41,534 bases of DNA. Source: a candidate division WWE3 bacterium CG_4_9_14_0_2_um_filter_35_11 (GTDB lineage: Bacteria > Patescibacteriota > WWE3 > 2-01-FULL-39-13). The notes under the pieces were generated by a model that worked only from the letters and a program-made list of their open reading frames with translations, was not told where the DNA came from and searched no databases. Of the stretch, positions 1 through 41,534 are shown piece by piece. The stretch covers positions 1 through 41,534 of the forward strand of contig PFSJ01000006.1 in assembly GCA_002789015.1 (NCBI GenBank), given 5' to 3'. Both the position numbers and the translations under genes were made by a program. Positions within the stretch are counted from its first letter, which is position 1. Each line of letters begins with the position of its first letter.

Positions 1-351
1 TGCGGAGTTGGCTCAAACCAAAAAGTGGGGAAGCGCAAAGAAACAATCTTGCCGATGTCTATGCTGTAAATTATTTGTCCACCGTCAACGCTGTTTCTTG
101 CCAGTCTGTCGGGGTGCCACGCAATTAAGCCAATTGGTTCTTTACTCTCGTGAACCTTGCTCATCATTTGATTGAAAATTTCTCGGCCCGGTTTCTTTGC
201 GCTTTTACTTTCAATAAATGTTTCGGCAATTTCTATGTTTTCTCGTTTGGCAAATTCCGCCAACTCCGCGAGCTGGGCTTCAATGCTCATTATTTGTCGT
301 TCTTCATCTTCCGTTGATTTGCGAGCGTAGAAAAAAAATTTTGTTTTCATA
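1..351 (-). CDS. Serine recombinase (resolvase/invertase family), partial at left edge
   Basis: Reading leftward from ATG at 351-349, 117 codons are open to the window edge, so the protein is cut off at its C-terminal side. The N-terminus carries the serine-recombinase signature YARKSTEDEERQ, in which the serine of RKST should be the catalytic nucleophile, followed by SIEAQL. The motif HPDRLARN, with the active-site arginine, lies near residue 85. These enzymes cut and rejoin DNA at short attachment sites; in the large-integrase subfamily a zinc-ribbon and coiled-coil tail follows, which cannot be seen here. A GGAG ribosome site lies about 11 bases upstream of the start. The gene is more GC-rich than the genes that follow, which suggests a mobile element whose body lies to the left. 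Whether it is an integrase, an invertase or a resolvase cannot be decided from this half. Confidence 0.88.
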
Positions 352-688
352 ATGTTTGCTCCGTTAAGTTAATAATAGTCGCCTTTGGCCATTGCGCCTA
401 TGGCGCAAAAGCGCGGGATTAAAAACTTGCTTTGTGTTCCGCCTCTGGCGGAATGGAAAAAATTGGAAATAAACTTTGTTTATTGCGTGCTTCGCATGCC
501 GAACCGCCGTTTGCTTTCCCGAAAGGCTGAATTTGAATTTGTCCGACCTTACGATTTAATTCCGAAATATTTGCCCGCCCGAGCGTTCAGTTTCTGCCGC
601 GCGAAGTGCGGCAATCAGGCGGAGTTCCGTTCAAAATAGGTTCGAGCTTCGTTCAGTAATTGCGACCAAACATGTTACTATTATCCCT
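352..688. other. Non-coding spacer rich in micro-palindromes beside the recombinase
   Basis: No convincing gene is seen in these 337 bases; an open frame at 385-639 has no recognisable motif and a composition unlike the neighbouring proteins. The stretch holds several tiny perfect hairpins: TTGCGCC-TAT-GGCGCAA near 394, TTCCGCC-TCT-GGCGGAA near 438, and similar GC-rich ones near 490 and 597. Base composition is nearer that of the recombinase than that of idi. It may be the recombinase leader or the edge of an integrated element. The idi promoter lies at its right end, where TACTAT at 676-681 is seven bases before the idi ATG. Confidence 0.5.
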
Positions 689-1189
689 ATGGCAAATGTA
701 ATTTTAGTAGATGAAAAAGATACCCCAATTGGCGCGCGTGAAAAGTTAGAAGCTCATAAAAAGAAACTTTTACACCGTGCCTTTTCCGTTTTTATTTTTA
801 ACGACAAGAATGAGCTTTTATTGCAAAGGCGTGCGATTTCAAAATATCACTCTGGTGGACTTTGGACAAATACTGTGTGTAGTCATCCTGCACCTGGTGA
901 AGACACAATTTCTGCCGCTCATCGTAGATTAGTTGAGGAAATGGGTTTTGATACAGAAGTTAAAGAAATATTCACTTTTTCATATAAACACGAATTTGAT
1001 AATGGAATTACGGAAAATGAATTTGATCACGTAATTGTTGGAAGGTACAATAATGATCCAATTTCCAATCCTGAAGAAGTAGAAGAATGGAAATGGGCGA
1101 CAAAAGAAGAAGTAACTTCAGATATAAAAGAAAATCCTGACAAATATACTTATTGGTTTAAAATAGCGTTTCCTAAGGTTGCTTTATGA
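689..1189 (+). CDS. idi: Isopentenyl-diphosphate delta-isomerase, type I
   Basis: This 166-residue protein interconverts isopentenyl and dimethylallyl diphosphate, which supplies both building blocks for polyprenyl lipid carriers and the dimethylallyl group used by MiaA (also encoded in this window). It has the Nudix-fold type I features: the catalytic cysteine in TNTVCSHP (near residue 68), the Nudix-like helix AAHRRLVEEMGF, and the glutamate motif ENEFDHV. Length is slightly short of the usual 175-185 but complete. The first in-frame ATG is used; it follows a -10-like TACTAT by seven bases and has no Shine-Dalgarno site. The stop overlaps the next gene by four bases (ATGA), so the two are probably co-transcribed. 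Confidence 0.95.
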   Translation: MANVILVDEKDTPIGAREKLEAHKKKLLHRAFSVFIFNDKNELLLQRRAISKYHSGGLWTNTVCSHPAPGEDTISAAHRRLVEEMGFDTEVKEIFTFSYKHEFDNGITENEFDHVIVGRYNNDPISNPEEVEEWKWATKEEVTSDIKENPDKYTYWFKIAFPKVAL

Positions 1190-1683
1190 AATTCACTTTA
1201 ATTAACGGAACTAATCGTTTAGATAATAGGTCAATTGAGATTACGAAAGCTGCTGCAGAAATTGTTAAAGATTTTGGACATGATGGTAATATTGTAACTC
1301 TTGATAATTTTGATCAACTTTTTCGTGGTGATTATATTAATTTATCAAATGCAAGTGAAGTTCAAAAAATTGACTTAGAAAATATGGCCTGGGCCGATAT
1401 TTTGATTTTTGTTGTTCCAACATATCATCATGGTATACCAAGCTCGCTTAAGAATTTTTTAGATATTATTAATGATGTTTCGGTTTTTGAAGGCAAAAAA
1501 GTTGGGTTTGTGTCTGTCAGTCATGGTGTTTATGGAATTATGCAAACAAAACAAATAATAAATGGAATATTTTCATACAATGGGAATAAATCTTATATAT
1601 TGCCAAAAGATTGTATTGTTTCTCCTTACGAAATAGAAAAAGAAAAACTTGAAGAATACATTAAATACTGTATAGATTGGTAA
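1186..1683 (+). CDS. NADPH-dependent FMN reductase-like flavoprotein
   Basis: A 165-residue flavodoxin-fold protein. The N-terminus MKFTLINGTNR, followed by DNRSIEI, matches the FMN phosphate-binding loop of the NADPH-dependent FMN reductase family. The second conserved region is FVVPTYHHGIPSSLKNFLD, the family's P.Y..gip..lKn..D motif, and KKVGFVSVSHG forms the third flavin-contact strand. Members reduce flavins, quinones, azo compounds or metals using NAD(P)H in the cytoplasm; the real substrate cannot be told. It overlaps idi by four bases and shares a base with the next gene (TAATG). Type I idi does not need flavin, so the neighbourhood gives no clear functional link. Confidence 0.85.
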   Translation: MKFTLINGTNRLDNRSIEITKAAAEIVKDFGHDGNIVTLDNFDQLFRGDYINLSNASEVQKIDLENMAWADILIFVVPTYHHGIPSSLKNFLDIINDVSVFEGKKVGFVSVSHGVYGIMQTKQIINGIFSYNGNKSYILPKDCIVSPYEIEKEKLEEYIKYCIDW

Positions 1684-2291
1684 TGGATAAAATATTAAGT
1701 CATTTTAAGTCTTCGGATCCTTTGATTTTTGAAATTTTAAAAAATGTAAACCTTGATAATTGGATTGGTGGTGAAGTTCTGCCTGATAAATATTTTGTTG
1801 CTTTGTGTAGAGGGATTGTAGGGCAGCAGCTTTCGAAGAAAGCTGCTGCCGCAATATATAAAAAATTCCTAACTCTTTTTAATTCCAACAAATCAAATAT
1901 TAATCCAGAAAATATACTCAAGTTTTCGGACCAAAGCCTTCGAGATGTCGGTTTATCATGGGCTAAAGTTTCATACATTAAAGACCTTGCGCAAAAAGTT
2001 CAAAATTGCGAAGTTTTCCTAAATGATTTACACAAATTAAGTGAAGAAGATGTTACAAAAGAACTCACACTAATAAAAGGTATTGGAACCTGGACTTCCG
2101 AAATGTTTCTTATGTTCACATTAAAACGGCCAAATATATTTTCATTCAAAGATTTAGGACTCAAAAATGGAATTGAAAAAGTATATGGAATAAAAAACCC
2201 AACAGCATCTCAAATTTCTGAAATAATTAAAAAATGGGAGCCATACAAAACATTTGGCTCAATTGCACTCTGGCAAAGTCTGGAAAAATAA
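1683..2291 (+). CDS. DNA-3-methyladenine glycosylase, AlkA/HhH-GPD family
   Basis: A base-excision repair glycosylase that removes alkylated bases such as 3-methyladenine. The helix-hairpin-helix plus GPD loop is clear: LIKGIGTWTSEMFLMF, then RPNIFSFKDLGLKNG, where the aspartate of KDLGL is the expected catalytic residue. Upstream, GIVGQQLSKKAA matches the family's conserved helix. About 200 residues, as for the short AlkA forms that lack the N-terminal TBP-like domain of E. coli AlkA. I chose ATG 1683, which overlaps the previous stop as TAATG; a TTG two codons earlier is the alternative. Codons for the GQQLSKKAA motif form a perfect 13-bp hairpin (1822-1850), described separately. Confidence 0.9.
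   Translation: MDKILSHFKSSDPLIFEILKNVNLDNWIGGEVLPDKYFVALCRGIVGQQLSKKAAAAIYKKFLTLFNSNKSNINPENILKFSDQSLRDVGLSWAKVSYIKDLAQKVQNCEVFLNDLHKLSEEDVTKELTLIKGIGTWTSEMFLMFTLKRPNIFSFKDLGLKNGIEKVYGIKNPTASQISEIIKKWEPYKTFGSIALWQSLEK
1822..1850. repeat. Perfect 13-bp hairpin inside the AlkA-type gene
   Basis: GGCAGCAGCTTTC (1822-1834) and GAAAGCTGCTGCC (1838-1850) are exact reverse complements separated by only GAA. Both arms are coding and spell part of the conserved GQQLSKKAAA segment. This is the tightest member of a set of intragenic inverted repeats in this window. Confidence 0.95.
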
Positions 2292-2332
2292 ACTAAAATA
2301 ACTGAAATTTTGTATCCTGTCTTGAAATAAAC

Positions 2333-2845
2333 GTGAATCCTCTTGGTATTACCGAAATACATGAGATAGATGATTCTCCGGTTCTTTTATTTAAGATAGA
2401 ACTGGCCGAACATGGGTTTTGGGTAGTTAAATCTCAGGAGGAGGATTCTGGAGATTTTGTAGGTTCTGTCGGATTTAAAATTATAAATAACGGAGTGGTC
2501 GAAGTTGGTAATCCACCTCATGGTATGTCCGTTGAAGAGTTAAAGAGAGGAAAAGGGAATGCAGTTAGATTGATGCAACAGGCACTATCTGCTTCAAAAA
2601 CTGTTTGGAATTGTGTTTTGAAAATGGATGGTCATCCCAATTGTATCGCTGGTATACAAGGAGATGGAATTGAAGAAAATTGCAGACATTTTTGGGTTGA
2701 ACGTGTCGGTGTACCAGAAAAATATCTACACATTTATCTAGAGCCAATTTGTGATGACCCAAATTCAAGATTTGAATCTAAAAACAATTTAGATTCTCGA
2801 AACTTAATGTATCGAATTGATGGACGCATTTACGAAATGCTGTAA
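2333..2845 (+). CDS. Hypothetical protein, possibly a divergent GNAT acetyltransferase
   Basis: I do not firmly recognise this 170-residue protein. It starts at GTG; no ATG closer to the 5' end is in frame. The middle contains VGSVGFKI, then VEVGNPPHGMSVEELKRGKG followed by NAVRLMQQAL. That order, a strand followed by R-G-K-G and an amphipathic helix, resembles the acetyl-CoA loop of GNAT enzymes (consensus Q/R-x-x-G-x-G/A), but the rest does not help. The C-terminal third has three cysteines (NCVLK, NCRHFW, ICDDP) that might bind metal or be incidental. It sits between the glycosylase and the cobalamin adenosyltransferase with a 41-base gap before it and nine bases after it. Confidence 0.6.
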   Translation: MNPLGITEIHEIDDSPVLLFKIELAEHGFWVVKSQEEDSGDFVGSVGFKIINNGVVEVGNPPHGMSVEELKRGKGNAVRLMQQALSASKTVWNCVLKMDGHPNCIAGIQGDGIEENCRHFWVERVGVPEKYLHIYLEPICDDPNSRFESKNNLDSRNLMYRIDGRIYEML

Positions 2846-2854
2846 TCTTTCTAT

Positions 2855-3388
2855 ATGTCTATTTATACTCAAGCTGGTGATAAGGGAATGACAGGTTTAG
2901 CGAATGGTCAAAGAGTTCAAAAGGATTCAAAGGTTATTGAATTTATTGGGCTTTTGGATGAGCTGAATTCTTATATTGGAATTTGTGTTAGTCATTTGTA
3001 TGAGGCGGATTTTGATTTTTCTCAAGATATAGATGTTTTAGAAGAAATCCAAAAAGATTTATTTGTAGTAGGCGCAATTTGTGCGGGTGGAAAGTTAAAG
3101 TTTGATTCACTTAAAGAGGTAGAAAATATTGAAAAAACGATTGATGATTATGAAGGGTTAATTCCAAAGCTTTCCAATTTTATACTTCCTGGAGGTTGTC
3201 TTGCCGCCGCACATATTCACTACTCAAGAACTTTTTCTCGTAAAGTTGAAAGATATGCAGTTTCGTTAAAAAGTCCTTCTATCGAAACATTCTTGCCTTA
3301 TTTAAACAGACTTTCTGATTTGCTATTTGTTATGGCGAGATATGTAAACCGCAAAGAAAAAATAAAAGAGTCGATTTGGAAGATATAA
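2855..3388 (+). CDS. ATP:cob(I)alamin adenosyltransferase, PduO type
   Basis: Transfers the adenosyl group of ATP to reduced cobalamin to make coenzyme B12. The N-terminal ATP loop YTQAGDKGMTGLANGQRV matches the family's Y-T-x-x-G-D-x-G-x-T. LDELNSYIG follows, then LPGGCLAAAHIHYSRTFSRK with the conserved arginine of R-x-x-x-R-K/R-x-E, and YLNRLSDLLFVMARYVN at the end. At 177 residues it is full length. Partners using the cofactor, such as class II ribonucleotide reductase, are not in this window. A terminator-like palindrome follows the stop directly. A TGTAAT sequence at 2841, overlapping the previous stop codon, may act as its own -10 box. Confidence 0.92.
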   Translation: MSIYTQAGDKGMTGLANGQRVQKDSKVIEFIGLLDELNSYIGICVSHLYEADFDFSQDIDVLEEIQKDLFVVGAICAGGKLKFDSLKEVENIEKTIDDYEGLIPKLSNFILPGGCLAAAHIHYSRTFSRKVERYAVSLKSPSIETFLPYLNRLSDLLFVMARYVNRKEKIKESIWKI

Positions 3389-3421
3389 GGGTAGCCCTTC
3401 TTTTTTCGGGGCTACCCTTTT
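3387..3421 (+). terminator. Terminator-like hairpin made of the GGGTAGCCC palindrome
   Basis: AAGGGTAGCCC (3387-3397) pairs with GGGCTACCCTT (3409-3419) over 11 bases, loop TTCTTTTTTCG, then a short T run. It begins inside the stop codon region of the adenosyltransferase gene. The same palindrome recurs at 4333, 4924 and 29832. Confidence 0.75.
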
Positions 3422-3426
3422 CGTGA

Positions 3427-3432
3427 TATATT
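3427..3432 (+). promoter_or_regulatory. -10 box for the exonuclease gene, leaderless spacing
   Basis: TATATT ends six bases before the ATG at 3439 and directly follows the terminator-like hairpin. No Shine-Dalgarno sequence is present, so transcription probably starts at or next to the start codon. Confidence 0.6.
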
Positions 3433-3438
3433 CCGTAT

Positions 3439-4374
3439 ATGTCATCCGATAACAGGCTTTTGCTTTTAGATACTTTTTATTTTTTGCACAGAAGTTTTCA
3501 TGCTTATCCAAAGGATCTTGTCGCTTCAACTGGTGAACATACGAATATTGTTTTTGGATTTGCTTCCTCACTTTTAGATTCGATTTTGACATTGAACCCA
3601 ACACATATCGCATGTGGATGGGAAAGCGAAGACCAGCCTTCTTTTAGAAAGGAGCTTTATCCGCTTTATCAGTTTGCACGTGTTTCGATGGAGCCAGAGG
3701 ACGACCATATTTTCAAAGAACAGCTTCCTCTTGTGATAGAAGTAATTGAGGCTTTTAATATTCCACGTCTTACGCAAAACGGTTTTGAAGGTGATGATGT
3801 TTTAGGAACGGCTTCGGAAGTTGCTTCAAAAGATTTAGATGTTGTTATTTCTACAGCTGATCAAGATTTGTTGCAATTAATTAATGATAGAATTTTTGTG
3901 TACAGGCCCGCAAGGCCTCCATATATTAAAAGTGAGTTTTTTGATTTCGAGAAATTTAAAGAAAAATATACTTTTGAACCAAGGTTAATGATTGATTATA
4001 AGGCCTTGCGGGGTGATCCTAGCGATGGAATTCCAGGCGTTATGGGAATTGGCGATGTTATTGCAAAACAATTAATTGGACAGTTTGGGACACTCGAAAA
4101 TATTTATGATCATCTTGATGATGTGAAATCAGCCTCGGTCAAGAAAAAATTAATTGATGATAAAGACGAAGCCTTTATGAGTAAGCAACTTGCGACTATA
4201 ATTACAAATATTCCAATGGGATTTAATTTGAAGGATTGTTTGGTTCATGATTTTGATGTTCAAAAAGTTCAAAAGATTTTTGATAGACTTGGATTTAAGA
4301 GTTTAAATCGAAAGTTGGATATGCTTGAAAAGAGGGCTACCCTTTTACGACGAGGGCTACCCTTATTAATATGA
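3439..4374 (+). CDS. Free-standing 5'-3' exonuclease (PolA N-terminal domain family)
   Basis: A 311-residue FEN-type nuclease corresponding to the N-terminal domain of DNA polymerase I, encoded alone. It likely removes RNA primers and flaps. Metal-binding acidic residues are seen in LLLLDTFYFLHRSFHA (first aspartate), FEGDDVLGT, STADQDLLQL and ALRGDPSDGIPGV; the last includes the helix-hairpin-helix PGVMGIGDVIAKQL. The C-terminal fifteen residues (starting EKRATLLRRGLP) are encoded by two copies of the AGGGCTACCC repeat rather than by conserved sequence. The stop overlaps the glycosyltransferase start by four bases (ATGA). A 12-bp inverted repeat (3907-3918 with 4001-4012) lies inside, one arm covering the ALRGD motif. 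Confidence 0.93.
   Translation: MSSDNRLLLLDTFYFLHRSFHAYPKDLVASTGEHTNIVFGFASSLLDSILTLNPTHIACGWESEDQPSFRKELYPLYQFARVSMEPEDDHIFKEQLPLVIEVIEAFNIPRLTQNGFEGDDVLGTASEVASKDLDVVISTADQDLLQLINDRIFVYRPARPPYIKSEFFDFEKFKEKYTFEPRLMIDYKALRGDPSDGIPGVMGIGDVIAKQLIGQFGTLENIYDHLDDVKSASVKKKLIDDKDEAFMSKQLATIITNIPMGFNLKDCLVHDFDVQKVQKIFDRLGFKSLNRKLDMLEKRATLLRRGLPLLI
3907..4012. repeat. 12-bp inverted repeat inside the exonuclease gene
   Basis: CCCGCAAGGCCT at 3907-3918 is the exact reverse complement of AGGCCTTGCGGG at 4001-4012, with an 82-base spacer. Both arms are coding, and the right arm encodes part of the conserved KALRGD motif. GC content of the arms is far above the local background. Confidence 0.9.
4333..4368. 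repeat. Two tandem half-copies of the GGGCTACCC repeat at the end of a gene
   Basis: AGGGCTACCCTTTT (4333-4346) and AGGGCTACCCTTATTA (4353-4368) lie in direct orientation 20 bases apart. They encode the C-terminal residues RATLL and GLPLL of the exonuclease. The second copy shares its 16 bases with the right half of the repeat at 4943-4958 inside the next gene. Confidence 0.85.
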
Positions 4375-5489
4375 AAATCGCTGTCATTCATGATTACCTT
4401 GATGTATACGGAGGAGCCGAGGTCTTGGCAAACGCTATTTTCGAAGTTTTTCCAGATGCAGATGTTTATACTGCTAAATATAATAAACAGCTTTTAAATT
4501 CTTTAGGAATTTTTAAAGGCGCGAAAATCTTTTTTCCAAATTGGGCGAAATATATTCCAAAAAAATTATTAGTTTTATTTTTGCCTTTTTATTTTGAAAA
4601 TTTAGATTTATCAAAATATGATTTGGTGATTTCTTCAACTGCGCATTTTGCAAAAGGAGTAAAGACAAATAAAAATCAGCTTCATATAAGTTATATTCAT
4701 ACACCTCCAAGGTTTTTATATGGGTATGAAAGCTCTACAAAAAATCGGAATGCTTGGTATATGAAAATTTTATTGTGGCCAATTGATTTATATTTAAGGT
4801 ACAAAGATCAGCAGTTTGCGAATCGACCTGATTATTTATTATGCAATTCAAAAGAAGTTCAAAATCGAATAAAAAGAATATATAAAAGGGATGCGACAGT
4901 GATTTACCCATTTGTCCAAATCGGGGTAGCCCCTGAAAAAAAAGGGCTACCCTTATTATTTAAGTATGACAATCCCCCGTATTTAATAGTTTCTCGATTG
5001 GAATCGTATAAAAATATTGATCTTACAATTAATGTTTGTGGTAAAAACAATATTCGTCTAAAAATTGCAGGTGATGGTTCTGAAATGGAGAACTTGAAAA
5101 AACTAGCTTCTAAATATAAAACTGTGAAAATGTTTGGTTTGGTTTCAGAAGAAATGAAATCCGCATTATATCAAACATGCAAAGCTGTAGTTTGTTCTGC
5201 AAAAAATGAAGATTTTGGAATATCAGCAATTGAGCCCATGGCATATGGAAAGCCAGTTGTTGCAGTAAATCGTGGAGGATATTTGGAGACTGTAATTGAA
5301 AATAAAACTGGCGTGTTTTTTGATGATCTTACAGAAGAATCTCTTTTAGAAGCAATTAAGAAAATTGACGCAATTAAATGGGATTCTGGTGAAATCAAAA
5401 AACATGCTTTATCATTTACGAAAGAAAAATTTCAAAGGAATATAAAAAATTTTGTAGAGGGAAAGTTAATTCCTTTTCATAACTCCTGA
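4371..5489 (+). CDS. Glycosyltransferase family 4 (GT-B fold)
   Basis: A 372-residue GT-B glycosyltransferase, probably cytoplasmic or membrane-associated and acting in surface polysaccharide assembly; the sugar donor is not predictable. The N-terminal domain begins MKIAVIHDYLDVYGGAEVL with the GGAE acceptor-side loop. The donor-binding C-terminal domain shows YLIVSRLESYKNIDL, IAGDGSEM and the retaining-GT4 motif EDFGISAIEPMAYGKPVVA. The segment between the domains (GVAPEKKGLPLL, near residue 185) is encoded by a complete GGGTAGCCC palindrome, an apparent in-frame insertion into the linker. It overlaps the exonuclease upstream by four bases and runs 24 bases into the convergent methyltransferase gene. 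Confidence 0.93.
   Translation: MKIAVIHDYLDVYGGAEVLANAIFEVFPDADVYTAKYNKQLLNSLGIFKGAKIFFPNWAKYIPKKLLVLFLPFYFENLDLSKYDLVISSTAHFAKGVKTNKNQLHISYIHTPPRFLYGYESSTKNRNAWYMKILLWPIDLYLRYKDQQFANRPDYLLCNSKEVQNRIKRIYKRDATVIYPFVQIGVAPEKKGLPLLFKYDNPPYLIVSRLESYKNIDLTINVCGKNNIRLKIAGDGSEMENLKKLASKYKTVKMFGLVSEEMKSALYQTCKAVVCSAKNEDFGISAIEPMAYGKPVVAVNRGGYLETVIENKTGVFFDDLTEESLLEAIKKIDAIKWDSGEIKKHALSFTKEKFQRNIKNFVEGKLIPFHNS
4923..4958. repeat. GGGTAGCCC palindrome inserted in the glycosyltransferase linker
   Basis: GGGTAGCCC (4924-4932) and GGGCTACCC (4944-4952) pair over nine bases around an A-rich loop. The insert is in frame and encodes GVAPEKKGLPLL between the two GT-B domains. Its inner CCTGAAAAAA resembles the CCCGAAAAAA of the miaB palindrome at 10064. 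Confidence 0.9.
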
Positions 5490-6149
5490 TATATATTCTC
5501 TTTCATATACATCACCAAATGCCGGTGTGAATTCTATTTTGTGATCTAATCTGATAATTTTTAGCTGGGCAAAAGCCTTTGCCAGCTCTCCATCAGTAAA
5601 TGCTTTTTCGGTCATTCCTGATTGTGGAATTATGTATGAATTTTTTTCTGGTCCAGGATTTGATTCAAATAAGGCTTTTGCCACCTTGCTTTCTGCTGCA
5701 ATTGTATAAAAAACAAAAAATCCACTAGGTTTCAATAGCCTTTGAATTTCTGCGAAATAGTTTGCACGTTCTTCTGGATTTAAAAGGTGCATAACCATCA
5801 TGTCTAGAATCAAATCAAAAGATTGATCTTGGAATGGTAATTTATTTCCAACAGATTGGTTAGTGAATGTAATTTTGTCTTGAAGCCCCAGTTTTTCTAC
5901 TGACATTTGTGCACGTTTGATTGCGGAATCTACAATTTCAACTCCGCGAACACTTGAAGACCCATTTTGTGCCATGTAAATAGAATTTCTTCCAAGTCCA
6001 GATCCTATATCTAGTGCGCTTTCCATATTTAAACCTGCGATTTCAGTGCTTTCCCAAAACTCTTTTAATGCGCGTGAAGGAAACATTGTTCTACTTGAAG
6101 GGACATCTTTTCGTTCTTCATATTCTTTTTGCCAAAGCGCTTTTTGCAT
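5466..6149 (-). CDS. SAM-dependent class I methyltransferase
   Basis: A 227-residue Rossmann-fold methyltransferase of unknown substrate. Motif I is ALDIGSGLGRNSIYMA (near residue 45), the acidic residue of motif II is in VRGVEIVD, and the post-motif SFDLILDMMVMHLL followed by LLKPSGFFVFY is the usual small-molecule pattern of the UbiE/Methyltransf_11 type. The gene is convergent with the glycosyltransferase and overlaps it by 24 bases, and lies five bases after the deaminase-like gene that shares its strand, so these two are probably one transcript. A near-perfect 10-bp hairpin with one bulged G (5563-5587) lies within it. Confidence 0.9.
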   Translation of the reverse strand: MQKALWQKEYEERKDVPSSRTMFPSRALKEFWESTEIAGLNMESALDIGSGLGRNSIYMAQNGSSSVRGVEIVDSAIKRAQMSVEKLGLQDKITFTNQSVGNKLPFQDQSFDLILDMMVMHLLNPEERANYFAEIQRLLKPSGFFVFYTIAAESKVAKALFESNPGPEKNSYIIPQSGMTEKAFTDGELAKAFAQLKIIRLDHKIEFTPAFGDVYEREYISGVMKRN

Positions 6150-6154
6150 GTATT

Positions 6155-6634
6155 TTATTTATTTAAATTTGATTCCCAGTCTTTGATTATCTCAAGCATT
6201 TCATTTTCGAAATCGGGAATATAAACAAGTTCTATTTGTCTAAGGTTTTTTTGATTTATTTCTTCGACATTATTAAATCCCTCATAGTAGTTTTTCTTAA
6301 CCATTTCATCTGTCTTTTTGCATCCGTAAACTATTTTTGAAATATTTGCCCAATTTGAAACACTGAAACACATTAAATAAGGTTGAAGGGAGGCGTATAA
6401 AGTCGCGCTAGTTAGATCTGTTGTTTCTAGGTTTTTGCAGGCATTACGTATGGATGATGTTTCAGAATGAGAAGTTGGATCGTGTAATTGATATCCAACT
6501 GAGATTCCCTCGGCGATAATTTTCCCGTCTTGAACCAAGATCGCGCCAGCAGGAAAGCCACCTGCTTTTACTGATTCCTTTGCTTTGATAACCGCTTTTT
6601 TTAGAAAATCTTTGTCTGTAGGTATTTTCTTCAT
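6155..6634 (-). CDS. Cytidine/guanine deaminase-fold protein with altered zinc site
   Basis: A 159-residue member of the CMP/dCMP deaminase fold, closest in pattern to the bacterial guanine/nucleoside deaminases. KAGGFPAGAILVQDGKII and HDPTSHSETSSIRNACKNL supply the first zinc ligand (His) and the proton-shuttling Glu (HSE in place of the usual HAE). In the second motif the family has P-C-x-M-C, but here it is QPYLMC: the first zinc cysteine is tyrosine. The codon is TAT, one base from TGT. This may be an inactive protein, a recent mutation or a sequencing error. It is followed on the same strand by the methyltransferase. Confidence 0.85.
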   Translation of the reverse strand: MKKIPTDKDFLKKAVIKAKESVKAGGFPAGAILVQDGKIIAEGISVGYQLHDPTSHSETSSIRNACKNLETTDLTSATLYASLQPYLMCFSVSNWANISKIVYGCKKTDEMVKKNYYEGFNNVEEINQKNLRQIELVYIPDFENEMLEIIKDWESNLNK

Positions 6635-6884
6635 GTTTTTATTATGGTGTTTATTTGGGTCGTTGTAAAGAATTTTATTTTATGAAAATCTATGTCGGAG
6701 TTTTCTCCCTTGCTCGTTTTTTTGTTCGCCCACTGAAGTCCCACTTCAGTGGGACTTCAGTGACCAGTGAGTGGGTGCCTAGTGTGCGATCGAAAAATTT
6801 GTGTGCCGAATTCCTTTGTCATAATATTCAGCGTGATTTTTAGATGTTACAATAATCATTGCATCGAAATGCTAATAATAACGC
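6635..6884. other. Spacer with a bistable palindrome upstream of tRNA-Ser
   Basis: No gene is supported here; an open frame at 6655-6843 has no family features and is crossed by the palindrome at 6729-6762. The right end holds AT-rich sequence with TACAAT near 6848, which may be the -10 region of tRNA-Ser. Confidence 0.5.
6729..6762. repeat. 14-bp palindrome with an alternative overlapping stem
   Basis: CACTGAAGTCCCAC (6731-6744) pairs perfectly with GTGGGACTTCAGTG (6749-6762) around TTCA. A competing 9-bp stem is also possible, CCCACTGAA (6729-6737) with TTCAGTGGG (6745-6753), because GTCCCAC and CACTTCAGTG are shared. No T run follows, so it is not a standard terminator. Confidence 0.9.
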
Positions 6885-6971
6885 GGAGGGATGGCCGAGT
6901 GGTTTAAGGCGCACGCTTGGAAAGCGTGTGTGCGAAAGCACGCGCGGGTTCGAATCCCACTCCCTCCGCCA
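6885..6971 (+). tRNA. tRNA-Ser (anticodon GGA)
   Basis: The acceptor stem GGAGGGA pairs with TCCCTCC, followed by discriminator G and an encoded CCA. The anticodon loop is CTTGGAAAG with GGA at the anticodon. A long variable arm (TGTGCGAAAGCACG region) is present, as expected for a class II serine tRNA, and the T loop is TTCGAAT. One T-stem pair appears mismatched (C against A). Confidence 0.95.
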
Positions 6972-7027
6972 AGTTTTTGACAAGTTTAAACCCCGAGATA
7001 CAATATAGTTAAAGAAGGTAATTTATT

Positions 7028-7426
7028 ATGAACGGTTTTAAAATTAATATCGAAGAAGAAACGCTTAAGAATACAAACTTTAGAAAAGTCTTGTATACAT
7101 CAAAGCACAGTCAATTAGTTTTGATGAGTTTGCGTCCGCACGAAGATATTGGTTACGAAATCCACGTCGACAACGACCAATTTTTTAGATTTGAAAAGGG
7201 TTTTGGAAAATGCATTATTGATGGAAATGAATATGAAGTTAAAGATGGTGTTGCGATAGTTATTCCAAAAGGTGCAAAGCACAATGTAATGAACACTTCA
7301 GATTCAGAAGATTTAAAAATGTATACGATTTATTCTCCGCCTCATCATAAAGATGGGATTGTAAGAGCCACAAAAGAAGAAGCTGAAAAAGATAGTCCAG
7401 AATTTGACGGAGCTACAACGGAGTAA
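7028..7426 (+). CDS. Cupin-domain protein
   Basis: A 132-residue single-domain cupin. The barrel metal motif is recognisable in SLRPHEDIGYEIHVDNDQFFRFEKG (G-x5-H-x-H-like, here E-I-H-V-D-x-D-Q) and the second half in IPKGAKHNVMNTS. Stand-alone cupins of this type are often annotated as mannose-6-phosphate isomerase-like, but no substrate can be assigned. Unlike many neighbours it has a Shine-Dalgarno-like GAAGGT about ten bases upstream of the ATG and a TACAAT box further up, so it is probably made from a led transcript. The 3' end overlaps the convergent Nudix-like gene by 14 bases. Confidence 0.85.
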   Translation: MNGFKINIEEETLKNTNFRKVLYTSKHSQLVLMSLRPHEDIGYEIHVDNDQFFRFEKGFGKCIIDGNEYEVKDGVAIVIPKGAKHNVMNTSDSEDLKMYTIYSPPHHKDGIVRATKEEAEKDSPEFDGATTE

Positions 7427-8009
7427 ACTTCATTGCCTCTTTAATATTCTGAATTGTTTTTTCGTAGATTTTCGATTTATCGGTAGTCGCATAGTCTTTT
7501 AGAAATTTTAAGGCTTTATCAATTTCTACAAATTTAAATTTTTCAATTCCGTATCCAAGTTTTATATTTTTTAAGACATCTTCTTTGTTTACCAAAATAT
7601 AAATTGCGATATAGCTTTTGCCTTTTGGATTTTTAAAAAGTCTTACTCCGCCAAGATGGGTTTCTCTTAACCTACGTTTACTTATAATTTTTTTAGTTCC
7701 GATTATTTTTGTCCAAATTAATTTGTAATGATAACTATCAAGCCCGATATCTCTGTGAACAACATCTAGAATATCGGATCTTAAATCAGATCCGCTTATT
7801 CCACCTTGAACAAATCCCCAAAAACCATTTGGATTTACAAATAATATTTCCTTATTTTTTAAATCAATTGGAACAATAATTAGCTTTGGTAAATATCCAA
7901 CAAATTCCCATCTTCGAATTGGATCGCGAAGAAAAATGTAAAAAGCAAAAGTTACCGTAGCTACGGAGATCACGACATCAAGATTATTCAAAAAAAGATC
8001 AATATTCAT
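7413..8009 (-). CDS. Membrane-anchored Nudix-like protein with degenerate Nudix box
   Basis: A 198-residue protein whose first ~25 residues (VISVATVTFAFYIFLRDP) form one membrane segment. The rest looks like a Nudix fold: strand PKLIIVPIDLKNKEILFV, then GFWGFVQGGISG, which is similar to the WQFPQGG entry of RppH-like Nudix enzymes. The Nudix box itself, expected as G-x5-E-x7-R-E-x2-E-E, reads GGISGSDLRSDILDVVHRD, so the metal-binding glutamates are missing. It may be a binding or sensing protein rather than a hydrolase. It is convergent with the cupin gene and divergent from mscL. Confidence 0.7.
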   Translation of the reverse strand: MNIDLFLNNLDVVISVATVTFAFYIFLRDPIRRWEFVGYLPKLIIVPIDLKNKEILFVNPNGFWGFVQGGISGSDLRSDILDVVHRDIGLDSYHYKLIWTKIIGTKKIISKRRLRETHLGGVRLFKNPKGKSYIAIYILVNKEDVLKNIKLGYGIEKFKFVEIDKALKFLKDYATTDKSKIYEKTIQNIKEAMKFTPL

Positions 8010-8031
8010 TTTTATGATAATATCATTTTGA

Positions 8032-8037
8032 TATAAT
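8032..8037 (+). promoter_or_regulatory. -10 box for mscL
   Basis: TATAAT ends eight bases before ATG 8046 with no Shine-Dalgarno sequence between them. Its position decides in favour of ATG 8046 over GTG 8040, which would lie too close to the -10 box to be transcribed. Confidence 0.65.
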
Positions 8038-8045
8038 TAGTGCAT

Positions 8046-8348
8046 ATGTTAAAAGGATTTTTTGATTTTATACGAGAACAAGGTGTTGTTGGACTTGCTG
8101 TAGGTTTTATTTTGGGAGGAGCAATTTCAAAACTTGTAGCATCGCTTGTAAAAGATTTGATAAATCCTATCTTAGGAATTGTTCTTGGTGCTGCTGACGA
8201 CCTAAGCACAATGTCACTGAAGGTAGGAGCAGTTGAAATTATGTTTGGTAGCTTTATATCTGCATTGATAGACTTTTTAGTAATCGCAATCATTGTATAT
8301 TTTGGAGTAAAAGGTTTAGGTCTTGATAAATTGGATAAGAAAAAGTGA
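8046..8348 (+). CDS. mscL: Large-conductance mechanosensitive channel
   Basis: A 100-residue homolog of MscL, the homopentameric pore that opens under membrane tension to release solutes during osmotic downshock. It starts MLKGFFDFIREQGVVGLAVGFILGGAISKLVASLVKDL, the conserved first membrane helix and gate of the family, followed by a short periplasmic loop and a second membrane segment (SALIDFLVIAIIVYFGV). The C-terminal cytoplasmic helix is reduced to a few lysines, shorter than in E. coli (136 residues). The next gene's GTG overlaps its stop by four bases, so mscL and dus are likely co-transcribed. Confidence 0.95.
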   Translation: MLKGFFDFIREQGVVGLAVGFILGGAISKLVASLVKDLINPILGIVLGAADDLSTMSLKVGAVEIMFGSFISALIDFLVIAIIVYFGVKGLGLDKLDKKK

Positions 8349-9298
8349 AACCTATTATCGCACTCGCTCCAATGGCAGGTATGACTGACTCTGCATTTTG
8401 CCAAATTGTGAAACAAGTTACAGGTAGAAAAGATTTTCCAATTGTTTTTCGTGAAATGGTTTCATCTGAAGCCGTTGTTCGTGGAAATGATAAAACAATG
8501 GGAATGACTGCGATTCATGAAGCAGAAAGGCCATTAATTCAGCAAATATTTGGATCAGATCCAGAAACAATGGCAAGGGCTTCAAAAATAATAGAAAAAT
8601 CTGATAGGCCGGACGGCTTTGATATAAATATGAGGTGTCCTGTTTATAAAATAACTTCAAATTTTAATGGTTGTGCATTAATGAAAGATCCAAAAACAGC
8701 AATAGAAATAGTTCGTAAAATGGTTTCTGCTGTAAAAGTTCCAGTTTCTGTGAAGATAAGGCTTGGGTGGAGCGATCCATTAGAAGCTATAAAGTTCGCT
8801 CCACTGCTGGAGGAATCAGGGTCTACCCTTATTTCAGTTCACGGAAGAACAAAAGAGCAAGGATATTCAGGAAGTTCTGATTGGAAGCAAATTGCAGAAG
8901 TTAAAAAATCAGTTTCTATTCCAGTTTTGGCAAACGGCGATATTTTTACGTATGAAGATGCATTCCGCGCACTTGATGTTACAAAATGTGACGGAGTTTT
9001 GATTGCACGTGGAGCTTTGGGAAATCCATGGATATTCAGGCAAATTTTAGATGTTATTGATGGCAAAACTCCTTTGGTTCCAAGTATCGAAGAAAGAAAC
9101 AATGTTGTTGTCCACCATTTTGCCTTGCATATGAATCAGTACGGAGAGCGTGGAGTTTTCACATTTAGAAAACATTTAACTTGGTATTTTAAAGGAATCA
9201 TTGGAATAAAAGAATATAAACAAAAGCTCCACACAATAAATTCGAAAGAAGATTTAATAGCAGTCCTTGATGAGATCAAAACATCCCTTATAATTTAG
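8345..9298 (+). CDS. dus: tRNA-dihydrouridine synthase (DusB-like)
   Basis: An FMN-dependent enzyme that reduces uridine to dihydrouridine in the tRNA D-loop. The TIM barrel opens with IALAPMAGMTD; the catalytic cysteine lies in DINMRCPVYKIT (most relatives have GCP, here RCP), followed by GCALMKDP. ISVHGRTKEQGYSGSSDW supplies the tRNA/flavin-contact residues, and VLANGDIFTYEDA with GVLIARGALGNPWIF completes the phosphate-binding strands. At 317 residues it is full length. The start is GTG within a GTGA overlap with mscL. An 8-bp inverted repeat (TGGAGCGA / TCGCTCCA) lies near 8767-8806. Confidence 0.93.
   Translation: MKPIIALAPMAGMTDSAFCQIVKQVTGRKDFPIVFREMVSSEAVVRGNDKTMGMTAIHEAERPLIQQIFGSDPETMARASKIIEKSDRPDGFDINMRCPVYKITSNFNGCALMKDPKTAIEIVRKMVSAVKVPVSVKIRLGWSDPLEAIKFAPLLEESGSTLISVHGRTKEQGYSGSSDWKQIAEVKKSVSIPVLANGDIFTYEDAFRALDVTKCDGVLIARGALGNPWIFRQILDVIDGKTPLVPSIEERNNVVVHHFALHMNQYGERGVFTFRKHLTWYFKGIIGIKEYKQKLHTINSKEDLIAVLDEIKTSLII
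9289..9294 (+). promoter_or_regulatory. -10 box within the end of dus, for the tRNA-binding protein gene
   Basis: TATAAT ends nine bases before ATG 9304 and lies inside the last codons of dus. There is no Shine-Dalgarno site, so a separate short-leader or leaderless start is plausible even though the two genes are adjacent. Confidence 0.5.
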
Positions 9299-9303
9299 CT
9301 ACT

Positions 9304-9630
9304 ATGGATCCAATTACTTACGACGATTTTCAAAAATTAGATATAAAGGTTGGAACAATTCTTTCAGTTGAAAATGTAGAAGGCTCCGTAAAACTATTAA
9401 AAATAATGATAGATTTTGGAAATGAAACAAGACAGATTATTTCTGGAATTGCAAAGTGGTACGTTGCTTCAAGTTTAGTCGGCAAGCAAGTTCCTGTATT
9501 AATAAATTTAGAACCAAGGAAATTTTTAGGTCAAGAAAGCCAGGGAATGATATTAATGGCAGATAATGAAGATAATCCTGTACAACTCCATCCATCGCAA
9601 GTTGTCAATAATGGCACTACTGTGCGATAA
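9304..9630 (+). CDS. tRNA-binding OB-fold protein (MetG C-terminal / CsaA-like)
   Basis: A 108-residue protein equivalent to the C-terminal tRNA-binding domain of methionyl-tRNA synthetase. It has the family's sequence of features: DFQKLDIKVGTILSVENVEG, RQIISGIAKWY (the I-x-S-G-I motif), GKQVPVLINLEPRKFLGQES (N-L-x-P-r-k-x-x-G-x-x-S) and GMILMA. Free-standing copies act in trans with MetG as a dimeric RNA-binding subunit, or are annotated CsaA-like chaperones. No metG is in the window, so a role in tRNA binding is inferred from the domain only. Its 3' end lies 19 bases before the miaB start. Confidence 0.9.
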   Translation: MDPITYDDFQKLDIKVGTILSVENVEGSVKLLKIMIDFGNETRQIISGIAKWYVASSLVGKQVPVLINLEPRKFLGQESQGMILMADNEDNPVQLHPSQVVNNGTTVR

Positions 9631-9649
9631 TTTAATATCGGATATTAAA

Positions 9650-10819
9650 ATGAAAAAATATTACATTGAGACATTTGGATGCCAAGCAAACGTGAAAGAT
9701 AGTCAGGCGATGTCTGGAACTTTGGACGCTATGGATTTTTCCCAAACAGATGATTATAAAGGGGCCGATGTAATAATTATTAACACCTGTTCTGTTAGGC
9801 AAAAATCAGAAGACAAAGTTTACGGTTGGGGAATGAAACTTGGAAATCCTATCGCACATGAAGTTCAAATGTATGAAAAAAAGGGACATCAAATTGTATT
9901 TGTGACAGGTTGTATGATCGGAAGTGCAAAGGGCGATAGAAAAAGATATGACATAAAAGTTATGAAGGATAAAATGCCTTGGGCAGATTATATGCTTGCT
10001 CCAGATGAAGAATATAAAATCCCAGAAATTTTGGTGAAAGAAGGATTGGTTAGTGAGTGGACTGGGGCAGCCCTTTTTCCTGATGTAGCTCCCGAAAAAA
10101 GGGCTGCCCCCATAGCCTATATTAATATCTCCACTGGATGCGATAATTTTTGCACTTTTTGCGTTGTTCCATATGCAAGAGGAAAAGAAGTCAGTCGAAA
10201 CCAAGAAGAAATCTTGCATGAAATAAATCATTTAGTTTCTAGAGGATATAAAAGAGTTTTATTGATCGGTCAAAATGTGAATTCGTGGGGACTTGATACA
10301 AAAACTAAATTTAACTTACGTGCAGGATCAGAGCATAAAATTCCTTTTGCTAAGTTACTCCGCGAGGTTCATAAAATTGATGGAATTGAAAAAATAAGTT
10401 TCATTTCATCAAATCCATTTGATTTCACGCAAGACTTAATTGACACATTAAGCCTTCCAAAAATTGATAGATATTTGCACATGGCAGTTCAAAGTGGAAA
10501 TAACGAAATTCTAAAAGCAATGAATCGAAGGCACACAATTGAAGAGTTCAAAGAACTTGTTACTAAAATTAAAAAAACAGTTCCCGATATTACATTTGGA
10601 ACAGATATAATAGTCGGATTTCCTGGCGAAAACGAAGAACAATTTATGGATACAGTCGAACTTTTCAAATGGATGAAATTTAACGTTGCGTTTATATCAA
10701 TATATTCGCCACGTATTGGAACAAACGCACAAAAAAACTTAAAAGATGACGTTCCTTTAAAAGAAAAAAAGAGAAGACACAAATACTTAATGGATGTGTG
10801 GAAGTCAACAATTTCTTAG
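9650..10819 (+). CDS. miaB: tRNA-2-methylthio-N6-dimethylallyladenosine synthase, lacking TRAM domain
   Basis: Radical-SAM methylthiotransferase that converts i6A37 to ms2i6A37 in tRNAs. The N-terminal UPF0004 domain has its three cluster cysteines (FGCQAN, NTCSVR, VTGCMIG), and the radical-SAM cluster is STGCDNFCTFCVVPYARG. GQNVNSWG and the later DIIVGFPGENE are also conserved. The protein stops at 389 residues, right after RRHKYLMDVWK, so the usual C-terminal RNA-binding TRAM domain (about 60 residues) is absent; no frame downstream supplies it. The linker between the first two domains (GAALFPDVAPEKRAAP) is encoded by a palindrome. I start at ATG 9650 because MKKYYIETFGCQ is the family N-terminus; longer in-frame starts are not conserved. 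Confidence 0.93.
   Translation: MKKYYIETFGCQANVKDSQAMSGTLDAMDFSQTDDYKGADVIIINTCSVRQKSEDKVYGWGMKLGNPIAHEVQMYEKKGHQIVFVTGCMIGSAKGDRKRYDIKVMKDKMPWADYMLAPDEEYKIPEILVKEGLVSEWTGAALFPDVAPEKRAAPIAYINISTGCDNFCTFCVVPYARGKEVSRNQEEILHEINHLVSRGYKRVLLIGQNVNSWGLDTKTKFNLRAGSEHKIPFAKLLREVHKIDGIEKISFISSNPFDFTQDLIDTLSLPKIDRYLHMAVQSGNNEILKAMNRRHTIEEFKELVTKIKKTVPDITFGTDIIVGFPGENEEQFMDTVELFKWMKFNVAFISIYSPRIGTNAQKNLKDDVPLKEKKRRHKYLMDVWKSTIS
10064..10110. repeat. 15-bp palindrome in the miaB interdomain linker
   Basis: GGGGCAGCCCTTTTT (10064-10078) pairs exactly with AAAAAGGGCTGCCCC (10096-10110). It is translated in frame as GAALFPDVAPEKRAAP between the UPF0004 and radical-SAM domains. The inner peptide VAPEKR parallels VAPEKK encoded by the glycosyltransferase insert at 4923, so the two look like relatives. 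Confidence 0.92.
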
Positions 10820-11127
10820 TCGAGATTTACCATGCCAGAAGAACATGATGAAGATACGCTTATATTGCCTATTGGCTTTCCGTTCAGAAAAAGCGCAAAT
10901 CTGTTGTGGTCACCTCTTAAATTCCAATGATGATCTCTGCAATTGTTTACTAAGTTTGGAGTTGTGAAATCTTTTGGTTCAGTTATATTCGTTCCATAAT
11001 CTCCGAATTTCTCCACATACAAGTCTCCGCTTGGTATCGGAGCATAGCAGTCGTGGACTGTGCATTTGGCACTAACATTTGGGATGATTTCAGTTTTAAT
11101 ATCTGTTTCGGATAGATTAGTCTCCAT
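10816..11127 (-). CDS. Hypothetical Cys/His-containing small protein
   Basis: A possible 103-residue protein reading toward miaB, which it overlaps by four bases at the stop. I do not recognise it. It has four cysteines and several histidines, grouped as AKCTVHDCYAP, NNCRDHHW and SSSCSSG, which could bind a metal; no signal peptide or membrane segment is seen. It is divergent from miaA with only 28 bases between the two starts. The gene fills the place where the TRAM end of miaB would be expected. The coding call rests on length and position only; an overlapping frame on the same strand is less likely. Confidence 0.5.
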   Translation of the reverse strand: METNLSETDIKTEIIPNVSAKCTVHDCYAPIPSGDLYVEKFGDYGTNITEPKDFTTPNLVNNCRDHHWNLRGDHNRFALFLNGKPIGNISVSSSCSSGMVNLD

Positions 11128-11143
11128 TTGGCTATTAGTATAC

Positions 11144-11149
11144 TATAAT
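11144..11149 (+). promoter_or_regulatory. -10 box for miaA, leaderless spacing
   Basis: TATAAT ends six bases before ATG 11156. It lies in a 28-base gap shared with the divergent hypothetical gene, and no Shine-Dalgarno sequence fits in the gap. Confidence 0.7.
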
Positions 11150-11155
11150 CATCTA

Positions 11156-12073
11156 ATGATTTACATTCTAGGCCCAACTTCTTCTGGAAAGACTTCTTTA
11201 GCTTTAAAGGTGTGTAAGAAGTTTAATAAGGAAATTGTTTCTGCCGATTCAAGACAAATTTATAAGGATTTTGATGTTGGAACAGGAAAGTTGCCTTTGG
11301 CATCTGCTGGAGTCTTTGTTGAAAAAAACTCCGGCTATTGGGTTTTGGATGGAATTAAAATCCACATGTATGATGTTTGCGATGCAAATAATTTGTATAC
11401 AGTTTCTGATTATTTAAATGATACGAAAAACTTAATTGGAGAAGATAAGATTATAGTCGGCGGCACCGGGCTTTATATTGATAATCTTTTGGGTTTAAAA
11501 AAACCTAGCCCGGTGCCGCCTAATATAAAGCTCCGTTTTGATTTGGAGAAAAAATCTCCCGTTGACCTCCGTCTTATGCTTCCAAAAGAGATTTTAGATT
11601 CCATGAATCAAAGTGATATAAATAATCCGCGAAGGTTGATACGAAAAATTGAAGTTTTAAAATATGAATCCGAAAACTCCTCAACCAATAAAAAGCGGGA
11701 GATTTTTGATAATCCTAAATCTTCAGAAATTCCATATGTAATTGTTTTAGATATTCCACGCGAAGAGTTATTTAATCGCATTGATTTGTGGGTTGATACC
11801 ATTTGGAATCCACTTTTAGAAGAAGCAAAAAACCTTGTAAGTTTAGGATATGAAGATTCATTTTCAATGAATGGAATTATTTATAAAACTGTTTTAGGTT
11901 TTATTCGTCAAAAAATCTCCAAGCATGATGCAGTTCGAACAATTAAAAATGATTTGCATGCGTATATAAGAAGGCAGCAAACTTGGTTTAAAACTTATAC
12001 TCAAGATTACGTGCACCGATTCGATAGCTCTGATAAGGCTTTTTCGTTTATTGAAAGCATCCTTGCAAATTGA
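11156..12073 (+). CDS. miaA: tRNA dimethylallyltransferase
   Basis: Adds a dimethylallyl group to A37 of tRNAs, the substrate step before MiaB (encoded just upstream). The P-loop is GPTSSGKTSLALK, followed by VSADSRQIYKDFDVGTGK, the substrate-binding region with the catalytic aspartate. VGGTGLYIDNLL is the dimethylallyl/ATP contact strand, and NNPRRLIRKIEVLKYE and RRQQTWFK close the tRNA-binding domain. At 305 residues it is typical. I use ATG 11156, whose N-terminus MIYILGPTSSGKT matches the family and which follows a -10 box by six bases. An extraordinary palindrome at 11459-11531 overlaps the GGTGLY codons. Confidence 0.95.
   Translation: MIYILGPTSSGKTSLALKVCKKFNKEIVSADSRQIYKDFDVGTGKLPLASAGVFVEKNSGYWVLDGIKIHMYDVCDANNLYTVSDYLNDTKNLIGEDKIIVGGTGLYIDNLLGLKKPSPVPPNIKLRFDLEKKSPVDLRLMLPKEILDSMNQSDINNPRRLIRKIEVLKYESENSSTNKKREIFDNPKSSEIPYVIVLDIPREELFNRIDLWVDTIWNPLLEEAKNLVSLGYEDSFSMNGIIYKTVLGFIRQKISKHDAVRTIKNDLHAYIRRQQTWFKTYTQDYVHRFDSSDKAFSFIESILAN
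11459..11531. repeat. 14-bp inverted repeat interleaved with a second 10-bp one in miaA
   Basis: GGCGGCACCGGGCT (11459-11472) pairs with AGCCCGGTGCCGCC (11507-11520). A second pair, GCTTTATATT (11470-11479) with AATATAAAGC (11522-11531), interleaves with it in the order A-B-A'-B', the topology of an RNA pseudoknot. An inner stem GGTTT/AAACC (near 11492-11505) sits between. All of it is coding. Confidence 0.9.
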
Positions 12074-12100
12074 ATCAAATAGACTGTAGAATTACTTTTA

Positions 12101-13090
12101 ATGGAAGATAAAAATTTAGTCATTTCGTTTAAAACCATTTTACTTTTTTTGCTAACAGTTTTTTTTATCTGGATCTTTTGGCTGATTCGTGATGTCCTTT
12201 TGTTTTTATTTGTTTCTCTAATTTTAGCTTTGGCTCTTGAGCCTTTTGTAAATTTTTTAGTCCGAAAAAAATTTCACAGAGGATTTTCTGTGGTGTTTGT
12301 AGTTTTAACAATGTTATTTATTGTCGTAGGACTCGCCAGCGTTTCTTTAGTTCCATTTATCCATCAAACACAAATTCTTATCGCAAATTTCCCGAATTAC
12401 ATGAGATATCTTTCCGAAATCCCTGGAGCAGGTGAATACGTTAGTAAGTTTAATGATGGAATTTTTTCTCAACTTAATCAAAGCGGTGGAAGCGTAATTA
12501 ATTTCACATTGGGAGCATTTTCCGGAGTTTTATCTTTGGTATTAATCTTTGTTTTTACGATTTATATGTTGATTGATTCTAAGAATTTAAGATTAATGTT
12601 TGTCGATTTTTTTGAGGATGGCAGAAGAGACGAAATTCAAAGATTGGTCACTAAAATTGAAACCCGTTTAGGAAGTTGGTTGCGTGGTCAGATTTTTTTG
12701 ATGTTTATTATTGGCCTTTTGATATATATTGGTCTTTTGATTATCGGAATGGATTATGCATTAGCTTTAGCCGTTATTGCGGGACTTTTAGAAATCGTGC
12801 CGATTATTGGTCCGATTATTTCCGTTGTCCCTGCTGCTCTTATAGCGTTTTTTATATCTCCGGTTCTTGGTGTTGGCGTTATCGTTTTGTATATTGTTAT
12901 TCAACAACTTGAGAATAATTTAATTGTTCCAAAGGTTATGCAACGGGCTATAGGTTTTAATCCTTTAATTACAATTGTTGCTTTAATGGTTGGCGGACAG
13001 TTGCTCGGAATTGTTGGCGCTATTCTTGCAATTCCAATTCTTATTACTGTTTATGAAGTTTTTAAATACGTTATAAAAGATAAGACTTAG
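12101..13090 (+). CDS. AI-2E family transporter / PerM-like permease
   Basis: A 329-residue polytopic membrane protein of the AI-2 exporter (PerM/YdiK) superfamily. The N-terminal pair of helices (ILLFLLTVFFIWIFWLI and VLLFLFVSLILALALEP) is followed by a central soluble region near residues 90-145, then further helices, and the family's C-terminal block LLEIVPIIGPIISVVPAALIAFF and QQLENNLIVPKVM with IVALMVGGQLLG. Members have been linked to autoinducer-2 export or Na+/H+ exchange; neither can be claimed here. A TAGAAT eight bases before the ATG may be the -10 box. It converges with the next gene by four bases. Confidence 0.9.
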   Translation: MEDKNLVISFKTILLFLLTVFFIWIFWLIRDVLLFLFVSLILALALEPFVNFLVRKKFHRGFSVVFVVLTMLFIVVGLASVSLVPFIHQTQILIANFPNYMRYLSEIPGAGEYVSKFNDGIFSQLNQSGGSVINFTLGAFSGVLSLVLIFVFTIYMLIDSKNLRLMFVDFFEDGRRDEIQRLVTKIETRLGSWLRGQIFLMFIIGLLIYIGLLIIGMDYALALAVIAGLLEIVPIIGPIISVVPAALIAFFISPVLGVGVIVLYIVIQQLENNLIVPKVMQRAIGFNPLITIVALMVGGQLLGIVGAILAIPILITVYEVFKYVIKDKT

Positions 13091-14232
13091 TTAGTAACAA
13101 AATCTCCTCTGGTGGCTGGGTAGTATATTACAATATCTCCTTTTTCTGCTTGGCCCGTAGTTTCATTTGTGTATGTATATATTCCATCAAATACATAGAT
13201 TGGTTGCATGTATGCTGGTAATTCTTGCCCTTCATAGTATGCTAGTGACACTTCTCTAATTTCGATTGTATTGGCCGTAATAAAGTTTGGAAGTTCAAAA
13301 TAATTGTCATTTGTCCCTTTTGCATAAGAAACGACCCCCTTTCCTTGTTTGACAGCTTCCCATACGGTTGATACCGAAGAAAGATAGTAATCAGATTTAT
13401 TAGTGTAATTGGTGTCCCAGTATGTGAAGTTGATTTTTGGAAATTTAAAAATACCTGCTTGGTTTGTTACATAAAAACTGATTTTAGAATCTTTCGGATT
13501 TGGCCCATATACAATGTAATTTACAGGCTTTGCATCGATTACTTTTGAAATGGTTCTATGTACGTTTACTTTTATTAGTTTTGTAGTTGGATTTAATTCG
13601 TTTGTTTCTTTTATAGTTCCAAGTGATATTTGTGCACTTACAGCATCAAACTTTAAGTTGTTAATGTCTTCTGCGCTTACAAGCGATTTCGATCTTATAA
13701 ATCCTGAAACCATGTTTATTGCATCTTCCTTAGTAATATTGGGGGATTGAAATATCACTGTACTTATTTTGCTTGTAGGTGTGTCAAGTGAAAATATTTT
13801 TCTGACTGCATGTCCCGTGAACGTTCTATTATTTATTCCATCAATCCATCTAAATTCTGATTTGGATAGTGGAATGTAGCTTCCTGTAAAATCAAGGTCT
13901 ACTGCCAATTGTTTTATTTGCTGTTCAGATAAAAGATTTGTCGTTGGTTCTATAACTTGGTAGACGTCTTCTCTATCTGGAAAAACTGGAAGGTTCCCAT
14001 TTATCGTGTCTAATATATATGTTGGAGTTCCATTTACTCTAACTTCTTTCATTTTTAGTTTAGGAAGAATTCCAAATGCATGTATTGGTTCTGGGCTTTT
14101 TGGTGGATTTAGTTTTCTATAAAAGTCGACGCTTTGAAAAAATAGGAATTTTGATGTGTAGTAAACGAAAGTTACAACAGCGACTATCACTAAAAACTTT
14201 CTAACTTTTTCTTGCGTTTCTGCTAGGTTCAT
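13087..14232 (-). CDS. Membrane-anchored extracytoplasmic protein of unknown function
   Basis: A 381-residue protein with one N-terminal membrane segment (FLVIVAVVTFVYYTSKFLFF) and a long outside domain. I do not recognise the domain. It is rich in beta-strand-like stretches, prolines and threonines, and ends with QPIYVFDGIYTYTNETTG, a pattern seen in extracellular beta-rich regulators such as the YycH/YycI type, though I cannot claim that family. It is divergent from gltX with a 40-base gap; TATACT reading leftward at 14246-14241 ends eight bases before its ATG. Confidence 0.75.
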   Translation of the reverse strand: MNLAETQEKVRKFLVIVAVVTFVYYTSKFLFFQSVDFYRKLNPPKSPEPIHAFGILPKLKMKEVRVNGTPTYILDTINGNLPVFPDREDVYQVIEPTTNLLSEQQIKQLAVDLDFTGSYIPLSKSEFRWIDGINNRTFTGHAVRKIFSLDTPTSKISTVIFQSPNITKEDAINMVSGFIRSKSLVSAEDINNLKFDAVSAQISLGTIKETNELNPTTKLIKVNVHRTISKVIDAKPVNYIVYGPNPKDSKISFYVTNQAGIFKFPKINFTYWDTNYTNKSDYYLSSVSTVWEAVKQGKGVVSYAKGTNDNYFELPNFITANTIEIREVSLAYYEGQELPAYMQPIYVFDGIYTYTNETTGQAEKGDIVIYYPATRGDFVTN

Positions 14233-14240
14233 ACAACTTC

Positions 14241-14246
14241 AGTATA
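14241..14246 (-). promoter_or_regulatory. -10 box for the anchored unknown protein
   Basis: On the minus strand TATACT ends eight bases before the ATG at 14232. It is back to back with the gltX -10 box 15 bases away, forming a compact divergent promoter pair. Confidence 0.55.
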
Positions 14247-14260
14247 TATGCGGACACATG

Positions 14261-14266
14261 TATAAT
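14261..14266 (+). promoter_or_regulatory. -10 box for gltX, leaderless spacing
   Basis: TATAAT ends six bases before ATG 14273. This rules against the longer in-frame ATG at 14258, which overlaps the box itself. Confidence 0.7.
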
Positions 14267-14272
14267 CAATGC

Positions 14273-15775
14273 ATGATAAGAACACGAAATGCACCTAGCC
14301 CAACAGGATATTTACATTTAGGAACAATTTATCAATCGTTATTTGATAAAGCATTTGCCTTAAAAAATAATGGGAAATTTATTTTGAGGATTGAGGATAC
14401 CGATCAAAAAAGATATACACCTGGTGCAGTCGAAGCAATTTATAGTGGGCTCGATTGGGTAGGAGTCATTCCTGATGAAAGTCCTAAACACGGCGGGGAT
14501 TATGGGCCGTATGTACAGTCGGAAAGATTGGATATTTATAAAAAGTATGCGCAGGAATTGGTTGCAAGCGGCAATGCTTATTATTGTTTTTGTCCGACTG
14601 AAAGGCTTTTGGAAGTTCGCAAAAAAGATCAGAAAGAGGGAAGGTCTCCAATGTATGATAAGCATTGCCGCAACTTTCCAATTGATGAATCAAAAAAGCG
14701 TGTTGAAAATGGCGAGGCTCACGTTATCAGAATGAAAATTCCTGAAAATGAAAAAATCGTTGTGAATGATTTAGTACGTGGTGACATTGAATTCGATCCT
14801 AGTGTAATTGATGATCAGGTAATTATGAAAAGCGATGGATATCCTACATATCATTTGGCAGTTGTTATTGATGACCATTTGATGGAAATTTCACATGTTT
14901 TACGTGGTCCAGAATGGTTGACTTCTTTTCCTAAACACAAAATATTGTATGACTATTTTAAGTGGAAAATGCCTATTTTTATACATACTCCATTAATTAC
15001 TGATATGAAAGGAGCAAAACTCTCAAAGAGAAAAGGTCATGCAAGTGTCGACTGGTTTAGAAGAAAAGGGTTTTTGCCAGAGGCCGTTTTGAATTTTATT
15101 ACACTTTTGGGTTGGAGTCATCCTGAAGGTAAGGAGATTTTTTCGTTTGATGAATTTGTAAAAGTTTTTGATTTTAAAGATTTGTCTGCGGTTAGTCCTA
15201 AATTTGATTTGGTGAAATTGGAATGGATGAATGGCCAATATTTACAAAAGTTATCAAACGTGGATTTCGTCAAAAAGTTGACGGAGTGGCTGAATTATTG
15301 CAGTACGACAAAATATCAAGGGGCTACTGAATATGAATCTAATTGGAGCATGGACGATTATAAGTTAATGCTTAATTTCCTAAATTCGCTGAACGATGAG
15401 AAAAGGTTGTTATTTGCTGAAATAAATAATCAGAGAATTAAGAAGTTCGAGGATTTGCTTCCATTAAATTCATTTTTCATCTCTGATTTTGTTTTAGATG
15501 AGAATTTATTAATTGAAAATAAATCAAAGGAAGAAATATCTGAACATTTGGATTGGGTTAAAGGCGAAATAGAAAAAATAGAAGATTGGGAATTACCAAA
15601 CCTCAAAAAGCTTGAAGAGACTTTAGTAAAACGTGCAGGTGAGATGAATTGGAAAGTCGGAGAAGTTTTTCATCCAATAAGAGTTTCAATTGTTGGAAGT
15701 ACGGTTTCTCCCCCTTTGTTTGAATCAATATATATATTAGGAAAAGAAAAAACTTTGAAATTTTTAAATCTCTAG
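14273..15775 (+). CDS. gltX: Glutamyl-tRNA synthetase
   Basis: Class I aminoacyl-tRNA synthetase that charges tRNA-Glu, and in organisms lacking GlnRS also tRNA-Gln. It opens MIRTRNAPSPTGYLHLGT with the HLG(T) signature, then LRIEDTDQKRY, and carries the second signature in KLSKRKGHASV. The zinc-site region CFC followed by YDKHCRNF is present, with AYYCFCPTERL near residue 105. At 500 residues it is full length. Since tRNA-Glu and tRNA-Gln are both in this window, a non-discriminating enzyme with GatCAB amidation is possible but not shown. A 14-bp inverted repeat (14568-14581 with 14658-14671) lies in the zinc-site region. Confidence 0.95.
   Translation: MIRTRNAPSPTGYLHLGTIYQSLFDKAFALKNNGKFILRIEDTDQKRYTPGAVEAIYSGLDWVGVIPDESPKHGGDYGPYVQSERLDIYKKYAQELVASGNAYYCFCPTERLLEVRKKDQKEGRSPMYDKHCRNFPIDESKKRVENGEAHVIRMKIPENEKIVVNDLVRGDIEFDPSVIDDQVIMKSDGYPTYHLAVVIDDHLMEISHVLRGPEWLTSFPKHKILYDYFKWKMPIFIHTPLITDMKGAKLSKRKGHASVDWFRRKGFLPEAVLNFITLLGWSHPEGKEIFSFDEFVKVFDFKDLSAVSPKFDLVKLEWMNGQYLQKLSNVDFVKKLTEWLNYCSTTKYQGATEYESNWSMDDYKLMLNFLNSLNDEKRLLFAEINNQRIKKFEDLLPLNSFFISDFVLDENLLIENKSKEEISEHLDWVKGEIEKIEDWELPNLKKLEETLVKRAGEMNWKVGEVFHPIRVSIVGSTVSPPLFESIYILGKEKTLKFLNL
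14568..14671. repeat. 14-bp inverted repeat inside gltX
   Basis: GCGGCAATGCTTAT (14568-14581) and ATAAGCATTGCCGC (14658-14671) are exact reverse complements with a 76-base spacer. Flanking bases continue the match imperfectly for another dozen bases (both arms are preceded or followed by AATTGG/CCAATT). The arms code for SGNAY and DKHCR. Confidence 0.92.
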
Positions 15776-16612
15776 AAATGTAAATCCATTTTTTCCATGT
15801 TTCTTGCTCGTGTACATATTTTCATCGACCATCTTTAATTGATTTTCTATGGAAATGTTTGAACCGCTTCTAACTTGTAAGATGCCAATCGAAACTCCGA
15901 GGTTAAAATTTTTATTAAATTCGGCTTCTTTTAATTCTTTTATTATTTTTGTGGCTATTTTTTCAAGAGTTTCTCTTTTGGTGTGTTTTACGATTGTTAA
16001 AAATTCATCACCTCCAATTCTATAGACTTTTCCTTTATGGTTTATGTTTTGCCTAAATATTTTAGAAGATTTGGTTAATGCTAGATCTCCTGAAACATGT
16101 CCGAATTTGTCATTTATTGATTTAAAATTATCAAGGTCAAAAAACATCAAGACATATCCACTAGTTTCTTTGTTTATTGTCTGTTTTATATCGTCTTCAA
16201 ATGCAGATCTACTGTATACACCAGTTAATTTGTCTTTTTTTGTTTCTTTTATTATGTCCTTTATAGCTTTTATCTCATTAGTTATGTTTGTGGTTGAAAT
16301 AACAACTTTTTCGATTGAGTCGTCTTTTTCAACTAATGGAGAATATTTCACTCGGTACCACATTTTATCTTTATTAAATGTGAATTTTCCTCTGAAGACA
16401 ACTTCATTTCCGGATAATGCTTGATTTATATTGTCTACAATTTGATTTTGAACTACGACATCTTTCCAGATATCAGAGATTTTCTTACCTATAATGTCTA
16501 CGGGTTTTAATTCCATGGCTTCGAGATAGGATTTACTCACCAATAGGTATTGATAGTTTTTGTTAGCAATTGTTACGTATTCTTTCTGTTTTAAATTCAA
16601 AGCATCAATCAT
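15764..16612 (-). CDS. PAS-GGDEF protein, putative diguanylate cyclase
   Basis: A 282-residue soluble protein with a PAS sensor (residues about 10-115, with YLLVSKSYLEAM and WYRVKYSPL) and a GGDEF domain (about 120-282). The GGDEF catalytic set is intact: DKLTGVYSR, FFDLDNFKSINDKFGH with the metal-binding aspartate, and YRIGGDEFLTIV at residues 198-207. The inhibitory RxxD site expected just upstream reads NHKG, so product inhibition is probably absent. No EAL or PilZ partner is in the window. c-di-GMP signalling is uncommon in reduced CPR genomes. It converges with gltX by 12 bases; TATAAA eight bases before the ATG is a likely -10 box. Confidence 0.92.
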   Translation of the reverse strand: MIDALNLKQKEYVTIANKNYQYLLVSKSYLEAMELKPVDIIGKKISDIWKDVVVQNQIVDNINQALSGNEVVFRGKFTFNKDKMWYRVKYSPLVEKDDSIEKVVISTTNITNEIKAIKDIIKETKKDKLTGVYSRSAFEDDIKQTINKETSGYVLMFFDLDNFKSINDKFGHVSGDLALTKSSKIFRQNINHKGKVYRIGGDEFLTIVKHTKRETLEKIATKIIKELKEAEFNKNFNLGVSIGILQVRSGSNISIENQLKMVDENMYTSKKHGKNGFTFLEI

Positions 16613-16620
16613 CAGATATA

Positions 16621-16626
16621 TTTATA
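16621..16626 (-). promoter_or_regulatory. -10 box for the PAS-GGDEF gene
   Basis: On the minus strand TATAAA ends eight bases before the ATG at 16612, with only AT-rich sequence between and no Shine-Dalgarno site. Confidence 0.5.
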
Positions 16627-16784
16627 ACTTACTACATTTTGTGGCGACATTCTACACTACATATGATTTAATGTAAGCACAGGTTTGGGAAGGATTTATA
16701 CTTAAACTAGTAATAACTCCCGCAAATTAGTAAAATAAGCGTAGCTTGTAAAATATACGAGACAAAATAAAACTGCCAAAACAA

Positions 16785-16858
16785 TGCCCGGTCATCTAAT
16801 GGTAGGATTTGCGACTCTGAATCGCAATATCTTGGTTCGAATCCAAGCTGGGCAGCCA
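16785..16858 (+). tRNA. tRNA-Gln (anticodon CTG)
   Basis: Acceptor TGCCCGG pairs with CTGGGCA (one G-T), then discriminator G and encoded CCA. The anticodon arm TGCGA-CTCTGAA-TCGCA gives CTG, and the T arm is CTTGG-TTCGAAT-CCAAG. It marks the left edge of the region of broken genes; no repeat of its 3' end was found downstream, so there is no sign of a tRNA attachment site. Confidence 0.95.
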
Positions 16859-16917
16859 ATTAATTCCCTCGTTATATCAGCATCTTTTTACACCATTAAT
16901 CAAGGTTCTAACCGCGG

Positions 16918-16923
16918 TATAAT
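16918..16923 (+). promoter_or_regulatory. -10 box of the first RhuM pseudogene
   Basis: TATAAT ends six bases before ATG 16930, so the promoter has kept the leaderless geometry although the gene is broken. Confidence 0.6.
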
Positions 16924-16929
16924 TCCAGT

Positions 16930-17710
16930 ATGAAGAGTAATAAAATCATCAAACAAAATAGTTTTACAGAATTTTTACTTTATACTACGTCAAACGGCAA
17001 GGTGAAAGTAGAAATCTTTTTGCGAGATGAAAATATTTGGCTTTCGCAAGCAAAAATAGCCGACCTTTTTGGAGTTGATAGAAGTGTTGTAACCAAACAC
17101 TTACAAAACATTTATACCGATGGAGAGCTTGATAAAAAAGCAACTAGTGCAAAAATTGCACAAGTTCAAAATGAGGGAAATAGGCAGGTTTCGTGAGAAG
17201 TCGAGTTTTACAATCTTGATGCAATTATTTCAGTCGGATATCGAGTTAATTCTACTCAAGCAACGCAATTCCGTATTTGGGCAACAGAGCGACTGAAAGA
17301 ATACATCATCAAGGGTTTTACTATGGATGATGAACGGCTGAAAACTCCAAATTATTCATTTGGTCAAGATTACTTTGAAGAACAATTGGCTCGTATCGCT
17401 GACATTCGTAGTAGCGAACGTAGGTTTTATCAAAAAATCACTGATATCTACGCACAGTGCAGTGTGGACTATGATAAAAACAGTGTTGAAGCTTAAAATT
17501 TTTTCGCGACTGTCCAAAACAAACTTCACTTTGCAATTACTGGAAAAACTGCTGCTGAGATAGTTTCGGATCGGGTGGATAGTGCAAAGCCTAATATTGG
17601 ACTTACTAATTGGAAAAACGGTCCAACATGGTGTGATACGCAAAATCGATGTGGTGGTAGCAAAGAATTATTTAGATGCAAAAAAACTTAAAAAACAATT
17701 CATCAAATAA
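16930..17710 (+). pseudogene. RhuM-family protein, broken by two stops and a frameshift
   Basis: Read through its lesions, this is a near-complete RhuM-family protein, a family common near restriction and toxin loci, of uncertain function. The N-terminus (WLSQAKIADLFGVDRSVVTKH, residues ~38-58) is the DNA-binding-like region; then come FYNLDAIISVGYRVNS and FRIWATERLKEYI, RIADIRSSERRFYQKI and FFATVQNKLHFAITGKTAAE. TGA at 17195-17197 stands where Arg is usual and TAA at 17495-17497 where Gln is usual; both are one C-to-T change from CGA and CAA. A +1 shift near 17628 is needed to continue into IRKIDVVVAKNYL. The family's C-terminal ~70 residues are missing. This is a recent but clear pseudogene. 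Confidence 0.9.
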
Positions 17711-17767
17711 GATCCTATCCAAATTCCAACTGCCTAGCCTTGAAAGACTAGGCGTGTGATTGTGGAT

Positions 17768-18016
17768 TTATGCTCTCATTAGTAATCTACCTATTACGAT
17801 TACAAGTAATGATCCAGAAACTGCGACTATAAAAGACATAACGTTAAAGCCTGTTACGCCTACACTAAAAAATCTCTCTCCAATATATCCGCCTACAACT
17901 GCTCCAATAATTCCAAGAATTATTGATCCTACAATACCGCCTTGCGTACTTGGTGTAAGAAAATTCGCTATGCTTCCAGCTATTAATCCAAATATGATCC
18001 AATATAATATTGTCAT
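17768..18016 (-). CDS. GlsB/YeaQ/YmgE family small membrane protein
   Basis: An 82-residue glycine-rich membrane protein with three hydrophobic segments (ILYWIIFGLIAGSIANFL, IVGSIILGIIGAVVGGYIG, FIVAVSGSLLVIVIGRLL). The GLIAG and GIIGAVVGGYIG patterns are typical of this stress-associated family, formerly called transglycosylase-associated; its molecular role is unknown. An AAAGGA ribosome site is seven to eight bases before the ATG, unlike the leaderless genes. It follows the YggT-like gene on the same strand after 19 bases and probably shares its transcript. Confidence 0.92.
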   Translation of the reverse strand: MTILYWIIFGLIAGSIANFLTPSTQGGIVGSIILGIIGAVVGGYIGERFFSVGVTGFNVMSFIVAVSGSLLVIVIGRLLMRA

Positions 18017-18035
18017 TTTTGTATCCTTTCTTATA

Positions 18036-18446
18036 TTAATTAACTTCTTGTCTTTCTCCCGATAAAATGTGAATCAGTTTAACAATTCCATAAGCAACTA
18101 ATGCATAGATAACTAGTGCTACTATGGTTGCTGGTTCTAGAATTGAAGAAGCTTCTAATCCTTCAGAGACGCCTCTTCTAAATATTCCTTCAAAAGGCAG
18201 TATAAATAATCCAGTGATTCCATATATGAATCCTACAAATGCACTTGAAAGGCTTGCTCCTGCTAATTTAAAGAGTAATCTTAGAGCTAACATTGATTCA
18301 AGAAATCCGAATACAAAGTAAATTAAATATTCGGTTGTTTGAGAACTAGTAGCTGCAGTTTTAACTTGAGTTGCCATAAGTGGTTTGTGTTGATTCCCTG
18401 TTGGGTTATTTAACACGGTTTCTGTGTCACCATTTTCTATTGTCAT
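18036..18446 (-). CDS. YggT-like integral membrane protein
   Basis: A 136-residue protein with a polar N-terminus of ~40 residues and two main membrane segments separated by a loop: YLIYFVFGFLESMLALRLLFK, and later IVALVIYALVAYGIVKLIHIL. The loop FEGIFRRG, shortly before the second segment, and the two-helix plan fit the YggT family, which is poorly characterised. I start at ATG 18446, preceded by an AAGGTG ribosome site at seven bases, rather than at ATG 18491, which has none. It is the first gene of a two-gene unit with the GlsB-like protein. Confidence 0.8.
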   Translation of the reverse strand: MTIENGDTETVLNNPTGNQHKPLMATQVKTAATSSQTTEYLIYFVFGFLESMLALRLLFKLAGASLSSAFVGFIYGITGLFILPFEGIFRRGVSEGLEASSILEPATIVALVIYALVAYGIVKLIHILSGERQEVN

Positions 18447-18516
18447 TTTTAACACCTTCTTTCGATTCGAAAATAAACTGAACTTTGACATGTCTAGAAC
18501 TTCTAAAAATAGCGGG

Positions 18517-18708
18517 TTACAGGTTTTTAATGTCGACCTTTTTAATTATTGTTTCTGTTGGTAAGTAGCTTAAGAGTGCTTTTTCTATTAGCACTGTTAG
18601 TGTTGTTTTTCCTATTATGGCTTGGGCACGAGCTTGTAACACAATTGATGGATTCATAAAAAGTGTGACTCTTTGTTTATTTGTGTATCTAACAGTAGTA
18701 GTTGTCAT
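18517..18708 (-). CDS. Small ribbon-helix-helix-like DNA-binding protein
   Basis: A 63-residue protein. RVTLFMNPSIVLQARAQA is the expected short beta-strand followed by a helix, and IGKTTLTVLIEKALLSYL the second helix of an RHH fold, as in small antitoxins and repressors. No toxin gene lies next to it, unless the divergent ImmA/IrrE gene 86 bases away is its partner. TAATAT seven bases before the ATG could be a -10 box. The assignment to RHH is from pattern only. Confidence 0.6.
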   Translation of the reverse strand: MTTTTVRYTNKQRVTLFMNPSIVLQARAQAIIGKTTLTVLIEKALLSYLPTETIIKKVDIKNL

Positions 18709-18781
18709 GCTCCAAATATTACGCTTACTTCAAGTGCTTGTATATAGACAGATATCGATGCGTGTTGTTTTTTTATTTTGG

Positions 18782-18787
18782 TACAAT
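18782..18787 (+). promoter_or_regulatory. -10 box for the ImmA/IrrE gene, leaderless spacing
   Basis: TACAAT ends six bases before ATG 18794, with ATTGATTT-type sequence and no Shine-Dalgarno site. Confidence 0.6.
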
Positions 18788-18793
18788 TGATTT

Positions 18794-19324
18794 ATGAGTA
18801 AAGATGTTGCTTTGACAAAAGAAGATCTTATTAAATTATCCGAAGAGTATACAAATAACGGTAACTCCGTTGATGTAGTTAAGCTTGCAAATAATCTTGG
18901 AATAAAAGTTTTTGAGTATCCTTTTGGTGAAGGGGTTAGTGGTGCTGTTCAAAAAAATGAAAATGGAGAAATAAGTATTTATATTAGCGATCAAGATTCT
19001 ATTGAAAGACAAAGGTTTTCCATTGCTCACGAATTAGCACATGCGGTGTTTCACAAAGATCTTGTCGAAACTAAAAAAATTATTAATAGAAGCAAAAACG
19101 ACTCTAGTAATGTTGAGATTGAAGCAAATAAGCTAGCCGAAGAAATTCTTATGCCAGAAAAATCTTTAAATCGATTTATTAAAGAAGAAGGTTTAAACAA
19201 AAATGCTGAAATAAGTAGTCTTATAATTCAAAAAATTGCTGATGCCTTTAAAGTTTCTAAAATGGTTGCAATAATAAGGTTGCGTAATTTAAATTATAAC
19301 GTGCCGTATATTTCATATGCCTGA
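18794..19324 (+). CDS. ImmA/IrrE family metallo-endopeptidase
   Basis: A 176-residue zinc protease of family M78. The zinc motif is AHELAHAVFHKDL (HEXXH, residues ~80-84), followed by EIEANKLAEEILMPEKSL, where the glutamate of E-A-N-x-L-A-E is the third ligand, the family's hallmark. A short helix-rich N-terminus (LIKLSEEYTNNGNSVDVVKLANNLGIKVF) precedes it, without the HTH domain some members have. ImmA proteins cleave repressors during mobile-element induction or stress. The start of the next gene lies eight bases inside its 3' end, so the two are translationally linked. Confidence 0.93.
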   Translation: MSKDVALTKEDLIKLSEEYTNNGNSVDVVKLANNLGIKVFEYPFGEGVSGAVQKNENGEISIYISDQDSIERQRFSIAHELAHAVFHKDLVETKKIINRSKNDSSNVEIEANKLAEEILMPEKSLNRFIKEEGLNKNAEISSLIIQKIADAFKVSKMVAIIRLRNLNYNVPYISYA

Positions 19325-19655
19325 AATACAAGAAGTTAGGCCACCACTGCTTTCTGATATAAATCCGAATACACTTGGCGAAGAAGTTACACTCGATAAG
19401 CAACTAGAAGATAATCAAAAAAAAGATAATTATCAAAATAGAAAAAGGATCTCAGGCGCAATAACTTGGCTTGTTGTAACGGTAATATATGGTATTCCGA
19501 TTATTGCAATAATAATTGGATTAGGACTTGTATGGCTAGGTCAAATAGATACAGTGTTAGAAGGATTTAAATACATTGCGGCATTTTTAATTGGAAGCAT
19601 AATAAGCCCACATCTAAAAAACCTGATGAGTATAAACTGGACAAAAGAGGTGTAG
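19317..19655 (+). CDS. Small membrane protein of unknown function, linked to ImmA/IrrE
   Basis: A 112-residue protein with a polar, acidic N-terminus of ~48 residues and two membrane segments (ITWLVVTVIYGIPIIAIIIGLGLVWL, of which I quote the ends only as AITWLVV and GLVWLG, and FKYIAAFLIGSIISP). I do not recognise it. It overlaps the protease gene by eight bases and is followed by a strong terminator, so the pair forms a closed two-gene unit. A membrane substrate or anchor for the ImmA protease is an inference from position. Confidence 0.7.
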   Translation: MPEIQEVRPPLLSDINPNTLGEEVTLDKQLEDNQKKDNYQNRKRISGAITWLVVTVIYGIPIIAIIIGLGLVWLGQIDTVLEGFKYIAAFLIGSIISPHLKNLMSINWTKEV

Positions 19656-19703
19656 TTTTTTTGACAAGACCTCTTTTAAATGTTAAAGTTTGCTCACTAA
19701 ATC

Positions 19704-19740
19704 CCCCTGTGAGAGCGAAAGCTGTTTGCAGGGGTTTTTT
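19704..19740 (+). terminator. Rho-independent terminator after the ImmA/IrrE unit
   Basis: CCCCTG (19704-19709) pairs with CAGGGG (19729-19734) around a 19-base loop that includes the smaller stem AGC/GCT, followed by a run of six T's. Confidence 0.8.
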
Positions 19741-19753
19741 AATTTTATTTTGA

Positions 19754-19759
19754 TATAAT
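19754..19759 (+). promoter_or_regulatory. -10 box for the NYN gene
   Basis: TATAAT ends eight bases before ATG 19768, with no ribosome site between them. Confidence 0.6.
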
Positions 19760-19767
19760 TCCACTTA

Positions 19768-20310
19768 ATGAAAGGAAAATGTATTATTCTGATCGATGGA
19801 AGTAATTTTTACTTCAAGCTAAAAGATTTGAAGTTGCATGATTTATTGAATTTTAATTTTAGCAAGTTCGCAAATTTTCTTGCAAGATCAAGTGAGCTTA
19901 AAAGTACTAGTTATTATGTCGGTGGAGTTAAGCAAGATGGATCTAAGCACGCAGATAAACTTCTTTCTAACCAGCAAAAACTTCTTGTAACATTAAAAAG
20001 CCATAAAATTAAATATACTTTAGGTTATCTCATGAAATCAGGTGGTAAATATCATGAAAAAGGTGTTGACGTCCAAATTGCGGTTGATATGTTAGTAGCC
20101 ACATACGAGAATCTGTGTGACAGAATTATACTTGTATCTTCTGATACTGATTTATCTCCGGCAATTAAAAAAGCTCAACAGAAGGGTAAAATTATTGAAT
20201 ACATTGGGTTTTCACATAAACCAAGTGTTGCTATGGTTAGGTTTTGTAATGAGTCGAGGATTTTGAGCAAAGAAGACATTCAGCCATTTTGTAGTAAAGC
20301 TACTAAGTAG
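19768..20310 (+). CDS. NYN-domain (LabA/DUF88-like) ribonuclease-like protein
   Basis: A 180-residue PIN-like protein. The first acidic residue is in ILIDGSNFYF; the second set lies in HEKGVDVQIAVDMLVATY and the third in LVSSDTDLSPAIKKAQ, which are the NYN family's metal-binding positions and resemble LabA/DUF88 proteins. GKIIEYIGFSHKPS is the typical strand after the last helix. NYN proteins are predicted RNA nucleases; the target is unknown. It sits in the accessory region next to decayed RhuM and AbiE genes, so an anti-phage role is possible but not shown. Confidence 0.88.
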   Translation: MKGKCIILIDGSNFYFKLKDLKLHDLLNFNFSKFANFLARSSELKSTSYYVGGVKQDGSKHADKLLSNQQKLLVTLKSHKIKYTLGYLMKSGGKYHEKGVDVQIAVDMLVATYENLCDRIILVSSDTDLSPAIKKAQQKGKIIEYIGFSHKPSVAMVRFCNESRILSKEDIQPFCSKATK

Positions 20311-20328
20311 GCAGGTAGAGAGGAATTC

Positions 20329-20758
20329 TCAATCGGATTTTAAAAAGGCAATTCCTATGACTCCGATGAATGCCAGAAGTATACCTATATATTTTCTTGG
20401 AATTATTTTTTCTTTTAATAAAATTCTTGATAGTAAAACAGTCAGTGCTCCATTACTAGCTGTAATCGGTGATGCTATCGAAGCTTGTGTGTAACGAAAA
20501 GCTTAGCCATAAAAATCCTGTTCCGATTATGTTAAAAAGTCTCCCAATTAATGCGTATTTGTAGTCATTGAATTTTTTGATCACACCAGACATTGATCTC
20601 GAGATTGATTGTTTTTCTATTCGTAAATAAGCTATAGCGACGGGAACCTGAACAATCCCTAGTGATAGCAGAAAGCTAAAATCGTTTGATCTATTTATAT
20701 ATCCTTTAGAAATTGTATCTGAAAGTCCAATACAAATGGCGGCTACAAAGGGCCAAAT
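20329..20758 (-). pseudogene. EamA/DMT transporter fragment, frameshifted and fused to a RhuM tail
   Basis: The C-terminal half of a drug/metabolite transporter. In the first frame WPFVAAICIGLSDTISKG is followed by FLLSLGIVQVPVAIAYL and GRLFNIIGTGFLWLSFS. The frame is broken by a single-base change near 20490, after which ASPITASNGALTVLLSR and GILLAFIGVIGIAF complete the last helices to a stop at 20331. The N-terminal half is absent; instead the sequence runs directly on from a RhuM C-terminus (see next entry). This is the product of a deletion that joined two genes. It cannot make a working transporter. Confidence 0.85.
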
Positions 20759-21279
20759 AGTTGAAGCGCTATATTCTCCCTCTGCTTTTATTTTTGCTTC
20801 TAGCATAGTAACCTTGCTATTGTCCAAAAGTATTGAATAGTTTGATATTTCCAAAATCTGTATTAAAAGTATTTGCCAATCTTCCATATTGGTTACAATT
20901 CCTCTTTGTGCTCTATTTTCCGCAAGATCTAAATAAGCTGATACAAGTCTTTCTAGTTCTTGGAGATGTTGAATTTCAAGATAATTTTTAGCAATAATTA
21001 CATCGCTTTTAGGTTATAAAAAGTAGTTTTATAGTTTTTTCCATCAGAAGCAGTTGTCAAGAATTCCTTTACAACTGAATCTTGAATGAGTTCACCTTCT
21101 TTGAATATGTTATTAAGATGTAAGCTAATATTTTGTTTTGTGTTATCAGATAGCTTCGCCATAAGCTTTTGGTTTAGCCATAAAGTATCATTGTAGAAAT
21201 AAACATCTATATTTACCAATCCATCTTCGGTTTTGTATATAACAAAATTATTGAATTTTTCCAATTTATTCTTGGACAT
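20759..21279 (-). pseudogene. Second RhuM-family gene, with about 150 residues deleted
   Basis: The first 85 residues (LWLNQKLMAKLSDNTKQNIS, LHLNNIFKEGELIQDSVVK, KNYKTTFYNL) match the RhuM N-terminal domain. The next bases jump, out of frame, to KSDVIIAKNYLE, which belongs near the family's residue 230, and the tail continues as LERLVSAYLDLAENRAQRG and NMEDWQILL to KIKAEGEY. There it runs into the EamA fragment. The central part is missing. It diverges in sequence from the RhuM pseudogene at 16930 and is a separate member, not a copy. Confidence 0.85.
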
Positions 21280-21374
21280 AAGCGCATTATAACGTATGTG
21301 GTTGGAGATAAATTCTAGCTAGAATAACTGTCTGCGGCCAAAATTAACACTTATGATTAATGGATATAAGTAAA

Positions 21375-21937
21375 TCATTTCCCTCTCTTTTTTGAATCTA
21401 TGTAAAAGTTGATTTGGTTTATTGTGTCCATTATTAATTTGTTTTTTACAAAATCTCTTTGTGATTCATTGTCTACTAATTCTCCCAAACCGAAATGTAT
21501 TGTTTCTTTATTAAAATTATTTTCAATGTATTTTGGTAGGTCTTTCATATAGTCGAGTAATCTTAAACCTGTAACTGTTTCAACAATTTTCTCTGATATA
21601 TCCCAGTTTTGTTTAAAAAAATAATTAATATCGTACAAGTCTCTTGGCGATGCGGAGTGCCTATTTTTTAATGCAATTAGCTTATTTGCGAATATATCCT
21701 CTTTTTTCATTACAAACATCGAAGTCCCATAAAATTCTATAAGCTCATATTTATTAACCTTTTCAATTTCTCTAGTTGAGATTTCGATTTTTATGCCTGA
21801 TTTACCTTTTGTATGAACTAGAAAAAATAACATGCTGTTCCACCTTTAAAACCCAAAAGCGGAGATAAATCTTTGTGAGAATAAATTTCGTTAAGTATAT
21901 TTCTCATGGTATTTTCGTGTTTAGTACGATCCAACAT
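21375..21937 (-). pseudogene. AbiEii/AbiGii-type toxin, core deleted
   Basis: The C-terminal domain of a type IV nucleotidyltransferase toxin survives: GIKIEISTREIEKVNKYELI, MKKEDIFANKLIALKNRHSA and PRDLYDINYFF are characteristic. Starting at ATG 21937 another frame gives the N-terminus MLDRTKHENTMRN and GFKGGTACYFF, whose GGT is the nucleotidyltransferase entry motif, then a stop. The segment between, with the catalytic R-x-S-x-D-x-D, is missing, and the frame changes at the junction near 21830. The toxin is therefore dead. The 5' end overlaps the AbiEi antitoxin stop by 17 bases, the normal AbiE operon order. Confidence 0.85.
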
Positions 21938-22511
21938 GTTTTTCTAGTTTCTCAACTATATTACTAAGACTTTTTCGATTGTATATACCAAGTAAACTAT
22001 GAACTTTGTCAAAATCAATTCCTCTTAAATTATCAAATTGGAATTTTGGATTTATATATAACATATCAAGAAACGCTCTTTCTTTTGTTGCAATATAATA
22101 ATTGTCTACATTTTCAACACTGTTTTTATTAAGGAGTATTGGATCTTTTAATTGTCTAAAAATTATAACGTATTTGCTCAATGCTAACTGAATTGATTTG
22201 TTACTTGCTAAGGTTATTCTTTTATTCCACTGAAAAATTATTCCATCTTTATGTAAAACGGTTTCAAATGATATGTAAGATGGTGATCTTAACTTATTCG
22301 CAAGTTCAAATTCGTCAATATCTCTACCTACTATTGCGTACATGCCTTTTTGGATTTTTTGAAGTTTTTTTGTCTTTGTGAAATATTCTATTCTTTCTAT
22401 TAAAGAGTCATAGTTATTGTATCCCCATATATTACTTAAATCCCTGGTTGTAAAAACTGTTTTAGATGAAAACGTGAGTAATTGATGTAATTTACCTGTT
22501 TGGTCAGTCAT
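21921..22511 (-). CDS. AbiEi-type antitoxin / transcriptional regulator
   Basis: The antitoxin partner of the AbiE type IV toxin-antitoxin system, a winged-helix repressor of its own operon. From ATG 22511 it is 196 residues: LLTFSSKTVFTTRDLSNIW is the N-terminal wHTH, KLQKIQKGMYAIVGRDIDEF and LANKLRSPSYISFETVLHKD are the family's central motifs, and TKERAFLDMLYI is near the end. The frame stays open for 93 more codons upstream, but those encode part of a 2-hydroxyacid dehydrogenase, not AbiEi. The -10 box TACTAT (22523-22518) six bases before ATG 22511 supports that start. The toxin it should restrain is broken. Confidence 0.85.
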   Translation of the reverse strand: MTDQTGKLHQLLTFSSKTVFTTRDLSNIWGYNNYDSLIERIEYFTKTKKLQKIQKGMYAIVGRDIDEFELANKLRSPSYISFETVLHKDGIIFQWNKRITLASNKSIQLALSKYVIIFRQLKDPILLNKNSVENVDNYYIATKERAFLDMLYINPKFQFDNLRGIDFDKVHSLLGIYNRKSLSNIVEKLEKHVGSY

Positions 22512-22517
22512 AACTGT

Positions 22518-22523
22518 ATAGTA
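22518..22523 (-). promoter_or_regulatory. -10 box for the AbiEi antitoxin
   Basis: On the minus strand TACTAT ends six bases before the ATG at 22511. It lies within the downstream end of the dehydrogenase remnant. Confidence 0.55.
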
Positions 22524-22539
22524 TTGTACGGTTAAGGCT

Positions 22540-22840
22540 GACATTGTCGGGAATATAAAACCAGAAGTTTTAAATAATTCATCTAACTCGATATAGCTTC
22601 CCAGGTCAGTTTTACTGTTTTTTGACCAATAGACCAAATTCATTCCAAGTCCTTTTGCTTTTTCTGATATTGCTTTGCCGATAATTCCAGCTGTCTTATT
22701 TTTTAATTCAACTCCACAGTATTTTGCATAATCTAATTCAAAATTATTCTGCATTAGAAGTGGAATTTTTCTTGCAAGATTTTGCACCATTGTAATTGTA
22801 TATTCTGCAACTGCTTGCGTACACCAATCTTTTCCTCATT
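22540..22840 (-). pseudogene. D-2-hydroxyacid dehydrogenase fragment
   Basis: An NAD-binding-domain remnant: AVAEYTITMVQNLARKIP, then VELKNKTAGIIGKAISEKAK, LGMNLVYWSKNSKTD, and YIELDELFKTSGFIFPT, all in the order of this family. The glycine-rich GxGxxG loop is damaged (GIIGKAIS, lacking the usual G-N-I-G), and the catalytic domain is missing at both ends. An upstream segment near 22870-22960 (TTLVDNSLKEK) may be a further decayed piece. It reads in frame into the AbiEi gene, so a fused product could be translated if transcription started upstream. Confidence 0.8.
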
Positions 22841-23008
22841 ATTTTAAAGTTCAGAAACATTGGCGAACTTAGAAGGTGTTGTAATGTAAACAATATTGTT
22901 AGATATTATAGCCTACTTTTCTTTGAGTGAATTATCAACTAAGGTTGTAAGAAAATATAAATTCATAGGAAATATTCTAGACTATATCTGCCCAATATCA
23001 ATTCTGTG

Positions 23009-23014
23009 TATACT
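23009..23014 (+). promoter_or_regulatory. -10 box for msrB-msrA, leaderless spacing
   Basis: TATACT ends six bases before ATG 23021. The in-frame GTG at 23006 overlaps the box and cannot be the start from this promoter. Confidence 0.65.
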
Positions 23015-23020
23015 TTTTTC

Positions 23021-23383
23021 ATGAATAAACTATCTTCTGATGAGAAACGGGTAATTATAGATAAGGCAACAGAGAAACCTTTTACTGGTGAGTATTTAAA
23101 TAATAAGGCGCATGGTGTTTATGTTTGCAGGCAATGCAATGTGCCACTTTATAATTCAAAAGATAAGTTTGAATCTTATTGTGGCTGGCTAAGTTTTGAT
23201 GATGAAATAAAAGGCACTGTAAAAAGAACACTTGATCAGGACGGCATTCGTACAGAAATAACATGTGCGAAATGTGGCGGGCACTTAGGCCATTTATTTA
23301 CAGGTGAAGGATTTACGTCAAAAAATACTAGGCATTGTGTGAATTCAATTTCGATGAAGTTTGTTTCAAAGGACAAAACCTAA
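23021..23383 (+). CDS. msrB: Peptide-methionine (R)-S-oxide reductase
   Basis: Reduces the R-epimer of methionine sulfoxide in proteins. Both zinc CxxC pairs are present (CRQCNV and CAKCGG), as are YCGWLSF (the family's GWPSF with Pro to Leu) and the catalytic cysteine in [11 protein letters not shown]. At 120 residues it is a typical minimal MsrB without signal peptide, so cytoplasmic. Its stop overlaps the msrA start by one base (TAATG), so the two epimer-specific enzymes are co-transcribed. Confidence 0.95.
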
Positions 23384-23871
23384 TGATCAAATCACTAGTT
23401 TTAGGTGGAGGATGCTTTTGGGGAATGCAGGAACTTTTTTGTTCACAAATTGGAGTTGTAAAAACAACCGCTGGATATTCTGGCGGAGAAGTTTTAAATC
23501 CAACTTATAAAAACCACAAAGGCCACGCTGAGGTAATTAAAATTGATTATGATACACAAAAAACTTCCTTTGTTAATTTGTTGGATTTCTTTTTTAGAAT
23601 TCACAACCCAACAACACTAAATAGGCAAGGCAACGACATTGGTGATTCATATCGATCTGTTATTTTTTATAATGATGAAAGTGAAAAATTGGAGGCTCTA
23701 AAATTTATAGACATCGTAAATAAATCTGGCAGATGGGAAAGCCTTGTTGTCACAAAACTTGAAAAATTCACTTCTTTTACAAAGGCCGAAGACTACCATC
23801 AAGATTACTTGCAAAAAAATCCACAAGGCTACACGTGCCATTTTGTGAGAGGGGGAGGGTATTTGGTTTGA
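23383..23871 (+). CDS. msrA: Peptide-methionine (S)-S-oxide reductase
   Basis: Reduces the S-epimer of methionine sulfoxide. It has the active-site motif GGGCFWGMQELF (nucleophilic cysteine), TTAGYSGGEVLNPTYKN, the GHAEVIKIDYD motif, and DYHQDYLQKNP at the end. A C-terminal resolving cysteine is present in YTCHFV. ATG 23383 is used because it gives the family N-terminus and the one-base overlap with msrB; longer in-frame starts lie inside msrB. At 162 residues it is complete. Confidence 0.95.
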   Translation: MIKSLVLGGGCFWGMQELFCSQIGVVKTTAGYSGGEVLNPTYKNHKGHAEVIKIDYDTQKTSFVNLLDFFFRIHNPTTLNRQGNDIGDSYRSVIFYNDESEKLEALKFIDIVNKSGRWESLVVTKLEKFTSFTKAEDYHQDYLQKNPQGYTCHFVRGGGYLV

Positions 23872-23878
23872 CGTTCCT

Positions 23879-24793
23879 TCAACCCTTTTTTTGCCCCGCT
23901 ACTGCGTGAGCGATTTCTTGACCTGATCTGTCGCCGTATGGATATACGATAATTGTTGATCCTTGCTCTTTGCTTATTTCACTTAAAACCTGAAGCTCGC
24001 GAAGTCTCATCCCTCCATTTGCCGTTTCTAATATTTCGGCAGCTTCTTTTGTTTTATTTGCAACTGAAACTTCTGCATTTGCTTGAATCATTTTTGCTTC
24101 TGCGGTTCTTCTTGCTCTTGCAATAACAGCAAGTTCTTCAACCAAAGATTGAGGTGTATCAATATCTGTAATTCGAACAGCCTTAACATCAATTCCATAA
24201 ATTGCTGCATTTTCATCAATCTGAATTTTTAAAGATTCTGAAATCTGATCTCTTTCACTCAAAAGCTCTTTTAAATCCAAACTTCCAATTGTGTTTTTTA
24301 AAGCTTCTGTTGAAAGCCATGTAACTGAATTCCTATAATTTTGAACATCAATAACAGCTTTTTTTGGGTCTTCCACGCGAAACTCAATAGCTGCTGTAAC
24401 CTTTGTTGGAACATTATCCTTTGTTAAAGTTGCAGTCGCTTCAACTTGATTCGTTTCAAGTCTAGTATCAACAATAGATGCAACCGAATAAATAAAAGGA
24501 GGAATAATAAAAAAACCTGCGCCACGAATTCCATCAAACTTTCCGAGTCTTAAAATAACCATCTTTTCCCATTCTGGCAAAATATAAAACATTTTTGAAA
24601 TAATTCCTGAAATCCAAACAGATAATAAAAGTGTTGGAAGTCCAAGTATTGCTCCAGTTTCAAACAAATTTGTTGAAACCGATACAAGAGGCAAAACAAA
24701 GATCAAACCTAAAAAAAGGATTGAGACCACCCAAGCAATCGTCCTAATAAAACTTTGTACAGAATTGGTATTGTTTGTATCTATATTTAACAT
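23879..24793 (-). CDS. SPFH/Band 7 (slipin-like) membrane protein
   Basis: A ~304-residue stomatin/slipin relative. Two N-terminal hydrophobic segments (FIRTIAWVVSILFLGLIFV and a second near residue 55) anchor it; then LPEWEKMVILRLGKFDGIRG starts the SPFH domain, with VDTRLETNQVEATATLTKDN and VTWLSTEALKNTIGSLDLKE as conserved blocks. The region AVIARARRTAEAKMIQANAE is the usual coiled coil. Members organise membrane microdomains and often partner an NfeD protease-like protein, which is not seen here. ATG 24793 is preferred over GTG 24811 because an AATAAT lies six bases upstream of it. It is convergent with msrA. Confidence 0.92.
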   Translation of the reverse strand: MLNIDTNNTNSVQSFIRTIAWVVSILFLGLIFVLPLVSVSTNLFETGAILGLPTLLLSVWISGIISKMFYILPEWEKMVILRLGKFDGIRGAGFFIIPPFIYSVASIVDTRLETNQVEATATLTKDNVPTKVTAAIEFRVEDPKKAVIDVQNYRNSVTWLSTEALKNTIGSLDLKELLSERDQISESLKIQIDENAAIYGIDVKAVRITDIDTPQSLVEELAVIARARRTAEAKMIQANAEVSVANKTKEAAEILETANGGMRLRELQVLSEISKEQGSTIIVYPYGDRSGQEIAHAVAGQKKG

Positions 24794-24850
24794 GACATAA
24801 TTATTGCACACTAAAAGAAATTCTCCATGTTAGAATTCGGTTTAATAATA

Positions 24851-25099
24851 ATGTCCTACTTTGTATACATACTTGAATGCTCTGATGGAACTTTTTATAC
24901 TGGATATACGACTGATTTAAAGCGTAGGCTTGGAGAACATAATTCTTCAGATTTAGGTGCAAAGTATACAAGAGGAAGGCGTCCTGTTATTTTGAAGTAT
25001 TCTAAGGATTTTGAAACTCTTTCGGAGACTTTAAAGTATGAAAATTATTTGAAGACCTTGAGTAGGGAAGAGAAGAAAACTTTAGTTTACAAAAGTTAA
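24851..25099 (+). CDS. GIY-YIG nuclease-domain protein (YhbQ/UPF0213-like)
   Basis: An 82-residue single GIY-YIG domain. The signature is split as YFVYILECSDGTFYTGYTTD, with the two tyrosine-containing strands (VYI and YTG) and the arginine of LKRRLGEHN; the catalytic glutamate lies in LKYENYLKTL. Single-domain members such as YhbQ have reported DNA nuclease activity, but a role here is not known. I start at ATG 24851 (MSYFVYIL), the conserved N-terminus. The 3' end overlaps the convergent helicase gene by 18 bases. Confidence 0.9.
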   Translation: MSYFVYILECSDGTFYTGYTTDLKRRLGEHNSSDLGAKYTRGRRPVILKYSKDFETLSETLKYENYLKTLSREEKKTLVYKS

Positions 25100-26281
25100 A
25101 GCGATTCCTTTTTTATTTCCCCTGCCTGTTCTTCCAATTCTATGGATGTAATCATCATATGTTGCTGGTCTATCAAAGTTAATAACGTGAGAAACGTTGT
25201 CGATATCAAGACCTCTTGCTGCGACATCAGTTGCTAAAAGAATCTTTGTCCTATTTTCTCTAAAATGAGCTAAAGACTTTTGTCTTGCGACTTGTGTTTT
25301 ATTTCCATGAATTGAAGTAACCAAAAATCCTCGATCTTTTAATTCTTTTTCGATTTCATTTAAGCTCCACTTTGTTTTAATGAAAATAAGGACTTTTGAA
25401 AACTCCGGCTTAATTAGCATGTCGTGCAAAACGGTCATCTTTTCGCTTGGGGAGCTAGTTCGAATGATATCTTGCATGATATGCGTGGCGCTTTTTTTCT
25501 CGTTGATCGATATCTTAATTGGGCTAACAAGATATTTATTGATCAAGATTTCTATATCGTTTGAAACAGTCGCCGAGAAAAAAAGCGCCTGTCTAGTTTT
25601 TGGCAAAAGTCCGAGTATAAGGCTAATGTCCTTTTGAAAACCCATATCAAACATTCGATCAACTTCGTCAATAACTATATTGTTATATAAGGATAAATTG
25701 ACCCAGCCTCTTTGTGCTAAATCTTTAACTCTTCCAGGTGTACAAATTAAGAAGTTATGAACTCTATTTAAATCTTTTCTTTGTGAAAACATGCTTGTTC
25801 CACCTATACATAAGGTTGAAAATAAATTCATTCCAGATGCAAAGCTCCTAAATTCTGTGTTTATTTGTTGAGCTAATTCTCTTGTTGGAGCAATTATTAA
25901 AACTTTTTGATTTATATCAGAGTACGTTTTATTAATCATTGGGATTAAAAAGGCTCCAGTTTTTCCTGTTCCTGTATTGGCAATTCCTATAATATCTTTT
26001 CCATCTATAATAAGCGGAATTGTTTTATCTTGAATTGGCGTTAGATCTTTATATCCTTTTTGTAGGATATTATTTTTTAATCGTTCGTTAATATTTAATT
26101 CAGTAATCTTTGTTTGTGGAGTATAAATTTCCTCAACCAAGGCTTCTGGATTTTTATTTATATATTTTGAAAAGTCGGAAAAGCTACTTCGACTTGAAAA
26201 TCCTTGTCGTCTGCCTCTATTTGGTCCTCCAAATCTACTAGGCGTACTTCGACTAAATCTTCCATATGGTTTTTTATACAT
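25082..26281 (-). CDS. DEAD-box RNA helicase
   Basis: A 399-residue RNA helicase. In order: a basic, Arg/Ser/Gly-rich N-terminus (RFSRSTPSRFGGPNRGRRQG); Q motif with LTPIQDKTIPLI; Walker A ANTGTGKTGAFL; PTRELAQQI; motif II as VIDEVDRMFD (DEVD in place of DEAD); SAT in LFFSATVSND; then HGNKTQVARQ, DVAARGLDIDNVSHVINFD and HRIGRTGRG. DEVD at motif II is unusual but found in some bacterial members. It would remodel RNA in ribosome assembly or mRNA decay. A 16-bp inverted repeat (25487-25589) covers the SAT codons. The 3' end overlaps the GIY-YIG gene by 18 bases. Confidence 0.95.
   Translation of the reverse strand: MYKKPYGRFSRSTPSRFGGPNRGRRQGFSSRSSFSDFSKYINKNPEALVEEIYTPQTKITELNINERLKNNILQKGYKDLTPIQDKTIPLIIDGKDIIGIANTGTGKTGAFLIPMINKTYSDINQKVLIIAPTRELAQQINTEFRSFASGMNLFSTLCIGGTSMFSQRKDLNRVHNFLICTPGRVKDLAQRGWVNLSLYNNIVIDEVDRMFDMGFQKDISLILGLLPKTRQALFFSATVSNDIEILINKYLVSPIKISINEKKSATHIMQDIIRTSSPSEKMTVLHDMLIKPEFSKVLIFIKTKWSLNEIEKELKDRGFLVTSIHGNKTQVARQKSLAHFRENRTKILLATDVAARGLDIDNVSHVINFDRPATYDDYIHRIGRTGRGNKKGIALTFVN
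25487..25589. repeat. 16-bp inverted repeat inside the DEAD-box helicase gene
   Basis: GGCGCTTTTTTTCTCG (25487-25502) and CGAGAAAAAAAGCGCC (25574-25589) are exact reverse complements with 71 bases between. One arm encodes LFFSA of helicase motif III and the other EKKSA. It is the longest perfect pair in the window. Confidence 0.93.
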
Positions 26282-26505
26282 AGTTTTTCGGTTTTTTATT
26301 TATTGAGTAAAAACGAAGGAGCGAAGGTAAAAACACAATTCAGATCCCGCGGTTTTTAGTCTATATGGTAAATTCCTGCGGAAGTCTAGCATATAAAGAT
26401 AAAAAAAACTACAAATGTTGTATAATTCGGTCAGTATGCCAGAGGGGGCAATAGAGCCATCTCCCTTTTGCCTAAATTCTTCCGCCACTGTATAATCGTT
26501 CTTCT
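26282..26505. promoter_or_regulatory. Divergent promoter region of the helicase and typA, with a possible leader peptide
   Basis: Two TATAAT boxes face right: 26421-26426 and 26491-26496. Each lies nine bases before an ATG, the second being that of typA. The first opens a 19-codon frame (26436-26495, MPEGAIEPSPFCLNSSATV) whose stop falls on the second -10 box. No ribosome site precedes it, and I cannot say whether it is translated; it may simply be an upstream start with an untranslated leader. The left 100 bases are AT-rich with no clear signal. Confidence 0.5.
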
Positions 26506-28329
26506 ATGGAACTACGAAATGTTGCGATAATAGCCCATGTTGACCATGGTAAGACCACTTTGGTTGATGGACTTTTGAAGCAATCTCATGTTTTTCGCGA
26601 AAATGAGTCTTTTATGTCCCAAACTTTAATTCTTGATTCTAACGACCAAGAACGCGAAAGGGGAATCACTATTTTCGCGAAAAACGCATCAATTGAATAC
26701 AAAGGTATAAAAATTAATATTATTGATACTCCGGGCCATGCTGATTTTAGCGGAGAGGTCGAAAGAACTTTAAATATGGCCGATGGTGCTATTTTGCTTG
26801 TGGATGCAGCAGAAGGCCCAATGCCCCAAACTAAATTTGTTTTGAGAAAAGCCTTGGAACTTGGTTTAAAGATTATTGTTTTGATAAATAAAATTGATAA
26901 AAAAGACGCACGTCCTCAAGCCGTTTTAAAAAAAGTTGATGATTTATTTTTAGAGTTGGCAATTAATGATGCCCAGCTTGAGTTTCCTATTTTATATGCA
27001 ATTGGCCGCGACGGAAAGGCTTGGAACGAATTGCCAGAATCGACAGAAGCTTCAGCTAATTTAGAACCAATATTCGAAGCCATTTTAAAATATATTCCAC
27101 AACCAAAAATCGACAACGGTGCGCCTTTTCAGATGCTTGTTTCCTCTTTAGATTGGGACACATATAAAGGTAAGTATGCAATTGGAAGAATAAAACGCGG
27201 AAAGATTTCAGCTGGCGAAAAGATTGGACTTATGAAAATCGATGGTAAAGTTGTTCCTCAATCGGTCGATAAAATTTATGTTAATTTTGGATTAAAAAGG
27301 GTTGAAGTCCCAGAAGCTTTTTCCGGCGATATTATTGCTTTAACTGGAATAAAAGACGCAGACATTGGCGATACTGTTTCAGATTTTATTACTCAGGAAA
27401 AACTTGATGCAACAAAAATAGGCGAGCCTACGCTAAGTATTTCAATAGGTCCTAATACTTCTCCTTTTATGGGCAAAGAAGGATCTTTACTTACCGGAAG
27501 ACAAATTTTAGAAAGAATAGAAACTGAACTTCAAACAAATGTTGCTATGAAATTTAAGATTGATGAAAATGGTCAATATATAATTTCAGGCCGAGGCGAG
27601 CTTCATCTTTGTGTTTTTTTGGAAACTTTAAGTAGGGAAGGTTTTGAAATCGAAGTCGGTAAGCCTAAAGTTATTAAGCAAATTATTGACGGAGTCGAAA
27701 TGGAACCATATGAAGAAGTTTTGATTGATGTTTCAAGTGAGTATGTTGGTGCAATAAACGGCGAAATGGGAAAAAGAAAAGCCATTTTATTGTCGCAGGA
27801 AGAGCCTATAACTGGCGTTTCACGCTTGTTATTTGAAGTTTCAACAAGAAATGTGCTTGGTTTAAGAAGTACTCTTTTAACTATTTCAAAAGGTACAGCG
27901 AGCGCTAGCTCAAATTTTTTAAGATACGACAGAGTAAATTTCGATACTAGATCAACAAGGAAAGGTGTTGTTATTGCTTTTGAAACTGGAAAAGCCGTTG
28001 CGTATGGGTTGCAAGCTGCACATTCTAAAGGTGATGTTTTTATTATTCCTCAAACAGATGTTTATGGAGGAATGATAATTGGCGCGAATAGCAGAGAGGA
28101 AGATGTTGAAGTTAATGTTTGTAAAACAAAGCATTTAACAAACATGAGATCAAAAGGCGAGGACCCAATAATTTTAAACGCTGTAGCCAAGATGAACCTT
28201 GAACAGTGTTTCGGATTTATCGAGGATGACGAGCTTTTAGAATTAACTCCTAAAAATGTACGAATGAGAAAAAAGATACTTGATCCAGTACAAAGAGCGA
28301 AGGCGAATAAGAAAAAACAGCAAAATTAA
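26506..28329 (+). CDS. typA: Ribosome-associated GTPase TypA/BipA
   Basis: A 607-residue translational GTPase used in ribosome assembly and stress adaptation. G1 is IIAHVDHGKTTLV, G2 DSNDQERERGITIFAKN, G3 IIDTPGHADFSGEVER, and G4 VLINKIDKKDARP. Domain II follows (ISAGEKIGLMKIDG, KIYVNFGLKR); the later SGRGELHLCVFLETLSREGF is the EF-G-like domain, and RSTRKGVVIAFETGKAVAYG with NVCKTKHLTNMRSKG is the TypA-specific C-terminus. It is full length. The -10 box TATAAT ends nine bases before its ATG. Conserved codons for VFREN and IFAKN make a 15-bp inverted repeat (26590-26685). Confidence 0.97.
   Translation: MELRNVAIIAHVDHGKTTLVDGLLKQSHVFRENESFMSQTLILDSNDQERERGITIFAKNASIEYKGIKINIIDTPGHADFSGEVERTLNMADGAILLVDAAEGPMPQTKFVLRKALELGLKIIVLINKIDKKDARPQAVLKKVDDLFLELAINDAQLEFPILYAIGRDGKAWNELPESTEASANLEPIFEAILKYIPQPKIDNGAPFQMLVSSLDWDTYKGKYAIGRIKRGKISAGEKIGLMKIDGKVVPQSVDKIYVNFGLKRVEVPEAFSGDIIALTGIKDADIGDTVSDFITQEKLDATKIGEPTLSISIGPNTSPFMGKEGSLLTGRQILERIETELQTNVAMKFKIDENGQYIISGRGELHLCVFLETLSREGFEIEVGKPKVIKQIIDGVEMEPYEEVLIDVSSEYVGAINGEMGKRKAILLSQEEPITGVSRLLFEVSTRNVLGLRSTLLTISKGTASASSNFLRYDRVNFDTRSTRKGVVIAFETGKAVAYGLQAAHSKGDVFIIPQTDVYGGMIIGANSREEDVEVNVCKTKHLTNMRSKGEDPIILNAVAKMNLEQCFGFIEDDELLELTPKNVRMRKKILDPVQRAKANKKKQQN
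26590..26685. repeat. 15-bp inverted repeat in typA
   Basis: GTTTTTCGCGAAAAT (26590-26604) pairs with ATTTTCGCGAAAAAC (26671-26685) over 15 bases, spacer 66. The core TTTTCGCGAAAA is also a palindrome by itself, so the two sites are direct as well as inverted copies. The arms encode VFREN and IFAKN, both conserved in TypA proteins. Confidence 0.9.
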
Positions 28330-28338
28330 TCTTCGTGA

Positions 28339-28344
28339 TATGCT
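28339..28344 (+). promoter_or_regulatory. -10-like box upstream of the secreted protein gene
   Basis: TATGCT ends six bases before the GTG at 28351. It helps choose that start over the TTG at 28345, which abuts the box. Confidence 0.45.
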
Positions 28345-28350
28345 TTGTTT

Positions 28351-28953
28351 GTGAAATATCTAAAAATAATTCTTCCTTTAATCTTGATATCCGGTTTTTT
28401 TATCCACTCTAATGTTTATGCATATAAATATTTTTGGGGGCTTAGAGTTCCAACTAATTTTAATGAAGTTCAATCGACTTTCTCCGATTTCAGAAACAAT
28501 TATATCGGTCAGGTAATACCAAGCGTGAAAACAGAAGTTGAGCTAGATGTATCGGAAGAAGCTATCTTTCCAAAAGATGATCTTATAGAAATGGAAATTT
28601 CCGAAAAGGAACTTAATGTATTTTTATCAAGATACGCAAAAGGAAAAAAGTATCAACAATTTACTTTGGAAGAGGTTAATGTTCGGTTGGTAGAAAGTCA
28701 GATCATAGCCGATGTTTCAATCAATCAAATTAACGCGAAAGTTACGCTGAAAGCAATCGATAATGGAACAAAGTTAGAAATTGTTGATATAGATATGGGT
28801 GAAAGCGGTTACCTTGCGAGTATAAAAAGCTTAATAATAAAAAGTGCTTTTAAGGCCATTCAACCAAAGATAATTTCTGAGTATTTAAAGGACTTTGATA
28901 GTCTGAAAATCGAAACAGGAAAAATCACAGTCTTTCTAAAAAAGCAAAATTGA
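28351..28953 (+). CDS. Secreted protein of unknown function
   Basis: A ~200-residue protein with a clear signal peptide (KIILPLILISGFFIHSNVYA) that suggests cleavage near AYA, then a domain I do not recognise. The region from DLIEMEISEKELNVFLSRYA to the end is a beta-rich stretch; LEEVNVRLVESQIIADVSIN is typical of small secreted beta proteins in these genomes. No cysteines in the mature part, no lipobox. It follows typA by 21 bases and precedes the DsbA-like gene by 68, so it probably belongs with the envelope genes to the right. Confidence 0.75.
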   Translation: MKYLKIILPLILISGFFIHSNVYAYKYFWGLRVPTNFNEVQSTFSDFRNNYIGQVIPSVKTEVELDVSEEAIFPKDDLIEMEISEKELNVFLSRYAKGKKYQQFTLEEVNVRLVESQIIADVSINQINAKVTLKAIDNGTKLEIVDIDMGESGYLASIKSLIIKSAFKAIQPKIISEYLKDFDSLKIETGKITVFLKKQN

Positions 28954-29004
28954 GTCTCAATGATTTGTTTGGTATCCTCTATACATTGCAATTTTATTTA
29001 ATCT

Positions 29005-29012
29005 AGGAGGTG
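29005..29012 (+). promoter_or_regulatory. Strong Shine-Dalgarno site of the DsbA-like gene
   Basis: AGGAGGTG ends nine bases before ATG 29022. This near-ideal ribosome site stands out, since many starts in the window have none. A TATACA further up, near 28979-28984, may be its -10 box. Confidence 0.75.
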
Positions 29013-29021
29013 AATTAAATT

Positions 29022-29828
29022 ATGGCAGAAGAAGAAAATAAACCTAGCCCAAAGGTAGTTGTGTCTACACCTGTAGCCGTAATTATCGCTGGGGTAATAA
29101 TCGCGCTTTCTATAGTTGCCACTAATTCAGGCTTATTAGGATTTTTAGAATCAGCTCCAAAAACAGCTGAATCAACTGGTTATAAGTTTCAAGCACATTT
29201 GAATTTAGCTAAAGAACTTGGAATAAAGGACAAGGATTTCAAATCATGCATGGAAACATTTGATAAATCTGAAATCGAAAAAGATACTCAAGATGGTCAA
29301 GCCGCGGGAGTAGGCGGAACGCCTTCTTTTTTCATCGGTAAATCTACATCAGACGGAAATTTGAAGGCCGTTTCATTAGTTGGAGCTCAACCTTTAGAAC
29401 AATTTCAAGCCGTGATAGATGGACTTTTAGAAGGAGATGATCAAAAGGTGTTAAGCACGCAAGTTGATCCTACGACTGGTACAGTTCCTGAAAAATTGGA
29501 AGACGTATTAGTCGATGTTTCAATAGATGATGATCCTGTTATGGGTGATTCAAATGCACCGATTACGGTAATAGAATTTTCTGATTTCGAATGTCCTTTC
29601 TGTAAGAGGGCATTTGTTCAAACTTACCCAACTATAAAATCATCATATGTTGATGGTGGAAAAGTTAAGATGGTTTTTAGAGATTTTCCATTACCTTTTC
29701 ATGACCCTGCTGCTACAGAAGAAGCAATCGCCGCGAATTGCGTAAAACAAATAGCTGGAGATTCAAAATATTTTGAATACCATGACAAACTTTTTAATAC
29801 GACAAAGGGAGACGGAAAAGGAATTTAA
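29022..29828 (+). CDS. DsbA-like thiol oxidoreductase, circularly permuted
   Basis: A 268-residue membrane-anchored thioredoxin-fold protein (membrane segment VAVIIAGVIIALSIVA). The order of the DsbA parts is reversed. First comes what is normally the C-terminal half: FQAHLNLAKELGIKDKDFKS, GQAAGVGGTPSFFIG with the cis-proline (P101), and LVGAQPLEQFQAVIDGLL. After a linker comes the normal N-terminal half: PVMGDSNAPITVIEFSDFEC, catalytic CPFC (C191-C194), FRDFPLPFHDPA, and YFEYHDKLF, where the protein ends after ~11 more residues. Together the two halves make exactly one DsbA. The active site should form if the halves fold together. It has a strong Shine-Dalgarno site and ends just before a bidirectional terminator. 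Confidence 0.88.
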   Translation: MAEEENKPSPKVVVSTPVAVIIAGVIIALSIVATNSGLLGFLESAPKTAESTGYKFQAHLNLAKELGIKDKDFKSCMETFDKSEIEKDTQDGQAAGVGGTPSFFIGKSTSDGNLKAVSLVGAQPLEQFQAVIDGLLEGDDQKVLSTQVDPTTGTVPEKLEDVLVDVSIDDDPVMGDSNAPITVIEFSDFECPFCKRAFVQTYPTIKSSYVDGGKVKMVFRDFPLPFHDPAATEEAIAANCVKQIAGDSKYFEYHDKLFNTTKGDGKGI

Positions 29829-30631
29829 GACAAAAAGGGTAGCCCTGATAATATAAGGGCTACCCTTTTTCGGATTGTCCCTGATATTATATAAAAGTAT
29901 TCTGTCAGAAGTTCTGTAGTCGATAGTATTTTTTGTATTTTTGCTTCTCCGCCTTTACTTGTTTTTAGTAGCTCGATAAAGTCTTTAGCGTTTTTGATTT
30001 CCTTTTCTGATTGTATTTCTGTTACGCCAACACCAATCCCGTGTTTTGAATGATGATCGCTGTTTCCGAATAAATTTCTATTCCATCCATGTTCAGTATT
30101 TTTTTCTTTCAGCGTGTAATGTTTTTTCAACAAAAACTTAGGCATTACTTGAGATTCTCCATTTATAGCTTCAAGCCCAGTGTGTAGCATCTCATTTGGA
30201 AAATTCTTAAAAAACTTCTCGACTGATTCAAATGAAAAAGATCCAATAAAAGGAATTTCCACATGTGGAATTATTATGTATTTATTGTATTTTTCGGCGT
30301 TTTTAATTACTGTTTTAAGATTATTTTTTTCTTCGATGTGAATTGTTTCTGAAAATTCCTTTGCGTCTTTTGGATTATCAAATAAAAAGATTATGTGGCC
30401 CTCCTCTGTTGTGACTTCGATACCCGGAATTCCAATGATTTTTTTACCATCCTTATTTAGTTCGGCAATTTTATTTTCAAATTCATCAATTCCAAATGTT
30501 AAATCGTGGTCCGTAAGGGCAACAACGTCAATTCCGATTTCGAATGCAATATTTGCAATTTCTTTTGGAGAGCATTTTCCGTCGCTATAATAAGAGTGTC
30601 CGTGGAGGTCTGTGATGTACGAATTTTTCAT
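29825..30631 (-). CDS. PHP-domain metal-dependent phosphoesterase
   Basis: A 268-residue PHP phosphoesterase. The metal-binding histidines and acids are in TDLHGHSYYSDGKCSP, VALTDHDLTFG, GIEVTTEEGHIIFL, IIIPHVEIPF and FGNSDHHSKHG; these are the signature positions of PHP enzymes such as YciV/Trpase-type phosphoesterases. Substrate unknown. The last 14 residues (KRVALILSGLP and following) are encoded by the GGGTAGCCC palindrome, so the repeat supplies this protein's C-terminus and at the same time the terminator of the convergent DsbA-like gene, which it overlaps by four bases. Confidence 0.9.
   Translation of the reverse strand: MKNSYITDLHGHSYYSDGKCSPKEIANIAFEIGIDVVALTDHDLTFGIDEFENKIAELNKDGKKIIGIPGIEVTTEEGHIIFLFDNPKDAKEFSETIHIEEKNNLKTVIKNAEKYNKYIIIPHVEIPFIGSFSFESVEKFFKNFPNEMLHTGLEAINGESQVMPKFLLKKHYTLKEKNTEHGWNRNLFGNSDHHSKHGIGVGVTEIQSEKEIKNAKDFIELLKTSKGGEAKIQKILSTTELLTEYFYIISGTIRKRVALILSGLPFLS
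29832..29870. terminator. 15-bp bidirectional terminator made of the GGGTAGCCC palindrome
   Basis: AAAAAGGGTAGCCCT (29832-29846) pairs perfectly with AGGGCTACCCTTTTT (29856-29870), giving a T run on each strand. It separates the convergent DsbA-like and PHP genes and is translated as the C-terminus of the latter. Confidence 0.85.
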
Positions 30632-30683
30632 AAACTAGGTTTTATATTACATCGAAAATTTATTATTTGCTATTCTATCTAGT

Positions 30684-31040
30684 ATGCCTATAAAAGAGTT
30701 TGATCTTAAAGAAAAATATAGTCTTTTAATTAAAGAAACCGTTTTAGAACTTGCGGAAAAATATGGTTATAAATTTAATCGTGTGTTTATTAAAAATCAA
30801 AAAACACGACTTGGAAGCTGCTCTTCTAATATGAATCTGAATTTTAATTGGCAAATTTGTAAGTTTCCAAAACCGGCGATGGAATATGTTATAAAACATG
30901 AATTGGCTCACCTTGTCCATCAAAACCACAAAATGGAATTCTGGAAAGAAGTAGAGAAATTAGATCCGAATTATAAAGATCATCATGCGTGGATAAAACT
31001 CAACGCCCATAAGTATTTAAAATTCGGTAAAATCAAATGA
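30684..31040 (+). CDS. YgjP-like M48/DUF45 metallohydrolase
   Basis: A 118-residue zinc hydrolase of the YgjP/DUF45 family. FIKNQKTRLGSCSSNMNLNF matches the conserved R-x-G-S-C-S motif; the zinc site is VIKHELAHLVHQNHKMEFW (HEXXH plus a third His), followed by LDPNYKDHHAWIK. Related proteins are often fused to or near type I restriction enzymes, but this copy is near envelope genes. Length is shorter than YgjP of E. coli because the N-terminal beta region is trimmed. Its stop overlaps the VanW start by four bases. Confidence 0.9.
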   Translation: MPIKEFDLKEKYSLLIKETVLELAEKYGYKFNRVFIKNQKTRLGSCSSNMNLNFNWQICKFPKPAMEYVIKHELAHLVHQNHKMEFWKEVEKLDPNYKDHHAWIKLNAHKYLKFGKIK

Positions 31041-32800
31041 TGGTTAAAACGGTGATTGGCAATAAAAGAAGTAAATATAAAAAACCAAGCAGGCTATGGA
31101 TCGGTTTATCAATCGTTTATTTTTCTTTAATGATCATTTTCATTTCATATCATGTTTATTTTGCAAAAAGAATAATTCCTGGTGTTTATGTTAACGATTT
31201 ATACGTTGGAGGCATGGATATTGAATCAGCAGTAAAATTTCTTTCTGATAAAAATCCATATGAAAAAAATGACGTTTCTGTTGTGATTAATGGTACTGAC
31301 CCAGTTATTATTAAACCGACGGATATTGATTTTGAGGTTTTATATGTGAAAACCGCAAAGGATGCATTTGGGATAGGCCGCAGTGAAAATTTCACAAAAG
31401 ACTTTTTAAGTAAGCTTTCATTTTTCAATAAGAAAACAAAAATAAAATTTTTGTATGATTTTTCAGCAGATCAAATGCAAAATATGATTAATTCAATCGT
31501 TGAATCAAAAATTGAAACTGTGATAGAACCAAGTTTCCAAATTTCAAAATCAGGCGAATTAATTATTGTTGATGGACAAATAGGACAAGTTTTAGATGAT
31601 AACTTGCAGTCAAAAATAGCTGAAAGCATGTCAGGTAACGATACAGCATTAATAAATATTTCTTCAACTCAGGTTATCCCAAAGTTTTCTAAAGCTGATC
31701 TAGAGTTTCTAGAGCAGAGCGTAATAGACATTACTAACGTTAATTATGATTTAGTATTTGATTCTTATTCGAAGAAATTGACAAAGACAGATTTGTTGAG
31801 CTTTATAGATACAATAAAAGATTCAAGCGGAGTTAGTTTGTCTACAAATGAGAATAATATCTCAAAATTTTTGAATGGTGTTGCAATTGATATTGATAGA
31901 GGGCCAAGGGTTCAGGTTTTAACTGTAAAAGAGGAAAGGGCTTTGGAATTTGTGGCTCCACAAAATGGGCAGAAGCTGAAAATAGAAGAGACCGTTGATG
32001 CAATTAAGTCGGCGATTAACACGAAGACATCAAAAATAGGGCTTGTAGTTGAGGTCACAAAACCACCCGAAAACGAAAACTCATTCGGTGTAAAGGAAAT
32101 TGTTGGTATTGGTAGTTCAAAATTTAAAGGGTCAATTACAGGGAGAATTAAAAATATCGAGTTAGCAGCTTCGCGCGTGAATGGTGTTTTGGTTGCTCCA
32201 GGTGAAATATTTTCATTTAATGACGCAGTTGGAGAAATTAGTTCTAAAACTGGATATTCCACTGCATACATAATAAGCCAAGGGCGTACAGTTTTAGGCG
32301 ATGGTGGAGGAGTTTGCCAAGTTTCAACAACTCTCTTTAGAGCAGCACTAGATGCAGGTCTTCCTATAGTAGAAAGAAACGCGCATTCTTACAGAGTGAG
32401 TTATTATGAACAAGATTCAGCGCCAGGAATTGATGCAACAATTTATAGCCCATCTGTAGATTTACGATTTAAAAATGATACTCCTGGATATATATTAATT
32501 ACATCTGAATTTAGTAGTAAAGATTCTTCTTTAAGTTTTAGCATTTATGGTACAAAAGACGGCCGAGTTGTGGACATGACAACTCCTGTGGTTTTGTCGA
32601 GAACTCGGCCTCCAGCAACTATTTATGAGGAAGATTCAAGTTTGCCTGTTGGCGTTAAAAAACAAGTTGAACATTCGGTCTGGGGAGCCTCTGTGAAGTT
32701 TGATAGGACGGTTAAATCAAAAGATGGTGAAATTATGTATCAAGATACTTTTAAGAGCAATTATAGGCCGTGGGGTGCTGTATATAAGATAGGAGTTTAA
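31037..32800 (+). CDS. VanW-family protein with N-terminal membrane segment
   Basis: A 587-residue envelope protein. The N-terminus has a membrane segment (LWIGLSIVYFSLMIIFISYH), then repeats of a peptidoglycan-binding-like domain, and the VanW domain near residue 370-510: NIELAASRVNGVLVAPGEIF, SFNDAVGEIS, GYSTAYIISQGRTVLGDGGG, VCQVSTTLFRAALDAGLPIV and ERNAHSYRVSYYEQDSAPGI. VanW proteins are linked to vancomycin-type cell-wall operons, but their activity is unknown. It follows the YgjP-like gene with a four-base overlap. A 9-bp inverted repeat (32561-32569 with 32602-32610) lies near the end. The next gene overlaps it convergently by four bases. Confidence 0.93.
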   Translation: MMVKTVIGNKRSKYKKPSRLWIGLSIVYFSLMIIFISYHVYFAKRIIPGVYVNDLYVGGMDIESAVKFLSDKNPYEKNDVSVVINGTDPVIIKPTDIDFEVLYVKTAKDAFGIGRSENFTKDFLSKLSFFNKKTKIKFLYDFSADQMQNMINSIVESKIETVIEPSFQISKSGELIIVDGQIGQVLDDNLQSKIAESMSGNDTALINISSTQVIPKFSKADLEFLEQSVIDITNVNYDLVFDSYSKKLTKTDLLSFIDTIKDSSGVSLSTNENNISKFLNGVAIDIDRGPRVQVLTVKEERALEFVAPQNGQKLKIEETVDAIKSAINTKTSKIGLVVEVTKPPENENSFGVKEIVGIGSSKFKGSITGRIKNIELAASRVNGVLVAPGEIFSFNDAVGEISSKTGYSTAYIISQGRTVLGDGGGVCQVSTTLFRAALDAGLPIVERNAHSYRVSYYEQDSAPGIDATIYSPSVDLRFKNDTPGYILITSEFSSKDSSLSFSIYGTKDGRVVDMTTPVVLSRTRPPATIYEEDSSLPVGVKKQVEHSVWGASVKFDRTVKSKDGEIMYQDTFKSNYRPWGAVYKIGV

Positions 32801-33174
32801 CTCTTGATAGTAACTTTTATTATGTTTTCGGTTATGTCTATTTCTACTTTTTCGTTTTTCTGAAAACTACTTTGGTCATAGAATTTTTTTATCTCATCTT
32901 CTGATTTATCTGATTCTAAGGTTATGAAGGTATTCCCATTTGATGTATCCACACTTACAATTTCAGCTCCAGGCATAATCGGAAACTGGTCTGTTAAGTT
33001 TTTTACTGCAGTGTCAGAAGCCCCTGCTACCAATCCTTCGCTTTTTGAAATTTGTTCATAAACTTTTTCTGATGAATTTTCAAAAAAAGAAGCTGATAAA
33101 TATGCCAGTGTAAAAGGGATTATTAATAATGCTGTTATCAAAAGGTATTTATTTGGATTCATATCTTTAATCAT
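32797..33174 (-). CDS. Small membrane-anchored protein of unknown function
   Basis: A 125-residue protein with a membrane segment near the N-terminus (YLLITALLIIPFTLAYLSA) and a small outside domain: FPIMPGAEIVSVDTSNGNTF, ITLESDKSEDEIKKFY and VEIDITENIIKVTIKS. The motif P-x-x-P-G-A-x-I with a beta strand after it is common to small secreted proteins in these genomes, but I know no function. The start may be ATG 33174 or the ATG four codons later; neither has a strong ribosome site. Confidence 0.65.
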   Translation of the reverse strand: MIKDMNPNKYLLITALLIIPFTLAYLSASFFENSSEKVYEQISKSEGLVAGASDTAVKNLTDQFPIMPGAEIVSVDTSNGNTFITLESDKSEDEIKKFYDQSSFQKNEKVEIDITENIIKVTIKS

Positions 33175-33216
33175 TTGTTTAGATTTCGCTAATTTTTACT
33201 TTGTATATTTAATTCA

Positions 33217-33272
33217 GGTTAGCTAACTAACCAAGATCGGTCAAGGGAAACCACAGAAAGGGAAAGTGTCTG
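33217..33272 (+). promoter_or_regulatory. Leader of the C39-like gene with a small hairpin
   Basis: A perfect 6-bp stem GGTTAG/CTAACC (33217-33232) is followed by purine-rich AAGGGAAACC and GAAAGGGAAAG before the ATG. The latter may serve as a ribosome site. It resembles no riboswitch I can name. Confidence 0.4.
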
Positions 33273-34679
33273 ATGTGTATGCGAAGTGTAGCATCTGTGA
33301 TGTTGGTTGTTCTTGCAGCTTTTCTTCTAGGAACTTTTGATGTTTTTGCAGAGTCAGAAATTCCTTTAGGTGCAACAGTTGTTGATTTCGAAGGGACGTA
33401 TCAAAATGCCAAAGGGATCCTATCGTTCCCAGACGGTGTCGATTTTTTTGATGCGTGGGTGGAAACCGAAGACGTTGTTTTAGAGAATGGATTTTATGCA
33501 AAATCTGGTGATCATCTACTTATGGGGTCGGGAAGATATGGTATCTATGCATATTTCAATCCTGATCTTACGGGAGATGTTTCATCAGCCGGCGGTTTTT
33601 TCTCTGGCGTCGGTGGTGTTCTTACCGCATATGATGAAAACGGAAACGTTTTGAGTGAGTCAAAAACAGCTTGTTGTGATTTTGTTTTGAATCAGAAGCT
33701 GTATGTTGAATCAACCTCGGTTCCGATTTATCTGGTTTTGTTTTCTAGAGAGATCCGTTATTCGAGGCTGTCGATTGACGATTTCTTTTTTGTATCTGAA
33801 AAAGAAGTCTGTAAGCTCGACGTTCCTTTGTATTTGCAAACTGACCCTATTTGGAAGAATGAAAAATATGGCCAAGTTTGGTGGAGTGAAAGAAGTAAGT
33901 ATCGAACAATTGAATATGAAGGTTGTGCTGTTTCGTCAGCCTCTATGGTTCTTTCATATTATGGAGGGAATCAAAACGGTTTTGGCGTAAATCCATCGAG
34001 GCTTAATTCGTGGCTAAGAAGTCAACCTGCTGGCTATGTCGGTGGAAGCGTTAATTGGTTTTCGGTTGCCAGATATGCAAGGGAAGTAATGGGCCTTGAA
34101 CTTTGGTACCGTGGACGTGATAGAAATGATGGAAACCTTCTGTCTGCCAGGCTTTGCTCTGGTGAGCCAATAATACTCGAATTAGTTGGGCATTTTGTTG
34201 TAGCAAAAGGAATCAAAGATGATTCTTGGTCAATTAATGATCCGCTAAACAAAAGCTCTACTTTGAGTGAGTATTATGGCAATTGGTACAAATCGACAAG
34301 AAGGTTTTCAGATCAGCAGAAAGATTCTCGTGGAAGGTTGCAATCTGGATATTTGATTATCAGTTCCGATGCGGAATTCGATTTTCATGTTGTTACTCCA
34401 GAAGACGAGGTTCTTTTTGCACCTGGTGGTGAATTTAGTGATATCGAAATAGATTCACCAATGTCGGGAAAGTATGCCATTGTTTCTGAACAATTTGGAA
34501 TAGATCCGAATGCAAAGATATATATTGCTTCTGGAAATATTTCAGGTCAAGAATCAATGCATACTTTAAGCGCAAAGTCTTACACAGAATTTTATTTTGA
34601 CAGTGCGTCTGATGATTCTGTGAAGATTATTGATTTGGTTTCACGTAATTTGTTTTTGCCTGTAGTAACTAGTAATTAG
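33273..34679 (+). CDS. Secreted C39-like (papain-like) peptidase domain protein
   Basis: A 468-residue secreted protein with signal peptide MLVVLAAFLLGTFDVFAES. An N-terminal beta domain (residues ~25-180) precedes a peptidase C39-like domain: DVPLYLQTDPIWKNEKYG, YEGCAVSSASMVLSYYGG (catalytic Cys), VGGSVNWFSVARYAR, GEPIILELVGHFVVAKGIK (His) and SWSINDPLN (Asp). The third part (residues ~370-468) is beta-rich and ends without anchor. The C39_2 fold can cut peptides or just bind them; the triad here appears complete. The coding sequence is somewhat richer in G+C than its neighbours. It is followed by a strong GC-rich hairpin. Confidence 0.88.
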   Translation: MCMRSVASVMLVVLAAFLLGTFDVFAESEIPLGATVVDFEGTYQNAKGILSFPDGVDFFDAWVETEDVVLENGFYAKSGDHLLMGSGRYGIYAYFNPDLTGDVSSAGGFFSGVGGVLTAYDENGNVLSESKTACCDFVLNQKLYVESTSVPIYLVLFSREIRYSRLSIDDFFFVSEKEVCKLDVPLYLQTDPIWKNEKYGQVWWSERSKYRTIEYEGCAVSSASMVLSYYGGNQNGFGVNPSRLNSWLRSQPAGYVGGSVNWFSVARYAREVMGLELWYRGRDRNDGNLLSARLCSGEPIILELVGHFVVAKGIKDDSWSINDPLNKSSTLSEYYGNWYKSTRRFSDQQKDSRGRLQSGYLIISSDAEFDFHVVTPEDEVLFAPGGEFSDIEIDSPMSGKYAIVSEQFGIDPNAKIYIASGNISGQESMHTLSAKSYTEFYFDSASDDSVKIIDLVSRNLFLPVVTSN

Positions 34680-34700
34680 TTGCCAGGTTTAGACGGGAGG

Positions 34701-34734
34701 GAGCGGTGGCCTAATTGTTTTTAGGCCACCGCTC
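34701..34734. repeat. 14-bp GC-rich hairpin before tgt
   Basis: GAGCGGTGGCCTAA (34701-34714) pairs with TTAGGCCACCGCTC (34721-34734), loop TTGTTT. It has no T run and ends four bases before the tgt -10 box, so it is either an attenuating structure or a block to read-through from the C39-like gene. Confidence 0.9.
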
Positions 34735-34737
34735 GCA

Positions 34738-34743
34738 TACAAT
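34738..34743 (+). promoter_or_regulatory. -10 box for tgt
   Basis: TACAAT ends seven bases before ATG 34751, just after the 14-bp hairpin. Confidence 0.55.
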
Positions 34744-34750
34744 ATCCGCA

Positions 34751-35860
34751 ATGGATATGTTAAAAACTTTCGAAGTTAAGGGAAAAGAAATGCAGTTGCC
34801 TGTGTTTTTTCCTGATGCAACACGGGGTGTTATAAGAAGTATTGATTCTCAAGATCTTAAAAATGCTGGAACTTTAGGACTTATTGTTAATACTTATCAT
34901 TTATTATCTCAACCAGGTCCGAGTGTTTTAAAACATCTTGGTGGAGTCAAGAATTTCATGGGCTGGGATGGATGGATAATTTCTGATTCTGGTGGATTCC
35001 AGATGTTTTCTTTGATTCAAAAAAATAAATCACTCGGAAGCATTACTAAAAACGGTGTTACTTTTCATTTGCATTCAAAAGGAGGAAGAAAGAAATATCA
35101 GATTTCCCCAGAAGAATGTATTCAGATTCAGTTTGATATCAATTCTGATATTATGATTTGTTTAGATTATTTCACGCCGTTTAATGCTAAAGACGATGAG
35201 ATCAAGTTAAGCGTTGATTTGACAATTGAGTGGGCGAAAAGATGTAAAGTCGAATTCGAAAAGCGAGTAAAGGCTCGAAAGTTAACAGAAGAAACTCGTC
35301 CAAAACTTTTTGGTGTTGTTCAAGGTGCTCACAGCAAACCAGAACGTGAAAGGTGTGCGATAGAACTCGAAAAAATCGGTTTTGATGGTTATGGCCTTGG
35401 CGGTTGGGTTTTTAATAATGAAGGAGAACTAGATTTGGATATTATTGAGCATATTTCAAATGTTACGCCAAGCAATAAACCAAGATATGGCCTTGGAGTT
35501 GGAAATCCACAAGGAGTTGTTGATTGTGTAAGATTAGGGTGGGGAATTTTCGATTGTGTTCTTCCAACAAGGGACGCAAGACATAAAAGGCTTTATGTTT
35601 GGGACAAAAATCCAGATGATATAAAAGATATTTTCACTGAGAAAAATTGGTATAGCTATTTATATATATCTCGCGAAAAGTATGTAAGAGATAACGCACC
35701 TATTAGTGAATTTTGCGACTGTCATGCATGTAAAAACTATTCGCGCGGATACTTGCAACATTTATTTACAATCGAAGACACGCTGGCCTTTAGACTTGCA
35801 ACAATCCACAACTTAAGAATGTATTCGATGTTGATGGAAAAGCTTAAAGAGTCGTTTTAA
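34751..35860 (+). CDS. tgt: tRNA-guanine transglycosylase
   Basis: Exchanges guanine at tRNA position 34 for a queuosine precursor. SDSGGFQMFSL has the nucleophile-side aspartate, FDCVLPTRDARH the second catalytic aspartate, and CDCHACKNYSRGYLQHLF is the zinc site (C-x-C-x-x-C...H). FGVVQGAHSK is also typical. The usual GGLAVGE loop reads GGWVFNNEG, an unusual variant of this part. At 369 residues it is full length. I start at ATG 34751, after the hairpin; a longer frame starts inside the hairpin and has no conserved residues. Queuosine pathway partners are not in this window. Confidence 0.93.
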   Translation: MDMLKTFEVKGKEMQLPVFFPDATRGVIRSIDSQDLKNAGTLGLIVNTYHLLSQPGPSVLKHLGGVKNFMGWDGWIISDSGGFQMFSLIQKNKSLGSITKNGVTFHLHSKGGRKKYQISPEECIQIQFDINSDIMICLDYFTPFNAKDDEIKLSVDLTIEWAKRCKVEFEKRVKARKLTEETRPKLFGVVQGAHSKPERERCAIELEKIGFDGYGLGGWVFNNEGELDLDIIEHISNVTPSNKPRYGLGVGNPQGVVDCVRLGWGIFDCVLPTRDARHKRLYVWDKNPDDIKDIFTEKNWYSYLYISREKYVRDNAPISEFCDCHACKNYSRGYLQHLFTIEDTLAFRLATIHNLRMYSMLMEKLKESF

Positions 35861-35861
35861 A

Positions 35862-35938
35862 TGGTGACCCCAGTGGGATTTGGACCCACGATTTCTTGGA
35901 TGAGAACCAAGTGTCCTAGACCGCTAGACGATGGGGCC
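35862..35938 (-). tRNA. tRNA-Glu (anticodon CTC), with an odd T loop
   Basis: On the minus strand the acceptor GGCCCCA pairs with TGGGGTC, discriminator A, CCA encoded. The anticodon arm CTTGG-TTCTCAT-CCAAG gives CTC. The T loop reads TCCAAAT, so position 55, nearly always U (pseudouridine), is C; the T stem GTGGG/CCCAC is perfect. Confidence 0.9.
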
Positions 35939-36081
35939 GTTTTTGCTTGTTTTTACGATTGAAATTATATCAGATTGACATATTTTCTTGATCGTATAAA
36001 ATTACCACAGAAACCGATTTGGTTTTGGTCTTATTGGCAAAGGTGAATTTATTTATCAACCTTTTGCTTTACACATTCTTT

Positions 36082-36127
36082 GTGCAAATAATAATAAGTG
36101 CCCCTAGCGAGGGTTTTATATTTGCAC
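36082..36127. promoter_or_regulatory. Inverted repeat and small hairpin upstream of greA
   Basis: GTGCAAATA (36082-36090) and TATTTGCAC (36119-36127) form a 9-bp inverted repeat enclosing CCCT-AGCG-AGGG and TTTT. It may be a terminator for the region before it or an operator for greA. The stretch 35940-36080 to its left holds nothing else I can name. Confidence 0.5.
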
Positions 36128-36152
36128 TAATAATGTATTAAGATATAAAAAT

Positions 36153-36626
36153 ATGAAAAATGAAAATAATGAAGTCTTCTTAACAAAAGAAGGTTTGAAA
36201 GATTTAAAAGACGAACTAAGTGGTCTAGTAAATGTCCAAAGGATCAAGATATTAGAAGATCTTAAAGCCGCAAGGGCTCTTGGTGACCTTAGCGAAAACG
36301 GTATGTACTCTGCTGCAAAAGATAAGCAGTCATTTTTAGAAGGTAGAATACGAGAACTCGAATCAATATTAAAAAATGCAGTAGTTGTAGAAAAAAATAT
36401 TGGTAAAAATGCAACAATCGATTTAGGCTCGCATGTAACATTAGAGACACAAAAAATAACGGTTAAATATTCAATCGTTGGCGTTGAAGAGGTTAATTTT
36501 AGTGAAAATAAGATTTCACATGAATCCCCACTTGGAAAAGCATTGATTGGAAAGTCTGCAGGGGATATTATAGAAATCGAAGCTCCAATGGGTGCTGTTA
36601 AATATAAAGTATTGGAAGTAAAGTAA
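36153..36626 (+). CDS. greA: Transcription elongation factor GreA, first copy
   Basis: A 157-residue transcript-cleavage factor that enters the RNA polymerase channel to rescue backtracked complexes. The N-terminal coiled coil carries its acidic tip at LGDLSENGMYSAAKDKQSF (D and E at the D-x-x-E positions kept). The C-terminal FKBP-like domain shows VKYSIVGVEEV and ISHESPLGKALIGKSAGD. It is full length. The second greA starts seven bases after its stop, and the pair is followed by two M49-like genes in the same direction, suggesting a single operon. Confidence 0.93.
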   Translation: MKNENNEVFLTKEGLKDLKDELSGLVNVQRIKILEDLKAARALGDLSENGMYSAAKDKQSFLEGRIRELESILKNAVVVEKNIGKNATIDLGSHVTLETQKITVKYSIVGVEEVNFSENKISHESPLGKALIGKSAGDIIEIEAPMGAVKYKVLEVK

Positions 36627-36632
36627 AGCACA

Positions 36633-37097
36633 ATGGTCGAAAAAATTTACCTGACCGAACTAGGACAAAAAAAATTAAAAGAAGAGCTACATAACCTTAG
36701 GGAAGTAGCCAGAGCAGAAATAGCAACAAAAATAAAAGACGCGAGAGACCTAGGAGATGTTTTAGAAAATACAGTATATGACTCTACTTTAGATGAACAA
36801 GCTTACATCGAAGGTCGAATTAGTGAAATAGAATCCACATTAGCAAATTCAGACATAATTTCAGATAAGAATATTTCAGTTGATATAGTAGGGGTTGGAA
36901 GCGTTGTCGTTGTCGAATCAGATGGAAATATCGATGAATTTGCGATTGTTGGAAGCGCCGAAGCTGATCCAATGAAAAGACATATTTCAAACGAATCGCC
37001 AGTAGGAAAGGCATTAATTGGGGCAAGGAAAAATCAACTTGTCGAAGTTAAAACACCAATCTTTACTGTTATTTATAAAGTAATTGATATAAAATAA
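36633..37097 (+). CDS. GreA/GreB-family factor, second copy in tandem
   Basis: A 154-residue paralog of the previous gene. The tip here is LGDVLENTVYDSTLDEQAYI: the two acidic residues stay (D and E) but the usual SEN is LEN. The C-terminal domain contains EFAIVGSAEAD and ISNESPVGKALIGARKNQ. Identity to the first copy is limited, so this is an old duplication or a separate acquisition. It may serve a different polymerase state or regulate the first one; nothing more can be said. It precedes the M49-like gene by four bases, so translation is likely coupled. Confidence 0.9.
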   Translation: MVEKIYLTELGQKKLKEELHNLREVARAEIATKIKDARDLGDVLENTVYDSTLDEQAYIEGRISEIESTLANSDIISDKNISVDIVGVGSVVVVESDGNIDEFAIVGSAEADPMKRHISNESPVGKALIGARKNQLVEVKTPIFTVIYKVIDIK

Positions 37098-37101
37098 GTT
37101 T

Positions 37102-38484
37102 ATGAATTATTACAAAGAGTACACCGACGTTGATCTATCAACACTTTTAGATTGGGAAAAAGATGTTATTGAAAAGCTAAAAGAAGTTGTCAAAATTTGC
37201 GGGCAAATATACGCAAAGCAAAAAAATTCAGAATGTATAGGCGGAAACTTTTATCCATGCAACATACAAAAAGAACAAATCGAACTGGCCTCAAAATCTG
37301 ATCCCGAAATACTTTCTTCTTATACTATGGTTGAAATTGGTGATAACGGAGAGCTTGTAGCGGTTAGATATTCTGTAAAATTCAAAAAAGAAATTTCCAG
37401 AATGTGCCAAATAATTGAAGATGTTGCAAAAATCTACGAGTCAAACGACTTTGACCTTTATTCAGTTTACTTAAAGCAGATGTCTTTGGATTTAAAAAAT
37501 GATAATTATGAGGAAAGCGAAAAGTTGTGGCTGAAAATTGATTGGAAAGTCAAAATTGATATCAAATTTGGGCCGATAGAAACATACCAAGACAAACTAT
37601 TTGGAATAAAGAGAGCATTCCAAGCAAATTTAAGAATTACAGACGATGTCGACTCAAACAATATCGGCGAATACATTGACTTGGCGTATGCCTTAGCGGC
37701 TTACTCAAGGCAGAATAAGGCCGAGTCGGCGTCATCCCAGCGAAAAGTAATTGTAAGAGTTGATAGGGTTGTTGCCATGTCTGGTTGGCACGCGGACCTA
37801 ACACCAAGGAGCAGTAATTATCCAGCAGATATTTCACAAATTGCTCTAGGTAGCAAAATATTAATTTACACAAATAATATTTTATTAATACAAGAGGCGA
37901 TTTCTAGAATAATTTCGGACCTGTTTGTGTTAACTTCTAATGATTTGGCAAATAACTATGATCTTTCTGCAGTTAGGATATGTACGTTACACGAAATTGC
38001 CGAAACTGTATCAAAACAGGAACATCCTAAAGACTATGGTAATTTTGGCCAAATCGAAGATTCCTTCACCGAGTTAAATGCTGATATGGCAGGTCTTAAG
38101 ATAGCTTCCTACCAGGTTTTGAAGGGTGTTTTTTCTGCGGGTGATTATAAACTTTTAATTATAGAATTTCTTGCAGATGCTTTAAGAGGATGGATTTACG
38201 GCAAAGCAAATGCAGGTGGGTTAAGAGTATTCAGTGACACTTATAAAGTAATATTAAATTACTTACTACAAGAAAGTGCATTAAAAATTAATAGCGATAG
38301 TAAGCTTGAGGTTGATTTAAGTGGCGTTTATACGTACGTAGATATCCTAAATAAAAATTTACATACTTATTTAGTTGCACAAGACAAAGAGTCTGTTGAG
38401 AAATTATTTTCTAAATATTCATCTGAAGATATATTAAGCAAATTGGAAAAACGATTAGAAGACATAGTTTTTAGAAAGGAGTAA
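37102..38484 (+). CDS. M49-like (dipeptidyl-peptidase III-like) protein with HEIAE motif
   Basis: A 460-residue protein with the layout of bacterial M49 family members. FGPIETYQDKLFGIKRAFQA is the clearest match to the family's GPxExYxDxLfGxKaxFea block. The zinc motif is TLHEIAETV (H297, E298, E301), where the second His of the family motif is Glu, and the downstream ELNADMAG (E324) provides the third-ligand position. With one His missing, hydrolase activity is uncertain. No signal peptide. It lies directly downstream of the two greA genes and is followed after 55 bases by a similar protein. The M49 assignment is by pattern; I would not assign a substrate. Confidence 0.65.
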   Translation: MNYYKEYTDVDLSTLLDWEKDVIEKLKEVVKICGQIYAKQKNSECIGGNFYPCNIQKEQIELASKSDPEILSSYTMVEIGDNGELVAVRYSVKFKKEISRMCQIIEDVAKIYESNDFDLYSVYLKQMSLDLKNDNYEESEKLWLKIDWKVKIDIKFGPIETYQDKLFGIKRAFQANLRITDDVDSNNIGEYIDLAYALAAYSRQNKAESASSQRKVIVRVDRVVAMSGWHADLTPRSSNYPADISQIALGSKILIYTNNILLIQEAISRIISDLFVLTSNDLANNYDLSAVRICTLHEIAETVSKQEHPKDYGNFGQIEDSFTELNADMAGLKIASYQVLKGVFSAGDYKLLIIEFLADALRGWIYGKANAGGLRVFSDTYKVILNYLLQESALKINSDSKLEVDLSGVYTYVDILNKNLHTYLVAQDKESVEKLFSKYSSEDILSKLEKRLEDIVFRKE

Positions 38485-38539
38485 AATGTACCAACAACCT
38501 GACAGAGGATAATTTTATTTAACTGCTTCCTAAACGGAA

Positions 38540-39889
38540 ATGTCGACACACTTGGGTATAAAATCTTTAAGCATTTTTAGGAATGAAGTTGACTTAGCTG
38601 AAGTCGGCGTTTATGTTCCTGGTGTTGATGAAGTCGATCTGTCGTCTGAAGATGAGAGTTCTCTTGAATTTATTGTGGATTTGCTTCCTTATATTTCTGA
38701 TCTTCAAATTCTTAGCAACGCGAGTGAATTAGCAGGTTTGTCACATGGTGAATTTATTCGAGGGGAATATGTGGCACTTATTATAGATAGGGTTCGTGAC
38801 TGTCTACTTACGTTGAGCGAGTTATCGGAGAATATCTATTTAAAGGCTTATTATTTGGCGCTTTCTGGGGATTTCGGCTTTGTAATAAAGCCTAATTCGC
38901 TTAGTGAAATTGCGTATGGCGAACTTATTGCAAATTCAACTCCTGAACAGATGGTTATTAGGTTAGGTTTTCTCCATGATTATAATTATGAAAATAAGCG
39001 AACTGACAAAGATGGAAGCCGTCGTGATTTGGTATTCAATATTTGTAAAGTAGTTTCTTACAAGGATATCCCAGAAGGTTTTGTTCAGTCTCTTAAAGAA
39101 TTTTTTGACACACAAGAAAATCATCAAGTTACAATTGTTGAAGAAAAAGTTGTGCTTTTTGGTGCGTCTCAAGCTTCAAGAGTCGTATCAGACAATGTAG
39201 TCCCTACTGGTAGTAGTCATATTATGGATAGCGAGGGAAATGGGTATCGCATTGTAATAAGAAGGTACGTTAATACTGGGAATGAGAAAGTTAGATTGAT
39301 GTCTATGACAGCAAAAAGTATATTTAGTAGTGAATTTTTTGGATCAATCGGAATTGATTTATCTGATGAAAGATCACAAGAAACTTTACTACAGATGCTC
39401 TCTTATGGTCAGTATATTGATCTAATCTCCCATGAGATCGCTGAGGGGATGGGTACACGTGAGCTAACAGGTACTAATAGAGCGATTCAAGAGTGTTTAT
39501 TTACAGCTGTTGGGTTTTCGACTTTAGTGTCTTTGGTAGGCAGAGCTAGTGGTATTTCCAATGAAAATCTAATAAATACAAGAATATACACTTTGTCAGA
39601 AATTTTTACTATGCTTGCAGGTGATTACACAGGTAATTATATACCTGGCTATGCATTAATGTATAAAAGGTTAGTAAAGGATAATGCTTTGACGTTTGAC
39701 GAGGCTGGTTTTGTTAGCCATGTTGATTGGGAAATTTTTGATAGTGTTATGGGTAATATCGCAGGCGAAATGTATTTAGCTTTAAAGGTGGGCGACGATT
39801 CAAATGGGCTCATTGATCATTTGCCAGAGGAAGTCAGGAGTGACAAATTTATTGTAGGTTTGAGTAAAAGATTCAAAGAGGCTTCATAA
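38540..39889 (+). CDS. Second HEIAE-motif protein, possible diverged M49-like paralog
   Basis: A 449-residue protein with no strong overall similarity I can name, but with the same motif at almost the same place: ISHEIAEGMG (H298-E302). The next conserved acidic position, IQECLFTAVGF (E318), aligns with the neighbour's ELNADMAG but has lost its aspartate. The first 120 residues are helix-rich; no signal peptide or membrane segment. The size, place of HEIAE and adjacency to the preceding gene argue for an old tandem duplication with heavy divergence. Function unknown. Confidence 0.55.
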   Translation: MSTHLGIKSLSIFRNEVDLAEVGVYVPGVDEVDLSSEDESSLEFIVDLLPYISDLQILSNASELAGLSHGEFIRGEYVALIIDRVRDCLLTLSELSENIYLKAYYLALSGDFGFVIKPNSLSEIAYGELIANSTPEQMVIRLGFLHDYNYENKRTDKDGSRRDLVFNICKVVSYKDIPEGFVQSLKEFFDTQENHQVTIVEEKVVLFGASQASRVVSDNVVPTGSSHIMDSEGNGYRIVIRRYVNTGNEKVRLMSMTAKSIFSSEFFGSIGIDLSDERSQETLLQMLSYGQYIDLISHEIAEGMGTRELTGTNRAIQECLFTAVGFSTLVSLVGRASGISNENLINTRIYTLSEIFTMLAGDYTGNYIPGYALMYKRLVKDNALTFDEAGFVSHVDWEIFDSVMGNIAGEMYLALKVGDDSNGLIDHLPEEVRSDKFIVGLSKRFKEAS

Positions 39890-39937
39890 TATAATTCAGT
39901 TACACCTAATTTTATAACGTGTTAAAATTTCGCATAT

Positions 39938-41534
39938 ATGCAAGATGCAACAACCCAACTTCCAATTGAACAGTTAAGGCAGATTCGAATTGACAAGTTA
40001 AGTAAGCTTCGCAAACTTGGTGTTGATCCTTTTCCTGCAAAATCAAATAGAACTAATGTTATTTCAGATGTTATAAATGATTACGAGAAATTCGAAGGCA
40101 AGGAAGTTACACTCGCTGGTCGTGTTGTAAGTAAAAGGGATCATGGCAAGTTAATTTTTATTGATATTAAAGATCAAAGTGGAAAGGTACAAATTTACTT
40201 AAAAGAAAACGATTTGAACATTAGACCAATTAGAGAAAATAGTGAGTTGTCTTTTTCTGAGGTTATTGAGCTTATTGATGTTTCGGATTTTGTTGAGGTT
40301 CGCGGTGCCGTTACAAAAACACAAAGAGGAGAAACCTCTATTATTCCAAGCCACTTTCGTATATTAACAAAGGCAATAAGGGCAATCCCAGAAGAATTAA
40401 AAGACAAAGAACTTAGATATAGAAAAAGATATTTAGATACGAATATTCACCAAGATGTTTTCGACAGATTTATACGTAGGTCAAAATTCTGGGAAGCTCA
40501 TCGAGATTTTTTCAAACAAAATGGTTTTATTGAAATGAATATTCCGGTTTTGGAAAGTGTAATTGGTGGTGGAGATGCAACGCCTTTTGTAACACATATG
40601 AATGCAATTGACGAAGATTTTTATTTAAGAATTTCACAGGAGCTTCCTTTAAAAAGATTAATTGGTGCAGGTTATGAAAAAGTTTTTGAAATTGGTCCAC
40701 GTTTTAGAAATGAAGGATTAAGCGACGAACATCTTCCAGAACATATGGCAATGGAATTTTACCTAGCATATGCAGATTGGAAAGATGGTATGAAATTTAT
40801 ACAAGACCTAGTGAATTTTGTAATTGGAAAAGTTTACCTAGGCAAGACAAGCTTTGATATTCGTGGATTTAAAGATATTAAATTTGGTAATGAATGGGAA
40901 ATAATAGATTTCAAACAAATATTTAAAGATAAATATGGAATTGAAGATGTCTATACGATCACTCAAAAAGAAGTTGAGAAAAAAGTCAAAGAGCATATAA
41001 AAGACGTAGATTTTCAGATCAATATTCCACGTGGGGTAGATAATCTTTGGAAGCTGATACGAAAAGAAGTTAAAGGTCCTGCATTTTTAATAAATCATCC
41101 TAAATACCTATCACCACTTCAAAAGCCTGACAAAGAAAATCCTTTAATGGTTAATAGATTCCAGCCTATTATTGCAGGTAGTGAACTTGGAAATGGTTGG
41201 AGCGAAATAACTGATGCACTAGATCAATTTGAGAGGTTTTCCGAGCAAGAAAAATTGAGAACTTCTGGTGATAAAGAGGCTCAAATGATGGATATTGATT
41301 ATGTTGAAATGCTTGAATATGGCATGCCCCCAACTTTTGGTTGGGGACACAGCGAAAGATTATTTTGGTTTTTAGAAGATGTAAGTGCAAGAGAAGGCGT
41401 TATATTTCCTGCGATGAAACATGAAATATCAGACGAGACAAAAAAGATTTATGGAATTAAAGATGAGGAGAAGGTTGTGTCCAAAGAGAAAAGCTCAACG
41501 GCATTAAAATCGGAGTATTTAATAGATAAAGAGG
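39938..41534 (+). CDS. lysS: Lysyl-tRNA synthetase, class II, partial at right edge
   Basis: 532 codons are visible and the frame runs off the window. The OB-fold (VTLAGRVVSKRDHGKLIFID), motif 1 region (RYLDTNIHQDVFDRFIRRS), motif 2 (FEIGPRFRNEGLSDEHLPEH) and motif 3 (TFGWGHSERLFWFL) identify class II LysRS. The family normally ends just after the motif-3 helix near LFPxMRP; here GVIFPAMKHE is followed by at least 35 more residues (KKIYGIKDEEKVVSKEK), an additional C-terminal part cut by the window edge. TAAAAT at 39923-39928 may be the -10 box; there is no ribosome site. Confidence 0.95.
   Translation, partial: MQDATTQLPIEQLRQIRIDKLSKLRKLGVDPFPAKSNRTNVISDVINDYEKFEGKEVTLAGRVVSKRDHGKLIFIDIKDQSGKVQIYLKENDLNIRPIRENSELSFSEVIELIDVSDFVEVRGAVTKTQRGETSIIPSHFRILTKAIRAIPEELKDKELRYRKRYLDTNIHQDVFDRFIRRSKFWEAHRDFFKQNGFIEMNIPVLESVIGGGDATPFVTHMNAIDEDFYLRISQELPLKRLIGAGYEKVFEIGPRFRNEGLSDEHLPEHMAMEFYLAYADWKDGMKFIQDLVNFVIGKVYLGKTSFDIRGFKDIKFGNEWEIIDFKQIFKDKYGIEDVYTITQKEVEKKVKEHIKDVDFQINIPRGVDNLWKLIRKEVKGPAFLINHPKYLSPLQKPDKENPLMVNRFQPIIAGSELGNGWSEITDALDQFERFSEQEKLRTSGDKEAQMMDIDYVEMLEYGMPPTFGWGHSERLFWFLEDVSAREGVIFPAMKHEISDETKKIYGIKDEEKVVSKEKSSTALKSEYLIDKE

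Follow-up and report, generated by a model that had tools for sequence, protein, structure and literature searches.

The window, i.e. the whole stretch of 41,534 nucleotides analysed here, is one contig of a 0.75 Mb genome. Five of its genes form a run on one strand in the order greA-greA-P1-P2-lysS, separated by gaps of 6, 4, 55 and 48 bp, with P1 and P2 designating the ORFs at 37102-38484 and 38540-39889, respectively. The features of this cassette are:

36153..36626, + strand: greA copy 1, canonical coiled-coil tip GDLSEN (PF03449, 4.4e-25; PF01272, 6.2e-21; tip alignment)
36633..37097, + strand: greA copy 2, directly 5' of P1, tip GDVLEN (PF03449, 1.6e-19; PF01272, 3.7e-18; tip alignment)
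37102..38484, + strand: P1, 460 aa, M49 (DPP III)-like, first copy in the greA-linked family (phmmer and profile vs 6eom, Foldseek)
37570..37620, + strand: M49 block GPIETYQDKLFGIKRAF, P1 residues 157-173 (alignment to 6eom; residue roles from PMC5805324)
37990..38004, + strand: HEIAE, P1 residues 297-301 (alignment to HEISH of 6eom; HExxE in 10/10 clade members)
38071..38085, + strand: ELNAD, P1 residues 324-328, E324 at the third zinc ligand position (alignment to 6eom)
38540..39889, + strand: P2, 449 aa, slot 2 (P1 on its 5' and lysS on its 3' side), probably a highly divergent M49-like protein (HHalign vs family profile)
39431..39445, + strand: HEIAE, P2 residues 298-302, in register with the P1 motif (profile alignment)
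39938..41534, + strand: lysS (lysyl-tRNA synthetase), truncated at the end of the contig, conserved 3' neighbour of the cassette (PF00152, 1.2e-57; position in other genomes)

The two ORFs, their lengths and the positions of HEIAE agree with the first-pass annotation; neither P1 nor P2 contains the zinc motif HEXXGH or HEXXH. The two greA copies are the only ones in this genome. The lysyl-tRNA synthetase of G002, a sister genome of the same genus, carries a C-terminal B3/4 domain (L002:7931-10177; PF03483, 5.9e-24), and the lysS of the window leaves the contig in the region matching this domain, which is otherwise typical of PheRS beta. Further upstream, just 5' of tgt, the product of the gene at 33273-34679 appears to have a signal sequence at its N-terminus and contains a C39-like peptidase domain (PF13529, 5.3e-08); the protein is conserved in the sister genome (67 % identity).

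Among structures of dipeptidyl peptidase III, P1 matched 6eom (5.6e-19) and 5zum (7.3e-18) in phmmer searches, and a four-sequence profile of the P1 family reached 6eom at E=1.1e-49 over profile positions 46-449 and 5zum at 3.8e-38. The homology of P1 extends over both domains of the M49 protein and takes in the GPxExYxD block. P1 itself yielded no Pfam match even at E=10 and no NCBIfam match, and it escapes automatic annotation; its orthologue in genome G016 lies above the Pfam cut-off for M49. An AlphaFold model of P1 from a two-row alignment (pLDDT 49) was too poor to judge the site; the top three Foldseek hits of this poor model were nevertheless short DPP III chains from bacteria (E=6e-8 to 1.7e-6), a ranking owed in part to sequence. 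Judged from the alignments, P1 is clearly homologous to the bacterial dipeptidyl peptidases III.

The zinc ligands of the dipeptidyl peptidase III of Caldithrix abyssi (CaDPP III, 6eom) are H379 and H383 of the HEISH motif plus E412 (PMC5805324). Since P1 residues H297, E301 and E324 align with these three, one histidine has become glutamate, while the general base E298 and the third ligand remain. The second motif (EEXR/KAE/D) reads TELNAD in P1, with the ligand Glu, the Ala and the Asp kept and the first Glu lost; the downstream E-x-x-A-D (E324-L-N-A327-D328) had been recognized correctly, as had the M49 block, in which E160 and Y162 are the equivalents of Glu240 and Tyr242 of CaDPP III. Of the five substrate or catalytic positions of human DPP III (Glu316, Tyr318, Asn391, Asn394 and His568), P1 keeps three (E160, Y162 and N239); the alignment puts A242 and F377 at the remaining positions.

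Profile searches revealed P1-like proteins of about 450 residues to be scattered among Patescibacteria: positive genomes numbered 4 of 45 in the class, 17 of 380 in a sample drawn from the phylum as a whole (including a few longer proteins with only weak matches), 31 of 280 in another class and 8 of 42 in a further order. A neighbouring greA, already proposed from the window, proved real and conserved elsewhere: in 29 of the 30 P1-family loci with enough flank, greA is the adjacent upstream gene in the same orientation, no more than 114 bp away, these loci having been picked by the M49-like profile and not by greA. At least six families have retained the ORF and its location after greA. On the 3' side, lysS usually follows, directly or after one slot gene; in genomes of the f29 type, trmD precedes instead. 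Scans with P2 and two family alignments retrieved no relatives from viral contigs, and a literature search on HEXXE metallopeptidases or greA-linked DPP III found no relevant paper.

The search for further members also yielded ten proteins with HExxE. Among first copies, this motif occurs in the WWE3 families f1, f2 and f10 and also in f29, f158 and f160; HExxH is found in f65, f99 and relatives, and eroded motifs of the YExxK, TxxxQ and other types (YELGK, YELGR, TAIAQ, TSVAR, TGIVQ, HEISR and others) in further first copies. In a maximum-likelihood tree calculated with the motif columns removed, a single branch (support 90/94) separates the ten HExxE proteins from the others, and 92 % of bootstrap trees need a single change to HExxE. 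At a mean pairwise identity of 34 %, the clade has 16 invariant columns out of 460, among them all of H297, E298, E301 and E324, the last of which is invariant in all 42 family members. Since the HExxE proteins share one branch and their site columns are invariant, tree and alignment together show a single origin of HExxE in the P1 lineage, maintained under selective constraint rather than decaying by drift; the suggestion that the change from His to Glu is old and maintained is thereby borne out. Position 178 is Arg in 10/10 HExxE members and Gly in 16/16 HExxH first copies; R178 could possibly form a compensating contact or pair with E301, a correlation confounded by shared descent.

Seven genomes of the other class harbour a second M49-like gene behind the first; in six of them the second copy is of the HExxH type, and in six the first copy is eroded. 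In the sister G002, the first copy reads HEVAE and the slot-2 protein HEESH. Other proteins also occupy this slot. A HisG-like protein (ATP phosphoribosyltransferase; PF01634, 1.9e-16) is encoded between an eroded M49-like gene and lysS at L072:4922-5689, and an ORF of equal length occupies the same slot at L075:6070-6837. Slot-2 proteins of 460-500 residues with HEIAGH, HEPVH or similar motifs (L069:4580-6076, L070:6555-7943) were considered as M49 copies and rejected, as they have neither a profile match nor a Pfam family; possibly they represent another metalloprotease-like family.

GreA copy 2 of the window possesses both the GreA_GreB_N and the GreA_GreB domain, and its tip GDVLEN keeps both acidic residues with the third and fourth letters changed. 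The tip was deviant in all seven HExxE-linked GreA proteins examined (GDVLEN, GNLQEN, PDPTEN and acidic replacements), the two tip acids being lost or changed in several others of these genes, and genomes with a deviant linked GreA also encode another GreA with the usual tip. The linked GreA of HExxH and eroded lineages, by comparison, has the canonical tip in 13/13 cases. Strongly altered tips occur in the HExxE-linked genes at L068:4302-4766, L067:6081-6542 and L066:6917-7369 (SDEDD, VEELDD and NIEDD, respectively). Gfh1 and Rv3788 are Gre-like factors that inhibit RNA polymerase and do not cleave RNA (PMC4598747); by analogy with them, a non-cleaving role of the linked GreA is possible.

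Between the window and G002, tgt, both greA copies and lysS are 80-90 % identical, vs 49 % for P1 and about 27 % for slot 2, the latter value not exceeding that of shuffled sequences. Within P1, identity to the sister orthologue is 80-90 % over residues 121-180, where the M49 block lies, and mostly 13-57 % in the catalytic half.

Pairwise comparison revealed no similarity between P1 and P2 (best BLASTP E=0.30; global score z=0.9 vs shuffles) or, above shuffled sequence, between P2 and the slot-2 protein of the sister genome, and P2 has no match in Pfam, NCBIfam or PDB. These results, together with the occupation of the slot by unrelated proteins such as the HisG-like one in other genomes, would fit a P2 that is unrelated to P1 and carries HEIAE by coincidence. 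This is nevertheless quite improbable: HHalign against the whole-family profile gave a probability of 61-87, depending on the alignment used, and a score of 41-49, far above that of more than 50 control proteins, shuffles and reversed P2 (at most about 26), and the value was still 66 with HEIAE masked. Moreover, HEIAE and E318 of P2 land on the corresponding P1 columns in the profile alignment, and the sister slot-2 protein is an M49 relative (probability 95). Against realigned second-copy profiles alone, the probability for P2 was 7-24 %. Codon composition of P2 is gene-like; its AlphaFold model (four rows including P1; pLDDT 37) was too poor to judge, the low quality of both models being due to the supply of only two to four rows. 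On this moderate evidence, P2 is very probably a strongly diverged M49-like protein. The reported replacement of the second zinc histidine by glutamate is thus firm for P1, where HEIAE aligns with HEISH of 6eom and is certainly more than chance; for P2, where only E318 (in IQECLFTAVG) is left of the downstream motif, it depends on the family profile, which places HEIAE on the P1 column and makes it probably more than chance. The identical motif in both genes and the weak match of P2 to the HExxE clade profile (probability 24) could suggest that HEIAE is older than the P1/P2 duplication, as originally proposed. This order of events is hardly likely, given that the slot-2 protein of the sister genome has HEESH, that HExxH is retained by 6/7 second copies in other genomes, and that G005 and G016, HExxE genomes with a single copy, lack another one between P1 and lysS; probably, HEIAE of P2 is a change independent of that in P1. 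Nor is a recent duplication of P1 visible, P2 being too diverged.

For P1, the conserved site would be compatible with a working metallopeptidase, in which a harder metal (Mn, Fe, Co, Mg or Ca) is coordinated by H297, E301 and E324 while E298 acts as general base and peptides are still trimmed. The four metal-site positions belong to the few invariant columns of the HExxE clade, and E160, Y162 and N239, equivalents of N-terminus-binding and catalytic residues, are kept in most members; furthermore, Co, Mn, Mg and Ca have an activating effect on the related CoDPP III (PMC9820243). An active enzyme of this kind is nonetheless somewhat unlikely, as P1 has Ala (A242) in place of Asn324 of CaDPP III, both asparagines are gone in the sister orthologue, R178 might pair with E301 (with the reservation on shared descent made above), and the site is abolished altogether in sister lineages. 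The loss of the motif in several lineages and the low identities of P1 and slot 2 to the sister, compared with those of the surrounding genes, could also reflect two decaying pseudo-peptidases under relaxed constraint. Such decay is improbable in view of the maintenance of the ORF and its place behind greA across families, the invariance of E301 and the other site residues, the high identity of P1 residues 121-180 and the gene-like codons of P2.

Our leading, still tentative, interpretation is that P1 represents a remodelled M49 protein, probably non-classical, that cooperates with the linked Gre factor, and P2 a fast-diverging second copy that gained HEIAE separately. P1 is a first-copy member of a patescibacterial family with M49 fold, encoded directly 3' of greA. 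As tree and conservation show, the zinc site of its lineage changed once from His-Glu-x-x-His...Glu to His-Glu-x-x-Glu...Glu and was then held by selection. P1 would no longer be a classical zinc dipeptidyl peptidase; its altered site may bind a harder metal or none, the cleft between its domains probably still accommodates a peptide or the end of a protein, and its likely place of action is RNA polymerase, where it would work together with the linked Gre factor or act on it. P2 lies in a slot of recurrent tandem copies and most likely reached HEIAE on its own. Several points weigh against this interpretation or limit it. Gene order alone is no proof of contact between P1 and GreA, as lysS and other genes lie in the same cassette; the invariant H297, E298, E301 and E324 would suit a catalytically active protein using a different metal just as well; GreA copy 2 of the window keeps both tip acids; and the support for P2 membership is moderate, with no more than 7-24 % reached by realigned second-copy profiles alone. 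The more specific proposal that a DPP III fold with a conserved, non-classical His-Glu-Glu site serves as dedicated Gre-factor partner in Patescibacteria, peptidase site and Gre tip having been remodelled together, is best regarded as doubtful.

Genomes of Patescibacteria are tiny, and a protein that is kept and repeatedly duplicated beside transcription and tRNA genes is therefore worth explaining. The invariant HExxE of single origin shows that an M49 fold can stay under selection without its normal metal site, suggesting reuse of a peptidase fold for a new job, and the tight link to greA provides a concrete candidate partner for P1.

The closest comparison for P1 is CaDPP III (PMC5805324), a short bacterial M49 protein with HEISH, whose M49 block, catalytic Glu and third ligand align with those of P1. 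P1 differs from it in the replacement of His383 by Glu, of the first Glu of EECKAD by Thr, of Asn324 by Ala and of the His of AHGAG (His568-type) by Phe, as well as in its greA neighbourhood. The second-best solved relative, CoDPP III of Corallococcus (5zum, HELMH; profile match 3.8e-38; PMC9820243), is a proven active enzyme, whereas P1 has Glu in place of the second zinc His. For the deviant-tip GreA paralogues, Gfh1 and Rv3788 (PMC4598747) offer a possible analogy and no more than that, GreA copy 2 of the window retaining both tip acids. Finally, human DPP3 binds KEAP1 (PMC10532290) and thus provides a precedent for an M49 fold as protein-binding partner, although it is catalytically competent and its partner is other than that proposed for P1.
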